Assembly: GCA_017649325.1 (NCBI GenBank)
Contig: JAGCHA010000087.1
Location: forward strand, 1 to 46,567
Length of the DNA: 46,567 bases
Origin: Ruminococcus sp.
GTDB lineage: Bacteria; Bacillota; Clostridia; Oscillospirales; Ruminococcaceae
Direction: 5' to 3'
The stretch's first letter is position 1; each line of letters opens with the position of its first letter. A program made the position numbers and the translations under genes. Shown here piece by piece: positions 1 to 46,567 of this stretch. The notes beneath the pieces are model-generated. The model saw only the letters and a list, made by a program, of their open reading frames with translations. It searched no databases and was not told the origin of the DNA.

Positions 1-1739
1 ATGTTTTCAATGTCATAAATGAACATCTTACCGTCACCGTAGTTACCTGTGTAGAGGGCAGCCTTAGCTGCTGCAACTACCTTGTCCACAGGAACCGCAC
101 ATACAGCTATCTCAGCCTTAACCTTAGGCAGCAGATTCATTTCAACTGTAGTACCACGATAGTAGTTTGTCTGTCCGTTTTGCATACCGCAGCCGAGAAC
201 ATTGGTTACTGTGATACCCTTAACGTCGATAGCTTCCATAGCTTCAATGAACTGCTGGAGCTTCTGCTGCTTGAATATTACTACGATGTTTGTGAGCTTT
301 GTTGCGCCGTCAGGTGAAGGAACTGAATAGTTCTCAACTTCAACTGCCTTGTCAACAGGAACAGCAGGTGTTCCGGGAGCGCCGACCTTCTTAACACTCT
401 TTGCGTCGTCCTTAGTGTAGCCATACATTCCTGCCTCTGTAAGTGCGGGAGCAAAGTCAGCGTAAGAGGATATAAGACCATGCTCAGTAACATCGAGGCC
501 GATGATCTCCTCCTGCTCTGAAGCACGGAGACCGATAGTCTTTTTAATAGCATAGAATACTATTACCATTGAAACAGCCGTGAAAAGTGCGATAGCAGCG
601 AAACCTGTGAGCTGTCTTCCGAGAAGACCGAAACCGCCGCCGTAGAACAGACCTGCAAGCTGGTCGCCGTTCTGGTCAGCCAGTGAGTAGCCGGGAACCT
701 CAGGGTTAGCGAAGAGACCAACTGCAATTGTACCCCAGATACCGTTCATCATGTGAACTGCTACTGCGCCGACAGGGTCATCGATGTGGAGCACATAGTC
801 GAGGAACCATACGCCGAAGCATACGAGAAGACCTGAAACAATGCCGACCATAGTCGAACCGAAAGCGTCTGTTACATCACAGGGAGCAGTAATGCCAACG
901 AGGCCTGCAAGTGAAGCGTTCAGGCACATGGAAACATCAGGCTTGCCGTATTTTATCCATGTGAATATCATGCAGGTAACTGTTGCAACTGCGGGAGCGA
1001 TAGTAGTAGTAAGGAATACAGAGCCGAGCTGGTCGATAGATGTACAAGCAGCACCGTTGAATCCGTACCAGCCGAACCAGAGGATAAAGCAGCCTAAAGC
1101 ACCAATTGTAAGGTTATGACCGGGGATAGCGTTTCCCTTGACTTCTCCGTCCTTTGTCTTGTGGAATTTACCTATTCTTGGTCCGAGGATAGCTGCGCCT
1201 ACGAGAGCTGCGATACCGCCGACCATATGGATGTGTGCGGAGCCTGCGAAATCGTGGAATCCCCACTGAGCAAGCCAGCCGCCGCCCCAGCCCCAGTGAG
1301 CCTCTATCGGATACACAATAGCGCTGATGATAGCGGAGTAAACACAGTAAGACAGGAACTTGGTTCTTTCAGCCATAGCGCCCGAAACAATAGTAGCTGT
1401 TGTTGCGCAGAATACGAGGTTGAACACGAAGTTCGACCAGTCGAATGAACCGTAGGAAGTGAATATATCGAATCCGGGCTTGCCGATTATACCCACGAGG
1501 TCCTCACCGAAGAGAAGACCGAAGCCGATGAGGATAAAAACGACAGTACCGATACAGAAATCCATAAGGTTCTTCATAATGATATTGCCGGCATTTTTAG
1601 CGCGGGTGAAGCCTGTCTCCACCATTGCGAAGCCTGCCTGCATAAAGAATACGAGAGCAGCGCCTATAAGGAACCAGACTCCGAATACAACGCCGTTTGT
1701 GCTCTCAGTCACTTGTGAAATGATCGTTTGAGCGTCCAT
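1..1739 (-). CDS. amt: Ammonium transporter fused to a P-II signalling domain (3' end off window)
   Basis: Amt/MEP/Rh-family ammonium channel with a C-terminal GlnB/GlnK domain; 579 codons are visible and the stop lies beyond base 1. The channel part shows HDFAGS followed by HIHMVGG (the Asp/His region lining the AmtB pore) and a second conserved His in VAVHMMNGIWGT. After about residue 415 comes a linker, and from about residue 480 a P-II domain: KGITVTNVLGCGMQ, a T-loop with tyrosines (TNYYRG), LPKVKAEI, and the B-loop TGNYGDGKMFIYDIEN. In separate systems GlnK plugs AmtB according to nitrogen status, so the fusion probably makes gating intramolecular (inference). The start at 1739 follows AAGGAGGAATTTCT, a strong ribosome binding site. 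The ORF runs off the window, so the length of the tail is unknown. Confidence 0.93.
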   Translation of the reverse strand, partial: MDAQTIISQVTESTNGVVFGVWFLIGAALVFFMQAGFAMVETGFTRAKNAGNIIMKNLMDFCIGTVVFILIGFGLLFGEDLVGIIGKPGFDIFTSYGSFDWSNFVFNLVFCATTATIVSGAMAERTKFLSYCVYSAIISAIVYPIEAHWGWGGGWLAQWGFHDFAGSAHIHMVGGIAALVGAAILGPRIGKFHKTKDGEVKGNAIPGHNLTIGALGCFILWFGWYGFNGAACTSIDQLGSVFLTTTIAPAVATVTCMIFTWIKYGKPDVSMCLNASLAGLVGITAPCDVTDAFGSTMVGIVSGLLVCFGVWFLDYVLHIDDPVGAVAVHMMNGIWGTIAVGLFANPEVPGYSLADQNGDQLAGLFYGGGFGLLGRQLTGFAAIALFTAVSMVIVFYAIKKTIGLRASEQEEIIGLDVTEHGLISSYADFAPALTEAGMYGYTKDDAKSVKKVGAPGTPAVPVDKAVEVENYSVPSPDGATKLTNIVVIFKQQKLQQFIEAMEAIDVKGITVTNVLGCGMQNGQTNYYRGTTVEMNLLPKVKAEIAVCAVPVDKVVAAAKAALYTGNYGDGKMFIYDIEN

Positions 1740-1766
1740 AGAAATTCCTCCTTGAATGAATTCAGC

Positions 1767-1814
1767 AAAAAAAACAAGGGGTGCATGATGCTATACAGAC
1801 ATCATACACCCCTT
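1767..1814 (-). terminator. Terminator-like hairpin 2 in the amt leader
   Basis: Fifteen-base arms (1776-1790 and 1800-1814, one G-U position) with a 9-base loop. On the minus strand they are followed by a T-rich run (A-run at 1767-1774 on the plus strand). The structure lies between the amt promoter and its ribosome binding site, so it must be read through for amt to be expressed. This is the arrangement of an attenuator. Confidence 0.75.
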
Positions 1815-1836
1815 TGTGTATGGAATTAGCGCTAAC

Positions 1837-1872
1837 CAAAAAATAAAAGCTGAGGACTTTTAATCCTCAGCT
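1837..1872 (-). terminator. Terminator-like hairpin 1 in the amt leader
   Basis: Perfect 9-bp stem (AGCTGAGGA / TCCTCAGCT, arms 1848-1856 and 1864-1872) with a 7-base loop, followed on the minus strand by TTTATTTTTT. It starts only about 20 bases after the predicted transcription start, upstream of hairpin 2. A 10-bp palindrome TTAGCGCTAA (1826-1835) lies between the two hairpins. Confidence 0.65.
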
Positions 1873-1892
1873 CCGTTGCTGTTTACAATGAC

Positions 1893-1921
1893 ATTATAGA
1901 CCTTTGCGGCAGATTTGTCAA
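1893..1921 (-). promoter_or_regulatory. Sigma-A type promoter for amt
   Basis: On the minus strand, TTGACA (1916-1921), a 17-base spacer and TATAAT (1893-1898): a perfect consensus. It lies upstream of both leader hairpins, giving an untranslated leader of roughly 145 bases. Confidence 0.85.
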
Positions 1922-1994
1922 TAGTTTTTTTCGAGTTTGTAAGAAATCAATATAATTTTTACTCATTAATCGGCAAAAGCGCCCGATAATTTAC

Positions 1995-2043
1995 AAAAAG
2001 GGCAGTTCATGCACATCTGAGGTCAGGATGAACTCCGCCGCTG
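1995..2043 (-). terminator. Possible terminator after the ECF operon
   Basis: Minus-strand arms GTTCAT/ATGAAC (2038-2043 and 2005-2010) with partial internal pairing, followed by TGCCCTTTTT. The stem is imperfect. It lies about 70 bases after the S-component stop and before the amt promoter, where a terminator would be expected. Confidence 0.4.
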
Positions 2044-2114
2044 TTGGCGGTATCCTTTTTCAAAAACTTCCCCCACAACAGAGCTCCTGTGATACTTACG
2101 TATGTGCAAAACGT

Positions 2115-2801
2115 TCAGACGCCGTACTTTGTCTTGATACGCCCGAGCTTTTCGCCGAACGGCTTAGCAAGGAAATGGAGGAAGAGCACGTTTGAAACTG
2201 CATATGAGAGAGTATAGGGTATCGCCGTGAAGAGCGCCCCGAGGTAGAGCCTGAAGCTGAATCCCTCCGCGTACCATAGCACTGTCCAGATATCCATAAT
2301 GAAAGAGTAGGCGACACCCGCGAGCGCTCCGTACACGAGCAGCAGCCATTTTCTGCGTTTGAGCGGCTCCGCGAGGATGCCCGCGATGAGTCCGGTCATT
2401 CCCCACGCGAGCATCTGGAAGGCTGTCCACGGTCCCTGCCCAAAGTAAAAATTCGAGAGCACCGCCGTCATCGCCCCGACGAGGAATCCTGCCTCTCCGC
2501 CGAGGTACAGTGCAGTTATTATCGTGAGAGCGGCTATCGGCTTGAGGAATGGGATGAATCTCCCCGCGAAGCAGAGCGCGGTCATCACGGACACTATCAC
2601 GAGCCGCCGCGAGCCAGTAGTTTTACGCTCGAAGCCCGCCGCGAACAGCAGCAGCGCCATTACAGCGACCGCGAGCGAGATGATGATGTGTCGCTTTCTG
2701 TCGAACACCACTGCTCCCGCGATCGTCACCGCGGGTATGAGTACGAACGGCACCGCTACTCTGATAGAATTGCGCAGCTCGCGATTCTGTATCACAAACA
2801 T
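2115..2801 (-). CDS. ECF transporter substrate-binding S component (probably cobalamin)
   Basis: Integral membrane protein of 228 residues with several hydrophobic helices and the look of ECF S components (a helix containing RFIPFLKPIAAL, then GGEAGFLVGAMTAVLSNF and a WTAFQM-type segment). S components bind the vitamin in the membrane and dock on EcfT. The start at 2801 was chosen because AAAGGAGGCGCCGCC precedes that ATG and it overlaps the end of the ATPase gene by 10 bases; an upstream in-frame extension in the same reading frame would lie inside the ATPase gene. The substrate is inferred from the cobalamin riboswitch and transcobalamin-like partners in the same operon, not from specific residues. 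It resembles CbrT/CblT-type families, but I cannot assign the subfamily with certainty. Confidence 0.8.
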   Translation of the reverse strand: MFVIQNRELRNSIRVAVPFVLIPAVTIAGAVVFDRKRHIIISLAVAVMALLLFAAGFERKTTGSRRLVIVSVMTALCFAGRFIPFLKPIAALTIITALYLGGEAGFLVGAMTAVLSNFYFGQGPWTAFQMLAWGMTGLIAGILAEPLKRRKWLLLVYGALAGVAYSFIMDIWTVLWYAEGFSFRLYLGALFTAIPYTLSYAVSNVLFLHFLAKPFGEKLGRIKTKYGV

Positions 2802-4435
2802 GGCGGCGCCTCCTTTTTGCCGTTTCTGCGGCAGAGCTCCGCCGCCTGTGCGACCGTGACAGCTCCCTCGTAGAAGCCTCGGGTCATGCGGCTGACGGCG
2901 GTAGTATAGAAGCTGCTGCACGAGAAAAATTCGCGCGGCGCACCGACCGAGACCACCTGTCCGCCGAAGAACATCGCGCACCTGTCGGAGCAGTCTGCGG
3001 CGAATTCCACATCGTGCGTAACGATGACCGTAGTCACGCCGTCAGCCTTCAGCCTGCGCAGGATAGCCGTCATCTCCGCTTTAGCGTTCGCGTCGAGCCC
3101 CTTTGTCGGCTCGTCGAGGAGGAGCAGTTTCGGCTTCGAGGCAAGCACCTTCGCAAGCGCGACAAGCTGCTGCTCGCCACCCGAGAGGTCGTATGGGTGC
3201 TTTTCGAGAAGGTGCGAAATGTCGTAGGGAAGGGTTTTCACGTCAGCGCCGCACTCGTCGAGCTCCTCGCGCACGGAATTGTGCAGGAAGGTGGTCTGTA
3301 CGTCCTGCGGCAGAAGCGCGAGACATTCACGGTAGAGCGAGCGGTTGCGGTACTCTTTCAGCTTCTTCCCGAACACGCGCACGCTGCCCTTATACGGCTT
3401 CAGCAAGCCCGCCGCGGCGTTGAGTGTAGTGGTCTTGCCCGAGCCGTTCCCGCCGAGTATGCAGAATATCTCCCCTGCCCCGACTTCGAGGTCGAGCCCT
3501 TTTATCACGTCGCGTGAATAGCGGTCGTAGCGGAACCACACGTCGCTGAGCGTGAGTGCAGGCGCGTCGGGGACAGCGTAGTCTTCCGCGGGCAGCCTCC
3601 TGACCTCGCAGGAGTAGTTTTCCTCTATATATCGGCGTCCTTCGCGCACGGTCAGTGGGCAGTCCCCGCTCTCGCCGAGCTCCGTGTACAGCCTCGCCGC
3701 CGCGGGCATACCGCTCAGGAGTTTATCCCGCCCGCTAAGCTGTGTTATTACCCGCTCGGGAGCGCCGTTCGCGAGGAGGCTCCCCTTTTCCATGACCATG
3801 AGCCTGTCGCATATCGGCACGACCTCCTCAAGCCTGTGTTCCGCCATTATCATGGTCAGGGACATATCCTGATTGAGCCGTTTCAGCGCCGCGATGAAGT
3901 CCGAGGCGGCTATCGGGTCAAGCTGCGCAGTCGGCTCGTCGAGGATGAGGATATCGGGCTGCATGACGAGGACCGCCGCGAGGTTGAGCAGCTGTTTCTG
4001 TCCGCCCGAGAGCTCGGCGACGTCCCTGTCGTACCATTCACCGATGCCGAAATAGCTCGCCATTTCAGCTGTTCTGCGAGCTATCTCGCTCTGCGGGACA
4101 CCGAGATTTTCAAGCCCGAATGCGAGCTCGTGCCAGACCTTGTCGGTGACTATCTGCTGCTCGGGCTGCTGCATCACAAAGCCTATTTTCGCTGCAGAAT
4201 CGCGGTCTGCGAGCTCTGACAGCTCCCTCCCGCAGAAGAGTATGCGTCCCGAGCGCTCCCCGAGCGGCGTGAGTTCACGTTTGAGCATACGCAATAGCGT
4301 CGACTTGCCGCTGCCCGTAGCTCCGCAAAGCACTGCAAATTCGCCCTTTTCGAGCGTGAACGAGACGTCCCTCAGCGCGGGAGCCCCGCAATTCGGGTAC
4401 GTGAAGCTCAGATTTTCGACTGCAAGTATCTCCAC
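2792..4435 (-). CDS. ecfA: ECF transporter ATPase, two EcfA domains in one chain
   Basis: A 547-residue protein with two complete ABC ATPase domains. The first has Walker A GATGSGKST (near residue 40), signature LSGGQKQ and Walker B ILILDEPTAQLD. The second starts near residue 290 with Walker A GGNGSGKTT, signature LSGGEQQ and Walker B LLLLDEPTKGLD, followed by the H-loop VTHD. Most ECF systems use two separate proteins, EcfA1 and EcfA2; here they are fused tandemly (ECF group with a double-size ATPase). It overlaps ecfT by 28 bases and the S component by 10, so the operon is translationally coupled. It should energise vitamin release by the membrane module. Confidence 0.92.
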   Translation of the reverse strand: MEILAVENLSFTYPNCGAPALRDVSFTLEKGEFAVLCGATGSGKSTLLRMLKRELTPLGERSGRILFCGRELSELADRDSAAKIGFVMQQPEQQIVTDKVWHELAFGLENLGVPQSEIARRTAEMASYFGIGEWYDRDVAELSGGQKQLLNLAAVLVMQPDILILDEPTAQLDPIAASDFIAALKRLNQDMSLTMIMAEHRLEEVVPICDRLMVMEKGSLLANGAPERVITQLSGRDKLLSGMPAAARLYTELGESGDCPLTVREGRRYIEENYSCEVRRLPAEDYAVPDAPALTLSDVWFRYDRYSRDVIKGLDLEVGAGEIFCILGGNGSGKTTTLNAAAGLLKPYKGSVRVFGKKLKEYRNRSLYRECLALLPQDVQTTFLHNSVREELDECGADVKTLPYDISHLLEKHPYDLSGGEQQLVALAKVLASKPKLLLLDEPTKGLDANAKAEMTAILRRLKADGVTTVIVTHDVEFAADCSDRCAMFFGGQVVSVGAPREFFSCSSFYTTAVSRMTRGFYEGAVTVAQAAELCRRNGKKEAPPCL

Positions 4436-5286
4436 CTCAGGGACACCTCCGTTTCAATAAAAATAGGCAGGAGCACGAGTGCTCCGTAGGCGGCGGCTCC
4501 GCAGATGCCGAGCGCGCCGTTTACCGTGATATCAATGCGCGGGTAGAACGTGAAAGCGAGTGAATCTGCCGCGATAGCCGCCGCCGTGACCGCAAGCAGA
4601 GCGAGCGTCACGAGGACGAGCACCGCGTCCACCGCCGTAAAGCGAAAGCGTCGGAGCTGTGTGCGTCTGCCCGTACCGTAGCCGCGTGCCGCCATGCTGT
4701 CTGCTGTTATTATGCCATTTTCCAGCGCCCACGTCGAAATTATCGAAAAGACGCGCATATGTCCGCGGATATCGTCGATGATGTTGTCCTCGCTGTAGAG
4801 CCCCATTGCCTTCTGCGAGTCGCTGACCTGCTTTGCCCGCCTTGCGAACATCGGCACGGAGCGAAGCGCCATTGACAGCACGAGCGCGAGCTTCGGCGAG
4901 AGCGTCCCCGCCACACACAGCACCTTCTCGCTCGTCATTATCTGTGTCAGCGAGCGGAACCAGTACAGCACGCCGACTATCATAGCTGCTGAATTTACGC
5001 CGTATAACAGCGCTTCGAGAGTGACAGGGCGGTCGTTGATTACGAACAGCACCGTTGCGCCGTTGTGCGATATCAGCGGATTTGCGAGTGCGAGCACCGC
5101 GAACAGCAGGAAGAAGAAAATGTGCGACCTGACGTGCTTCGTGCCGTTGCGGACGACGAAGAACAGCACTGCTCCCGCGAGCGATATTGCCATAAGGAGC
5201 GGGTGTCCGCAGAACATTGCAACGCCCGTGACACTGAAAAACCAGACCGTTACTGCCACGGGGTCAAATTCCGAAAAACGCCTCAT
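4408..5286 (-). CDS. ecfT: ECF transporter transmembrane coupling protein EcfT
   Basis: A 292-residue CbiQ/EcfT-family scaffold. N-terminal hydrophobic helices are followed by a long cytoplasmic helical region carrying the coupling signatures: an ALRSVP segment and SMAARGYGTGRRT, the Ala-Arg-Gly motif that docks in the ATPase grooves. A final pair of hydrophobic segments follows. The start ATG overlaps the stop of the DUF4430 gene (ATGA-type junction, 5283-5286), and its 3' end overlaps ecfA. With EcfA and the S component it makes a dedicated (group I-like) importer. Confidence 0.9.
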   Translation of the reverse strand: MRRFSEFDPVAVTVWFFSVTGVAMFCGHPLLMAISLAGAVLFFVVRNGTKHVRSHIFFFLLFAVLALANPLISHNGATVLFVINDRPVTLEALLYGVNSAAMIVGVLYWFRSLTQIMTSEKVLCVAGTLSPKLALVLSMALRSVPMFARRAKQVSDSQKAMGLYSEDNIIDDIRGHMRVFSIISTWALENGIITADSMAARGYGTGRRTQLRRFRFTAVDAVLVLVTLALLAVTAAAIAADSLAFTFYPRIDITVNGALGICGAAAYGALVLLPIFIETEVSLRWRYLQSKI

Positions 5287-7136
5287 TCTTCATACACCTC
5301 GTTAAGGTCATGTCCGAGCTCGCAGGTATACAGCCACTCTATGACGTCGCCGTCCGAAAGGACGTAATCGCCGCTGTTTCGCGAGGGCGAGATTCCGTTG
5401 ACATGGTATACCCAGCCTGACAGGTCGCCGAAATCAAACTCGTACAGATAGTTTATTCCCGACACGTATATCATGCTTTTCGAACCTCCGCGCGAGTCCA
5501 CCTGAATGCCGTAGGTCTGCGCGGCGTCGGTGAGGACGTCGTACACTGTGTCGCCCTCCTCGATATCGAAGGAGGTCACGGGCAGGATAACGCCGTCCTC
5601 GGGGATATATTCACTGTCGGACTTCCCGACCGCCGTGTCACAGCGTATCTCCATAGTCACCGTACCTACAGTGTTTTCCTTGACTGCGGACGAGCCGTAA
5701 TACTCGTCTGCGGAGCGTATGTCCGTCACGAGGACGATAACTATGCCCGCCGCAGCCGCCGCTCCGATGAAGATGAAGTTCTTGCGGCTCTTCTTGCCGA
5801 GGGCGAGCAGCAGCACCGACAGCAATGCGCCCGCTCCGATGATGACGATGACGGCTATCGGCTTGTAGCCGCCGTGCCTGCCGCCTGTAACCGCGGATAT
5901 CACACCGCCCGATGTTGCCGCCGACGTTACTGTAGTCGTTAACTCCGACGAAGCCGTGATATGGGCAGACGAATCCGCCGCCGATACTGAGGATGACGCC
6001 GCGGTCGCAGTAGATTTAAACGAAGCCGAAGTATGAGCAGCCGATACTGCGGACGAAGCTGCGGTCGTCGTCAGACCAACCTCCGCAGAATTTTGTGCTG
6101 ACGCCGTCGTGACTGCCGCTGAGTCTGACTGAGTCGTCGCGGGAGCGGGCATATCTCCGCCCTTTTGCGAGAGTTCCTGACGGTCATCCATAATATAAAG
6201 GTAGGACTTCCCAGCGAGCATACGCTTGTAAGCGACGAATGAATACATCGCCTGAACAGTCGCAGTTTCGTTGAAGCCGCCGCCCGCCTCGTGGCAGAAG
6301 CTGCCGTCGCCGAGCCGATAGCCGAGCATGCCGTCGATAATGGTGTTGCCGTCCTTGATGAAGCGCTCGTCCTCGCAGCAGTCGATACCGAGCGCCGAGA
6401 GGGCGGTCAGCACCTGCGCGGAGCTCTCGAGATTCGGCTTTCCGAAGCCTTTATAGCCGCCGTCGTCCATCTGCTTGCGCGAGAGGAAGTCGACAGCACG
6501 ATCAACGGCGGCCTCTACATCGGCACGCTCACTGTACTGAGGCGAAAGTGCCTGCACGGTCATAGCGGTTACATCGATATCGCCGTAGTCTCCGAAGAGA
6601 GCCCAGCCGCCGTCCGCATACTGCATTGCAAGGAGCTCGTCCGCGACCGACTCCGCCGTATATTTGTCGCAGGTGTAGCCGTTATTAAGGATGTGAAGCC
6701 CGTAGATTCGGCTCATAATGCCGTTCTCTCCGACAGAGCTGTCGAGGATATCGGCGATATAGCTGTCGGAACTCCCCGCGGCGCAGAGAGCGAGCGCGAG
6801 TTTTTCACGGCTCGTCGCCGAATGAATAGTATTCGAGCTGATGTAGTCTGTCAGCGCCCTTTCGTAGGACTCCATACCGCGCACGCCGTCCTGACTGAGC
6901 GCGATGATGTACCACTCGGACATCACTCCCGCCTTATCGGTGAGATAACCGTCTATCCACTCCTGAACGTCGTCCGCGCCCGATTCATCGAGCTTATCTG
7001 CAAGTATACCGCCGATAAGGTCATCGACCTCGTCGGCGGTATATCCGTAGCCAAAAGCTCTTATAGGTACGAGCGCGAGCGACAGTACGATAACTGCCGC
7101 CCACGACATCACCCTTCCGAGAGCCTTAATTCTCAT
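5283..7136 (-). CDS. Membrane-anchored intrinsic-factor/transcobalamin-like protein (alpha/alpha barrel + DUF4430)
   Basis: A 617-residue protein with a signal peptide (about 1-28). A helical region (about 35-315) carries prenyltransferase/squalene-cyclase-like repeats: ADGGWALFG, DDGGYKGFG and GDGSFCHE, each followed by a helix with TA-type residues. Next come a Ser/Ala/Thr-rich linker (about 330-415) and two hydrophobic segments (about 425-450 and 455-475) joined by KKSRKN. The C-terminal DUF4430 domain contains EEGDTVYDVLTDAA, YEFDFGDLSGWVYHVNG and LSDGDVIEWLY. Mammalian intrinsic factor and transcobalamin pair the same two folds (alpha6/alpha6 barrel and DUF4430-type beta domain) to clamp cobalamin. 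The predicted topology puts both domains outside the cell. The gene overlaps its neighbours on both sides in the riboswitch operon. Cobalamin binding is inferred. Confidence 0.8.
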   Translation of the reverse strand: MRIKALGRVMSWAAVIVLSLALVPIRAFGYGYTADEVDDLIGGILADKLDESGADDVQEWIDGYLTDKAGVMSEWYIIALSQDGVRGMESYERALTDYISSNTIHSATSREKLALALCAAGSSDSYIADILDSSVGENGIMSRIYGLHILNNGYTCDKYTAESVADELLAMQYADGGWALFGDYGDIDVTAMTVQALSPQYSERADVEAAVDRAVDFLSRKQMDDGGYKGFGKPNLESSAQVLTALSALGIDCCEDERFIKDGNTIIDGMLGYRLGDGSFCHEAGGGFNETATVQAMYSFVAYKRMLAGKSYLYIMDDRQELSQKGGDMPAPATTQSDSAAVTTASAQNSAEVGLTTTAASSAVSAAHTSASFKSTATAASSSVSAADSSAHITASSELTTTVTSAATSGGVISAVTGGRHGGYKPIAVIVIIGAGALLSVLLLALGKKSRKNFIFIGAAAAAGIVIVLVTDIRSADEYYGSSAVKENTVGTVTMEIRCDTAVGKSDSEYIPEDGVILPVTSFDIEEGDTVYDVLTDAAQTYGIQVDSRGGSKSMIYVSGINYLYEFDFGDLSGWVYHVNGISPSRNSGDYVLSDGDVIEWLYTCELGHDLNEVYEE

Positions 7137-8040
7137 GCTTTTTTCTTAAAGAGAATGCCGCAAAAACGCCTGTTCCGAGAAGAACGAGGGCTACTGCCGC
7201 GCCTGTGTCGCCTGTCTTGGGTGAAGCGGAGGCTGTTGTTGCAGCCTTTGAGGTCGTGGTCTTAGCGGTAGTTGTTGTGGTTGTAGTGGTAGAAGCTGTA
7301 GTTGTAGTAGTCTCTTCTGTGGTAGTGGTAGTCTCCTCGCCCTTTACGTCAGCGATGAGTACGGGAGGAATGAGTATAGACTCACCCTCAACTGTTGCAC
7401 TGATAACGTTCTTGCCTGCCTTATCGAGCTTGACAGAAGCCTTGCCCTCGGCATCGGTCTTAGCCTCTGTAGCTTCGCCGTCCACGGTGATGACAGCGCC
7501 CTCGACCGCAACGGGTACCATCTGGAAGTTCTCGTCGAAGCTTGCGCGCTTGAGCACTACCTCGACCTCTGTACCCTGCTCTGCCTCAGCGGTATTCTTC
7601 TCGAACCAGCTGTAGTATGTGGTATTCCATGCGTTAGGGTCGGGATAAACGAAAGCGTTGAGGAAGTCGCCGCTCTTTATCTCGTCTGTGAGGCTGTTTG
7701 CAGCGGCATTGTTTACGTAGTAGCCGTAGCTTCCGCCGTTCTCGGTGCCCCAGAGCTTGTCGAGACCGAGTCCCCACTGACCCTCAGAGGACTTATAGCC
7801 TGCCTCGGAGCCGCCCTCGAAGAACTTATCGTGAGCGATAACGAGCGCGTCGTTTATCGTGAGCTTGCCGTCGTTGTCGGCATCGGTGACTGTTACAGCT
7901 TCCTGAGCAACAGCAAGCTTGCCGTCCTTATCCGAAATGGTGACAAAGATGTCAGCAGAAGCGTCATCGGCGAGCGCGCTGAGGCTCGCAGCCGAGCAGG
8001 TGATGAATGCGGCAGCAGCCGCAGCAATGATTTTTTTAAT
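7126..8040 (-). CDS. Sortase-anchored surface protein, first gene of the cobalamin operon, apparent ATT start
   Basis: A 304-residue product if read from an ATT codon at 8040. It has a signal peptide (about 1-24, ending ALADD), an EF-hand/dockerin-like loop (DADNDGKLTINDA), and then a short segment GSYGYYVNNAAANSLTDEIKSGDFLNAFVY that resembles the end of a DUF4430 beta domain. An Ig-like beta domain, a Thr-rich stalk, SPKTG at 273-277 (LPxTG-like), a hydrophobic helix and RKKHEN complete it. AAAGGAGAGG lies 7 bases before the ATT. No in-frame ATG or GTG occurs between the riboswitch terminator and the signal peptide; a TTG at 8094 has no clear ribosome binding site. It is probably a wall-displayed capture protein for the ligand imported by the downstream ECF system (inference). 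Confidence 0.75.
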   Translation of the reverse strand: MKKIIAAAAAAFITCSAASLSALADDASADIFVTISDKDGKLAVAQEAVTVTDADNDGKLTINDALVIAHDKFFEGGSEAGYKSSEGQWGLGLDKLWGTENGGSYGYYVNNAAANSLTDEIKSGDFLNAFVYPDPNAWNTTYYSWFEKNTAEAEQGTEVEVVLKRASFDENFQMVPVAVEGAVITVDGEATEAKTDAEGKASVKLDKAGKNVISATVEGESILIPPVLIADVKGEETTTTTEETTTTTASTTTTTTTTAKTTTSKAATTASASPKTGDTGAAVALVLLGTGVFAAFSLRKKHEN

Positions 8041-8063
8041 AAAATGACCTCTCCTTTTTTGAT

Positions 8064-8079
8064 TGTTCCACGTGGAACA
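8064..8079. promoter_or_regulatory. parS site (ParB/Spo0J binding)
   Basis: TGTTCCACGTGGAACA, a perfect 16-bp palindrome differing by one base from the Bacillus parS consensus TGTTTCACGTGAAACA at each arm. It sits in the 5' leader of the cobalamin operon, between the riboswitch terminator and the first gene. Confidence 0.9.
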
Positions 8080-8092
8080 ATGATGATAGGGC

Positions 8093-8120
8093 AATAAAAA
8101 CGCCTTCCGAACGGAAAGCG
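8093..8120 (-). terminator. Riboswitch-controlled terminator of the cobalamin operon
   Basis: Minus-strand stem CGCTTTCC / GGAAGGCG (8113-8120 and 8101-8108, one G-U pair) with a GTTC loop, followed by TTTTTATT. It lies directly downstream of the aptamer, so regulation is probably by premature transcription termination. Confidence 0.8.
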
Positions 8121-8124
8121 GCTG

Positions 8125-8302
8125 CGGGACATAACAAACGACCTCCCGAATAGATCCGAGAAGCTCTGACATTTCCCGTTTTTCACTGTCCAAAAACGTG
8201 AATATCTGCATACCTGACGAGCGACCCGACTTTGGCTCATGCCGCATACGGTAGTGACTGCTGTGGCGGATTCTCACCGCACTTCCCTCAGTTTCAGGCT
8301 GC
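8125..8302 (-). ncRNA. Cobalamin riboswitch
   Basis: The minus-strand leader carries the conserved order of the cobalamin aptamer. CCTGAAACTGAGGGAAG is followed by GCGGTGAGAATCCGC and CACAGCAGTCACTACCGTATG, then after a variable hairpin the B12-box-like stretch GTCGGGTCGCTCGTCAGGTATGCAG (8190-8240 region). It starts at the predicted transcription start and is followed by an intrinsic terminator. In this family adenosyl- or methylcobalamin binding turns expression off. Boundaries are approximate, and the B12 box is a variant (CAGGTATGC rather than CAGGAGACCTGCC). Confidence 0.85.
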
Positions 8303-8308
8303 AAACAC

Positions 8309-8337
8309 ATTATAACACACTCCGCCGTACTTGTCAA
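8309..8337 (-). promoter_or_regulatory. Promoter of the cobalamin operon
   Basis: On the minus strand, TTGACA (8332-8337), a 17-base spacer and TATAAT (8309-8314), a perfect sigma-A consensus. Transcription would begin near 8302, exactly at the riboswitch 5' end. Confidence 0.88.
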
Positions 8338-8393
8338 GTGTGAGCAAGCGGATAAGCTTCCGAGCAAGCGTCCTCCTCGCAGCAGCGGGAGAT

Positions 8394-8409
8394 TGTTTCA
8401 CGTGGAACA
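8394..8409. promoter_or_regulatory. parS site
   Basis: TGTTTCACGTGGAACA. It lies in the divergent promoter region between the cobalamin operon and the exonuclease gene, 9 bases before the exonuclease -35 box. Confidence 0.88.
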
Positions 8410-8417
8410 ATCTCCGT

Positions 8418-8446
8418 TTGACATTTTTCGCGGTCGGTACTATAAT
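8418..8446 (+). promoter_or_regulatory. Promoter for the exonuclease gene
   Basis: TTGACA (8418-8423), 17-base spacer, TATAAT (8441-8446); start codon 34 bases downstream. Confidence 0.88.
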
Positions 8447-8479
8447 TAAAAAGTCAGATGTTCAGGAAAGGATATTGGT

Positions 8480-9064
8480 ATGAAAACTATCAGAGATAGA
8501 AAGGGCAAGAGCAGACTGCTCCTGCCGGGTGACTACTGCGTGGTCGACATTGAAACTACAGGTCTCGCTCCCGAAGAGAGTGAGATAATCGAAATAGCAG
8601 CCGTCAGATACCGTGACTTCAAAAAGGGAGAGGTATATTCGACCCTTGTTAAGCCTCAGAATAGAATTTCGGGCTTCATAACCGAGCTGACAGGTATATC
8701 TAACGATATGGTCGCGGACGCTCCGAGGAGAGAGGAGGCTATAAGCGGCTTCCGTGAATTCGTCGGTGACGATATCATCCTCGGCTATAACGTCAATTTC
8801 GATATCAACTTTCTCTACGATGCTCTCCTTAAATGCCACGGAACTTACCTCCGCAATGATTTCGTAGATGTGCTCCGTTTCACGAGAAAGGCTCTGGCTG
8901 ACCTCGAGAGCCGCTCTCAGGTGAAAGTTGCCGAACATTTCGGGATAAGTACGGGCGGTGCTCACCGCGCAGTGAACGACTGCGACATCTGCAACGCCAT
9001 TTATCAGAAAATGTGCACCGAGCAGTGCATAATCGAACTGACAAAGAAAAAAAGCAGGGGTTAA
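8480..9064 (+). CDS. DEDDh 3'-5' exonuclease, DNA polymerase III epsilon/PolC-exo type
   Basis: A 194-residue single-domain nuclease. Exo I is VVDIETTG (Asp and Glu near residues 22-24). Exo II is GYNVNFDINFL. Exo III is GGAHRAVNDCDICNAIY, with the His-x4-Asp of the DEDDh class. It resembles the exonuclease domain of PolC or free-standing DnaQ-like proteins, and could proofread or trim DNA or RNA ends. The gene stands alone behind its own consensus promoter, with GGAAAGGA before the ATG. The precise substrate cannot be told from sequence. Confidence 0.88.
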   Translation: MKTIRDRKGKSRLLLPGDYCVVDIETTGLAPEESEIIEIAAVRYRDFKKGEVYSTLVKPQNRISGFITELTGISNDMVADAPRREEAISGFREFVGDDIILGYNVNFDINFLYDALLKCHGTYLRNDFVDVLRFTRKALADLESRSQVKVAEHFGISTGGAHRAVNDCDICNAIYQKMCTEQCIIELTKKKSRG

Positions 9065-9097
9065 GGTGGATACCCAAACAGAATCGTTACACTTATT

Positions 9098-9131
9098 GAG
9101 GGGGGACTCTTTTGAAAAAGGGTCCCCCCTC
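9098..9131 (+). terminator. Hairpin after the exonuclease gene
   Basis: Ten-bp perfect stem GAGGGGGGAC / GTCCCCCCTC (9098-9107 and 9122-9131) with a 14-base loop, 33 bases after the stop. A second small hairpin, TGTCAGC-TTT-GCTGACA, follows at 9132-9148. No clear T-tract is present, so termination is only probable. Confidence 0.5.
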
Positions 9132-9204
9132 TGTCAGCTTTGCTGACATCTCCCCGCACTGTGGTGAGTCACCTCAAACTCCCTTCCTAAAACTTTCATT
9201 TATT

Positions 9205-9287
9205 ATTTTTGCCCCTATGGGTCACTCTCATTGAAAAGAAAGTCTTACCTTTTTCTCATCAGGAGAGCACCCCATAGGGGCAAAAAT
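9205..9287. repeat. Imperfect long inverted repeat in a gene-free stretch
   Basis: Arms 9205-9229 and 9263-9287 match at 22 of 25 positions (core TTTTTGCCCCTATGGG) with a 33-base spacer. It lies in the 459-base interval 9065-9523, in which I see no protein gene with a ribosome binding site. The ORF at 9311-9541 has no coding signature. The shape would suit a transcribed hairpin or a small non-autonomous repeat, but copies elsewhere cannot be tested here. Confidence 0.6.
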
Positions 9288-9523
9288 TTGGACTAAGAGT
9301 CTTTGAAAAGGTGGCTGCCGCCGTGAGCGGGAACCTTTCTTCCGAGGGAGCGTCCCCTTACAGCAGAGAGTGGAAAGCTGTTAGGAATTCAACTCCTCCC
9401 CCACTCCCCTGCTCGAAAAATCGGCAAATACAGGCTGTTGAAAGAGGTCGGGGGAGGTGTAAAACTTTCGACAGTTTCAACACTCAGCCACACATTGAAA
9501 TACTGTCTGAGACGTCACCCCAC

Positions 9524-9552
9524 AAAAAAAGGAGCGGATAAATATCCGCTCC
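9524..9552 (-). terminator. Terminator of the lipoprotein-fprA operon
   Basis: Inverted repeat GGAGCGGATA / TATCCGCTCC (9531-9540, 9543-9552) followed on the minus strand by seven T, just after the fprA stop. Confidence 0.85.
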
Positions 9553-9575
9553 TGAAAAACCATATTTAAGAAAAC

Positions 9576-10733
9576 TCACTTCATCAGCTCGTCAGCCATA
9601 GCATCTATCTGTGCGCAGCTGTCATCACTGAGCGCCGCCTTGACGGTAACGGTCGTGTCGAGCCATGTAATGTTCTTGGACTTCTCAAACTTCGCCTTGA
9701 TAACTCTCGCCGCCGTAGGAGCCCACGTGCCGTTCTCTATGATACCGATAGTGCGGTTCTGATAATTTCTCTCGATGAGCCAGTCGATGTACTGGTTCAT
9801 GAAGGGGAACACCTCACCGTTGTAGGTAGTGGTCGCGAGCACGAGCTTACCGTAGCGGAAACCGTCCTCGACCGACTCAGCCATATCCTCGCGGGCGAGG
9901 TCAGCGATAGCGACCTTCGGGCAGCCCTTCTCGAGGAGCTTCTCGCGGAGGAGCTCCGCCGCATTTTTGGTGTTGCCGTAAACGGAGGTATAAGCGATGA
10001 ACACGCCCTCAGACTCCACCCCATAGCTCGACCACGTATCATACAGACCGATATAGTAGCCGAGGTTTTCGGTGAGCACGGGACCGTGGAGGGGGCAGAT
10101 GATACTGATATCGAGAGCCGCCGCCTTCTTGAGGAGTCCCTGCACCTGCACGCCGTACTTGCCGACGATACCGAAGTAGTAGCGTCGTGCCTCGCAAGCC
10201 CAGTCCTCGTCAGCGTCAAGGGCACCGAACTTACCGAAAGCGTCAGCGGAGAAGAAGACCTTATCGGTGCTGTCGTAGGTCATCATGACCTCAGGCCAGT
10301 GGACCATGGGAGCGAAAATGAAGCTCAGCTCATGACTGCCGAGTGAGAGCTTGTCGCCGTCCTTAACGGTGAGTGCGTTCTTTATCTCGACATCGGGATA
10401 GAAAGCGGAGATGAAAGCGAAAGTCTTGGCATTGCCGACAACAGCCGTATTCGGGAACTCTCTGAGAAAAGCACCGATATTGGCGGAGTGGTCGGGCTCG
10501 ACGTGCTGAACGATGAGGTAGTCGGGCATTCTGCCGCCGAGAGCCTCTTTGAGGTTTGCGAGCCACTGCTCGGTAAAGTTTGCGTCCACGGTATCGAGAA
10601 CCGCAATTTTCTCGTCAGCAATGAGGTAGGAGTTATATGCCATACCGTTAGGCACGTCGTACTGCCCCTCAAACAGGTCGATATCGTGGTCATTAACGCC
10701 GATGTAGAAGATGTCCTTAGTGATGCTGTTCAT
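9576..10733 (-). CDS. fprA: Flavodiiron protein (FprA-type A flavoprotein)
   Basis: A 385-residue two-domain enzyme. The beta-lactamase-like diiron domain shows H77-x-E79-x-D81-H82 (QHVEPDHSAN), H145, D164 and H216 (CPLHGP), the full iron ligand set of the family. The C-terminal flavodoxin domain begins near residue 243, with an FMN loop of the type TSVYGNT. Flavodiiron proteins reduce O2 to water and/or NO to N2O in the cytoplasm of anaerobes, usually fed by rubredoxin. Its 5' neighbour, 11 bases upstream, is a small lipoprotein gene in the same transcript. No rubredoxin domain is fused. Confidence 0.95.
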   Translation of the reverse strand: MNSITKDIFYIGVNDHDIDLFEGQYDVPNGMAYNSYLIADEKIAVLDTVDANFTEQWLANLKEALGGRMPDYLIVQHVEPDHSANIGAFLREFPNTAVVGNAKTFAFISAFYPDVEIKNALTVKDGDKLSLGSHELSFIFAPMVHWPEVMMTYDSTDKVFFSADAFGKFGALDADEDWACEARRYYFGIVGKYGVQVQGLLKKAAALDISIICPLHGPVLTENLGYYIGLYDTWSSYGVESEGVFIAYTSVYGNTKNAAELLREKLLEKGCPKVAIADLAREDMAESVEDGFRYGKLVLATTTYNGEVFPFMNQYIDWLIERNYQNRTIGIIENGTWAPTAARVIKAKFEKSKNITWLDTTVTVKAALSDDSCAQIDAMADELMK

Positions 10734-10744
10734 AGACGATTACC

Positions 10745-11170
10745 TCATTTCGTAGTATTTTCGACGTGCCCCTCTATTTCGGGAGCCTCGGTCGTAAAGT
10801 TTGTCTTGGGAATATATCCGACCTTATCGAGTGTCTTGACGAGCAGATAATCGCCCTCCTCCTTGTAGACGTCGGCGGGGAAATCGGGATAAGCGTAGCC
10901 GTTTACGTACTTCTGGTCGAGAGCATTGAGGAGAATAATGTACTCCTTGCCCGTAGGCAGCTTTATCCAGCCCGAGTAGAGCACGTCCATACCGTCAACG
11001 GAGACGGGGTCATAATCGCCCTTAGTTGTGGACTGAGTAGGCTCATTGCCCTGAACGGTCACGGAAGTAGCTTTTCTGGTAGTTTTTTTATCGTTGTCGT
11101 CGCACGAGACAGCTCCCGCACAAACGGCAGCGCACAACAGAGCTATGATAAACCTGTTAAAATTTTTCAT
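10745..11170 (-). CDS. Small predicted lipoprotein, function unknown
   Basis: A 141-residue protein with a signal peptide ending in a lipobox-like AVSC (Cys near residue 23) and a charged Thr-rich linker (DDNDKKTTRKAT). A compact C-terminal domain of about 80 residues contains YSGWIKLPTGKEYIILLN and YPDFPADVYKEEGDYLLVKTLDKVGYIP. I do not recognise the domain. The start at 11170 was preferred over the ATG 63 bases upstream because GACAGGAGGTCAAAC precedes it and it begins a normal signal peptide. It is co-transcribed with fprA; no functional link is evident. Confidence 0.72.
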   Translation of the reverse strand: MKNFNRFIIALLCAAVCAGAVSCDDNDKKTTRKATSVTVQGNEPTQSTTKGDYDPVSVDGMDVLYSGWIKLPTGKEYIILLNALDQKYVNGYAYPDFPADVYKEEGDYLLVKTLDKVGYIPKTNFTTEAPEIEGHVENTTK

Positions 11171-11204
11171 GTTTGACCTCCTGTCAGAATATAAGTATAA
11201 AGTT

Positions 11205-11233
11205 ATTATAACATACATTTTCAGAAATAGCAA
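11205..11233 (-). promoter_or_regulatory. Promoter of the lipoprotein-fprA operon
   Basis: Minus strand TTGCTA (11228-11233), 17-base spacer, TATAAT (11205-11210). Confidence 0.75.
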
Positions 11234-11324
11234 GGGCTCACCCGCTGGCGATCCGGCGGCTCTGCGCTAAAAAAAATGTTTACAGCAAAAAGAATCGGGC
11301 ATAATATAACAAAGAGGTGATAAT

Positions 11325-11429
11325 ATGGTCGGATTCATACTTGGAAGCATGTTTGGCGGAGCGGTGGGAGTATTCGCAATGTGCCTGTGTATAGCCGCAA
11401 AGTGGGGCGACGAGTTCACGGAGCGCTAA
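11325..11429 (+). CDS. DUF3789-type membrane microprotein 1
   Basis: A 34-codon gene. AAAGAGGTGATAAT precedes the ATG, and the product is one Gly/Ala-rich hydrophobic helix (residues about 3-26, with GSMFGGAVGVFAMCLCIAA) followed by a short charged tail. The helix-GG-helix-CLC-A(A/G)-K pattern matches the DUF3789 family of tiny single-helix proteins common in Clostridia and their mobile elements. Function unknown. A promoter-like TTTACA-17-TAATAT sits about 25 bases before the ribosome binding site. Confidence 0.75.
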   Translation: MVGFILGSMFGGAVGVFAMCLCIAAKWGDEFTER

Positions 11430-11573
11430 CCTCATAATTTACAGTCTGTAATATCAACAAAAAAATTTGAAAAACGTAGTATTTTTTAAGACTATTTTAA
11501 GAAAAGTGCGCCATAATAGAAGCAGAAAAAAATGAACGTGAAAAAATTACAGATGAAAGACGAGGTGAGCGGT

Positions 11574-11681
11574 ATGCTGAATATGATGATAGGCGCATTC
11601 ATCGGCGGGACGGTATCCCTATTCTCTTTCTGTCTGTGCGCGGCAGCAAAGCAGGCAGATACAGAGATGCTCAACAAATGA
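11574..11681 (+). CDS. DUF3789-type membrane microprotein 2
   Basis: A 35-codon gene, 144 bases after the first. It has the same layout: GAGGTGAGCGGT before ATG, then a helix with IGAFIGGTVSLFSFCLCAAAK. About a third of positions are shared with microprotein 1 (GG near the middle, F-x-x-CLC-AAK), so the two are probably a diverged tandem duplication. In-frame ATG codons further upstream (11553) would add seven or more polar residues; the internal start has the better ribosome binding site. A strong terminator follows. Confidence 0.72.
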   Translation: MLNMMIGAFIGGTVSLFSFCLCAAAKQADTEMLNK

Positions 11682-11717
11682 TTTTCTATTCTTAACTACC
11701 CAACCTTTCCTAACATG

Positions 11718-11760
11718 AAGAAACGGCTGCAAGCTACCGAACCTTGCAGCCGTTTCTTTT
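11718..11760 (+). terminator. Terminator after the microprotein genes
   Basis: Perfect 16-bp stem (11718-11733 and 11743-11758; AAGAAACGGCTGCAAG and its complement) with a 9-base loop and a trailing TTTT. Confidence 0.9.
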
Positions 11761-11805
11761 TATATGTGCCGTAGGCACACCGCTATTATCCTTTATTCTT
11801 TCTTA

Positions 11806-11846
11806 TAAAAAAGCCTTAAAGAATCATCAGATCCTTTAAGGCTTTT
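11806..11846 (-). terminator. Terminator after serS
   Basis: Minus-strand stem AAGCCTTAAAG / CTTTAAGGCTT (arms 11834-11844 and 11811-11821) followed by a T-rich run. It lies directly after the serS stop and closes the long rpmH-to-serS block. Confidence 0.88.
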
Positions 11847-11850
11847 GGGT

Positions 11851-13143
11851 TTATTTCTTCTCGGGAACCTTGATAAGCTCCTTGCGCATATAGGGCTGAA
11901 GAGCCTTGGGAATGCGGATAGAGCCGTCCTCATTGAGGTTATTCTCGAGGAAAGCGATGAGCATTCTCGGAGGAGCAACAACAGTGTTATTGAGGGTATG
12001 AGCGAAGTACTTGTTGCCGTCGTCGCCCTTGACTCTGATACCGAGTCTGCGAGCCTGAGCGTCGCCGAGGTTCGAGCAGCTTCCGACCTCAAAATACTTT
12101 TTCTGTCTGGGAGACCATGCTTCAACGTCGAGGCTCTTTACCTTGAGGTCAGCGAGGTCGCCCGAGCAGCACTCAAGCGTGCGAACGGGGATATCGAGTG
12201 TGCGGAAGAACTCGACAGTATAGCTGTAGAGCTTGTGGAACCAATCCATAGATTCCTCGGGCTTGCAGACAACTATCATCTCCTGCTTCTCGAACTGGTG
12301 AATGCGGTAAACGCCGCGCTCCTCGATGCCGTGCGCGCCGACCTCCTTGCGGAAGCAGGGCGAATAGCTTGTGAGGGTCTTGGGGAGCTCGCCCTCGGGT
12401 ATGATAGTGTCGATGAACTTACCTATCATCGAGTGCTCGGAGGTACCGATGAGGTAGAGGTCCTCCCCTTCTATCTTGTACATCATGCCTTCCATTTCCG
12501 CGAAGCTCATAACGCCCGTAACGACGTCGCTTCTGATCATAAACGGCGGGATGTAGTAGGTAAAGCCCTTATCTATCATGAAATCGCGCGCATAGGAGAG
12601 AATGCACGACTGGAGCTGAGCGATATCGCCGCATAGGTAGTAGAAGCCGTTTCCGCTTGTCTTGCGGGCGCTGTCGAGGTCGATGCCGTTGACCTTCTCC
12701 ATGATATCGACGTGGTAGGGGATCTCGAAATCGGGCACAGCGGGCTCGCCGAACTTCTCTACCTCAACGTTCTCGCTGTCGTCCTTGCCTATCGGAACGG
12801 AGTCGTCGATGATGTTGGGGATAACGAGCATTATCTGACGGATATCGCCCTCAAGCTTGACCTCAAGTGCCTCCATCTCCTCGAGCTTCTTGCCGAGCTC
12901 CGAGACCTCAGCCTTGACCTTCTCAGCCTCGTCCTTCTGACCCTTAGCCATAAGACCGCCGATCTCCTTGCTCTTCACCTTGCGCTGATTGCGGAGGCTG
13001 TCGCACTCCACCTTAGTTTCTCTGTACTGCTTGTCGAGCTCGACAACCTTGTCAACGAGTTCGAGCTTCTCGTCCTGGAACTTCTTTTTGATATTCTCCT
13101 TGACGAGTTCGGGATTTGTTCTGATAAGCTTGATATCTATCAT
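11851..13143 (-). CDS. serS: Seryl-tRNA synthetase
   Basis: A 430-residue class II aminoacyl-tRNA synthetase charging tRNA-Ser (and tRNA-Sec where present). The N-terminal coiled-coil arm (about 25-105) is followed by the catalytic core: GTSEHS, motif 2 FRKEVGAHG, the serine-site segment FEKQEMI, and motif 3 HTLNNTVVAPPRMLIAFLE. Full length for the family. The gene starts 12 bases after the spo0J stop, so it is the last cistron of the parAB operon, an arrangement also seen in other Clostridia. Confidence 0.97.
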   Translation of the reverse strand: MIDIKLIRTNPELVKENIKKKFQDEKLELVDKVVELDKQYRETKVECDSLRNQRKVKSKEIGGLMAKGQKDEAEKVKAEVSELGKKLEEMEALEVKLEGDIRQIMLVIPNIIDDSVPIGKDDSENVEVEKFGEPAVPDFEIPYHVDIMEKVNGIDLDSARKTSGNGFYYLCGDIAQLQSCILSYARDFMIDKGFTYYIPPFMIRSDVVTGVMSFAEMEGMMYKIEGEDLYLIGTSEHSMIGKFIDTIIPEGELPKTLTSYSPCFRKEVGAHGIEERGVYRIHQFEKQEMIVVCKPEESMDWFHKLYSYTVEFFRTLDIPVRTLECCSGDLADLKVKSLDVEAWSPRQKKYFEVGSCSNLGDAQARRLGIRVKGDDGNKYFAHTLNNTVVAPPRMLIAFLENNLNEDGSIRIPKALQPYMRKELIKVPEKK

Positions 13144-13154
13144 TTTTCTTCTCC

Positions 13155-14009
13155 TTAATTATTAATGTTGTAAATTTCGTCTGCAAGAGCCTTGAGGTCG
13201 TCCTTATCGTAGAATTCGATAACGAGAGTCCCCTTCTTTTTGCCGTGGTGGACTTCTATTTTACGTCCCAGTGCGAGCTGGAGCGATATTTCGACCTCTT
13301 TGTAAATGGTATCCTCTTTTTTGACCTTAGTCTCTTTCGGAGGCTTCTGAGCCTCAACAGACCTCTGAGCGAGCTTTTCGATCTGGCGGACAGTCATACC
13401 GCCCTCGGAAGCGCGGTTCGCGACAGCGATGAGCATTTCCTCGTCCTCGAAACCGAGAAGAGCCTTTGCGTGACCTGCGGAGATAGTCCCCTCCTCGACC
13501 ATATTCAGTACACGCTTCGGAAGAGCGAGCATTCTGACTGAATTAGCCACAGAGGAGCGCGACCTGCCGACCATTGCCGCGACTTTTTCCTGTGTCATAC
13601 CGTACCTGTTTATAAGCTCGGCATAGCCGTTAGCCTCCTCGACCGGGTTAAGCTCCTCACGCTGGAGGTTCTCGATAATTGCTATCTGCATAGTCTCGAT
13701 ATCGGAGAGCTCGCGGATAGTTACGGGTATCTCGTCGAGACCGAGCATACGCGCCGCACGCCATCTGCGCTCACCTGCGACTATCTGGTAGCCGCCCGTA
13801 GAGAGCGGACGAACGAGGATAGGCTGTAAGACGCCGTGTTCGCGGATAGACTCCGCAAGAGCGGTGATAGCTTCGTCGGTAAAGACCTTACGCGGCTGGT
13901 CCCGGTTCGGTTCTATTTCGGAAAGACGGAGAGTCTTTTTGACCTGAACTTCTCTGGAATTATCCTCAAAGAGCAGGTCAAGACCCGCGCCCAAACCACC
14001 TTTTGCCAT
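13155..14009 (-). CDS. spo0J: Chromosome-partitioning protein ParB/Spo0J
   Basis: A 284-residue ParB with the CTP-binding box GERRWRAA and NLQREELNPVEEA. The helix-turn-helix GRSRSSVANSVRMLALP is followed by ISAGHAKALL. By alignment with Caulobacter ParB, the specificity positions 173/179/184/201 read R/S/A/G, the parS-reading type (R/T/A/G) rather than the Noc type. It loads at parS, spreads as a CTP-dependent clamp and recruits SMC. It lies 60 bases downstream of soj and starts after GAAAGGATGATAAA. Seven parS sites lie nearby. Confidence 0.95.
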   Translation of the reverse strand: MAKGGLGAGLDLLFEDNSREVQVKKTLRLSEIEPNRDQPRKVFTDEAITALAESIREHGVLQPILVRPLSTGGYQIVAGERRWRAARMLGLDEIPVTIRELSDIETMQIAIIENLQREELNPVEEANGYAELINRYGMTQEKVAAMVGRSRSSVANSVRMLALPKRVLNMVEEGTISAGHAKALLGFEDEEMLIAVANRASEGGMTVRQIEKLAQRSVEAQKPPKETKVKKEDTIYKEVEISLQLALGRKIEVHHGKKKGTLVIEFYDKDDLKALADEIYNINN

Positions 14010-14069
14010 TTTATCATCCTTTCGGTTTAATAAGCCGTCAGCAGAAACCGCGAGCTGACGGCGGAATAA

Positions 14070-14900
14070 TTACTTTTTCTTTTTCCTTTTTGCCTTAGTG
14101 AAGGTGAAAATACCCCTTCTCTTCTTTTTCGGGAGCTCCAGCGGCTCGCCGAGCATTTCAAGACCGAGCAGAGTATACGAATCAGCGCCCTTGGAGCCCT
14201 TATCGTAGTAAACAATGGGCTTGCCGTGGCTGGGAGCCTCGGAAATACGCACATTTCTGGGGATTTTCGTCTCAAACACCTTATTCGGGAAATACTTCTC
14301 GACCTCGGCAACAACATCAGTTGCACTATTGAGTCTGCCGTCGAACATTGTGAAGAGGATGCCCTCTATGTCGAGCGACGGGTTGTAATTAGTTTTAACT
14401 ATTTTTATAGTATTCACGAGCTGAGAGAGACCTTCAAGTGCGAAGAACTCCGCAAGCATAGGAATCATGACGGAATCTGCAGCAACAAGGGCATTAATAG
14501 TCAGCGTACCGAGAGCAGGCGGACAGTCTATGAAGATGTAATCGAAGACGTCCTTAACGGCAAGAACAGCCATTTTCAGGCGATTGACGCGGTTCTCCAT
14601 ATTCAGGAGCTCCACCTCAGCACCGGCGAGGCTCTCTGTCGCGGGAACTGCGCAGAGGTTATCGAACTCGGTCGCGAGAACGGCGTCCTGGATCCTTGCT
14701 TTACCGATGAGGACATCGTATATGGAGAGCTCAACGCCCTTTTTCTTGATACCGAAGCCTGTAGTAGCGTTGCCCTGCGGGTCAATGTCGATGCAGAGCA
14801 CTTTTTTACCGCGCATACCGAGGTACGCCGCAAGGTTGATAACGGTCGTAGACTTGCCGACGCCGCCTTTCTGGTTTGCCACGGCGATAACTTTACCCAT
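14070..14900 (-). CDS. soj: Chromosome-partitioning ATPase ParA/Soj
   Basis: A 276-residue deviant-Walker ParA ATPase beginning MGKVIAVANQKGGVGKST (KGGVGKS with the signature Lys). IDIDPQGNAT, IDCPPALG and the C-terminal IPRNVRISEAPSHG follow; the tail is KKKRRGIFTFTKAKRKKKK. The start at 14900 is chosen because GGAGGGTGAAAAT precedes it and the protein then aligns with family N-termini. A longer reading frame to 15002 would run over a parS site. In sporulating Firmicutes Soj also regulates DnaA. Confidence 0.96.
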   Translation of the reverse strand: MGKVIAVANQKGGVGKSTTVINLAAYLGMRGKKVLCIDIDPQGNATTGFGIKKKGVELSIYDVLIGKARIQDAVLATEFDNLCAVPATESLAGAEVELLNMENRVNRLKMAVLAVKDVFDYIFIDCPPALGTLTINALVAADSVMIPMLAEFFALEGLSQLVNTIKIVKTNYNPSLDIEGILFTMFDGRLNSATDVVAEVEKYFPNKVFETKIPRNVRISEAPSHGKPIVYYDKGSKGADSYTLLGLEMLGEPLELPKKKRRGIFTFTKAKRKKKK

Positions 14901-14930
14901 ATTTTCACCCTCCATAAGTAATGTACTCCT

Positions 14931-14959
14931 ATTATAGCACTTTCGTGAGGGAATGTAAA
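14931..14959 (-). promoter_or_regulatory. Promoter of soj-spo0J-serS
   Basis: Minus strand TTTACA (14954-14959), 17-base spacer, TATAAT (14931-14936). Three parS sites lie within 130 bases upstream, so Spo0J spreading may feed back on this promoter. Confidence 0.82.
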
Positions 14960-14985
14960 TACTTGCGTGAGATTTTTGAAAAAAA

Positions 14986-15001
14986 TGTTCCACGTGGAAC
15001 A
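14986..15001. promoter_or_regulatory. parS site
   Basis: TGTTCCACGTGGAACA, perfect palindrome, in the noc-soj intergenic region. Confidence 0.92.
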
Positions 15002-15026
15002 AAATTCACGCAAAAAATGTGAAAAA

Positions 15027-15042
15027 TGTTTCACGTGGAACA
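15027..15042. promoter_or_regulatory. parS site
   Basis: TGTTTCACGTGGAACA, 25 bases from the previous site. Confidence 0.92.
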
Positions 15043-15071
15043 TTACAGGACCACATTCACCCGAAAAGAAT

Positions 15072-15087
15072 TGTTCCACGTGGAACA
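15072..15087. promoter_or_regulatory. parS site
   Basis: TGTTCCACGTGGAACA, perfect palindrome, ending one base before the noc stop codon. Confidence 0.92.
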
Positions 15088-15088
15088 A

Positions 15089-15904
15089 TCAGCCGTTACG
15101 AAGCGGTATGCGAACGCGGTACTCGATATAGTCCTCAGACTGAATTTTTCTCGAATCTGCGAGGATACCGGCCGCCTGCATAGTCTCGACTGCCTTATTA
15201 ATCGTGTTCACGAAAATTTTCACATTGCGGAACACTTTTGACCGCTTTTTGTAGCTCTGCTTCTCCCTGACCTTTCCTATGTAATCATCTACGAGCTTTT
15301 CCGTCCTGTCAACATTCAGCTTATTAGTGACGACTTTTTCGAGGATACAGAGTCTTTCCTCAGGGCTTCCGAGCTTCAGCAGAGCGCGTGAATGACGCTC
15401 CGTGAGGTTGAATTTCGTGATAACAGCTCGCTCATCGGGCGTCAGACGGAGCAATCTGAGCTTATTTGCGATAGTACTCTGCGCCTTTCCGAGCTTGCTT
15501 GCAGCCTCCTCCTGCGTCATTCCGTAGTAACTGATTAGTTTTTCTATCGCCGCAGCCTCGTCAAAAAAAGAGAGGTCCTGCCGCTGAATATTCTCGACAA
15601 GCGCAAGAATAGCGGAATTTCGGTCGCTGATATCACAGATTATACAGGGCACAACCTCAAAACCGCATAGTTTCGCGGCTCTTAGTCTACGCTCTCCCGC
15701 GACTAACTCAAACTTGTCCCCCGCCCTGCGAACAGTCAGAGGCTGTAATATGCCGTTCTGCGCGATTGAATCAGAAAGCGCAGAGAGCTCCTCGTCTGCA
15801 AAATCAGTTCTCGGCTGATTTGGATTCGGACAGATTTTTGCAATGTCTATCTCTACGACCTTATTGATTTGTTTTTCTTTAGAAATATTCAAAAATACTG
15901 GCAT
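15089..15904 (-). CDS. noc: Nucleoid occlusion protein Noc (ParB paralogue)
   Basis: A 271-residue ParB-family protein with the CTPase box GERRLRAA, NIQRQDLSFFDEA and the helix-turn-helix GKAQSTIANKLRLLRL, then LTERHSRALL. The four positions known to switch ParB from parS to the Noc site (173/179/184/201) read Q/K/R/R, matching the Noc pattern Q/K/K/R. Together with its place between rsmG and soj, as in Bacillus, this identifies Noc rather than a second Spo0J. Noc blocks division-ring assembly over the nucleoid from sites spread round the chromosome. The N-terminus (MPVFLNISKEK) is short compared with Bacillus Noc, whose N-terminal helix binds membrane. Confidence 0.88.
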   Translation of the reverse strand: MPVFLNISKEKQINKVVEIDIAKICPNPNQPRTDFADEELSALSDSIAQNGILQPLTVRRAGDKFELVAGERRLRAAKLCGFEVVPCIICDISDRNSAILALVENIQRQDLSFFDEAAAIEKLISYYGMTQEEAASKLGKAQSTIANKLRLLRLTPDERAVITKFNLTERHSRALLKLGSPEERLCILEKVVTNKLNVDRTEKLVDDYIGKVREKQSYKKRSKVFRNVKIFVNTINKAVETMQAAGILADSRKIQSEDYIEYRVRIPLRNG

Positions 15905-15968
15905 TTTATTCCCTCCGTTTTTTTCTATGCTTATCCTACCACTTTCAGGAAATAAAATCCATAAAAAT

Positions 15969-15999
15969 ATTCCGCCAAAAATCGACGTTTTGGCGGAAT
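15969..15999 (-). terminator. Terminator after rsmG
   Basis: Perfect 12-bp stem ATTCCGCCAAAA / TTTTGGCGGAAT (15969-15980 and 15988-15999), 7-base loop, then ATTTTTAT on the minus strand. It separates the mnmE-mnmG-rsmG transcript from noc. Confidence 0.85.
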
Positions 16000-16020
16000 A
16001 AATGAATAAATATTCATTTT

Positions 16021-16728
16021 TCAGAGCGGTTTCTTTTTTATTTGAGCGCTGTTTCTCGGATATTTTGGCGGAGTTTGCGATACTTTTTTTACCTGTACAA
16101 GACGCCTTTCATCGCCGTCAATTTCATAATCAGTGACCTCAGCGATCTCACCTCCGAGCAGCTTTATTGCACCGTTAGCAGAATATATATCCTCGTTCGG
16201 ACCTTTGAGAGAAATGAAGGAGCCACCCACTTTAACGAACGGTAAACAATACTCTGAGAGGGTGGATAAATTAGCAACTGCGCGCGCACATGAATAATCA
16301 AATTTTTCCCGATATTCTGACGTTTTGGAGACGTCTTCAGCACGTCCGTGAACGAAGTCAGCTTCAATTTCAAGCTTGTCGCAAAGCAGCTTTAAAAACG
16401 TAATACGCTTGTCGAGGCTGTCAAGGAGAGTGAGTTTTAAATCAGGTCTGAAAATCTTTATCGGGACTGACGGAAAGCCTGCACCGGTACCAACATCAAT
16501 GATGGATGCACCCTCGGGAACAGTCAAAAATTTGAGAGGAGCAACGCTGTCAATGAAGTGTTTCACAAGTATATCTCTTGGTTCGGTGATAGCAGTAAGG
16601 TTGACTTTTTCATTATATTCGACAAGAAATTCTGCATAAATATTCATTTTTGCATATTTTTCCATATCAATATCGTCTATTCCATACTTTAGAAACTCAG
16701 CGCAACATAATTCAAAATCAGGCAGCAT
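16021..16728 (-). CDS. rsmG: 16S rRNA (guanine527-N7)-methyltransferase
   Basis: A 235-residue Rossmann methyltransferase (GidB). It has NLTAI near residue 45, the SAM loop IDVGTGAGFPSVPIKI, the acidic LLDSLDKRITFL and the catalytic-region CARAVANLSTLSEYCLPFVKVGG. It methylates G527 of 16S rRNA; loss gives low-level streptomycin resistance in other species. It starts 4 bases after mnmG ends and is the last cistron before a strong terminator. Confidence 0.96.
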   Translation of the reverse strand: MLPDFELCCAEFLKYGIDDIDMEKYAKMNIYAEFLVEYNEKVNLTAITEPRDILVKHFIDSVAPLKFLTVPEGASIIDVGTGAGFPSVPIKIFRPDLKLTLLDSLDKRITFLKLLCDKLEIEADFVHGRAEDVSKTSEYREKFDYSCARAVANLSTLSEYCLPFVKVGGSFISLKGPNEDIYSANGAIKLLGGEIAEVTDYEIDGDERRLVQVKKVSQTPPKYPRNSAQIKKKPL

Positions 16729-16732
16729 TCTC

Positions 16733-18607
16733 TCACCTCTTTTCCTTATGGAGCCATACTACCAACATAGATACGTCGGCAGGTGAAACTCCGGAAATTC
16801 TTGAAGCCTGACCTATTGAAAGTGGCTTTATCTTGTTCAGCTTCTCGGCAGCTTCAAGACGAAGTCCGTAAACCTGCGTATAATCTGTATCGGGTGGAAG
16901 TAACTTTTCCTCGAGTTTTTTCATTTGTGCTATCTGTTCAAGCTGCTTTTCAATATAACCCTCGTATTTGATTTTAAGCTCGACCTGCTCGCATACATCG
17001 TCAGGGAGCTGTGGACGCTCGTCATCATACTGAGCAATATCGTTATATTTAAGTTGTGGACGACGAATAAGGTCGGCAATTTTGCAGGGACTTTTTAGCG
17101 GTGAAGTACCCATGCTTTCTAAATAATTATTCAGTGTTTCACGTGGAACAATGGTAGTAGTTTTCACTCTCTTTATCTCGGTTTCGACCAGTGAAATCTT
17201 TTCTTCAAGCTTTCCAAGCCTTTCATCGCTGATAAGTCCGATACTGTGACCGATCGGCATCAGGCGCTGATCAGCGTTATCCTGTCGAAGAATAAGCCTG
17301 TATTCACTGCGTGAAGTCATCATTCTATACGGGTCTGAGCAGCCTTTTGTCACAAGATCGTCAACGAGTGTACCGATATATGAGCTCGCGCGGCTAAGAA
17401 TCAACGGTTCACGTCCTAGAACTTTCAGCGCGGCGTTTATGCCCGCGATAAGCCCCTGCGCTCCGGCCTCCTCATAGCCAGAACTGCCATTAAACTGTCC
17501 TGCACCGTAAAGTCCCTTCACCTGCTTAAATTCGAGAGTCGGGAGCAGCTGAAGCGGGTCGCAGCAGTCATATTCTATCGCGTACGCGGGGCGCATTATC
17601 TCAACGTTTTCAAGTCCCTTTATCGTACGGAGAAATTTCAGCTGTACGTCCTCCGGCAGCGATGAGGACATTCCCTGCAAATAGTATTCTTCTGTTGATA
17701 ATCCCATAGGCTCAACGAACAACTGATGCCTTGGCTTGTCAGAAAATCTAACGACCTTGTCCTCGATTGACGGACAGTATCTCGGGCCCACTCCCTCTAT
17801 TCTTCCGCTGTATAAAGGCGACCTGTTGAGGTTTGAAAGTATCACTTCATGGGTATTACTATTTGTATATGTTATATAGCAGCTCACTTGGTTTTCAAGT
17901 CCGTCCGTTGCCGTTTCAAATGAAAAAGGAACTATTTTTTCGTCGCCGTCCTGACGCTCCATAGCATCAAAATCAATACTTCTTTTGTGGACACGACATG
18001 GCGTTCCCGTTTTAAAGCGGCGAAGCTCTATCCCGTTTTCCATCAGACTTGCAGATAAACCTCTGCTCGGGAGTGCAGAATCAGGTCCGCTTTCATATGA
18101 AAATTCACCAATATGTATCTTGCCTTTCAGGTAAGTACCTGTAGCAATTATCACAGATTTGACAGAGTATTCAGCTCCGAGCGAGGTTTTTACTCCTATT
18201 ATTTGTCCATTGTCGCAGATTATTTCCGTGATCTCAGCCTGTTTGACAGACAGATTTTCCTGTTTTTCACAGACTTGCTTCATATAATTATGATATTTTA
18301 CTCTGTCAGCCTGCACTCTCAGACTGTGAACTGCAGGTCCTTTTCCGCGATTCAGCATTCGGCTCTGGATAAAACAAGCGTCAGCAGCCTTGCCCATTTC
18401 GCCTCCCAAGGCGTCAATCTCGCGGACAAGATGACCCTTCGCAGTGCCTCCGATTGACGGATTACAGGGCATATTCGCTATCTGGTCAAGTGAAATCGTG
18501 AACATAACTGTCTTGCAGCCGAGGCGCGCTGAAGCAAGTGCCGCTTCAACTCCTGCGTGACCTGCGCCGACTACAGCTACGTCAAATTCTCCCATTTTGT
18601 ATGACAT
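16733..18607 (-). CDS. mnmG: tRNA uridine-5-carboxymethylaminomethyl modification FAD enzyme MnmG
   Basis: A 624-residue FAD protein (GidA). The dinucleotide-binding loop is [16 protein letters not shown], with family signatures [40 protein letters not shown] and [23 protein letters not shown]. With MnmE it builds the cmnm5 group on wobble U34 of several tRNAs. It lies 30 bases downstream of mnmE, with a parS site in the gap and another inside the coding region. Confidence 0.97.
17135..17150. promoter_or_regulatory. parS site inside mnmG
   Basis: TGTTTCACGTGGAACA, within codons near the middle of mnmG. The site is retained despite coding constraint, which supports function. Confidence 0.88.
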
Positions 18608-18621
18608 ATGAACTCCTTAAT

Positions 18622-18637
18622 TGTTCCACGTGGAACA
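18622..18637. promoter_or_regulatory. parS site between mnmE and mnmG
   Basis: TGTTCCACGTGGAACA, perfect palindrome, ending at the base before the mnmE stop codon. It is the site nearest to dnaA, about 5.2 kb away. Confidence 0.92.
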
Positions 18638-19999
18638 TTATTTGCCAACACAGAAACGTGAAAAAACTTCGTTGACTACCGCTTCTGTGATTTTTTCTCC
18701 TGTCAGTTCGAGCAGTGACTGCTCTGCTTCGTCAAGTACGACGTTGAGTGCATCGTACATCTCGCTGGTCTCAATGATATTTATGCCTTCATCGATTGAA
18801 CTTATTGCGCGGTCAATGCACTGCTTCTGGCGTTCGTTTGCCGCTGTTGCTACTGAAAATGTGTCCGAATTTATCTCGAAAAGGTCCTTGACTGCGCTCT
18901 CAAGCTGCTCGATTCCTTCGTTGTTTTTGGCTGAAATATATACGATATGTATAAATTCTTCTTTAAGAATTTCCGTCTCAATGACCTGTTCGCAGTCGGT
19001 CTTATTGATGACGGCTATGCTTTTTTTATTGTTAAATTTGTCTATTAAAGCAAAATCGTCCGCCGACAGAGGACAGTTTCCGTCAAAAACTGCTATCACA
19101 AGTTCCGCATTCTTTGCCGTTTTTTCTGCAATGTCTATGCCTATGCCCTCAATTATATCCTCAGTATCGTGAATTCCCGCCGTGTCCGAAAGGCGAAGAA
19201 CTATGTCTCCAAGGCGGACTGTCTCCTCTACTACGTCACGGGTCGTGCCTGCAATATCGGTAACTATACTCCGCTCGCAGCCGCTCAGACAGTTAAATAG
19301 TGTCGATTTTCCGACATTTGGACGCCCGACAATTGCCGTAGAGACTCCCTCACGCAGTATCCGTCCGCTATCGTAACTTCGGATGAGCGAGAAAAGCTCA
19401 CTGCGTATCTCCGTAAGCTCCGCTGTTATAGCTGTCGGCTCTATTTCGGGAATGTCCTCGTCAGGATAGTCCGTCCATGCCGCTATCCCGCTCAGCAGCT
19501 TCAGCAGCCTGTCCGAACACGCGCGCGCTTTCTTGTACGTCGCACCCTCGCGCAGCTCCTCTGCCATGCGAAGCTCTGCCTCTCCGCGCGCCGATATTAC
19601 GTCCATTACAGCTTCTGCCTGCGTGAGGTCGAGCTTGCCGTTCAGGAAAGCACGCTTCGTGAACTCGCCTGCCTCTGCGCTGATTGCACCGTTTTTCAGC
19701 ACTGCCCGAAGAATTCGCTTCGAGACATACAAGCCGCCATGACACGATATTTCGCAGGTGTCCTCGCCTGTGTAGCTGTGAGGGGCACGAAACACCGTCA
19801 GTATGCAGTCGTCGATGCGCTCTCCGCCGTCACGGGCGATGCCGTATGCGCAGGTATATCCCTGCATTTCCCCGACCGTTTTATCTCCGTACGGACGGAA
19901 CACCTTCTCAGCGACCGCAAGCGCGTTTTCGCCGGAAATTCGTATGACGGCGATGCCTCCGACTGCGTTCGGAGTCGATATTGCCGCTATTGTCGACAT
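18638..19999 (-). CDS. mnmE: tRNA modification GTPase MnmE
   Basis: A 453-residue GTPase (TrmE). The N-terminal folate-binding domain is followed by a helical domain into which the G domain is inserted (about 215-375): GRPNVGKST (G1), TTRDV (G2), DTAG (G3) and NKTD (G4). The C-terminus FSRFCVGK carries the invariant Cys of the CxGK motif. It is a partner of MnmG, the next gene in the operon. Confidence 0.97.
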   Translation of the reverse strand: MSTIAAISTPNAVGGIAVIRISGENALAVAEKVFRPYGDKTVGEMQGYTCAYGIARDGGERIDDCILTVFRAPHSYTGEDTCEISCHGGLYVSKRILRAVLKNGAISAEAGEFTKRAFLNGKLDLTQAEAVMDVISARGEAELRMAEELREGATYKKARACSDRLLKLLSGIAAWTDYPDEDIPEIEPTAITAELTEIRSELFSLIRSYDSGRILREGVSTAIVGRPNVGKSTLFNCLSGCERSIVTDIAGTTRDVVEETVRLGDIVLRLSDTAGIHDTEDIIEGIGIDIAEKTAKNAELVIAVFDGNCPLSADDFALIDKFNNKKSIAVINKTDCEQVIETEILKEEFIHIVYISAKNNEGIEQLESAVKDLFEINSDTFSVATAANERQKQCIDRAISSIDEGINIIETSEMYDALNVVLDEAEQSLLELTGEKITEAVVNEVFSRFCVGK

Positions 20000-20053
20000 T
20001 TTATCACTTCCATTTTTCTGCCGCGCGAGGCGGTAATTGGTACATATAGGTAG

Positions 20054-20075
20054 GGGCGCACTATTGTGTGCGCCC
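20054..20075. other. Hairpin between jag and mnmE
   Basis: GGGCGCAC / GTGCGCCC with a 6-base loop. The T-run (GCTGTTTTTT) lies on the plus-strand side, against the direction of the genes. It may be an RNA processing or stability element rather than a terminator. Confidence 0.4.
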
Positions 20076-20092
20076 GCTGTTTTTTCAATAAA

Positions 20093-21142
20093 TTAAAGCT
20101 CTATCTTGCCGTAGAGTCCGCCTTCCATGCTGTCTTCAGGCTTGGGCTTCTTATAGTCCTTCTCGAACGATGTCGAGAGGTCTATTGCTCTTGGCTCGAA
20201 CGGCTCGCGTCTCTCTCTGCGGCGTCCGTTGCCTCTGCCGCCTCCGCGTCTGTCGTCACGTCTGTCTCTGCGGCGTCCGCCGCCTTCTCCGCCGCCTCTT
20301 CTCGGGTTATTGGAGGAGATGATTATCTTTCTGTAAGGCTCCTCGCCGACTGAGCGTGAGGAAACTCCCTCTATCTTTGAAATAGCCGAGTGGATGACTC
20401 TTCTCTCGTAGGGATTCATCGGCTCAAGGGGCTGGCTTCTGCCTGTTCTGAGTACCGATTTTGCTACCTTGTTTGCAAGCTGCTCAAGAGTTTCCTTGCG
20501 CTTGCTTCTGTAGCCGAGGCAGTCAATTGTGATGCGGTAATAGTCCTTGTCGCCCTTGTTTGCGATAATTGAGCAGAGGTACTGGATAGAATCAAGTGTC
20601 TCGCCGCGTCTGCCGATTATAGTACCGTTATTGTCACTCTCGATGTTGATAACTGCGCCTGTTTCATTCTGATATACAGTGAATTCTGCGTCTATGCCCA
20701 TTGCGCGAAGAATGCTCGTGATATAGTCCTTTGCTATCTTTACCTTGGGGGCGTAGTCGGATTCGTTCTCTATGAGTGTGAAGCTGTCGAGTGAGAAGTC
20801 CTCCTCTTCCTCAGCGGGTGCAGGCTCTGCTGCGGGAGCTTCCGCTGTAACCTCGGCTGCAGGTGTTTCTGCGGGTGCTATAACTGCCTCGACAACCAGC
20901 TCAGCTGCGGGCTCAGCGACCTTTTCTACAGACTTTGCTGCTTCGCTTGCCTCTGCCTTGGGGGGGAGCATCGACTCATAGGTAGCCTTTACTCTTGCGT
21001 CCTTTGCTCCGAGTCCGAGGAATCCGCCCTTCTTGCCTTCTTCAAGGATCTCGAATTTGATGTCGCTTATGCTCTTTCCGAATTTCTGAGCTGCAAGACT
21101 CTTTGCTTCCTCGACGGTTTTTGCTGTGAAAATCTCAGTCAT
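20093..21142 (-). CDS. jag: RNA-binding protein Jag/KhpB (Jag-N, KH, R3H) with an Arg/Gly-rich tail
   Basis: A 349-residue protein. Jag_N is at about 1-52 (EGKKGGFLGLG), then an Ala/Glu/Pro-rich linker (about 60-118). The KH domain at about 130-205 has the GxxG loop IGRRGETLDSIQYL, and the R3H domain at about 215-275 has NPYERRVIHSAI. A basic RG/RDR-rich segment (about 277-315, e.g. RRGGGEGGG and RRGGGRGNG) precedes the C-terminal tail. KhpB-type proteins bind many mRNAs and sRNAs and influence cell division and envelope synthesis. Its place directly after yidC is universal in Firmicutes. The Arg/Gly-rich tail is not part of the usual Bacillus protein. Confidence 0.94.
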   Translation of the reverse strand: MTEIFTAKTVEEAKSLAAQKFGKSISDIKFEILEEGKKGGFLGLGAKDARVKATYESMLPPKAEASEAAKSVEKVAEPAAELVVEAVIAPAETPAAEVTAEAPAAEPAPAEEEEDFSLDSFTLIENESDYAPKVKIAKDYITSILRAMGIDAEFTVYQNETGAVINIESDNNGTIIGRRGETLDSIQYLCSIIANKGDKDYYRITIDCLGYRSKRKETLEQLANKVAKSVLRTGRSQPLEPMNPYERRVIHSAISKIEGVSSRSVGEEPYRKIIISSNNPRRGGGEGGGRRRDRRDDRRGGGRGNGRRRERREPFEPRAIDLSTSFEKDYKKPKPEDSMEGGLYGKIEL

Positions 21143-21182
21143 TTCTTAAACCTCCTATTTTGAGCTTGTCGTACAAGCTTTA

Positions 21183-22346
21183 TTATTCCTCGTCATTTGA
21201 ATCGTCGTACTCGTCGCCGTATTTCTCTGCCATACGTCTGCGGGCTTCCTTTATCTTGTCACGATTCTGCTTGTTCATCTCCGAACGCGATATCTTGTCG
21301 CCGTTTTCGTCAACTCTGAGAGCTGCCTGCTGCTGCTCGAGATTTGCCTGCTGTTCCATCATGCGCTGCATGAAGGACTTCTTGTTCGGGTGCTTTTCTG
21401 CGTATTCCTTTGCCTTCTGCTTCTCCTTCTCGTTTATTGCTACTATCCTGTCCTTGGTGAAGTAACAGTTGAGGGGGAGTGTGATAAAGAAGCTGAAGAG
21501 CGAGGAGAATATCCAGTAGAAGCCTACGCCTGCGGGAACTTCAAATGCTATCCATATCGACCATATCGGCATGAGCAGCGTCATTGCTGTCATACAGCCG
21601 CCGCCTGCCTGCTGTGCCTGCGGATTTACTTTTTTCTGGTGTATCTGTGAGTATACCGAGAAGATGAGCTGTGCAAGTCCTGCGAGGAAGGGGATACAGA
21701 AGAGTATTATCGACTCTCTGTTCCATACCTCGGGGCGAAACTCGGGAGTTTTTCCGAGATTAGCACCAAATACGCTGAACGTATCCGAAAATTCCGATAC
21801 CTTCCGGAAAAAGCCCTCGGCAAAATCCGTGAACTCGGAGGGGTGCTTCTCAAGCGCCTCTGCTGTAAGGAGCTCACTTCTGAGGTTGCCTATTGATATC
21901 TCCTTGCCGTTGTTGACGTCACCGAACTCAACAGCGAGCTCTGACGCTTTCTCTATTGCGGCTGTCCTTACGGACTTTGTGATGTGGAGAATGTGGGTTA
22001 TCGGCTTGTATACAACGTCGATAACGCCGAAGAGCAGGAACATCTGCACGAACATCGGCAGACACGAGCCCATGGGATTGATGCCCTCCTGCTGGTAGAG
22101 CTTCTGCTGCTCCTCCTGCAAGCGCTGGGGATTACTGCCGTATGCTTTCTTTAATTTTTCAAGTTTTGGCTGGAAAAGCTGCATTCTTGCCGCATTCTTC
22201 TGGGTCTTGTAGTTGACGGGAAAGAGCAGCAGCTTTGTCACGAGCGTGAACAATATGATAGCTATTGCGTAATTCGGTACTATACTGTAGATAAAGCTCA
22301 TCAGATAGCCGAAAGGGATGCCTATAAGGTCATAAAGAAAATTCAA
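21183..22346 (-). CDS. yidC: Membrane protein insertase YidC
   Basis: A 387-residue Oxa1/YidC/Alb3 insertase. It has an N-terminal hydrophobic segment, then [37 protein letters not shown] (the cytosolic helical hairpin with the conserved Arg-bearing groove region). A long extracellular insertion (about 120-205) and a final helix cluster follow, and the tail is highly charged (about 290-387). The start is TTG at 22346, overlapping the yidD stop (TTGA). It lacks the lipoprotein signal of Bacillus SpoIIIJ. Confidence 0.94.
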
Positions 22347-22651
22347 TTTTTATCCTCTCCATTGTGCGAGTCAGTCTTGTCTTGCATTTCTGACGGAAAA
22401 TCTCTCTCGTAATCATACTTTTTCACTTTAAAGGTGAATTTTTCGGGGACGTAGTCTATGCCTCCCATTGACCAGGGATTGCAGCGAAGTATCCTCCACG
22501 CGGCAAGAGCCGAGCCCCTTATCGCTCCGAAGCGCTTTACCGACGTGAGAGCGTAGCAGCTGCACGTAGGATAATACTTACACTTTGGAGAGGTCAGGGG
22601 AGAGATGAACCTCTGATAGAACCTTATCAGTGAAATGATGATATATTTCAT
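22343..22651 (-). CDS. yidD: Membrane protein insertion efficiency factor YidD
   Basis: A 102-residue protein of the Haemolytic/YidD family. It has the N-terminal amphipathic helix ([13 protein letters not shown]) and the Cys-rich signature [41 protein letters not shown]. The ATG overlaps the rnpA stop (ATGA), and its stop overlaps the yidC start, so rnpA-yidD-yidC are translationally coupled. Confidence 0.95.
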
Positions 22652-22998
22652 TTTTTCTTCTTTGCTATCTTTTCTATCTCGCTGACTCCGTACTTTTTCA
22701 TATAAGCGCAGTACTCGTCCGACTTTATCTCGCAGATGTGCGTACGCGCAACGATAACGATGTCTATCCCGACGGGCATATTTATCTCGCACTCGCGGTA
22801 AGCAAGGCGGATAAGGCGCTTTGCCCTGTTCCTGCGGACGGCGTTTCCTATCTTCTTGCCTGCGGTGATGCCGAGGCGGTTGAAGGGACGTCCGTTCGGG
22901 CGGACATATATCACGGAATATTTTGAGGGGATATATCGCCCCTTTTTGTACAGATTCAGGAAGTCCTTGTTATCCTTTAGAGTTTCCGTATAAAGCAT
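22648..22998 (-). CDS. rnpA: Ribonuclease P protein component
   Basis: A 116-residue RNase P protein with the RNR motif [23 protein letters not shown] and an N-terminal substrate-binding cleft ([12 protein letters not shown]). It is the protein subunit for tRNA 5' maturation. The ribosome binding site is weak. An intrinsic terminator lies between it and rpmH, so its level should fall below that of L34. Confidence 0.95.
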
Positions 22999-23056
22999 AA
23001 TTTTACCAGTTTAGCCGTTAGCAGTCATCCATCAGCCCTTAGCCAATGTCTGCTAA

Positions 23057-23091
23057 CAAAAAAGACCACAAAAATTAAAATTTTTGTGGTC
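23057..23091 (-). terminator. Terminator between rpmH and rnpA
   Basis: Thirteen-base arms GACCACAAAAATT and complement (23064-23076, 23079-23091) followed on the minus strand by TTTTTTGTT. It lies directly after the rpmH stop and probably acts as a partial terminator. Confidence 0.85.
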
Positions 23092-23098
23092 AGCGTCG

Positions 23099-23233
23099 TC
23101 AGTGAGTTAATCTTGCTCTGCCCTTAGATCTTCTACGAGCTAAAACCTTTCTGCCGTTCTTTGTAGACATTCTCTTCATGAAGCCGTGCTCCTTCTTTCT
23201 GTGGAGCTTCTTAGGCTGATATGTTCTTTTCAT
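23099..23233 (-). CDS. rpmH: 50S ribosomal protein L34
   Basis: A 44-codon gene with the canonical L34 sequence: [18 protein letters not shown], then [19 protein letters not shown], ending LTH. It is the first gene of the leftward origin-proximal operon. Confidence 0.97.
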
Positions 23234-23334
23234 ATTCAGTGTCCTCCTCTCTTCACTATTGTTATACAAGAGCCGCTCTGCTGACCGACTCCTAATCGCA
23301 TATGGACGCGCCTCAGTACGCGTTACACTATAAG

Positions 23335-23363
23335 ATTATACTTCATTATTGTCCGTATGTCAA
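23335..23363 (-). promoter_or_regulatory. Promoter of the rpmH operon
   Basis: Minus strand TTGACA (23358-23363), 17-base spacer, TATAAT (23335-23340): perfect consensus, with about a 95-base leader. Confidence 0.9.
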
Positions 23364-23545
23364 GCAATTTCCGAAATTTTTTTTATTTTTCCGCATTTTT
23401 GATGATTTTGAACAATGTCCGCTCTTCCTTTTGCAAGCCTTTTCATCATTTTGGCGTATGCCTGACTTTTGCCGTTATACGCGGAAATTTCGGTGTGTGT
23501 GAGGTCCGCGTGAACTAACAGGAGACTGTCTAAAACCTGTCAGTT

Positions 23546-23678
23546 TGTTGAAAGTGTGTGTTGAAATGCTGTTTGCATACTTGTCGAAAACTGACTTTCA
23601 ACAGCTCGATTTCCTTTATTCTGCGCTGTATTTTACGCTTTTTAACATACAGGAACTGTTTCAACAAAGTTTTCAACA
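23546..23678. other. oriC: oriC left half: cluster of five TTTCAACA boxes
   Basis: Exact TTTCAACA octamers at 23596-23603, 23659-23666 and 23671-23678, and inverted copies at 23546-23553 and 23559-23566. The cluster lies in the 602-base gene-free stretch between rpmH and dnaA. Bacillus carries DnaA boxes (TTATCCACA) in the same place. TTTTCAACA matches that at 7 of 9 positions, so these are probably this lineage's DnaA boxes. Confidence 0.75.
23581..23590 (+). promoter_or_regulatory. 0A box (Spo0A binding site) inside oriC
   Basis: TTGTCGAAAA, containing the complete 0A-box core TGTCGAA, between the second and third TTTCAACA boxes. Spo0A is encoded in this window and binds such sites in Bacillus oriC. 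Confidence 0.55.
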
Positions 23679-23740
23679 ATCTGCTGAATTAATGTTGGTA
23701 TATTCATCCGATTTTCTATCTCTCGTACATATAAAATCGC

Positions 23741-23769
23741 TTGCAATTTCTATACCTGTATGTTATAAT
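23741..23769 (+). promoter_or_regulatory. dnaA promoter
   Basis: TTGCAA (23741-23746), 17-base spacer, TATAAT (23764-23769), followed by a very AT-rich stretch. It lies 62 bases downstream of the last TTTCAACA box, which suits autoregulation by DnaA. Confidence 0.75.
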
Positions 23770-23835
23770 ATACTATATAATAATATAGGGGAGTATGGTC
23801 TTCCCGATTTTTTATTTTTCATACGGAGGTTGCAT

Positions 23836-25209
23836 ATGAACTCTTTCGAGGAAGTTTTTGAAAACGTTAAGCAGTACTGCCGCGATAACGACAAGATCCC
23901 CGCTATCGCTATCAAAACTTGGATAGATCCGCTCAAGACCGTCAGCTTTGACGGTAAAGACGCCGTTTTCAGCGTCGATACGGAGTTTCAGAAAAATATC
24001 GTCATTACTACCTATGCGTCCGTGCTCGGTGATGCTTTCCTCAACGTGCTCGGTCTCAATGTCAATATCATCATCAATGTAGAATCCGACGAGCCCGCGC
24101 TCAGCGGTCAGATACCTACCGACGACGAGCTTGAGAAGAAGAATGCGGAGCTCGAGAAGTCTGTCAAGTTCGCGAACTATGACTATACCTTCGATACCTT
24201 CATCGAGGGTCCGTCCAACAGCTTTGCGCTCGCCTGCAGTAAGTCTGTGGCAAAAAACTGCGGAGAAAGAGAAGTATCAGGCTATAATCCGCTGTTTATT
24301 TACGGTCCGTCGGGAATGGGCAAGACACACCTCATCACCGCTATCGCCAACGAGGTGAGAAAAAATCACCCGAGCTTCAACATCGTTTACGTTACCAGCG
24401 AGACCTTCGGCAATGACCTCATCTCTGCTATCAAAAATAACCTTATCTCCGATTTCCAGGAGAAGTACCGCAATGCAGATATGCTCCTCATCGACGATAT
24501 CCAGTTCTTCGCCGGCAAGGAGCGTATGCAGGAAGAGTTCTTCCATACCTTCTACAAGCTGCATCAGGAGGGCAAGCAGATAGTTATTACTTCGGACAAG
24601 CCCCCCAAGGAGCTCATTACCCTCGAATCAAGGCTGCGTACACGCTTTGAGGGCGGTCTTATCGCCGATATCTCAGCTCCCGACTATGAGACAAGGCTCG
24701 CTATCATCAACCGCAAGAGCGAGCTCCTCGATATGAAAATGCCTGCCGAGGTATCGGAATTTATGGCTAACCGCCTGAAATCCAATATCCGTCAGCTCGA
24801 GGGCGCTGTTATTCGTCTGAAGGCTCTCAACCACTTCGCTGGCAGCCCTATCACTATTTCTATGGCTCAGAGCGTTATCCGCGACGTGCTCACAGATGAA
24901 CAGCCTATACCGATAACTGTTGAAAAGATAATCTCCGAGGTATCTACCGTGTACGGTGTGTCTCCCGAGGACCTGCGCTCGAACAAGCGCTCTCAGCAGG
25001 TGTCTATCGCGCGTAAGGTTGCGATATACGTCGTGAGAGAGATTACTCAGATGCCGCTCGCTTCAATCGGTACGGAGTTCGGCGGACGTGACCACTCGAC
25101 TATCGTTTACTCCGTAAACAGCGTAACAGAGGCGATACAGAAGGATCAGAACCTCAGTAACCTCGTAAATGATATCATCAAGAATATCCGCGACAAGAGC
25201 AAGACCTGA
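23836..25209 (+). CDS. dnaA: Chromosomal replication initiator protein DnaA
   Basis: A 457-residue initiator. Domain I is about 1-85, followed by a short acidic linker and the AAA+ core with GPSGMGKTH (Walker A), MLLIDDIQF (Walker B) and RLRTRF (Arg finger). Domain IV ends with IGTEFGGRDHSTIVYSVNSV. The usual box-reading signature is GGRDHTTV-x-HA; here Thr becomes Ser and His becomes Tyr. The start at 23836 was chosen because CGGAGG lies 6 bases upstream; the longer frame from 23545 would translate the DnaA-box cluster. It is flanked on both sides by box-rich DNA. Confidence 0.97.
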   Translation: MNSFEEVFENVKQYCRDNDKIPAIAIKTWIDPLKTVSFDGKDAVFSVDTEFQKNIVITTYASVLGDAFLNVLGLNVNIIINVESDEPALSGQIPTDDELEKKNAELEKSVKFANYDYTFDTFIEGPSNSFALACSKSVAKNCGEREVSGYNPLFIYGPSGMGKTHLITAIANEVRKNHPSFNIVYVTSETFGNDLISAIKNNLISDFQEKYRNADMLLIDDIQFFAGKERMQEEFFHTFYKLHQEGKQIVITSDKPPKELITLESRLRTRFEGGLIADISAPDYETRLAIINRKSELLDMKMPAEVSEFMANRLKSNIRQLEGAVIRLKALNHFAGSPITISMAQSVIRDVLTDEQPIPITVEKIISEVSTVYGVSPEDLRSNKRSQQVSIARKVAIYVVREITQMPLASIGTEFGGRDHSTIVYSVNSVTEAIQKDQNLSNLVNDIIKNIRDKSKT

Positions 25210-25254
25210 TCGTTATCTCATAAACTTTTTCCAATAATTTTTACAGGTTGGAAA

Positions 25255-25445
25255 GGTTGAAAATTACTGTTTCAACCCGGTATTCAACACATTGTTGAAT
25301 ACTTTGTGAAGATATTTCGCGGTCGGATATGAAATTTCAACCTTGTCCACTGTGCCGCTTCAACTGTCAACTGTGTGTTGAAGTGAAAATTCTTATCACT
25401 ATCTGTAGAATCAACAGATTTGTTCACTTTTCTTCAACTTCAACT
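25255..25445. other. oriC: oriC right half: cluster of TTCAAC-core boxes
   Basis: TTCAAC cores in both orientations at 25255, 25270, 25282, 25293, 25335, 25358, 25376, 25432 and 25438 (nine in about 190 bases). Those at 25282, 25293 and 25376 are full TTCAACA. TTGTCCACT at 25343-25351 resembles the classic box. This 485-base gene-free stretch between dnaA and dnaN holds no ORF of note. Confidence 0.75.
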
Positions 25446-25574
25446 CCACTTAAATCAACTTTTTTCACTTAAAATATCGGGGCGGATTTTGTTTCCACGT
25501 TTGTCCGAAATTTTACAACAGAAGTGTGTGGAGGAGAATATGCCAATATACGGTGATAGGGGAGGAATATAAAC

Positions 25575-25630
25575 ATTTCCACGCCCCCTACTAATACTAC
25601 TATGAATTTATATATATCATATCTTATCAT
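25575..25630 (+). other. oriC: Basal unwinding system: box, GC step, DnaA-trios, AT-rich DUE
   Basis: ATTTCCACG (25575-25583, box-like) runs into a C-tract, then CTA CTA ATA CTA CTA (25588-25602), then a strongly AT-rich stretch (25603-25630). This is the order of the Bacillus basal origin unwinding system: DnaA box, GC-rich cluster, DnaA-trio repeats and unwinding element, just upstream of dnaN. Confidence 0.75.
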
Positions 25631-25694
25631 GTTGTGTGTTTGTGTGATATGATGTGATGTGTTTTTCGATAATGAATACGGAGGTAATCGTTAA

Positions 25695-26798
25695 ATGAGA
25701 TTTATTTGTGAAAGAGATGCGCTCAGTGAGGCTATCAGCAATGTCTCGAGAGCTGTTCCGCAGAAGTCTACTATCCAGGCTCTCGAAGGTATAAAGGTGA
25801 GAGTAGCTCAGAACAGCGTTGAGCTCACGGGATACAACCTCGAAATGGGTATCAGGACCGCTATCATCGCGAATACGACAGATGAGGGCGAATTCGTGGT
25901 AAATGCAAGACTGTTCAGCGAGTTCGTGAGAAAAATGCCCGGCGATGAGGTGACTATCGAAGTAGATGAGAATAATGTCATCAACCTTTCGTCACTGGCT
26001 ACAGAGTGCAGCTTCTCGGGCATCGCTGCCGACGAGTACCCCGACCTTCCCGTTGTTGACAATCAGAGGAGCTTCTCCGTTAAGGCTACGACGCTCCGCT
26101 CTATGATAAATATGACAAGCTATGCGGCTTCACTCAATGAGAGCAAGCCCATTCTCACTGGCGAGCTGTTCGATATCGAAGGGGGAAAATTCAACCTCGT
26201 GGCTATCGACGGCTTCCGTCTTGCGATAAGGTGTGAGCTCACCGAGAGCAAGGAAGACCACCATTTCGTTGTTCCGAAAAAGGCTGTTACCGAGGTATCG
26301 ACCCTTATAAAGGACGATAACGACAAGAACTGCACTATTTGCGTGAATGACCGCCATATCATCTTTGAGGTAAACAATGTGTTCGTTATCTCGCGTCTCC
26401 TTGAGGGCGCTTTCCATAACTACAAGCTCAGTATACCCACAAGCTATAAGACTGAGGTCATCGTCAGCAAGAAGGAATTTATGACGAGCCTTGAGCGCTG
26501 CTCGCTCATCATCGACGACAAGAACAAGTCGCCGATACGCTGCGAAGTTGACAACGGCGTTATAAAGATAAGCTGCCGCACCGGCATAGGAAGAGTAAAC
26601 GATGCTATCTCCGCCGATATATCGGGTGAGCCTGTGACTATCGGCTTCAATAACAAGCTCATTCTCGAAGCTCTCCGCGCTGCCGAGGGCGACAAGGTAA
26701 GAGTACGCTTCAACGGCGCGATGAAGGTCATAGAGATCCTCCCGCTCGAGGGAGAGAGCTATATCTTCCTCGTTATGCCGATCCAGCTCAGAAACTGA
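25695..26798 (+). CDS. dnaN: DNA polymerase III sliding clamp (beta subunit)
   Basis: A 367-residue clamp with three repeated clamp domains (about 1-120, 125-245, 246-367), including LVAIDGFRLAIR and the C-terminal LVMPIQLRN (the usual MPM/V-RL ending). It tethers polymerases, and its loading inactivates DnaA-ATP in related systems. It starts after ACGGAGGTAATCGTTAA and heads the rightward dnaN-gyrA block. Confidence 0.97.
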   Translation: MRFICERDALSEAISNVSRAVPQKSTIQALEGIKVRVAQNSVELTGYNLEMGIRTAIIANTTDEGEFVVNARLFSEFVRKMPGDEVTIEVDENNVINLSSLATECSFSGIAADEYPDLPVVDNQRSFSVKATTLRSMINMTSYAASLNESKPILTGELFDIEGGKFNLVAIDGFRLAIRCELTESKEDHHFVVPKKAVTEVSTLIKDDNDKNCTICVNDRHIIFEVNNVFVISRLLEGAFHNYKLSIPTSYKTEVIVSKKEFMTSLERCSLIIDDKNKSPIRCEVDNGVIKISCRTGIGRVNDAISADISGEPVTIGFNNKLILEALRAAEGDKVRVRFNGAMKVIEILPLEGESYIFLVMPIQLRN

Positions 26799-26838
26799 GT
26801 TTTTATAGTCAGCTGATGGCTGAAAGAAAGGATATATC

Positions 26839-27048
26839 ATGGCGGAAGTTAAAATAAGCACCGAGTTCATCAAGCTCGATGCGCTGCTCAAGTTCGCTTC
26901 GCTCGTCGGTTCGGGCGGTGAGGCGAAAATGCTCATTCAGGACGGGAAAGTCCTTGTAAACGGCGAGGTCTGCACCATGAGAGGCAAGAAGATACGCAGC
27001 GGCGATACCGTGAAGCTCGAGGGCGGCGGAGAGGTAAAGGTAGTTTGA
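26839..27048 (+). CDS. yaaA: S4-domain RNA-binding protein YaaA/RlbA-like
   Basis: A 69-residue protein consisting of a single S4 fold: [34 protein letters not shown], then [13 protein letters not shown]. It occupies its conserved place between dnaN and recF. The stop overlaps the recF TTG start. It is probably involved in ribosome or rRNA binding; the exact role is not established by sequence. Confidence 0.9.
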
Positions 27049-28190
27049 TAATCACCTGCGCCGAAATTGACGGCTTCAAGAACCTCGAGGGCGTTTTCTT
27101 CGAGCCCGACCCTAAATATAATATCATAGTCGGTCCGAATGCGCAGGGCAAGACCAATCTGCTCGAGGCAATGTGGATACTTTCGGGCTGCAAGAGCTTC
27201 CGTGGGTCGAAGGAAAAGGACTATATCTGCCTCACGGGAAGTAAAATGTCCGCAAAGATAAAGATACGCGACAGTGTCCGCGAACAGAAAATTGAGTTCG
27301 AGATGACACGCAGTCAGAGCTCGCCGAAGCTGATAACTCTCAACGGTGTCAAACAAAAGGGTGCAAGAGCGCTGTTTGATGTCTTCAAGTGCATCGCTTT
27401 CATACCCGATGACGTCGATATCATCAAGGGCTCGCCCGAAAAAAGGCGCAGCTTCATTGATATGGCGGCTTCGCAGCTCAATCCTGTCTCGGTCGTGCAT
27501 ATAAATAAGCACAACGCTATCATGAATCAGCGGAATGCACTCCTTAAAGGCATCATGCAGGGAAGCACTGACCGCGGTATCCTCGATATATGGGACAGGC
27601 AGGCGGCTCGCGAGGGTGCTGTCATATCCTATATGAGAAATGAGTACGTCGCCAAGATAAACGATATCTGCGGAGAGCTCTACCGTACCATTTCGGGCGG
27701 TGAGGAAGTTCTTGAGCTCGAATACCGTTCGAATGTGTACCGTCCCGAGGATATGGAGCGTCCGTGCGACGAGGCTGCCGTTGAGCAGTATTACCGCAAG
27801 CTCCGCGAGACCGAGGACTACGATATCCGCACGGGTTCGACACACTCGGGTGTCAACCGCGATGAGATAAATATCAAGATAAACGGTGTCAGTGCGAGAG
27901 ATTACGGCTCGCAGGGACAGATAAAAAGCGCGGCTCTCGTCATGAAGCTCGCGCAGGCTGAGATTTTCATGAAGCGCTCCAAGGAGCCTCCCGTCATCTT
28001 CCTCGATGACGTCATGGGCGAGCTCGACGAGCGGCGTCAGCGCTTCATCTTCGATATGATAAAGAATATGCAGGTTTTTCTCACGACTCCAAACGAGGGG
28101 GCGCTGCTCCCCGAGATAAAGGGTAAGGTCATGCGTATCTGCGGAGGAAGGCTCATTGATGAAAACGATATATCTTCACATCGGGAATAA
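27045..28190 (+). CDS. recF: DNA replication and repair protein RecF
   Basis: A 381-residue SMC-like ATPase with Walker [10 protein letters not shown], signature [17 protein letters not shown] and Walker [18 protein letters not shown]. It loads RecA on gapped DNA with RecO and RecR. The start is TTG at 27045 ([11 protein letters not shown]), overlapping the yaaA stop. The 3' end overlaps remB by 32 bases. Confidence 0.96.
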
Positions 28191-28428
28191 CTACTCCGTG
28201 GACGTGCGCGATATCGTCGGCATATTCGATATGGATAATACCACAGTATCGGGCGTGACAAACAGACTCCTCGACAAAGCTGAGAAGAACCGAGAGGTCT
28301 TCTATGCGACATACGAGCTCCCGAAAAGCTTCATTATCACCGAAAAAAACGGCAGGAACAGAGTATATGTCTCACAGCTTGCCGCAAGTACGCTCAAAAA
28401 ACGACTCGCTGAAGGAGGCGGACTATGA
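28159..28428 (+). CDS. remB: RemB/DUF370 family regulator
   Basis: An 89-residue protein starting [27 protein letters not shown], the DUF370 fold of the Bacillus matrix regulators RemA and RemB. Bacillus remB (yaaB) sits between recF and gyrB as here. RemA-type proteins are DNA-binding rings; RemB is less clear. The ATG at 28159, rather than the TTG at 28156, is chosen because GGAGGAAGG precedes it. Confidence 0.88.
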   Translation: MKTIYLHIGNNYSVDVRDIVGIFDMDNTTVSGVTNRLLDKAEKNREVFYATYELPKSFIITEKNGRNRVYVSQLAASTLKKRLAEGGGL

Positions 28429-28943
28429 TGGATAATGTATCAATGAATGAAGATATGGACGCGACCAGTCCTAAAAAAAAGAAAAAACAATTGATCACCA
28501 CTTTGATCGTGGTTTTTGTTTCTGTGATTGTGCTTAATTTTATGATGTATAAGTTCTTTGTGCCTATTTCATGGTCAAGATTCAGTGAAAAAAGAATAGA
28601 ATACATTGAAGACAAGCTCAAGCTGGATATTGATAATGTAGAGCCTCTGAGTTATCGAGAAATCACAGCACAGGATTTTATCGCGGAGTTTGATTTCAAG
28701 GTCGATGATTATAAATCCTTCCTGGAAAGTGATTTTCACGGAGGGGCTATCATCAGAAATTATGAGGATTATAGTAAAGGCTATGTGTATGTGTGCTGGG
28801 TGGAAGATATGTCCAGCACTTACAGCAAATGCTTTGAAGTTGGATTCACCAAGGAAGGCGATGGCTATAAGGCTCATCTGTTTTGTTACAGAAATGTAGG
28901 GACTATGTCAGAATATTACAAGGAGACAACCACTTCGGAATGA
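28425..28943 (+). CDS. Single-pass membrane protein of unknown function
   Basis: A 172-residue product. It has a short N-terminal cytoplasmic part with a Lys run, one hydrophobic helix (about 23-45) and an extracellular domain of about 125 residues (KVDDYKSFLESDFHGGAI, YVYVCWVEDMSSTYSKCFEVGF). I do not recognise the domain. The start overlaps the remB stop (ATGATG after GAAGGAGG), so it is read as part of the operon. Its codons are clearly richer in A and T than those of recF and gyrB on either side, suggesting a later arrival or weak expression. Confidence 0.75.
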   Translation: MMDNVSMNEDMDATSPKKKKKQLITTLIVVFVSVIVLNFMMYKFFVPISWSRFSEKRIEYIEDKLKLDIDNVEPLSYREITAQDFIAEFDFKVDDYKSFLESDFHGGAIIRNYEDYSKGYVYVCWVEDMSSTYSKCFEVGFTKEGDGYKAHLFCYRNVGTMSEYYKETTTSE

Positions 28944-28950
28944 TCCTATT

Positions 28951-28979
28951 TTGAAAATGACCCTGTTAATTGGGATAAT
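28951..28979 (+). promoter_or_regulatory. Promoter before gyrB
   Basis: TTGAAA (28951-28956), 17-base spacer, GATAAT (28974-28979); gyrB start 31 bases on, with GGAGGTAAAAC before it. Confidence 0.65.
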
Positions 28980-29010
28980 GATATATAACCAAAATTCATG
29001 GAGGTAAAAC

Positions 29011-30978
29011 ATGAGTCAGCAGAATAACAATTACGACGAAAACGACATACAAATACTGGAAGGTCTGGAGGCTGTCCGCAAGAGACCAGGTATGTACATC
29101 GGTTCAACAGGTCCGAGCGGTCTTCACCATCTCGTTTATGAGATTGTGGATAACTCAATAGACGAGGCGCTCGCGGGCTATTGTACCGAGATAACAGTCG
29201 AGATACTCCCCGACAATATCATCCGCGTTTCCGATAACGGCCGTGGTATACCCGTCGGTATACACCCCAAGGAGGGCATCTCCGCGGCGACTGTCGTGTA
29301 CACTATCCTTCACGCGGGCGGTAAGTTCGGCGGCGGCGGCTATAAGGTGTCGGGCGGTCTGCACGGCGTTGGCGCTTCCGTTGTAAATGCGCTTTCGGAA
29401 TGGCTCGAACTCACCGTCAAGGACGGTCAGCACGTTTACTTCCAGAAGTTCAAGCGCGGTCATTACGACGAAGAGCTCAAGGTCATCGGCGATACCACAG
29501 AAACGGGTACCTCCGTTATGTTCAAGGCTGACAGCGAGATTTTCGAGACTACCGTATATGAGTACGAGATACTGCTGAAAAGACTCCGCGAGCAGGCTTT
29601 CCTAAATGCGGGCATAAAGATAGTCTTCACCGATAAGCGCGACGAGGAGAACATCGTCGGCGAGACTCTCCACTATGAGGGCGGTATACGCCAGTTTGTC
29701 GAGCATATCCACACTACACGCGGCTATGAGGCTCTCGGCGGGGAGGTCATATACGTTTCCGGTATGCAGGGCGACTCATTCGCGGAAATTGCTATGCAGT
29801 ACAATGACAGCTATAACGAGGTAGTGCTCTCGTTCGCTAATAATATCCACACCAAGGACGGCGGTTCACATGAGACTGGCTTCAAAAACGCCCTTGTAAA
29901 GGTAATAAACGAGTACGGAAAGAAGTTCAATAAGTTCAAGGAGAAGGATAGCTCAAAGAAGGGCAAGGATTCTCCGAAGAAGGAGATCGAAAGCCTCAGA
30001 AAAGAGGACGTCCTCGAGGGTCTGACCGCTATCGTATCCGTGAAGCTCACGGAGTGCGAGTTCGAGGGTCAGACTAAGGGAAGACTCGGAAATCCTGAAG
30101 TAAAGCCGTTCGTGGAGAAGCTCGTCACCGAGAAGCTCATGAACTTCCTCGAGGAAAACCCCGAGACCGCTAACGTTATTTTTGAAAAGTGCCTCTCTGC
30201 ATACAGAGCGAGAGAAGCCGCTAAGCGCGCACGTGAAGCCGAGCGCAAGAAAAATGCTTTCGGCAACGCTTCGATGCCCGAAAAGCTCGCGGACTGCTCC
30301 GAGCGCGACGCACGCTACACCGAAATTTACATCGTCGAGGGAGATTCGGCGGGCGGCTCTGCAAAGCAGGGTCGTGACAGAAAATATCAGGCGATACTCT
30401 CGCTATGGGGTAAGATGCTCAACGTCGAAAAGGCGCGTATCGACCGAATCTACGGCAACGATAAGCTTGAGCCCGTCGTTACCGCTCTCGGTACGGGCAT
30501 CGGCGAGGACTTCGATATCGAGAAGCTCCGCTACGGCAAGGTAATCATCATGGCCGATGCCGATGTCGACGGTATGCATATCAGAACGCTCCTGCTGACA
30601 TTCTTCTTCCGCTATATGCGTCCACTCATCACTAACGGCAACGTTTATATAGCTCAGCCGCCGCTCTACCGCGTCGAGCGCAACAAGAAGGTATGCTATG
30701 CCTTCTCCGACGAGGAGCGCGACAAATACATCGCAGAGCTCTCCGAGAACGGCAAGTTCAAGGTCGAGACTCAGCGTTATAAGGGTCTCGGTGAGATGGA
30801 CCCCGAACAGCTCTGGGAGACTACTATGGACCCCGAGAACCGCACCATAGTTAAAATCGAAATGGAGGACGCGCTCCGTGCAGATGAGACCTTCTCTATC
30901 CTTATGGGAGATAAGGTCGAGCCGCGCCGTCTTTTCATTGAGAAGAATGCGAAGTTTGCACAGAATCTCGATATCTGA
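29011..30978 (+). CDS. gyrB: DNA gyrase subunit B
   Basis: A 655-residue GHKL ATPase and TOPRIM subunit. ATP site: [24 protein letters not shown] and [36 protein letters not shown] and [16 protein letters not shown]. The C-terminal QRYKGLGEM is present. It introduces negative supercoils with GyrA. A Lys/Ser/Glu-rich stretch of about 20 residues (about 310-330; [13 protein letters not shown]) sits in the transducer region just before [14 protein letters not shown], longer than in most Gyr[14 protein letters not shown] replaces the enterobacterial PLRGK motif. Confidence 0.97.
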
Positions 30979-31070
30979 TTCAATATATGAAAGCTGTTGG
31001 ATCAGTGTTCAGAGCTAAGAACTCAGAAAATACTTTTAGTTTATAGCTTTTAATTGGAGATACAAAACGA

Positions 31071-31637
31071 ATGGAAGATAAATATATCCTTGAAAAGGAA
31101 TACAGCATCTCTGCGGATACGTTCAGAGAGGCTTACCGTGCGTATCAGAAGAAATATGTATATCTGAAAAATTACATTTTTATGGCGATCTTCCTTGTTC
31201 TCGCGGCTGATTTTATCTATGCCGCGTTCAAGGACAACAGCAACTACTTCGCCTACATCCTCATAGTGCTCTGCCTCGCGCTCGCGTTCAGGGAGTGGTA
31301 TAACCCACGCAAGATAAGACGTTCGCTCGTCGAGACAGTTAAGGAAATGGGCGACCTCGTCTACAAGATAGGCGTGGGGGACAGCTTTGTCGATATCTCG
31401 ACGGTCTCAGCCCCCGACGGAATCGAGGAGGAGGACAGCGAAAACGAGTCTGATGCTCCCGCTGAGGAGGAGGCTCCCGAGCCGACACGAATCCCTAAGG
31501 ACGATAAGATGAAGGTGCTCGAATATGACGAGTTCTTCCTGCTTATCTACGGCGAGCAGGTGTTCTACATCATCCCCAAGGAGAAGTTCAGCGAGTCCGA
31601 GCGCGATATAATCAGAAAGCTCGTGCCCGCAAAGTAA
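31071..31637 (+). CDS. YcxB-like membrane protein
   Basis: A 188-residue protein: an N-terminal segment EKEYSISADTFREAYRAYQKK, two hydrophobic helices (about 33-50 and 58-74) and a cytoplasmic part. A Glu/Pro-rich insertion (about 118-140; EEEAPEP-type) precedes a YcxB-type end, VLEYDEFFLLIYGEQVFYIIPKEKFSESERDIIRKLV. Function unknown. The gene is placed between gyrB and gyrA (92 and 48 bases away), so it is probably co-transcribed. Confidence 0.8.
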   Translation: MEDKYILEKEYSISADTFREAYRAYQKKYVYLKNYIFMAIFLVLAADFIYAAFKDNSNYFAYILIVLCLALAFREWYNPRKIRRSLVETVKEMGDLVYKIGVGDSFVDISTVSAPDGIEEEDSENESDAPAEEEAPEPTRIPKDDKMKVLEYDEFFLLIYGEQVFYIIPKEKFSESERDIIRKLVPAK

Positions 31638-31685
31638 CGTTTTTTTCAGAGCATTGTGCTCTAACACATACAGGAGGTCAAGAAA

Positions 31686-34364
31686 TTGCTTTACAATGAC
31701 AATTCCAAGGTAATACATTCCGAGATAGTCAACGAGATGGAAAGTTCTATGCTCCAGTACGCTATGTCGGTAATAGTATCAAGAGCCTTGCCCGATGTAA
31801 GGGACGGTCTCAAGCCCGTTCACAGGCGTATCCTCTATACGCTCCACGAGAACGGTCTTACCCCCGACAAGGCATACAGAAAGTGTGCTGATACCGTCGG
31901 TGCCGTGCTCGGACGTTATCATCCTCACGGTGATGCCGCCGTTTATGATGCTCTCGTCCGCCTCGCGCAGGATTTCTCGATGAGATATCCCCTCGTAGAC
32001 GGTCACGGAAACTTCGGCTCTATCGACGGCGATAAGGCTGCCGCCTACCGTTATACCGAGGCGAAAATGGCGAAGATGACCCTCGATATGCTCACCGATA
32101 TCAACAAGGAAACTGTCGATTTCGCGCCTAACTACGACGACCGTCTGAAAGAACCCGTAGTGCTGCCATCGCGATTCCCGAATCTGCTCGTCAACGGCTC
32201 GACGGGTATCGCTGTCGGTATGGCGACGAATATCCCTCCCCATAACCTCGGCGAGGTCATAGACGCTCTTCAGCTCCTCATCGACGACCCCGACTGCTCC
32301 ATGGACCAACTCATGGAGAATATCAAGGGTCCCGACTTCCCCACGGGCGGCATTATCATGGGCAAGGCGGGTATCCGCGCCGCTTACGGTACGGGACGAG
32401 GCAAGATAATCCTCCGCAGCCGCACTCACTTCGAGGAGATAGGCAGCAGAAACTGCATCATCGTCGACGAGATACCCTATATGGTCAATAAGACCCTCAT
32501 TCTCAAGAATATCAACCAGCTCTGCAAGGACAAGCGTATCGAGGGCATTTACGACCTCCGCGACGAGTCCGACAAGGACGGTATGCGTATCGTTATCGAG
32601 CTCAAAAAGGACGCTATCCCCAATATCGTGCTCAATAAGCTATTCGCAATGACGAAATTGCAGGATACCGTCGGCATAATCATGCTCGCTCTCGTCAACG
32701 GCGAGCCTAAGATACTCACGCTCAAGCAGATGCTCCAGCACTATCTCGACTTCCAGGTCGACGTTATCCAGCGCAGGACACGCTTCGACCTCCGCAAGGC
32801 TCTCGAGCGTGCTCATATCCTGCAGGGATTCGTGCTCGCGGCTGACCACATCGACGAGATAATCCAGATAATCCGCAGCAGCAGCAATATCCCCGAGGCT
32901 AAGACTCGCCTCATCGAGCGCTTCAAGGATATTGATATGTCGGAGCTCCTCGGACGTATAGAAGTTTTCAAGGATATGGACGTCTTCAAGGTGCTCGATA
33001 CTGCCGAATTCGACCTCAGCGGCACCCACCTCGCAAGCGCAAAGGGTCTCTCCGAGGAACAGGCTGAGGCTATCGTGCAGATGAGACTCGGTGCTCTGAC
33101 AGGTCTCGAGCGTCAGAAGATAACCGACGAGCTGTTCGGGCTCCTGACTAAGATAGAGGAATTCGAGGAGATACTCGCGGACGTCAACCGCGTTTACCAG
33201 ATAATCATGGAAGACCTCAACGTCATCCGCAAGAAGTTCAGCGATCCGCGCCGCACGGATATCGAGTCCGTATCGGGCGAGGTCGACATCGAAGACCTCA
33301 TCCCCGAGGAGGACTGCGTCGTTACGCTCACAAATAACGGCTACATCAAGCGTATGCCCGTTACCGAGTATAAGACCCAGCGCCGCGGCGGACGCGGTAT
33401 CACGGGCATGAAACAGCGTGAGGAGGACTTCGTGGATACCATGTTCATCTGCGGTACTCACGATAATATCCTCTTTATCTCCAACAAGGGCATTATGTAT
33501 AAGCTCAAATGCTATGAAGTGCCCGACGGCTCGAAGGCTTCACGCGGCTTCAACCTCATAAATCTGCTGCCTCTCACCGAAAACGAGAAGATAGCAGCTA
33601 TGATAAAGACTACCGATTTCAGCGACGAGAAGTTCATCGTTATGGTGACCAAGAACGGCAAGATAAAGCGTACCAACCTCTCGATGTACAAGAACGTGCG
33701 CAAGAACGGTCTTATTGCTATCGGTCTCGACGAGGGCGACGAGATAGCGGGCGTACGCATGACTGAGGGCAATGCTCAGGTATTCGTTGCTACTCACAAC
33801 GGTATGGCTATACGCCTCGAAGAGGAGAAGATACGCGCTCTGTCGCGCTCCGCTCACGGCGTGAGAGCTATAAAGCTCCGCGAGGGCGACTACGTTGTCG
33901 GTATGGCAAGAGTGCGCGAGGGGGCTACGCTCCTCACCGTCACCGAGAACGGCTACGGCAAGCGTACTTCCCTCGACAGCTACCGCATACAGGGCAGGGG
34001 CGGCTACGGTCTGTCGAATTATAAGGTCGACGATGTGCGCGGTCATGTATGCAATATCAAGATAGTCGACGAGGAGGACGATATCATCCTCGTTTCAAGC
34101 GACGGCATCATCATCCGCATACTCGCAAGCGATGTACGCGTTATGGGACGTATCGCCAAGGGCGTGCGCGTGATGAAGGTCAGCGAGGGTGCTAACGTTG
34201 TGGCGTTCACGCGTGCCGAGCATGATGACTCCGCTGAGACAGAGAATGTCGAGCAGCTCACCGAGGAGCAGGCTAAGCTCGCTGAAGCTGAGGCTGCTGA
34301 GGAGGAGAAGAACGAGGTAGTCATCGAGGCTGACCCCGACGACAATGACGACGATAATGAATAA
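31686..34364 (+). CDS. gyrA: DNA gyrase subunit A
   Basis: An 892-residue subunit with catalytic Tyr123 in AAAYRYTEAKM. The C-terminal beta-pinwheel carries the gyrase-specific box QRRGGRG, which marks it as gyrase rather than topoisomerase IV; the tail is acidic. The start is TTG at 31686 behind CAGGAGGTCAAGAAA. The quinolone-determining region reads HPHGDAAVYDA, so the position equivalent to E. coli Ser83 is Ala84, while Asp88 is kept. Confidence 0.97.
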   Translation: MLYNDNSKVIHSEIVNEMESSMLQYAMSVIVSRALPDVRDGLKPVHRRILYTLHENGLTPDKAYRKCADTVGAVLGRYHPHGDAAVYDALVRLAQDFSMRYPLVDGHGNFGSIDGDKAAAYRYTEAKMAKMTLDMLTDINKETVDFAPNYDDRLKEPVVLPSRFPNLLVNGSTGIAVGMATNIPPHNLGEVIDALQLLIDDPDCSMDQLMENIKGPDFPTGGIIMGKAGIRAAYGTGRGKIILRSRTHFEEIGSRNCIIVDEIPYMVNKTLILKNINQLCKDKRIEGIYDLRDESDKDGMRIVIELKKDAIPNIVLNKLFAMTKLQDTVGIIMLALVNGEPKILTLKQMLQHYLDFQVDVIQRRTRFDLRKALERAHILQGFVLAADHIDEIIQIIRSSSNIPEAKTRLIERFKDIDMSELLGRIEVFKDMDVFKVLDTAEFDLSGTHLASAKGLSEEQAEAIVQMRLGALTGLERQKITDELFGLLTKIEEFEEILADVNRVYQIIMEDLNVIRKKFSDPRRTDIESVSGEVDIEDLIPEEDCVVTLTNNGYIKRMPVTEYKTQRRGGRGITGMKQREEDFVDTMFICGTHDNILFISNKGIMYKLKCYEVPDGSKASRGFNLINLLPLTENEKIAAMIKTTDFSDEKFIVMVTKNGKIKRTNLSMYKNVRKNGLIAIGLDEGDEIAGVRMTEGNAQVFVATHNGMAIRLEEEKIRALSRSAHGVRAIKLREGDYVVGMARVREGATLLTVTENGYGKRTSLDSYRIQGRGGYGLSNYKVDDVRGHVCNIKIVDEEDDIILVSSDGIIIRILASDVRVMGRIAKGVRVMKVSEGANVVAFTRAEHDDSAETENVEQLTEEQAKLAEAEAAEEEKNEVVIEADPDDNDDDNE

Positions 34365-34821
34365 AAACAGCGGGACTTCGTCGCTCAGGTTTACGCAGAG
34401 CCCGCTCAGCGCGGCGGTAATAACCGTGCTCAGTCTGTTCTGTCAGTTTCTCAACTGGTTCGCTTTTGAAAAAATAGGCTACCCGTGGTGGACGGCTCTG
34501 ATAACGCCGCTCATTCTCTGCGCGATGTACCACTTCGTGCAGCTCGACGCGGGCGGAAACAGCGGCTATTCACGTATATTCGTATTTATATTCTCAGCGG
34601 CAGTTCCTCTGCTGCTGGGAATATTCCTTACCTTGGCGGTGTTTCTCGGGAATCCCGATATCAGCACGTTTGACCCCGAGGCTGAGTACAGGGGGACTGT
34701 CACCGAGCTGATATCGCTCTATTCGGGAAGATTCACCGTGACTTCGCTGTATCTGTGTGTGTTTGCGCTCATAGATATCCCCGTTCTGCGTGCCTGCGAC
34801 AAGAAAAGGAGGTGCGTATGA
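34357..34821 (+). CDS. Small polytopic membrane protein, unknown
   Basis: A 154-residue protein with about four hydrophobic helices (near 22-38, 45-62, 75-95 and 125-145) and no recognised motif. The ATG at 34357 overlaps the gyrA stop (ATGAATAA), and its own stop overlaps the next ATG (ATGA). It is therefore coupled to gyrA upstream and to the phosphoesterase downstream, and may help anchor or regulate the latter (inference). Confidence 0.75.
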   Translation: MNKNSGTSSLRFTQSPLSAAVITVLSLFCQFLNWFAFEKIGYPWWTALITPLILCAMYHFVQLDAGGNSGYSRIFVFIFSAAVPLLLGIFLTLAVFLGNPDISTFDPEAEYRGTVTELISLYSGRFTVTSLYLCVFALIDIPVLRACDKKRRCV

Positions 34822-35621
34822 AGTACCTCATCATCATTGCTGCTGTGATTCTTGCGGCGTACCTCGTCTTCGAGAACTTCTTCCGGCTCAGGATAAGGCG
34901 CGAGAGACTCGGGGGAGATGTGAGGATACTCCATATCACCGACCTCCACAGACGGCGCTTCGGCAGGGATAACTGCCGTCTCATCGGGGCGGCAAAGTCC
35001 GAAAAGCCCGATATCATCCTGATAACAGGGGATATAGTGTCGCGCAGGGAGAACGACTTCTCCGCTGTGGAAAAGCTCCTGCGGGAGCTGTGTTCCGTTG
35101 CGGATGTGTACTTTATCTACGGCAATCACGAGCAGAGCCTTATTGCTCCCGACGGACAGGCGCGCTTTGCGGATATGCTGGAGCGGACAGGTGTGAAGCT
35201 CCTCCGCAACCGCACCGTTACGGCTGAGATACGCGGCAGAAAATTCAATGTCTGCGGAATGGAGCTCCCATATACCACGTATAAGAAAAACGGCGGCTAT
35301 TTCCGCCTCGACAGGCTGACCGTCGGCGATATCACCGCGGCGCTCGGTGAATGTCCGCATGGGGAGACTTTGCTGCTCGCCCATAACCCAATTTTCGGCA
35401 GAGAATACGCCGCTTGGGGCGCGGATTATACCTTCGGCGGTCATATCCACGGCGGCTCGGTCAGACTGTTCGGGATAGGGATGCTTTCTCCCGAAAGAAG
35501 GCTCTTCCCGAGGTTTTCCAAAGGCGTGTACAACATCGGCGGGAAAAAGCTGCTCGTGTCTGGCGGGCTTGGTAAGCTCAGAGCCTTTAATCCGCCCGAG
35601 CTGGTGGTGTATGAGATCTGA
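34818..35621 (+). CDS. Membrane-anchored metallophosphoesterase (YkuE-like)
   Basis: A 267-residue calcineurin-like phosphoesterase with an N-terminal membrane helix (about 2-20). The dimetal site motifs are ITDLHRRRFG, ITGDIVSR, YGNHEQ, LLAHNP and GGHIHGG. Members act on lipid or nucleotide phosphates (for example UDP-diacylglucosamine hydrolysis in LpxG/YkuE relatives); the substrate here is unknown. The start after AAAGGAGGTGCGT is preferred over the longer frame from 34755. Confidence 0.9.
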   Translation: MKYLIIIAAVILAAYLVFENFFRLRIRRERLGGDVRILHITDLHRRRFGRDNCRLIGAAKSEKPDIILITGDIVSRRENDFSAVEKLLRELCSVADVYFIYGNHEQSLIAPDGQARFADMLERTGVKLLRNRTVTAEIRGRKFNVCGMELPYTTYKKNGGYFRLDRLTVGDITAALGECPHGETLLLAHNPIFGREYAAWGADYTFGGHIHGGSVRLFGIGMLSPERRLFPRFSKGVYNIGGKKLLVSGGLGKLRAFNPPELVVYEI

Positions 35622-35706
35622 TTACCGAGGATGTAAATATAAGACGCGGGCGGCAGGACGCCGCTCTACAAGTCATTATCAAAGGTGATACTGATATTTT
35701 TGCATT

Positions 35707-35735
35707 AAAGGGACGCACACTGTGTGTCCCTTTTT
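35707..35735 (+). terminator. Terminator after the gyrA-phosphoesterase transcript
   Basis: AAAGGGAC(G)CACA-CTG-TGTG(T)GTCCCTTT stem followed by TTTTT. Confidence 0.85.
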
Positions 35736-35775
35736 GCTGTATGAACGGAAAAAATCGGAAGATATCCCGTGCGGG

Positions 35776-35804
35776 TTGCTATTTTTATTAATTTATGTTA
35801 TAAT
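35776..35804 (+). promoter_or_regulatory. Promoter for the glycosidase genes
   Basis: TTGCTA (35776-35781), 17-base spacer, TATAAT (35799-35804), 39 bases before the GH95 start. Confidence 0.75.
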
Positions 35805-35843
35805 AACAAGATAAGATAGAATAGACCATGATAGGAGCATTTT

Positions 35844-38162
35844 ATGTCAACTGAAACGATACTGAGCTATAAGCAGCCCGCCGAGGACTTCAACAGCGCC
35901 CTCCCCGTAGGAAACGGACGCATCGGCGGCATGATATACGGCAGAGCCGAAAACGAGCTCATCGGGCTCAACGAGGACTCGATATGGTCGGGTGGATTGC
36001 GTCACCGCGTAAACCCCGACGCGAGGGAGGGGCTTGCCGAGGTGCGCCGCCTCATCTTCGACGGCGATATCCCCGCCGCGGAAAAGCTCGCCTTCGAGAA
36101 GCTTCAGGGCGTGACGCCGAATATGCGCCATTATATGCCCCTCGGCGACCTCAGTATCCACTGTCATATCAGCGGTAAGCCCAAGGACTACTCACGCACC
36201 CTCGACCTCTCCACCGCTGTTTCGCACGTAAGCTTCAATGCGGGCGGGATAGGATATACGCGCAGCGTTTTCGTGTCTGCGCCCGACGAGGTAATGGTCA
36301 TAGATATACACTCCGATACGCCAAAGAGCGTGTCCCTCGAAGTCTCTATCGACGGGCGCGACGACTACTACGACGACAACCGCCCCTGCGGCGAGAATAT
36401 GATACTCTATACGGGCGGTACGGGCAGCCGCGACGGTATTTTCTTCGCTGCCTGCCTCGGTGCTAAGGCTGAGGGCGGCGAGATACGCACCGTCGGCGGA
36501 AAGATAGCCGTAAGGAACGCCGATTCCGTGATGATAGTGCTCTCCGCACGAACAAGCTTCTACACGGAGGACTATATCGAGTCCGCTGAGGTTGACGCCG
36601 AAATGGCGCTGCAATGCGGTTTTGACGAGCTCTACTTCCGCCACGTCTGCGACTACAAGGCTCTCTTCAACAGGACAGAGCTCAATCTCAACGACAACAG
36701 CGGCGAGAACCTCGAGCACTTCGCGACCGATGAGCGCATTTCCCGCCTCAAAGGCGATGAGCTCGACAGCACTGACTGCGAGCGCCTTATCCATGACAAT
36801 AAGCTCATAGAGCTGTACTTCAACTACGGCAGATACCTTATGATATCAGCAAGCCGACCCTCCACTCAGCCAATGAACCTGCAGGGAATATGGAACCGCG
36901 ATATGTGGCCCGCGTGGGGCAGCAAGTTCACGATAAACGTTAATACCGAGATGAACTACTGGTGCGCCGAGAGCTGCAACCTCTCCGAGTGCCACCTGCC
37001 GCTGTTTGACCTGCTCGAGCGAGTTTACAGGAACGGCAGGGACGTCGCAAAGGAGATGTACGGCATAGAGCACGGCTTCGTCTGCCACCATAATACCGAT
37101 ATATGGGGCGACTGCGCTCCCGCCGACCTCTGGATGCCTGCGACGATATGGCCTATGGGCGGCGCGTGGCTCGCGCTCCACATCTTCGAGCACTACGAAT
37201 ATACCCTCGACAGGGACTTCCTTGCCGAGAAATACCATATACTTAAAGGCGCTGCCGAATTCATGGCTGACTTCCTCACGGAAGACAGCGAGGGCAGGCT
37301 TGTGACCTGTCCGTCGGTATCGCCCGAGAATACCTACCTCACCTCCGCAGGGACGCGCGGCTGTCTCTGCGCGGGACCGTCGATGGACTCCGAGATAATC
37401 ACCGTGCTCTTCAACGATGTCATCAGGGCGGCGGAGATACTCGGTACGGATAAAGACTTCGCAGACAGGCTCGCGGAGCTGCTCAAAAAGCTCCCGCAGC
37501 CCGAGGTCGGCAAGTACGGACAGATAAAGGAATGGGCTGAGGATTACGACGAAGTGGAGATCGGTCACCGCCATATCTCGCAGCTTTTCGCGCTCCACCC
37601 CGCTGACCTCATCACGCCTGTAAAGACTCCCAAGCTCGCGGACGCCGCAAGAGCTACGCTCGTGCGCCGACTGATACACGGCGGCGGACATACCGGCTGG
37701 AGCTGCGCGTGGATAGCGAATATGTGGGCGAGGCTGTACGACGGGCGTATGGTCTACGAGAACCTCAAAAGGCTGCTGTGCCACTCAACCAACCCGAATA
37801 TGCTCGACACCCACCCGCCTTTCCAGATAGACGGAAACTTTGGCGGTGTAGCCGCGATCGCGGAATCGCTGCTGCAAAGTGTGTCGGGCGAGCTGATACT
37901 GCTGCCGGCTCTGCCCGATGAGTGGCGCGAGGGAAGCATTCGCGGACTGCGCGGAAAGGGCGGCTTCGGTGTCGATATCACATGGCACGACTGCAAGCTC
38001 GCCTCGGCGGAGATAACCTCAGACAAGGGCGGCGAGTGCAGGCTGCGCGCAAACTGCGTGGTCAGCATAACCTGCGGCGGAGACAGCGTCGCTTCGCGCA
38101 TTGAGAACGGCGTTATCATTTTCGATACCGAGGCGGGTAAGAAATACAGCGTTAAGGCTTGA
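35844..38162 (+). CDS. Glycoside hydrolase family 95 (alpha-L-fucosidase or alpha-L-galactosidase), cytoplasmic
   Basis: A 772-residue GH95 enzyme. N-terminal beta-domain: ALPVGNGRIGGMIYG, EDSIWSGG. The (alpha/alpha)6 catalytic domain has N365 and N367 in INVNTEMNYW, E495 in PSVSPEN and D663 in FQIDGNFG. These correspond to the Asn421/Asn423, Glu566 and Asp766 machinery of Bifidobacterium AfcA. GH95 enzymes invert alpha-1,2-linked L-fucose or L-galactose on host glycans or xyloglucan. No signal peptide is present, so it probably trims imported oligosaccharides. It is followed by a secreted GH26 gene, which suggests hemicellulose use. Confidence 0.93.
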   Translation: MSTETILSYKQPAEDFNSALPVGNGRIGGMIYGRAENELIGLNEDSIWSGGLRHRVNPDAREGLAEVRRLIFDGDIPAAEKLAFEKLQGVTPNMRHYMPLGDLSIHCHISGKPKDYSRTLDLSTAVSHVSFNAGGIGYTRSVFVSAPDEVMVIDIHSDTPKSVSLEVSIDGRDDYYDDNRPCGENMILYTGGTGSRDGIFFAACLGAKAEGGEIRTVGGKIAVRNADSVMIVLSARTSFYTEDYIESAEVDAEMALQCGFDELYFRHVCDYKALFNRTELNLNDNSGENLEHFATDERISRLKGDELDSTDCERLIHDNKLIELYFNYGRYLMISASRPSTQPMNLQGIWNRDMWPAWGSKFTINVNTEMNYWCAESCNLSECHLPLFDLLERVYRNGRDVAKEMYGIEHGFVCHHNTDIWGDCAPADLWMPATIWPMGGAWLALHIFEHYEYTLDRDFLAEKYHILKGAAEFMADFLTEDSEGRLVTCPSVSPENTYLTSAGTRGCLCAGPSMDSEIITVLFNDVIRAAEILGTDKDFADRLAELLKKLPQPEVGKYGQIKEWAEDYDEVEIGHRHISQLFALHPADLITPVKTPKLADAARATLVRRLIHGGGHTGWSCAWIANMWARLYDGRMVYENLKRLLCHSTNPNMLDTHPPFQIDGNFGGVAAIAESLLQSVSGELILLPALPDEWREGSIRGLRGKGGFGVDITWHDCKLASAEITSDKGGECRLRANCVVSITCGGDSVASRIENGVIIFDTEAGKKYSVKA

Positions 38163-38277
38163 GCTCGAGCTATTAGCTAATTGTGTCTGCTCAGCAGACT
38201 ATTTAAAATGTATCGCCGAAGGCTATACCGCGAGCTGTCGGCTAACGGCCTTTTTAAACAATCGGAGGACAAAACCA

Positions 38278-40113
38278 ATGGATATACGTAAGCTGACCGC
38301 GCTCGCGGCGGCGGTAATGATGACCGCTTCGTGCGTGGTATCATGCAAGAAAAAGAATAAGGACGAATCGAGCGAGAAAGAGCCTGTGACGAATGTATTG
38401 GGCGTAATCGAGGATGAGACCGTCGGGACTTACCCCGACTACCCCATAACCTACCCCGAGATAGAAAAAAAGCCTACGGGCGACCTCTATGAGGCGGAGG
38501 ACGCTAAGCTCGGAAGCGGCCTGAAGGTCGTTAGTGCTCCAAAGGAGGAGACTACCGACAAGGATGGCAAGAAGGTGAAGTCCGAGGCTGATACACAGCC
38601 TGCGACCAAGTTCGACCCGACCGTCAAGCCCGATACCGTCATCTCAAAATACAGCGGTGAGGGCTATGTAAGCGGCTTCAAGAACGACGGCACTGCGGCT
38701 GTCACATTCACGGTGGAGGCTCCGACGAATCAGCACTACGACCTCTCGTTCAGTATCGCCGCAGACCGCTTCGTCAACTGCGATGTGCTCGTAAACGGCA
38801 CCGCGACAGCGACATTCAAGACCATGAGCGACAGCGAGTTCACTCTGATAACACTTTACGGCGTGTTCCTCACCAAGGGCAAGTCCGAGATAGAGCTCCG
38901 CCCGCACGGCGATATCAAGCTCGACTACCTGAGAATGAGTAATAATACCTCACTGAGCGCTATAAAGTACGACGCTGAGAACGACCTCTCCAACAAGGAG
39001 GCGGGCAGGTCTGCGAAGGAGCTCATGGACTTCATGACCAAGTATTACGGCGAGTATGTGCTGACGGGTCAGTATGCGTCGAGCCCCAAGAACGATGAGC
39101 TCGAACTGATATACCGCACGACGGGCAAGTACCCTGCGATACGCTTTTCAGCGCTGCATACCAATAATAAGAACTTCGACAGCGCTTTCAGAGATATCGA
39201 CGCCTGCGCGAACTGGTACAGAAAGGGCGGCGTCGTCGGACTTATGTGGTACTGGGAGGCTCCCTCCAAGACAAAGCAGTCGGTGTATGCTAAGGATACC
39301 GATTTCAAGCTCTCCGACGCTATGACAGACATCGACATCGCCGAGATGACGCAGGAGGAGATACGCGGTCTCTATGGAGAGGGCAAGATTTCCGAGCAGT
39401 GCTACGGTCTCATACTCGACATTGACAATATGGCGGGACAGCTCACTTCGCTCAAAAACAAGGGCGTGCCCGTGCTGTGGAGACCTCTTCACGAGGGCTA
39501 CGGCGACTGGTTCTGGTGGGGCGCGAGCGGTGTTGACGCGTACAAGTGGCTGTGGGAGCTGATGTACCGCCGCTATACCAACTACTTCGAGCTCGATAAC
39601 CTCATCTGGATATGGAACGGTCAGAGCGAGAGCACTCTCGTAAACAAGTCCACGTTCGATATCGCTTCGCTCGATATCTACCTCGACAGCGACAAGGACT
39701 ACGGCAGCCGCTATGAGCAGTTCCTCGCGCTGCAAAATATCGTCGGCAAGGAAAAGCTGATCGCGCTGAGCGAGTGCAGCACCGTTCCCGACATCGACGC
39801 TTCCTTCCGCGACAATGCGGTGTGGTCGTTCTTCGGGCTGTGGTACGGCAAGTATATGACCGACGAAAACGGCGAGTATTCCGAGAAATTCACGAGCAGA
39901 GACGCCCTCATACGCGCCTATAACTCCGAGGGAGCACTGACTCTCGACGAGTATATCAAGCTGCGCGGCGGCGAGAAGCTCATTCCCGATTACGGCAGCG
40001 AGAAGCAGACAACAACTTCGACAACTGCCACTTCAACTACAACAGACTCCACCGACACCGACACCGCAGATACCTCGGAAAGCACCGAAACTACGGCTGT
40101 TTCCACGGACTGA
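38278..40113 (+). CDS. Secreted lipoprotein beta-mannanase: CBM35-like module + GH26
   Basis: A 611-residue protein. The signal peptide has a lipobox-like VVSC (Cys near 23), followed by a charged linker. A carbohydrate-binding module of the CBM35/CBM6 type (about 60-220) begins LYEAEDAKLGSG and ends with DYLRM. The GH26 catalytic barrel (about 235-545) has acid/base E406 in WRPLHEGYGDWFWW and nucleophile E499 in ALSECSTVP. The tail is Thr/Ser-rich. GH26 enzymes cleave beta-1,4-mannans at the cell surface. The ATG at 38278, after TCGGAGGACAAAACCA, begins the signal peptide; the longer frame from 38101 overlaps the GH95 gene and is rejected. Confidence 0.93.
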   Translation: MDIRKLTALAAAVMMTASCVVSCKKKNKDESSEKEPVTNVLGVIEDETVGTYPDYPITYPEIEKKPTGDLYEAEDAKLGSGLKVVSAPKEETTDKDGKKVKSEADTQPATKFDPTVKPDTVISKYSGEGYVSGFKNDGTAAVTFTVEAPTNQHYDLSFSIAADRFVNCDVLVNGTATATFKTMSDSEFTLITLYGVFLTKGKSEIELRPHGDIKLDYLRMSNNTSLSAIKYDAENDLSNKEAGRSAKELMDFMTKYYGEYVLTGQYASSPKNDELELIYRTTGKYPAIRFSALHTNNKNFDSAFRDIDACANWYRKGGVVGLMWYWEAPSKTKQSVYAKDTDFKLSDAMTDIDIAEMTQEEIRGLYGEGKISEQCYGLILDIDNMAGQLTSLKNKGVPVLWRPLHEGYGDWFWWGASGVDAYKWLWELMYRRYTNYFELDNLIWIWNGQSESTLVNKSTFDIASLDIYLDSDKDYGSRYEQFLALQNIVGKEKLIALSECSTVPDIDASFRDNAVWSFFGLWYGKYMTDENGEYSEKFTSRDALIRAYNSEGALTLDEYIKLRGGEKLIPDYGSEKQTTTSTTATSTTTDSTDTDTADTSESTETTAVSTD

Positions 40114-40129
40114 CACAAGGAGGTTCGCT

Positions 40130-41443
40130 ATGGACAACTCGATAAAGCCACGTATCGCTCTCACGCGGGAGCAGGTCGAGCTGAGGCAGAAAATGCTCGA
40201 TGAGGTCGGAAGATCGGACTACAGGGCAGTCAGCTTCCGACTGACAGGCACGCTCATCTCAAACGCTTTTCCCGAATTCGAGGACATATTCATGCTCATG
40301 GAGGAGGACTTCCGTTCGCTGACGACCGTGAAGAAAAGCTTCAAGGAGCTGCGCACCGCTGCTGCGGATGCCGCCGAGAAGAAGTTCGAGAGCTCGGGCG
40401 GCGCAACGATAGGACGGATATACGAAATCCTCGCGAAAAGTGCAAAGCTGTCGCCCTTCGGCAGGGACAAGCTCATGAAGCGCGAGTGTGAGCTCGCGGT
40501 ACATTTTACGCTGACAAGAAGCCTCGGCAAGGAGCTCTTCGACGAGGCTAAACGCACCAAAAAGAAGATAGTCATAGTCGCGGATACGATATATCCGCGG
40601 AATGTGGTCGTTCGTATCCTTAGCAATTGCGGCTACGAGCAGGCAGACGAGCTCGTCGTGCCGTCGGAGCTGAAGGGCAGCGTCACCGACCATAAAGCTG
40701 TGTATGACGCCGTTCTTGCAAAGGCGGGAGTGGCTCCCGCTAAGCTCCTGCACATCGGCGGGGACGTCGAGGCTGACATCGAGACCCCGATAATGAACGG
40801 CTCGAAGGCTCTGCTGCTGTCGGGGACGATACCCCTTATGGTAAAGTCGGGGCGTCTGCGCGGCTGGGTACAGGACAGACACGTCTACGACTACGACGAG
40901 CCAGAGTATCTCGCGCTGCACGGCGCTTTCGGCATTTATGCCGCCTACCTCTTCGACGTGCCGATAAGCAAGTCGCCGCAGAGCGACTTCTGCGCGAGCG
41001 AGTATATGCTCGGATTCATGGTAGGCGGAACGGCTCGCGCGGCTGATTTCCGCCCCAAGGACAAGAAGCAGGCGATGCTTCTCGGGCTGCTGTCGGATAG
41101 TTCCGAAGCCGCACGCGGTATGGAGGATATGGACAGGCTCTTCCACTTCCACTTTGACGGACACCTCGAAAATTACGGCTATAAGGACTGCGATATGCCC
41201 CTGCGCTTCTTCGCGGAGCACAGCGCGGTCGGCGACAGGGCTATGCTCCAGAGCCGACTCGACCCGACGGATTTCGCAGAGTGGACAGAGGGTACGAAAG
41301 AGCCTAAGCTCGCTCCCGTACACGCACGCAAGCTTAAACGCAGTGCCACTGCCAAGCTCGCGGACAAGCTCTTCCCGCCCGGCACGAAAGTGCGTAATAT
41401 CGCCGACGGCATGCTCGTCAAGATGAAAGGCGGAGGAAAATAA
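40130..41443 (+). CDS. HAD-fold protein lacking the catalytic nucleophile
   Basis: A 437-residue protein of the HAD group found with surface-glycan genes (the usual motif I is FDVFDTL). Here motif I reads SFRLTGTL, so Arg37 stands where the nucleophilic Asp should be. Motif II (IVIVADTIYP), the Lys region (SELKGSVTDHK) and motif IV (HIGGDVEADIETP) remain. It is therefore probably a non-catalytic or altered HAD. The C-terminal part (about 245-437) is helical and unassigned. It starts 16 bases after the GH26 gene behind ACAAGGAGGTTCGCT, so it shares that transcript. Confidence 0.75.
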   Translation: MDNSIKPRIALTREQVELRQKMLDEVGRSDYRAVSFRLTGTLISNAFPEFEDIFMLMEEDFRSLTTVKKSFKELRTAAADAAEKKFESSGGATIGRIYEILAKSAKLSPFGRDKLMKRECELAVHFTLTRSLGKELFDEAKRTKKKIVIVADTIYPRNVVVRILSNCGYEQADELVVPSELKGSVTDHKAVYDAVLAKAGVAPAKLLHIGGDVEADIETPIMNGSKALLLSGTIPLMVKSGRLRGWVQDRHVYDYDEPEYLALHGAFGIYAAYLFDVPISKSPQSDFCASEYMLGFMVGGTARAADFRPKDKKQAMLLGLLSDSSEAARGMEDMDRLFHFHFDGHLENYGYKDCDMPLRFFAEHSAVGDRAMLQSRLDPTDFAEWTEGTKEPKLAPVHARKLKRSATAKLADKLFPPGTKVRNIADGMLVKMKGGGK

Positions 41444-41560
41444 AGGAAACACGTTTCCGCATACTTCGCCGTTTCTCACGCATAAACGACTTTTCACTGC
41501 CGCCGTGACAACTTTCATTTGTATGCGATAAAACATTACCGCAAACGACATTATTCATTG

Positions 41561-41590
41561 TTGCTCAGTAGACCATTCCTGTGATATGAT
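41561..41590 (+). promoter_or_regulatory. Promoter for spo0A
   Basis: TTGCTC (41561-41566), 18-base spacer, TATGAT (41585-41590). The 186-base gap 41444-41629 also holds GGAAAC-AC-GTTTCC (41446-41459), a short palindrome of unknown meaning. Confidence 0.55.
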
Positions 41591-41629
41591 AGAATCGTAG
41601 AGAAAATCATCAATCAGGAGGTTAAAACT

Positions 41630-42397
41630 ATGAACAACAAAATAAAGGTACTTATCGGGGACGATTCCGCAGGAACAGGCGTTAGTCTGGCGAATAAGCT
41701 CCGCGAAAATGGAATGTACGCATATACCCGCAGAAAGGACTGCGACGTCATCGTCGATTCCATACGCAACGACCCGCCCGACGCCGCTGTGCTTGATATC
41801 ACGGCTGAAAACGGCGATGCCGTCACCATTATGAAAAAAGTGAAGGAGCTCGGCGTGAAGTTCCCCGCTTTCATAATCACCTCTGCTTTTGACAACGAGT
41901 TCATCGAGCGACAGGTAATGGAGAACGGTGCCGCTAAGTTCCTGCTAAAACCCTACGACGCGGATGACCTCATCTCCGCCATAACCTCTGCCCTCGGTGA
42001 CAGAGCAAACAGCCTCAGCGACGATATGGAGGTCGTTATCACCGATATCATCCACCAGCTCGGCGTGCCCGCGCATATCAAGGGCTATCACTACCTGCGC
42101 ACCGCAATTCTCTACTCAATAGCGGACAAGGAGCTCCTCGACAGCATCACGAAGCTCCTCTATCCGACGGTAGCGGGCATTTACGACACGACTTCGTCAC
42201 GTGTCGAGCGCGCTATCCGTCACGCGATAGAGATAGCGTGGGACAGAGGCAACGTCGATACTCTCAACTCGTTCTTCGGCTATACAGTCGATACAAGCAA
42301 GGGCAAACCCACAAATTCGGAATTCATCGCGCTCATCACGGACAAGCTCCGACTGCGCTATAAATCGGCTCTCAGGAGGGCGCAGGTGCAGACGTGA
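41630..42397 (+). CDS. spo0A: Sporulation master response regulator Spo0A
   Basis: A 255-residue two-domain regulator. The receiver domain keeps D11, D12, phospho-acceptor D56, T84 and K107. It lacks the usual Pro and Leu-Asp-Gly after D56, which reads LDITAENGD. The C-terminal domain is unmistakably Spo0[34 protein letters not shown], the recognition helix [47 protein letters not shown]. It activates sporulation genes through 0A boxes. One perfect 0A box lies in oriC of this window. The gene stands alone after a sigma-A-like promoter and AGGAGGTTAAAACT. Confidence 0.95.
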
Positions 42398-42422
42398 GCG
42401 CGCATTTTAAGGAGGAATAATC

Positions 42423-42932
42423 ATGTCATTCAAGAAAGTAGAACTTTCAGCGCTCAAGATCGACCCGTTCACTAAAATAGGCAAGGAGTGGATGCTCCTC
42501 ACAGGCGGCACTATGGACAGCTTCAACACCATGACAGCTTCATGGGGACAGCTCGGCGTACTCTGGAACAGAAACGTCCTCACCTGCTACATTCGCCCTA
42601 ACAGGTATACCTACGGCTTCATCGAGGACGGCGAGACCTTTACCGCCTCTTTTTACGGAGAGCAGTTCCGCAAGGCTCTCTCCTTCTGCGGCTCGCACTC
42701 GGGCAGGGACTGTGACAAGGTCAAGGAGACAGGTCTCACACCCGCTGACTTCGGCGGAAGCGTCGCCTTCGAGGAGGCTGACCTCGTGCTCGTGTGCCGC
42801 AAGCTCTACAGCTATGACCTCGCAGAGAGCGGATTCCTCACCGACGACGGCATACCCGCGCAGTTCTTCGCCTCTGACCCATACCACCGCGCCTATATAT
42901 CCGAGATAGTCGGCGTCTACGTCAAGGAATAA
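42423..42932 (+). CDS. Flavin reductase-like FMN-binding protein
   Basis: A 169-residue protein of the flavin-reductase/FMN-binding split-barrel family. It has the N-terminal WMLLTGGTMDSFNTMTASWGQLGVLWNRNVLTCYIRPNRYTYGFIEDGETFTASFY, with the Thr/Asn residues that hold FMN phosphate. Members reduce flavins with NAD(P)H or act as oxidoreductases of unknown substrate. It lies 25 bases after spo0A with its own GGAGGAATAATC. No functional link to Spo0A is evident. Confidence 0.85.
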   Translation: MSFKKVELSALKIDPFTKIGKEWMLLTGGTMDSFNTMTASWGQLGVLWNRNVLTCYIRPNRYTYGFIEDGETFTASFYGEQFRKALSFCGSHSGRDCDKVKETGLTPADFGGSVAFEEADLVLVCRKLYSYDLAESGFLTDDGIPAQFFASDPYHRAYISEIVGVYVKE

Positions 42933-42966
42933 AACATCACTGTAATACTTCCGTATGGGGACGGCG

Positions 42967-43878
42967 TCAGGGCTCCTGTTCGCTGAGGGATGCGAAGTCC
43001 GATTCATCGCGCTTGTACTGCATATACAGTATCACAAAGGCGGCTATCATATAGGGTATGCCCGCTACCAAGCCGATGTCCATAGGTCCGAATACCGAGC
43101 GTTCGTAGTGCCCGTCGGCTCTCAGAATACACGGGTTGAACGCCGAATTCACCGCTCCGTGGAACAGTCCGCACAGCCATATGCAGTGGGTCTTCTCATA
43201 GAGCAGGTTCGATATCGTGCCCGTGGTTATGCAGAATATGCTGAACGCGAAAAGTCCGAGCACGGGCGCTCCGATGTAGTCTTTGCCGTACTCGTAGCCC
43301 ATAAGCAGCATCAGCGGGAAATGCCATGCTCCGTGTATAACTCCGCCGAGAATGACGCCCTTTGTCCTGCCGAAGCGCTCCCTCAGCACGGGGAACATGA
43401 AGCCCCGCCAGCCTATCTCCTCGCCCAGTCCCGTTACAGCCGCGGGGAGTATGTAAAATGAGGTGAATGAGCTGAATATCTCGCGTATCACGTACCAAGC
43501 ATACGAGCCGCCGCTCTCCTGACACTGTATGTAGGTGTCGCGGTCGATATCGCGCACGAAGTTGCCCGCGGTCTCGAAGTCGTCGGGAAAGGCGATATAG
43601 TATACTACTGCTCCAGCAAGCTGAAAAAAAGTCGGTGCAAGCCACGCGATAAGCAGATACCTTGCGCCCTTTCCGAATTTCGGCTTCCAGCCCAGCTCGC
43701 GGAAATTCGCTCCCGCGATGAGAGCTCCTATCGTCGGCATGAACATACATACCGAGACCGCATAGCTGAACGTCATCTTTCCGCCTATGCCTGCATTTTC
43801 ATAGTCGCGGATACCAATCACCATCAGCAGCCACGAAGCGGCAAATGTAAAGATAAGGTATTTGGCGAGCTTTGGCAT
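42967..43878 (-). CDS. CPBP family intramembrane metalloprotease
   Basis: A 303-residue polytopic protein with the CAAX-protease/Abi signatures: EEIGWRGF (motif 1), a His in GGVIHGAWHFPLM (motif 2) and FHGAVNSAF (motif 3). These glutamate-type intramembrane proteases process lipidated or secreted peptides, and several serve in bacteriocin self-immunity. A small NHLP-leader-like protein is encoded divergently next door; whether they interact is unknown. It has its own consensus promoter. Confidence 0.88.
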   Translation of the reverse strand: MPKLAKYLIFTFAASWLLMVIGIRDYENAGIGGKMTFSYAVSVCMFMPTIGALIAGANFRELGWKPKFGKGARYLLIAWLAPTFFQLAGAVVYYIAFPDDFETAGNFVRDIDRDTYIQCQESGGSYAWYVIREIFSSFTSFYILPAAVTGLGEEIGWRGFMFPVLRERFGRTKGVILGGVIHGAWHFPLMLLMGYEYGKDYIGAPVLGLFAFSIFCITTGTISNLLYEKTHCIWLCGLFHGAVNSAFNPCILRADGHYERSVFGPMDIGLVAGIPYMIAAFVILYMQYKRDESDFASLSEQEP

Positions 43879-43911
43879 ATCCTGTATCCCCCTTGAAAAA
43901 GTGTATATTTT

Positions 43912-43940
43912 ATTATATCACCGTGCGTCGGAACTGTCAA
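43912..43940 (-). promoter_or_regulatory. Promoter of the CPBP protease gene
   Basis: Minus strand TTGACA (43935-43940), 17-base spacer, TATAAT (43912-43917). It lies about 40 bases from the divergent promoter of the small-protein gene. Confidence 0.85.
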
Positions 43941-43981
43941 TCACGCGGACGGCAATCTTTATAAAAACATCAGCTAAACTA

Positions 43982-44010
43982 TTGATTTTTTCGGTGAAAC
44001 GTGCTATGAT
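43982..44010 (+). promoter_or_regulatory. Promoter of the small NHLP-leader-like gene
   Basis: TTGATT (43982-43987), 17-base spacer, TATGAT (44005-44010), about 37 bases before the start codon. Confidence 0.7.
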
Positions 44011-44046
44011 ATTATTGTAATATTTTATGAAAGAAGGTATTCCACT

Positions 44047-44280
44047 ATGGATATCAAAGCTAAAATCGAAGAACTCGTGAACAAGGTGAAGAACGACAAG
44101 GACTTCGCCGCAAAATTCAAGGCTGACCCCGTTAAGGCTGTTGAGGGCGTTATCGGCGTTGATCTCCCCGACGACCAGATAAACAAGATCGTTGACGGCG
44201 TTAAGGCTAAGGTGACAGCCGACGGTATCGGCGGCAAGATAGGCAGCATAATTGACAAGATCACCGGCAAGGACGAATAA
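44047..44280 (+). CDS. Small helical protein resembling an NHLP/Nif11-type leader
   Basis: A 77-residue, highly charged helical product. Residues about 15-45 follow the pattern D-x-x-F-x-x-x-(F/L)-x-x-DP-x-x-A-V-x-x-x-x-G-(V)-D-LP-D, as in nitrile-hydratase-like leader peptides (NHLP) of natural-product precursors. The C-terminal third (GIGGKIGSIIDKITGKDE) is Gly/Ile/Lys-rich and could form an amphipathic helix. No modifying enzyme lies nearby, and the tail has no Cys and few Ser/Thr, so a classical lanthipeptide is unlikely. It has its own promoter, AAGAAGG-type ribosome binding site and a strong downstream hairpin. Codon use is like that of highly expressed neighbours. Confidence 0.8.
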   Translation: MDIKAKIEELVNKVKNDKDFAAKFKADPVKAVEGVIGVDLPDDQINKIVDGVKAKVTADGIGGKIGSIIDKITGKDE

Positions 44281-44295
44281 AAATGAATGTTGAAC

Positions 44296-44324
44296 GAGGA
44301 GGGGCACTTTCAGTGCCCCTCCTC
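44296..44324 (+). terminator. Hairpin terminator after the small-protein gene
   Basis: Perfect 13-bp stem GAGGAGGGGCACT / AGTGCCCCTCCTC with a 3-base loop. The T-run after it is weak (TCAGTTTGT). It sits between two converging genes and could serve both. Confidence 0.75.
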
Positions 44325-44381
44325 TCAGTTTGTCGGAAAAGTCAGAATGACTATGAACAGCAACAGGGCGTACAAATGCCC

Positions 44382-45671
44382 TCAGGAGCACAGCTCCACA
44401 ATAGCTTCTGCCATTAGCTCGGCATTTTTCAGCAGGTCGGAGACAGTGATGAACTCGTCGGGACTGTGCATATGATAGTCCGTATCGGGGAACTCCGCTC
44501 CGAAAGCGACGCCGCCCTCTATCTCGTGGACGTAGGTGCCGCCGCCGATAGCGATACAGCGCCCCTTATCGCCCGTCACGCGCTCGTACACGCGCAGGAG
44601 CGCCTGCACGAACTCGGAATCGCCGTCGGTGCAGTGGGGCTCGACGCCCTCACAGGAGTCGATATCGAAGCCCGCCGCGCGGAGCCTGCCGCAGATGATA
44701 TCGCTTATCTCAGCCTTTGTGCGGTCTATCGGGAAGCGTATGTCGATGCCGCCGCGGAGTCTGCCGCCATCGGTGTTGAGCATGGACAGCACACAGGTCA
44801 TACGTCCCGATATATCGTCGGAGAAGCCGAGCCCGCAGGACTTGCCGTCGGTCTCGCCGAACGGAAACAGTTCCGCGAGACCGCTCAGCAGCGGCACATT
44901 TTTGCAGTGCTCCGCGAGGAACTTCGTTATCGCGTTTTCGCCCTTTTCGGGGGTGGAGGCGTGCGCGGAGGTGCCTTCTGCTGTTCCGAAAGTCATTTTC
45001 GGACCGTCTTTCAGCGCTTCCACTACTGAAAATCTGCAACTCGCGGGGACTGCGTTTATTACGGTTCCCGCCTTTATTTCAACATTTTCGGGCGCTGCTG
45101 CGGAAAAGTACACCCTCATCATACCCTTCTCGACGTTGATGACGGGGTACTCGCCGTCGGGAGTGAACACCATCGGCGGCAGACTGCGTTTTTTGCGGTA
45201 GTATTCGAGGTCGGCTGAGCCGTTTTCCTCGTTCGTGCCGAATATCAGGCGGACTCCCTTTTTCAGCGGTATACCGAGCTCTCTAACGGCTCTGAGCGCG
45301 AACACCGCCGCCACAGCGGGTCCCTTATCGTCGATAGCTCCGCGCCCGATGAGCTTGTCTCCGTCACGTGTGAGCGTGAACGGGTCGGAGCTCCAGCCCT
45401 CGCCCGCGGGTACGACGTCGAGGTGTGAGAGTATCGCGAGGGCAGGCTCGCCGCCTAAGTCAGCCGAGCCTGCATAGTTGTCAACATTTTCCACATCAAA
45501 GCCGTACTCACGACACTTATCAAGCATTATCGCGAGGGCGCGGGCGGGCTCTGCTCCGAACGGACAGCCGTCGGAAGCCTCGCCCTGAACGCTCGGTATG
45601 GCGACAAGCTCGCTCAGAAGCTGTATCATCTCGTCCTTGTGTGACTCTATATATTTTCTTGTCTCAGTCAT
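44382..45671 (-). CDS. M20 family dipeptidase (PepV/Sapep-like)
   Basis: A 429-residue zinc peptidase. Metal ligands and catalytic residues can be placed: His in LSHLDVVPAG, Asp in GRGAIDDKG, Glu-Glu in FGTNEENGSAD, Asp in FTPDGEYPV and the C-terminal His in YHMHSPDEF. A lid/dimer domain (about 185-330) separates the halves. Members cleave dipeptides and beta-Ala-type peptides in the cytoplasm. Start at 45671 behind GGAGGTTTGCT. Confidence 0.92.
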   Translation of the reverse strand: MTETRKYIESHKDEMIQLLSELVAIPSVQGEASDGCPFGAEPARALAIMLDKCREYGFDVENVDNYAGSADLGGEPALAILSHLDVVPAGEGWSSDPFTLTRDGDKLIGRGAIDDKGPAVAAVFALRAVRELGIPLKKGVRLIFGTNEENGSADLEYYRKKRSLPPMVFTPDGEYPVINVEKGMMRVYFSAAAPENVEIKAGTVINAVPASCRFSVVEALKDGPKMTFGTAEGTSAHASTPEKGENAITKFLAEHCKNVPLLSGLAELFPFGETDGKSCGLGFSDDISGRMTCVLSMLNTDGGRLRGGIDIRFPIDRTKAEISDIICGRLRAAGFDIDSCEGVEPHCTDGDSEFVQALLRVYERVTGDKGRCIAIGGGTYVHEIEGGVAFGAEFPDTDYHMHSPDEFITVSDLLKNAELMAEAIVELCS

Positions 45672-45691
45672 AGCAAACCTCCGTAATACGC

Positions 45692-45726
45692 AAAAAACCG
45701 CAGCAAAAGGGTAACCCCCGCTGCGG
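45692..45726 (-). terminator. Terminator after the sugar ABC ATPase gene
   Basis: Minus strand CCGCAGC / GCTGCGG (45720-45726 and 45698-45704) with a 15-base loop followed by TTTTTTG. A second hairpin, GATGCCAT/ATGGCATC, lies just upstream at about 45737-45764. Confidence 0.8.
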
Positions 45727-45805
45727 CATTTGCCCCGATGCCATTGCCTTTATGGCATCGGGTAGAAAGAAAGGATAAATATGAAAAGTGATAATTTCAA
45801 TGTTA

Positions 45806-46567
45806 TCAGTTGACGATAGCTCTCTCTGTCTCCTTGTCGAACAGATGGATCCTGTTGGGATCGATAGCGACCTTGATATCGTCTCCGGGTCTTGCTGTAG
45901 ATCTCGGGCTAACTCTTGCAGTGAGGTTGTTGCCCTCGCATACGAGGTAGAGGTAAGTCTCAGCACCCATAAGCTCTGTGATCTCGACATAAGCATCGAT
46001 AACGCCTGTTGTAGCGTTCGAGAGGTACATCTCCTCATCGTGGATGCTCTCGGGACGTACACCGAGGATAACGTCCTTGCCGACATAGTTGCCGAGCTCG
46101 TCGTTTACCTTGGACTCAGGAACGATTATCTGGTACTTAACGCCTCTGGAGTTCTTTGTATCGCTCGAGCCGAACTCTACAACGAACTGACCGTACTCTT
46201 CCTTGAGAGTAGCGTCGATGAAGTTCATCTGAGGTGAACCGAGGAAGCCTGCAACGAACTTGTTTACAGGGTTCTCGTAGAGGTTCTGAGGAGTATCTAC
46301 CTGCTGAACGAAACCGTCCTTCATACAAACGATACGGTCGCCCATTGTCATAGCCTCAGTCTGGTCATGAGTTACGTAGATGAATGTTGTACCGAGCTTC
46401 TTGTGGATCTTGGCGATCTCGGTTCTCATCTGAGCACGGAGCTTAGCATCGAGGTTCGAGAGAGGCTCGTCGAGGAGGAATACCTTAGGTGAACGAACGA
46501 TAGCACGACCGAGCGCAACACGCTGACGCTGACCGCCCGACATAGCCTTCGGCTTTCTGTCGAGGAG
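45806..46567 (-). CDS. MsmK/UgpC-type sugar ABC transporter ATPase (5' end off window)
   Basis: The last 253 residues of an ABC ATPase; the Walker A part lies beyond the window. Visible are signature [17 protein letters not shown], Walker [18 protein letters not shown]-loop [14 protein letters not shown] and [27 protein letters not shown]-terminal OB-fold/TOBE domain follows ([31 protein letters not shown]). This class energises several oligosaccharide importers at once, which suits the GH26/GH95 genes upstream. Confidence 0.93.

Follow-up and report, generated by a model that had tools for sequence, protein, structure and literature searches.

The window, that is, the whole analysed stretch of 46,567 nucleotides from a Ruminococcus-like bacterium, carries on its minus strand, in line, a putative promoter, a cobalamin-type aptamer, a terminator-like hairpin and five genes, which overlap successively by 11, 4, 28 and 10 bases (Table 1). 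An earlier note on this DNA had proposed that all of these form one transcript, and the layout was confirmed, both in the gene overlaps and in a promoter that agrees with the consensus at 12 of 12 positions.

Table 1 Features of the operon, in order of reading on the minus strand
Feature	Position in window	Strand	Basis
Putative sigma-70-type promoter, TTGACA-17-TATAAT, extended -10 (TG)	8309..8337	-	12/12 consensus matches, consensus only
Predicted cobalamin-type riboswitch aptamer, short, AdoCbl-II-like class	about 8196..8302	-	RF01482 below cut-off, R1 model, covariation
Intrinsic-terminator-like hairpin, then T-run	8101..8120	-	consensus scan
Wall-anchored surface protein, 304 aa, ATT start	7126..8040	-	motifs, hydrophobic segments, relatives
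Toroid + DUF4430 membrane protein, 617 aa	5283..7136	-	PF14478, toroid profile, hydrophobic windows
EcfT transmembrane coupling protein	4408..5286	-	PF02361 CbiQ, 5.6e-10, over cut-off; AARG motif at 199
EcfA double ATPase, 547 aa, GTG start	2792..4435	-	TIGR04520, 338 bits, over cut-off
CbrT-like S component, 228 aa	2115..2801	-	6fnp_A; PF07155 and PF12822 over cut-off

Scanning of the window at the Rfam gathering scores gave no cobalamin riboswitch match above threshold. Within clan CL00101 (RF00174, RF01482 and RF01689), the AdoCbl model RF01482 matched at 8312-8166 of the minus strand with 38.9 bits against a cut-off of 50 (E = 1.2e-5 for the scanned stretch and 1.1e-5 in a whole-genome scan); note that the gathering cut-off is a curated threshold rather than a biological property. 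A local covariance model, R1, was built from six related leaders, including that of the window and those of loci L039, L040 and L046, across which the aptamer core is invariant. R1 scores the window aptamer at 95 bits, but the window is itself one of the six building sequences. In an alignment of 20 related leaders fitted to R1, 6 rows of which were R1 builders, 11 of 19 pairs change on both sides, and paired cells make up 91.8% as compared with 29.9-44.9% when slid. Ten R1-matched leaders exceed the Rfam cobalamin cut-offs (the R1 builders L039, L040 and L046, together with L083, L085, L086, L088, L090, L092 and L093), and the conserved core and covarying helices of the window aptamer are common to these members. 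Because the R1 model covaries and ten of the leaders found with it exceed the Rfam cut-offs, the window element is taken as a genuine cobalamin-type aptamer, with predicted ligand and predicted control. The earlier note had staked its reading on an Rfam cobalamin match at 8190-8302; at the default threshold this match is literally absent, but the family evidence outweighs its absence. Fold energy, which was no better than that of shuffles (z = 0.19), proved uninformative as evidence for the aptamer. The consensus scan returned 11 terminator-like sites in 6801 bases versus 5.8 in shuffles, and 17 of the 20 related leaders have a stem followed by a T-run at a distance of 203-284 nt from the point where the aptamer match begins, a raw count made without a shuffle control.

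The three distal genes bring together EcfT, two ATPase domains (with two copies each of Walker A, LSGG and Walker B in the fused EcfA) and an S component in a single operon, as in group I ECF transporters. In a comparison of the S-component sequence with the PDB (E up to 10), the sole match was 6fnp_A (5.1e-10), from the structure of ECF-CbrT, the B12 ECF transporter of Lactobacillus delbrueckii (6FNP; PMC5997447). The S-component family profile recovered CbrT at 6.9e-17, and the next chain, 4hzu_S, followed at 8.8e-4 and 43 bits lower. CbrT is the closest to the operon S component among solved structures, and the possibility that this protein belongs to a non-cobalamin family, which the earlier note had regarded as fatal to its reading, appears unlikely. 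Import of both cobalamin and cobinamide has been demonstrated for ECF-CbrT, which was also used to complement E. coli lacking btuF, btuC and metE (PMC5997447). Assignment of the operon protein to the CbrT type, as a predicted corrinoid carrier, is well supported by these comparisons.

The product of the second gene consists of a hydrophobic N-terminus, an alpha/alpha toroid (approximately residues 30-320), a Ser/Thr linker, two hydrophobic spans (427-445 and 455-473) and a DUF4430 domain (528-604; PF14478, 8.2e-14, 52.2 bits against a cut-off of 23.8). DUF4430 had been recognized correctly before; the domain previously called a barrel belongs to the alpha/alpha toroids of squalene-cyclase/prenyltransferase type, and the two hydrophobic spans lie between it and DUF4430. 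The Pfam toroid models miss their cut-offs on this protein, and the toroid profile matches solved squalene-cyclase-type proteins at 3.9e-15. An extracellular location is suggested by the hydrophobic segments. The likeness to mammalian B12 carriers, claimed earlier for the surface proteins in general, makes sense for the toroid+DUF4430 protein in terms of domain make-up (in TCN proteins, DUF4430 is described as C-terminal; PMC4350170), but it was not matched by direct sequence similarity, and for the wall-anchored protein it was not found. PF01122, the model of eukaryotic cobalamin-binding proteins, does not match the window protein and matches 1 of 21 members of the toroid family (E = 0.0024). 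Direct sequence identification of transcobalamin in the PDB failed with the full-length, DUF4430-only and toroid-only profiles.

The first gene encodes a protein with a hydrophobic N-terminus, a conserved domain with a DxDxDG loop, an Ig/CarboxypepD-like domain, a Thr-rich stalk and an SPKTG anchor; the CarboxypepD-like match was obtained for 6 of 10 aligned family members and is absent from the window's own protein. The C-terminus combines the SPKTG motif, a hydrophobic segment (280-298) and an RKKHEN tail. Wall anchoring, as proposed earlier, is compatible with this motif and with four sortase matches over cut-off in the same genome, but the NCBIfam NPXTG model remained at 14.6 bits, under its cut-off of 23.5. 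The gene starts with ATT (8040-8038), whereas ATG was found in the relatives examined (L033, L038, L202, L131, L145, L132, L144 and L148), and the ATT therefore reflects either rare start-codon usage or a mistake in the assembly. In-frame upstream TTG starts were rejected because the ATG of the relatives sits where the ATT does, after a similar ribosome-binding site. Profile alignments of the conserved domain with DUF4430 gave P values of 0.22, 0.09, 0.057 (32 and 38 sequences) and 0.11 (97 and 110 sequences), and a relationship between the two was set aside as unproven. No significant similarity of the wall-anchored protein to B12 carriers was found by these DUF4430 comparisons, and its profile had no match in the PDB.

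Among 80 related loci retrieved for comparison, the wall-toroid-EcfT-EcfAA-S order was found in 65, and a rotated order in 5 more. A cobalamin aptamer lies upstream in 60 of the 80: R1 located it within 1.5 kb of the first gene in 54 (at least two of which are R1 builders), and an Rfam scan of 18 other loci added 6. For 12 of the 80 loci, each with at least 1 kb of upstream sequence, neither R1 (E up to 0.01) nor Rfam at its gathering scores detected a cobalamin aptamer. These loci include L153, apparently the same contig as L033, which encodes a 49% identical toroid protein. R1-type aptamers also occur outside the operon, since 9 of the 32 genomes with one are without a strong S component. 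In a survey of 197 genomes of the family, toroid/DUF4430 proteins were present in 53 of the 61 genomes that have a CbrT-like gene and in 7 of the other 136, and in 45 of the 61 they lie within 10 kb of the S component. The co-occurrence of these proteins with the S component, part of a check suggested in the earlier note, is shown by these counts at the genome level. The distribution of the system is patchy: the toroid protein and the S component are both missing from a congeneric genome (G135).

The aptamer covariation, the CbrT-like S component, the ECF module and the conserved linkage together give good support for a cobalamin/corrinoid import operon; this part of the earlier interpretation stands, and the likeness to mammalian carriers and the description of the system as poorly known stand in part. 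We regard it as quite probable that the whole operon serves to capture and import corrinoids (vitamin B12-type compounds) and is controlled by a cobalamin riboswitch. At low intracellular cobalamin, the leader would permit read-through past the terminator, and the wall-anchored and membrane-anchored proteins would then be sited outside the cell, where both are predicted to bind corrinoids. A corrinoid is probably clamped between the toroid and DUF4430 in the fashion of transcobalamin, and the CbrT-like S component would receive it at the membrane, with import powered, by homology, by the dedicated EcfT/EcfA-EcfA module. The more specific proposal, an ECF importer equipped with a dedicated receptor outside the cell, in which the toroid+DUF4430 protein is a membrane-tethered transcobalamin-like clamp, loaded by the wall partner and handing the corrinoid directly to the S component, is advanced tentatively, at somewhat less than even chances. 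Since the substrate-binding protein of ECF transporters is the membrane S component itself (PMC5997447), clamping followed by hand-over would make this a receptor-assisted ECF system, kept here by a bacterium that is probably also a B12 producer. The operon is a widespread candidate that offers a transporter assignment, a regulator and purifiable proteins for tests.

Contig C13 of the same genome carries homologues of cbiD, cbiF, cbiG, cbiH, cbiJ, cbiT/E, cbiA, cobT, cbiB, cobQ, cbiC and cbiK (cbiG, cbiT/E, cbiC and cbiK under curated cut-offs), and the genome also has a BtuC-like gene; the need for import is therefore not obvious. Scavenging by auxotrophs only was rejected for this genome in view of its B12-synthesis operon. 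The same homologues, the presence of CbiD in 9 of 61 S-component genomes (55 of 136 others) and the import of cobinamide by ECF-CbrT (PMC5997447) would suit an importer of corrinoid precursors or analogues such as cobinamide or other cobamides, serving salvage and remodelling in a corrinoid-ring producer rather than the uptake of intact B12. We consider this rather unlikely: CbiD is missing from 52 of the 61 carriers and from 81 of the 136 remaining genomes (p = 3e-4), which fits the supply of finished cofactor to non-producers. With the genomes divided by toroid/DUF4430 matches the tendency is weak (CbiD in 14/60 vs 50/137, p = 0.10). The tendency of hosts to lack key B12-synthesis genes, which goes with the scavengers of Burroughs et al. 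(2007) but is no strict rule, holds for the S-component genomes, whereas the window's own genome has many of these genes.

It could also be supposed that the leader responds to cobalamin while the substrate of the transporter is a different vitamin or some form of cobalt, given that the top Pfam label of the S component, over its cut-off, is the riboflavin-type PF07155, and that EcfT falls into PF02361, labelled cobalt transport. However, the CbrT fragment itself reaches 24.6 bits with PF07155, near the cut-off of 26.7, so this label cannot separate riboflavin from cobalamin; the 43-bit lead of CbrT, and the lack of any match to CbiM or another cobalt S component among the membrane and surface proteins of the operon, render such a substrate highly improbable. 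Somewhat less improbable, but still doubtful, is that the two surface proteins are enzymes or adhesins co-regulated with the importer and without a role in B12 capture. The best matches of the toroid profile are squalene-cyclase-type proteins, the wall-protein family includes matches to Ig/CarboxypepD-like domains and shows no significant DUF4430 similarity, and four of seven early genes of other operons gave no DUF4430 match at E 0.001. At the same time, the other three (L047, L060 and L055), with wall-anchor-like ends, carry DUF4430 over its cut-off, and the strong linkage to the S component and the overlapping genes also speak against this reading.

Capture of B12 by such proteins is not a new idea, having been largely predicted by Burroughs et al. 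(2007; PMC1796856), who described toroid+SLBB proteins that low-GC Gram-positives secrete or anchor to the wall as likely scavengers of B12 or its precursors, encoded next to CbiO/CbiQ-like genes in operons that in some cases also specify a second extracellular SLBB protein; we read their SLBB clade as Pfam DUF4430. The earlier description of the system as poorly described holds insofar as no experiment on B12 capture by DUF4430/toroid proteins in Gram-positives was found in the literature searched, including the available part of PMC3766115, although that search, without preprints and with few subscription papers, is weak evidence. What the present analysis adds is the connection to CbrT, the riboswitch, the counts and the B12-synthesis operon in the same genome. 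As is common in the systems of Burroughs et al., a DUF4430 domain is found with an alpha/alpha toroid in a presumably extracellular protein, encoded together with a CbiO-like ATPase and a CbiQ-like protein; unlike those systems, as far as the available text describes them, the window operon adds an S component of the CbrT type and a cobalamin riboswitch, the toroid and DUF4430 are split by two hydrophobic spans, and the genome has B12-synthesis genes. Animal transcobalamin and intrinsic factor likewise join an alpha/alpha toroid to a C-terminal DUF4430-type beta-grasp domain, but the window protein is membrane-anchored and has neither a sequence match to them in the PDB nor a PF01122 match. 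The BtuG/BtuH lipoproteins of Bacteroides, compared by description only, also capture B12 at the surface for a dedicated importer, but in Gram-negative cells with BtuB outer-membrane transporters. Finally, ECF-CbrT of L. delbrueckii, as described in PMC5997447, shares a homologous S component and an ECF module with the window operon, which differs from it in having its own module, fused ATPases and its own surface proteins.

The operon description in the earlier note was borne out: a promoter, a cobalamin-type aptamer, a terminator-like hairpin and five overlapping genes stand in line, the successive overlaps being 11, 4, 28 and 10 bases. Two details had to be revised, since the domain called a barrel is an alpha/alpha toroid, and the first gene, that of the wall protein, begins with ATT at 8038-8040 (or contains an assembly error) where the relatives examined have ATG, preceded by a ribosome-binding site similar to that in the window. 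Two more perfect TTGACA-17-TATAAT promoters flank the operon (8418-8446, plus; 1921-1893, minus), one of them pointing to an ORF at 8480 that looks exonuclease-like by eye.

Positions of the promoter, the terminator-like hairpin and the palindromes
Feature	Position	Strand	Remark
Sigma-70-type promoter		minus	first element of the operon's run from 8337 to 2115; 12/12 consensus positions
Terminator-like hairpin with T-run	8120-8101	minus	between aptamer and genes
parS-like palindromes	8064-8079, 8394-8409, 14986-15001, 15027-15042, 15072-15087, 17135-17150, 18622-18637		

A cobalamin covariance-model search, the refuting test named in the earlier note, went against the claim at Rfam default thresholds, at which no family matched anywhere in the window. 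With open thresholds, the AdoCbl model RF01482 matched 8312-8166 (38.9 bits, E = 1.2e-5), the sole match of this model found in the genome. The local covariance model R1, built from six leaders including that of the window, found matches (E up to 0.1) in 20 of 30 wall-gene loci; without its six builders, the independent count is 14/24. Both sides had changed in 11 of 19 pairs among the 20 matched leaders, and the share of paired cells is 91.8%, compared with 29.9-44.9% for slid partners, in an alignment whose fitting to R1 biases the pairing figures towards the model. Among leaders matched by R1, Rfam's own cut-offs were exceeded by the builders L039, L040 (AdoCbl-II) and L046 (Cobalamin) and by the non-builders L083, L085, L086, L088, L090, L092 and L093. 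The single-sequence fold of the window aptamer was no more stable than its shuffles (z = 0.19). From the related leaders, we conclude that the predicted aptamer is genuine, a member of a short, AdoCbl-II-like class. This class is not restricted to the present operon type, since 9 of the 32 family genomes (among 197) with R1 matches have no strong S component.

The transporter genes gave clear homologies. EcfT matches PF02361 above the cut-off, and the 547-residue EcfAA contains two ATPase domains with the motifs of both. A PDB search with the S component, up to E = 10, gave 6fnp_A alone (E = 5.1e-10), from the entry described in a passage of PMC5997447 as the ECF-CbrT complex of L. delbrueckii; a 15-sequence profile reached 6.9e-17 with this chain and 8.8e-4 with the next. 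In Pfam, the S component falls under PF07155 and PF12822. The CbrT fragment is over the cut-off of PF12822 and slightly under that of PF07155, and because CbrT itself lies so near the latter, the riboflavin label carries little weight.

In the 617-residue protein, the hydrophobic N-terminus is followed in turn by the toroid, a Ser/Thr linker, a pair of hydrophobic spans and DUF4430; the simplest topology of this protein would place both folded domains outside the cell, near the S component. The toroid profile matched squalene-cyclase-type structures (3.9e-15), and DUF4430 is given in a passage of PMC4350170 as lying in the C-terminal region of transcobalamin-type proteins. Neither part matched transcobalamin in the PDB sequence search, and PF01122, the eukaryotic cobalamin-binding family, matched 1/21 toroid sequences (E = 0.0024). 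The 304-residue wall protein consists of a conserved DxDxDG-loop domain, a second domain (weak CarboxypepD-like matches in 6/10 family members) and a Thr-rich stalk, with SPKTG as the anchor motif; the genome has four sortase matches over the cut-off. Its loop, DxDxDGxxTxxDA (aa 53-65; gene 7126-8040, minus), is invariant in 10/10 aligned members and resembles a dockerin or EF-hand calcium loop. The carrier-like shape previously ascribed to the surface proteins found no support in the wall protein, for which profile comparisons gave no significant similarity to DUF4430. Among seven early genes of other operons, DUF4430 was over the cut-off in three with wall-anchor-like ends (L047, L060, L055) and absent at E 0.001 in four (L059, L061, L052, L058). 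Wall-protein homologues also occur off the contig of the toroid gene (L078, G188:C11; L087, G028:C32; L090, G139:C60; L093, G196:C3), the last two downstream of a cobalamin aptamer (2/4).

Conservation was followed in two sets of loci. In 29 neighbourhoods, several on short contigs, taken from the top scorers among the 70 of 197 genomes with a match, EcfT and EcfAA adjoin a toroid or DUF4430 gene in 23; two of the others have the S component alone and four none of the three. Rfam gathering thresholds gave a cobalamin aptamer in 12/27 scanned loci. The second set comprised the 80 best loci, all in named genomes, out of at least 529 confirmed relatives: 65 keep the order wall-toroid-EcfT-EcfAA-S, five have the rotated order EcfT-EcfAA-S-wall-toroid, five show no wall gene (three starting less than 600 bases from a contig end), three have toroid and S only, and two end before the S component. 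For 54 of these 80, an R1 aptamer precedes the first gene by no more than 1.5 kb; of the remaining 26, eight have less than 1 kb of upstream sequence, and 6 of the other 18 carry an Rfam cobalamin riboswitch, so that neither R1 nor Rfam found an aptamer in 12 of these 18. The closest named relatives among the matches listed are Ruminococcus, many of them R. flavefaciens. The distribution is patchy: G135, a genome of the same genus, lacks both the toroid protein and the S component. In L033 (2050-2550; judged by length and positions, the contig of L153), no cobalamin aptamer is visible upstream, although the surface protein is 49% identical. In L034 (judged by length, the contig of L161), L035 (likewise that of L200), L161, L162 and L200, the toroid+DUF4430 gene adjoins the S component with EcfT/EcfA not found nearby, which suggests use of a shared ECF module encoded elsewhere.

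Co-occurrence, a check proposed in the earlier note, was found among the 197 family genomes: toroid/DUF4430 was present in 53 of 61 with the S component (E<1e-25, nine weaker matches left out) against 7 of 136 others (Fisher 2e-31, ten weak matches left out; 53/61 against 17/136, 2e-24, when kept), these and the following p-values being too small because genomes share descent and some are incomplete. The two genes lie within 10 kb in 45/61. CbiD is rarer with the S component (9/61 against 55/136, p = 3e-4), with the same, non-significant trend for toroid/DUF4430 (14/60 against 50/137, p = 0.10).

The window's own genome belongs to the nine that combine the S component with CbiD. Its contig C13 (L062) carries homologues of cbiD, cbiF, cbiG, cbiH, cbiJ, cbiT/E, cbiA, cobT, cbiB, cobQ, cbiC and cbiK, of which cbiG, cbiT/E, cbiC and cbiK are below curated cut-offs; cbiL, cobU and cobS lay outside the search. 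This anaerobic cobalamin-synthesis operon is followed by a 100-bit Cobalamin riboswitch, the cbiK homologue and a BtuC-like permease gene, a fragment at the edge of the fetched stretch. A 792-residue frame in the genome has a B12-binding domain over the cut-off. The bacterium thus probably makes corrinoids, yet retains an importer behind a riboswitch, and with both in one genome, salvage of precursors or analogues is a possible main role.

Seven palindromes TGTTYCACGTGGAACA, which we take to resemble parS, occur in the window (chance, 0.01), with 21 sites genome-wide; the window possibly comes from the vicinity of the replication origin. One is inside the operon leader and another directly upstream of its promoter. 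Among 82 loci (80 named, L033 and L038), the palindrome was found in L131 and L145 only, outside the leader.

Passages of Burroughs et al. (2007; PMC1796856) describe secreted or wall-anchored toroid+SLBB proteins of low-GC Gram-positives, which as a rule share a predicted operon with CbiO-like and CbiQ-like genes and possibly a second SLBB protein, and predict scavenging of B12 or its precursors; the available passages make no link to CbrT or a riboswitch, and no experimental test of the predicted capture was found in the literature searched. Corrinoid capture by the surface proteins, the transporter substrate and the direction of control are likewise putative here. With its anatomy, homologies, covariation and linkage observed, the operon appears as a well-supported further case of a kind already predicted in 2007.
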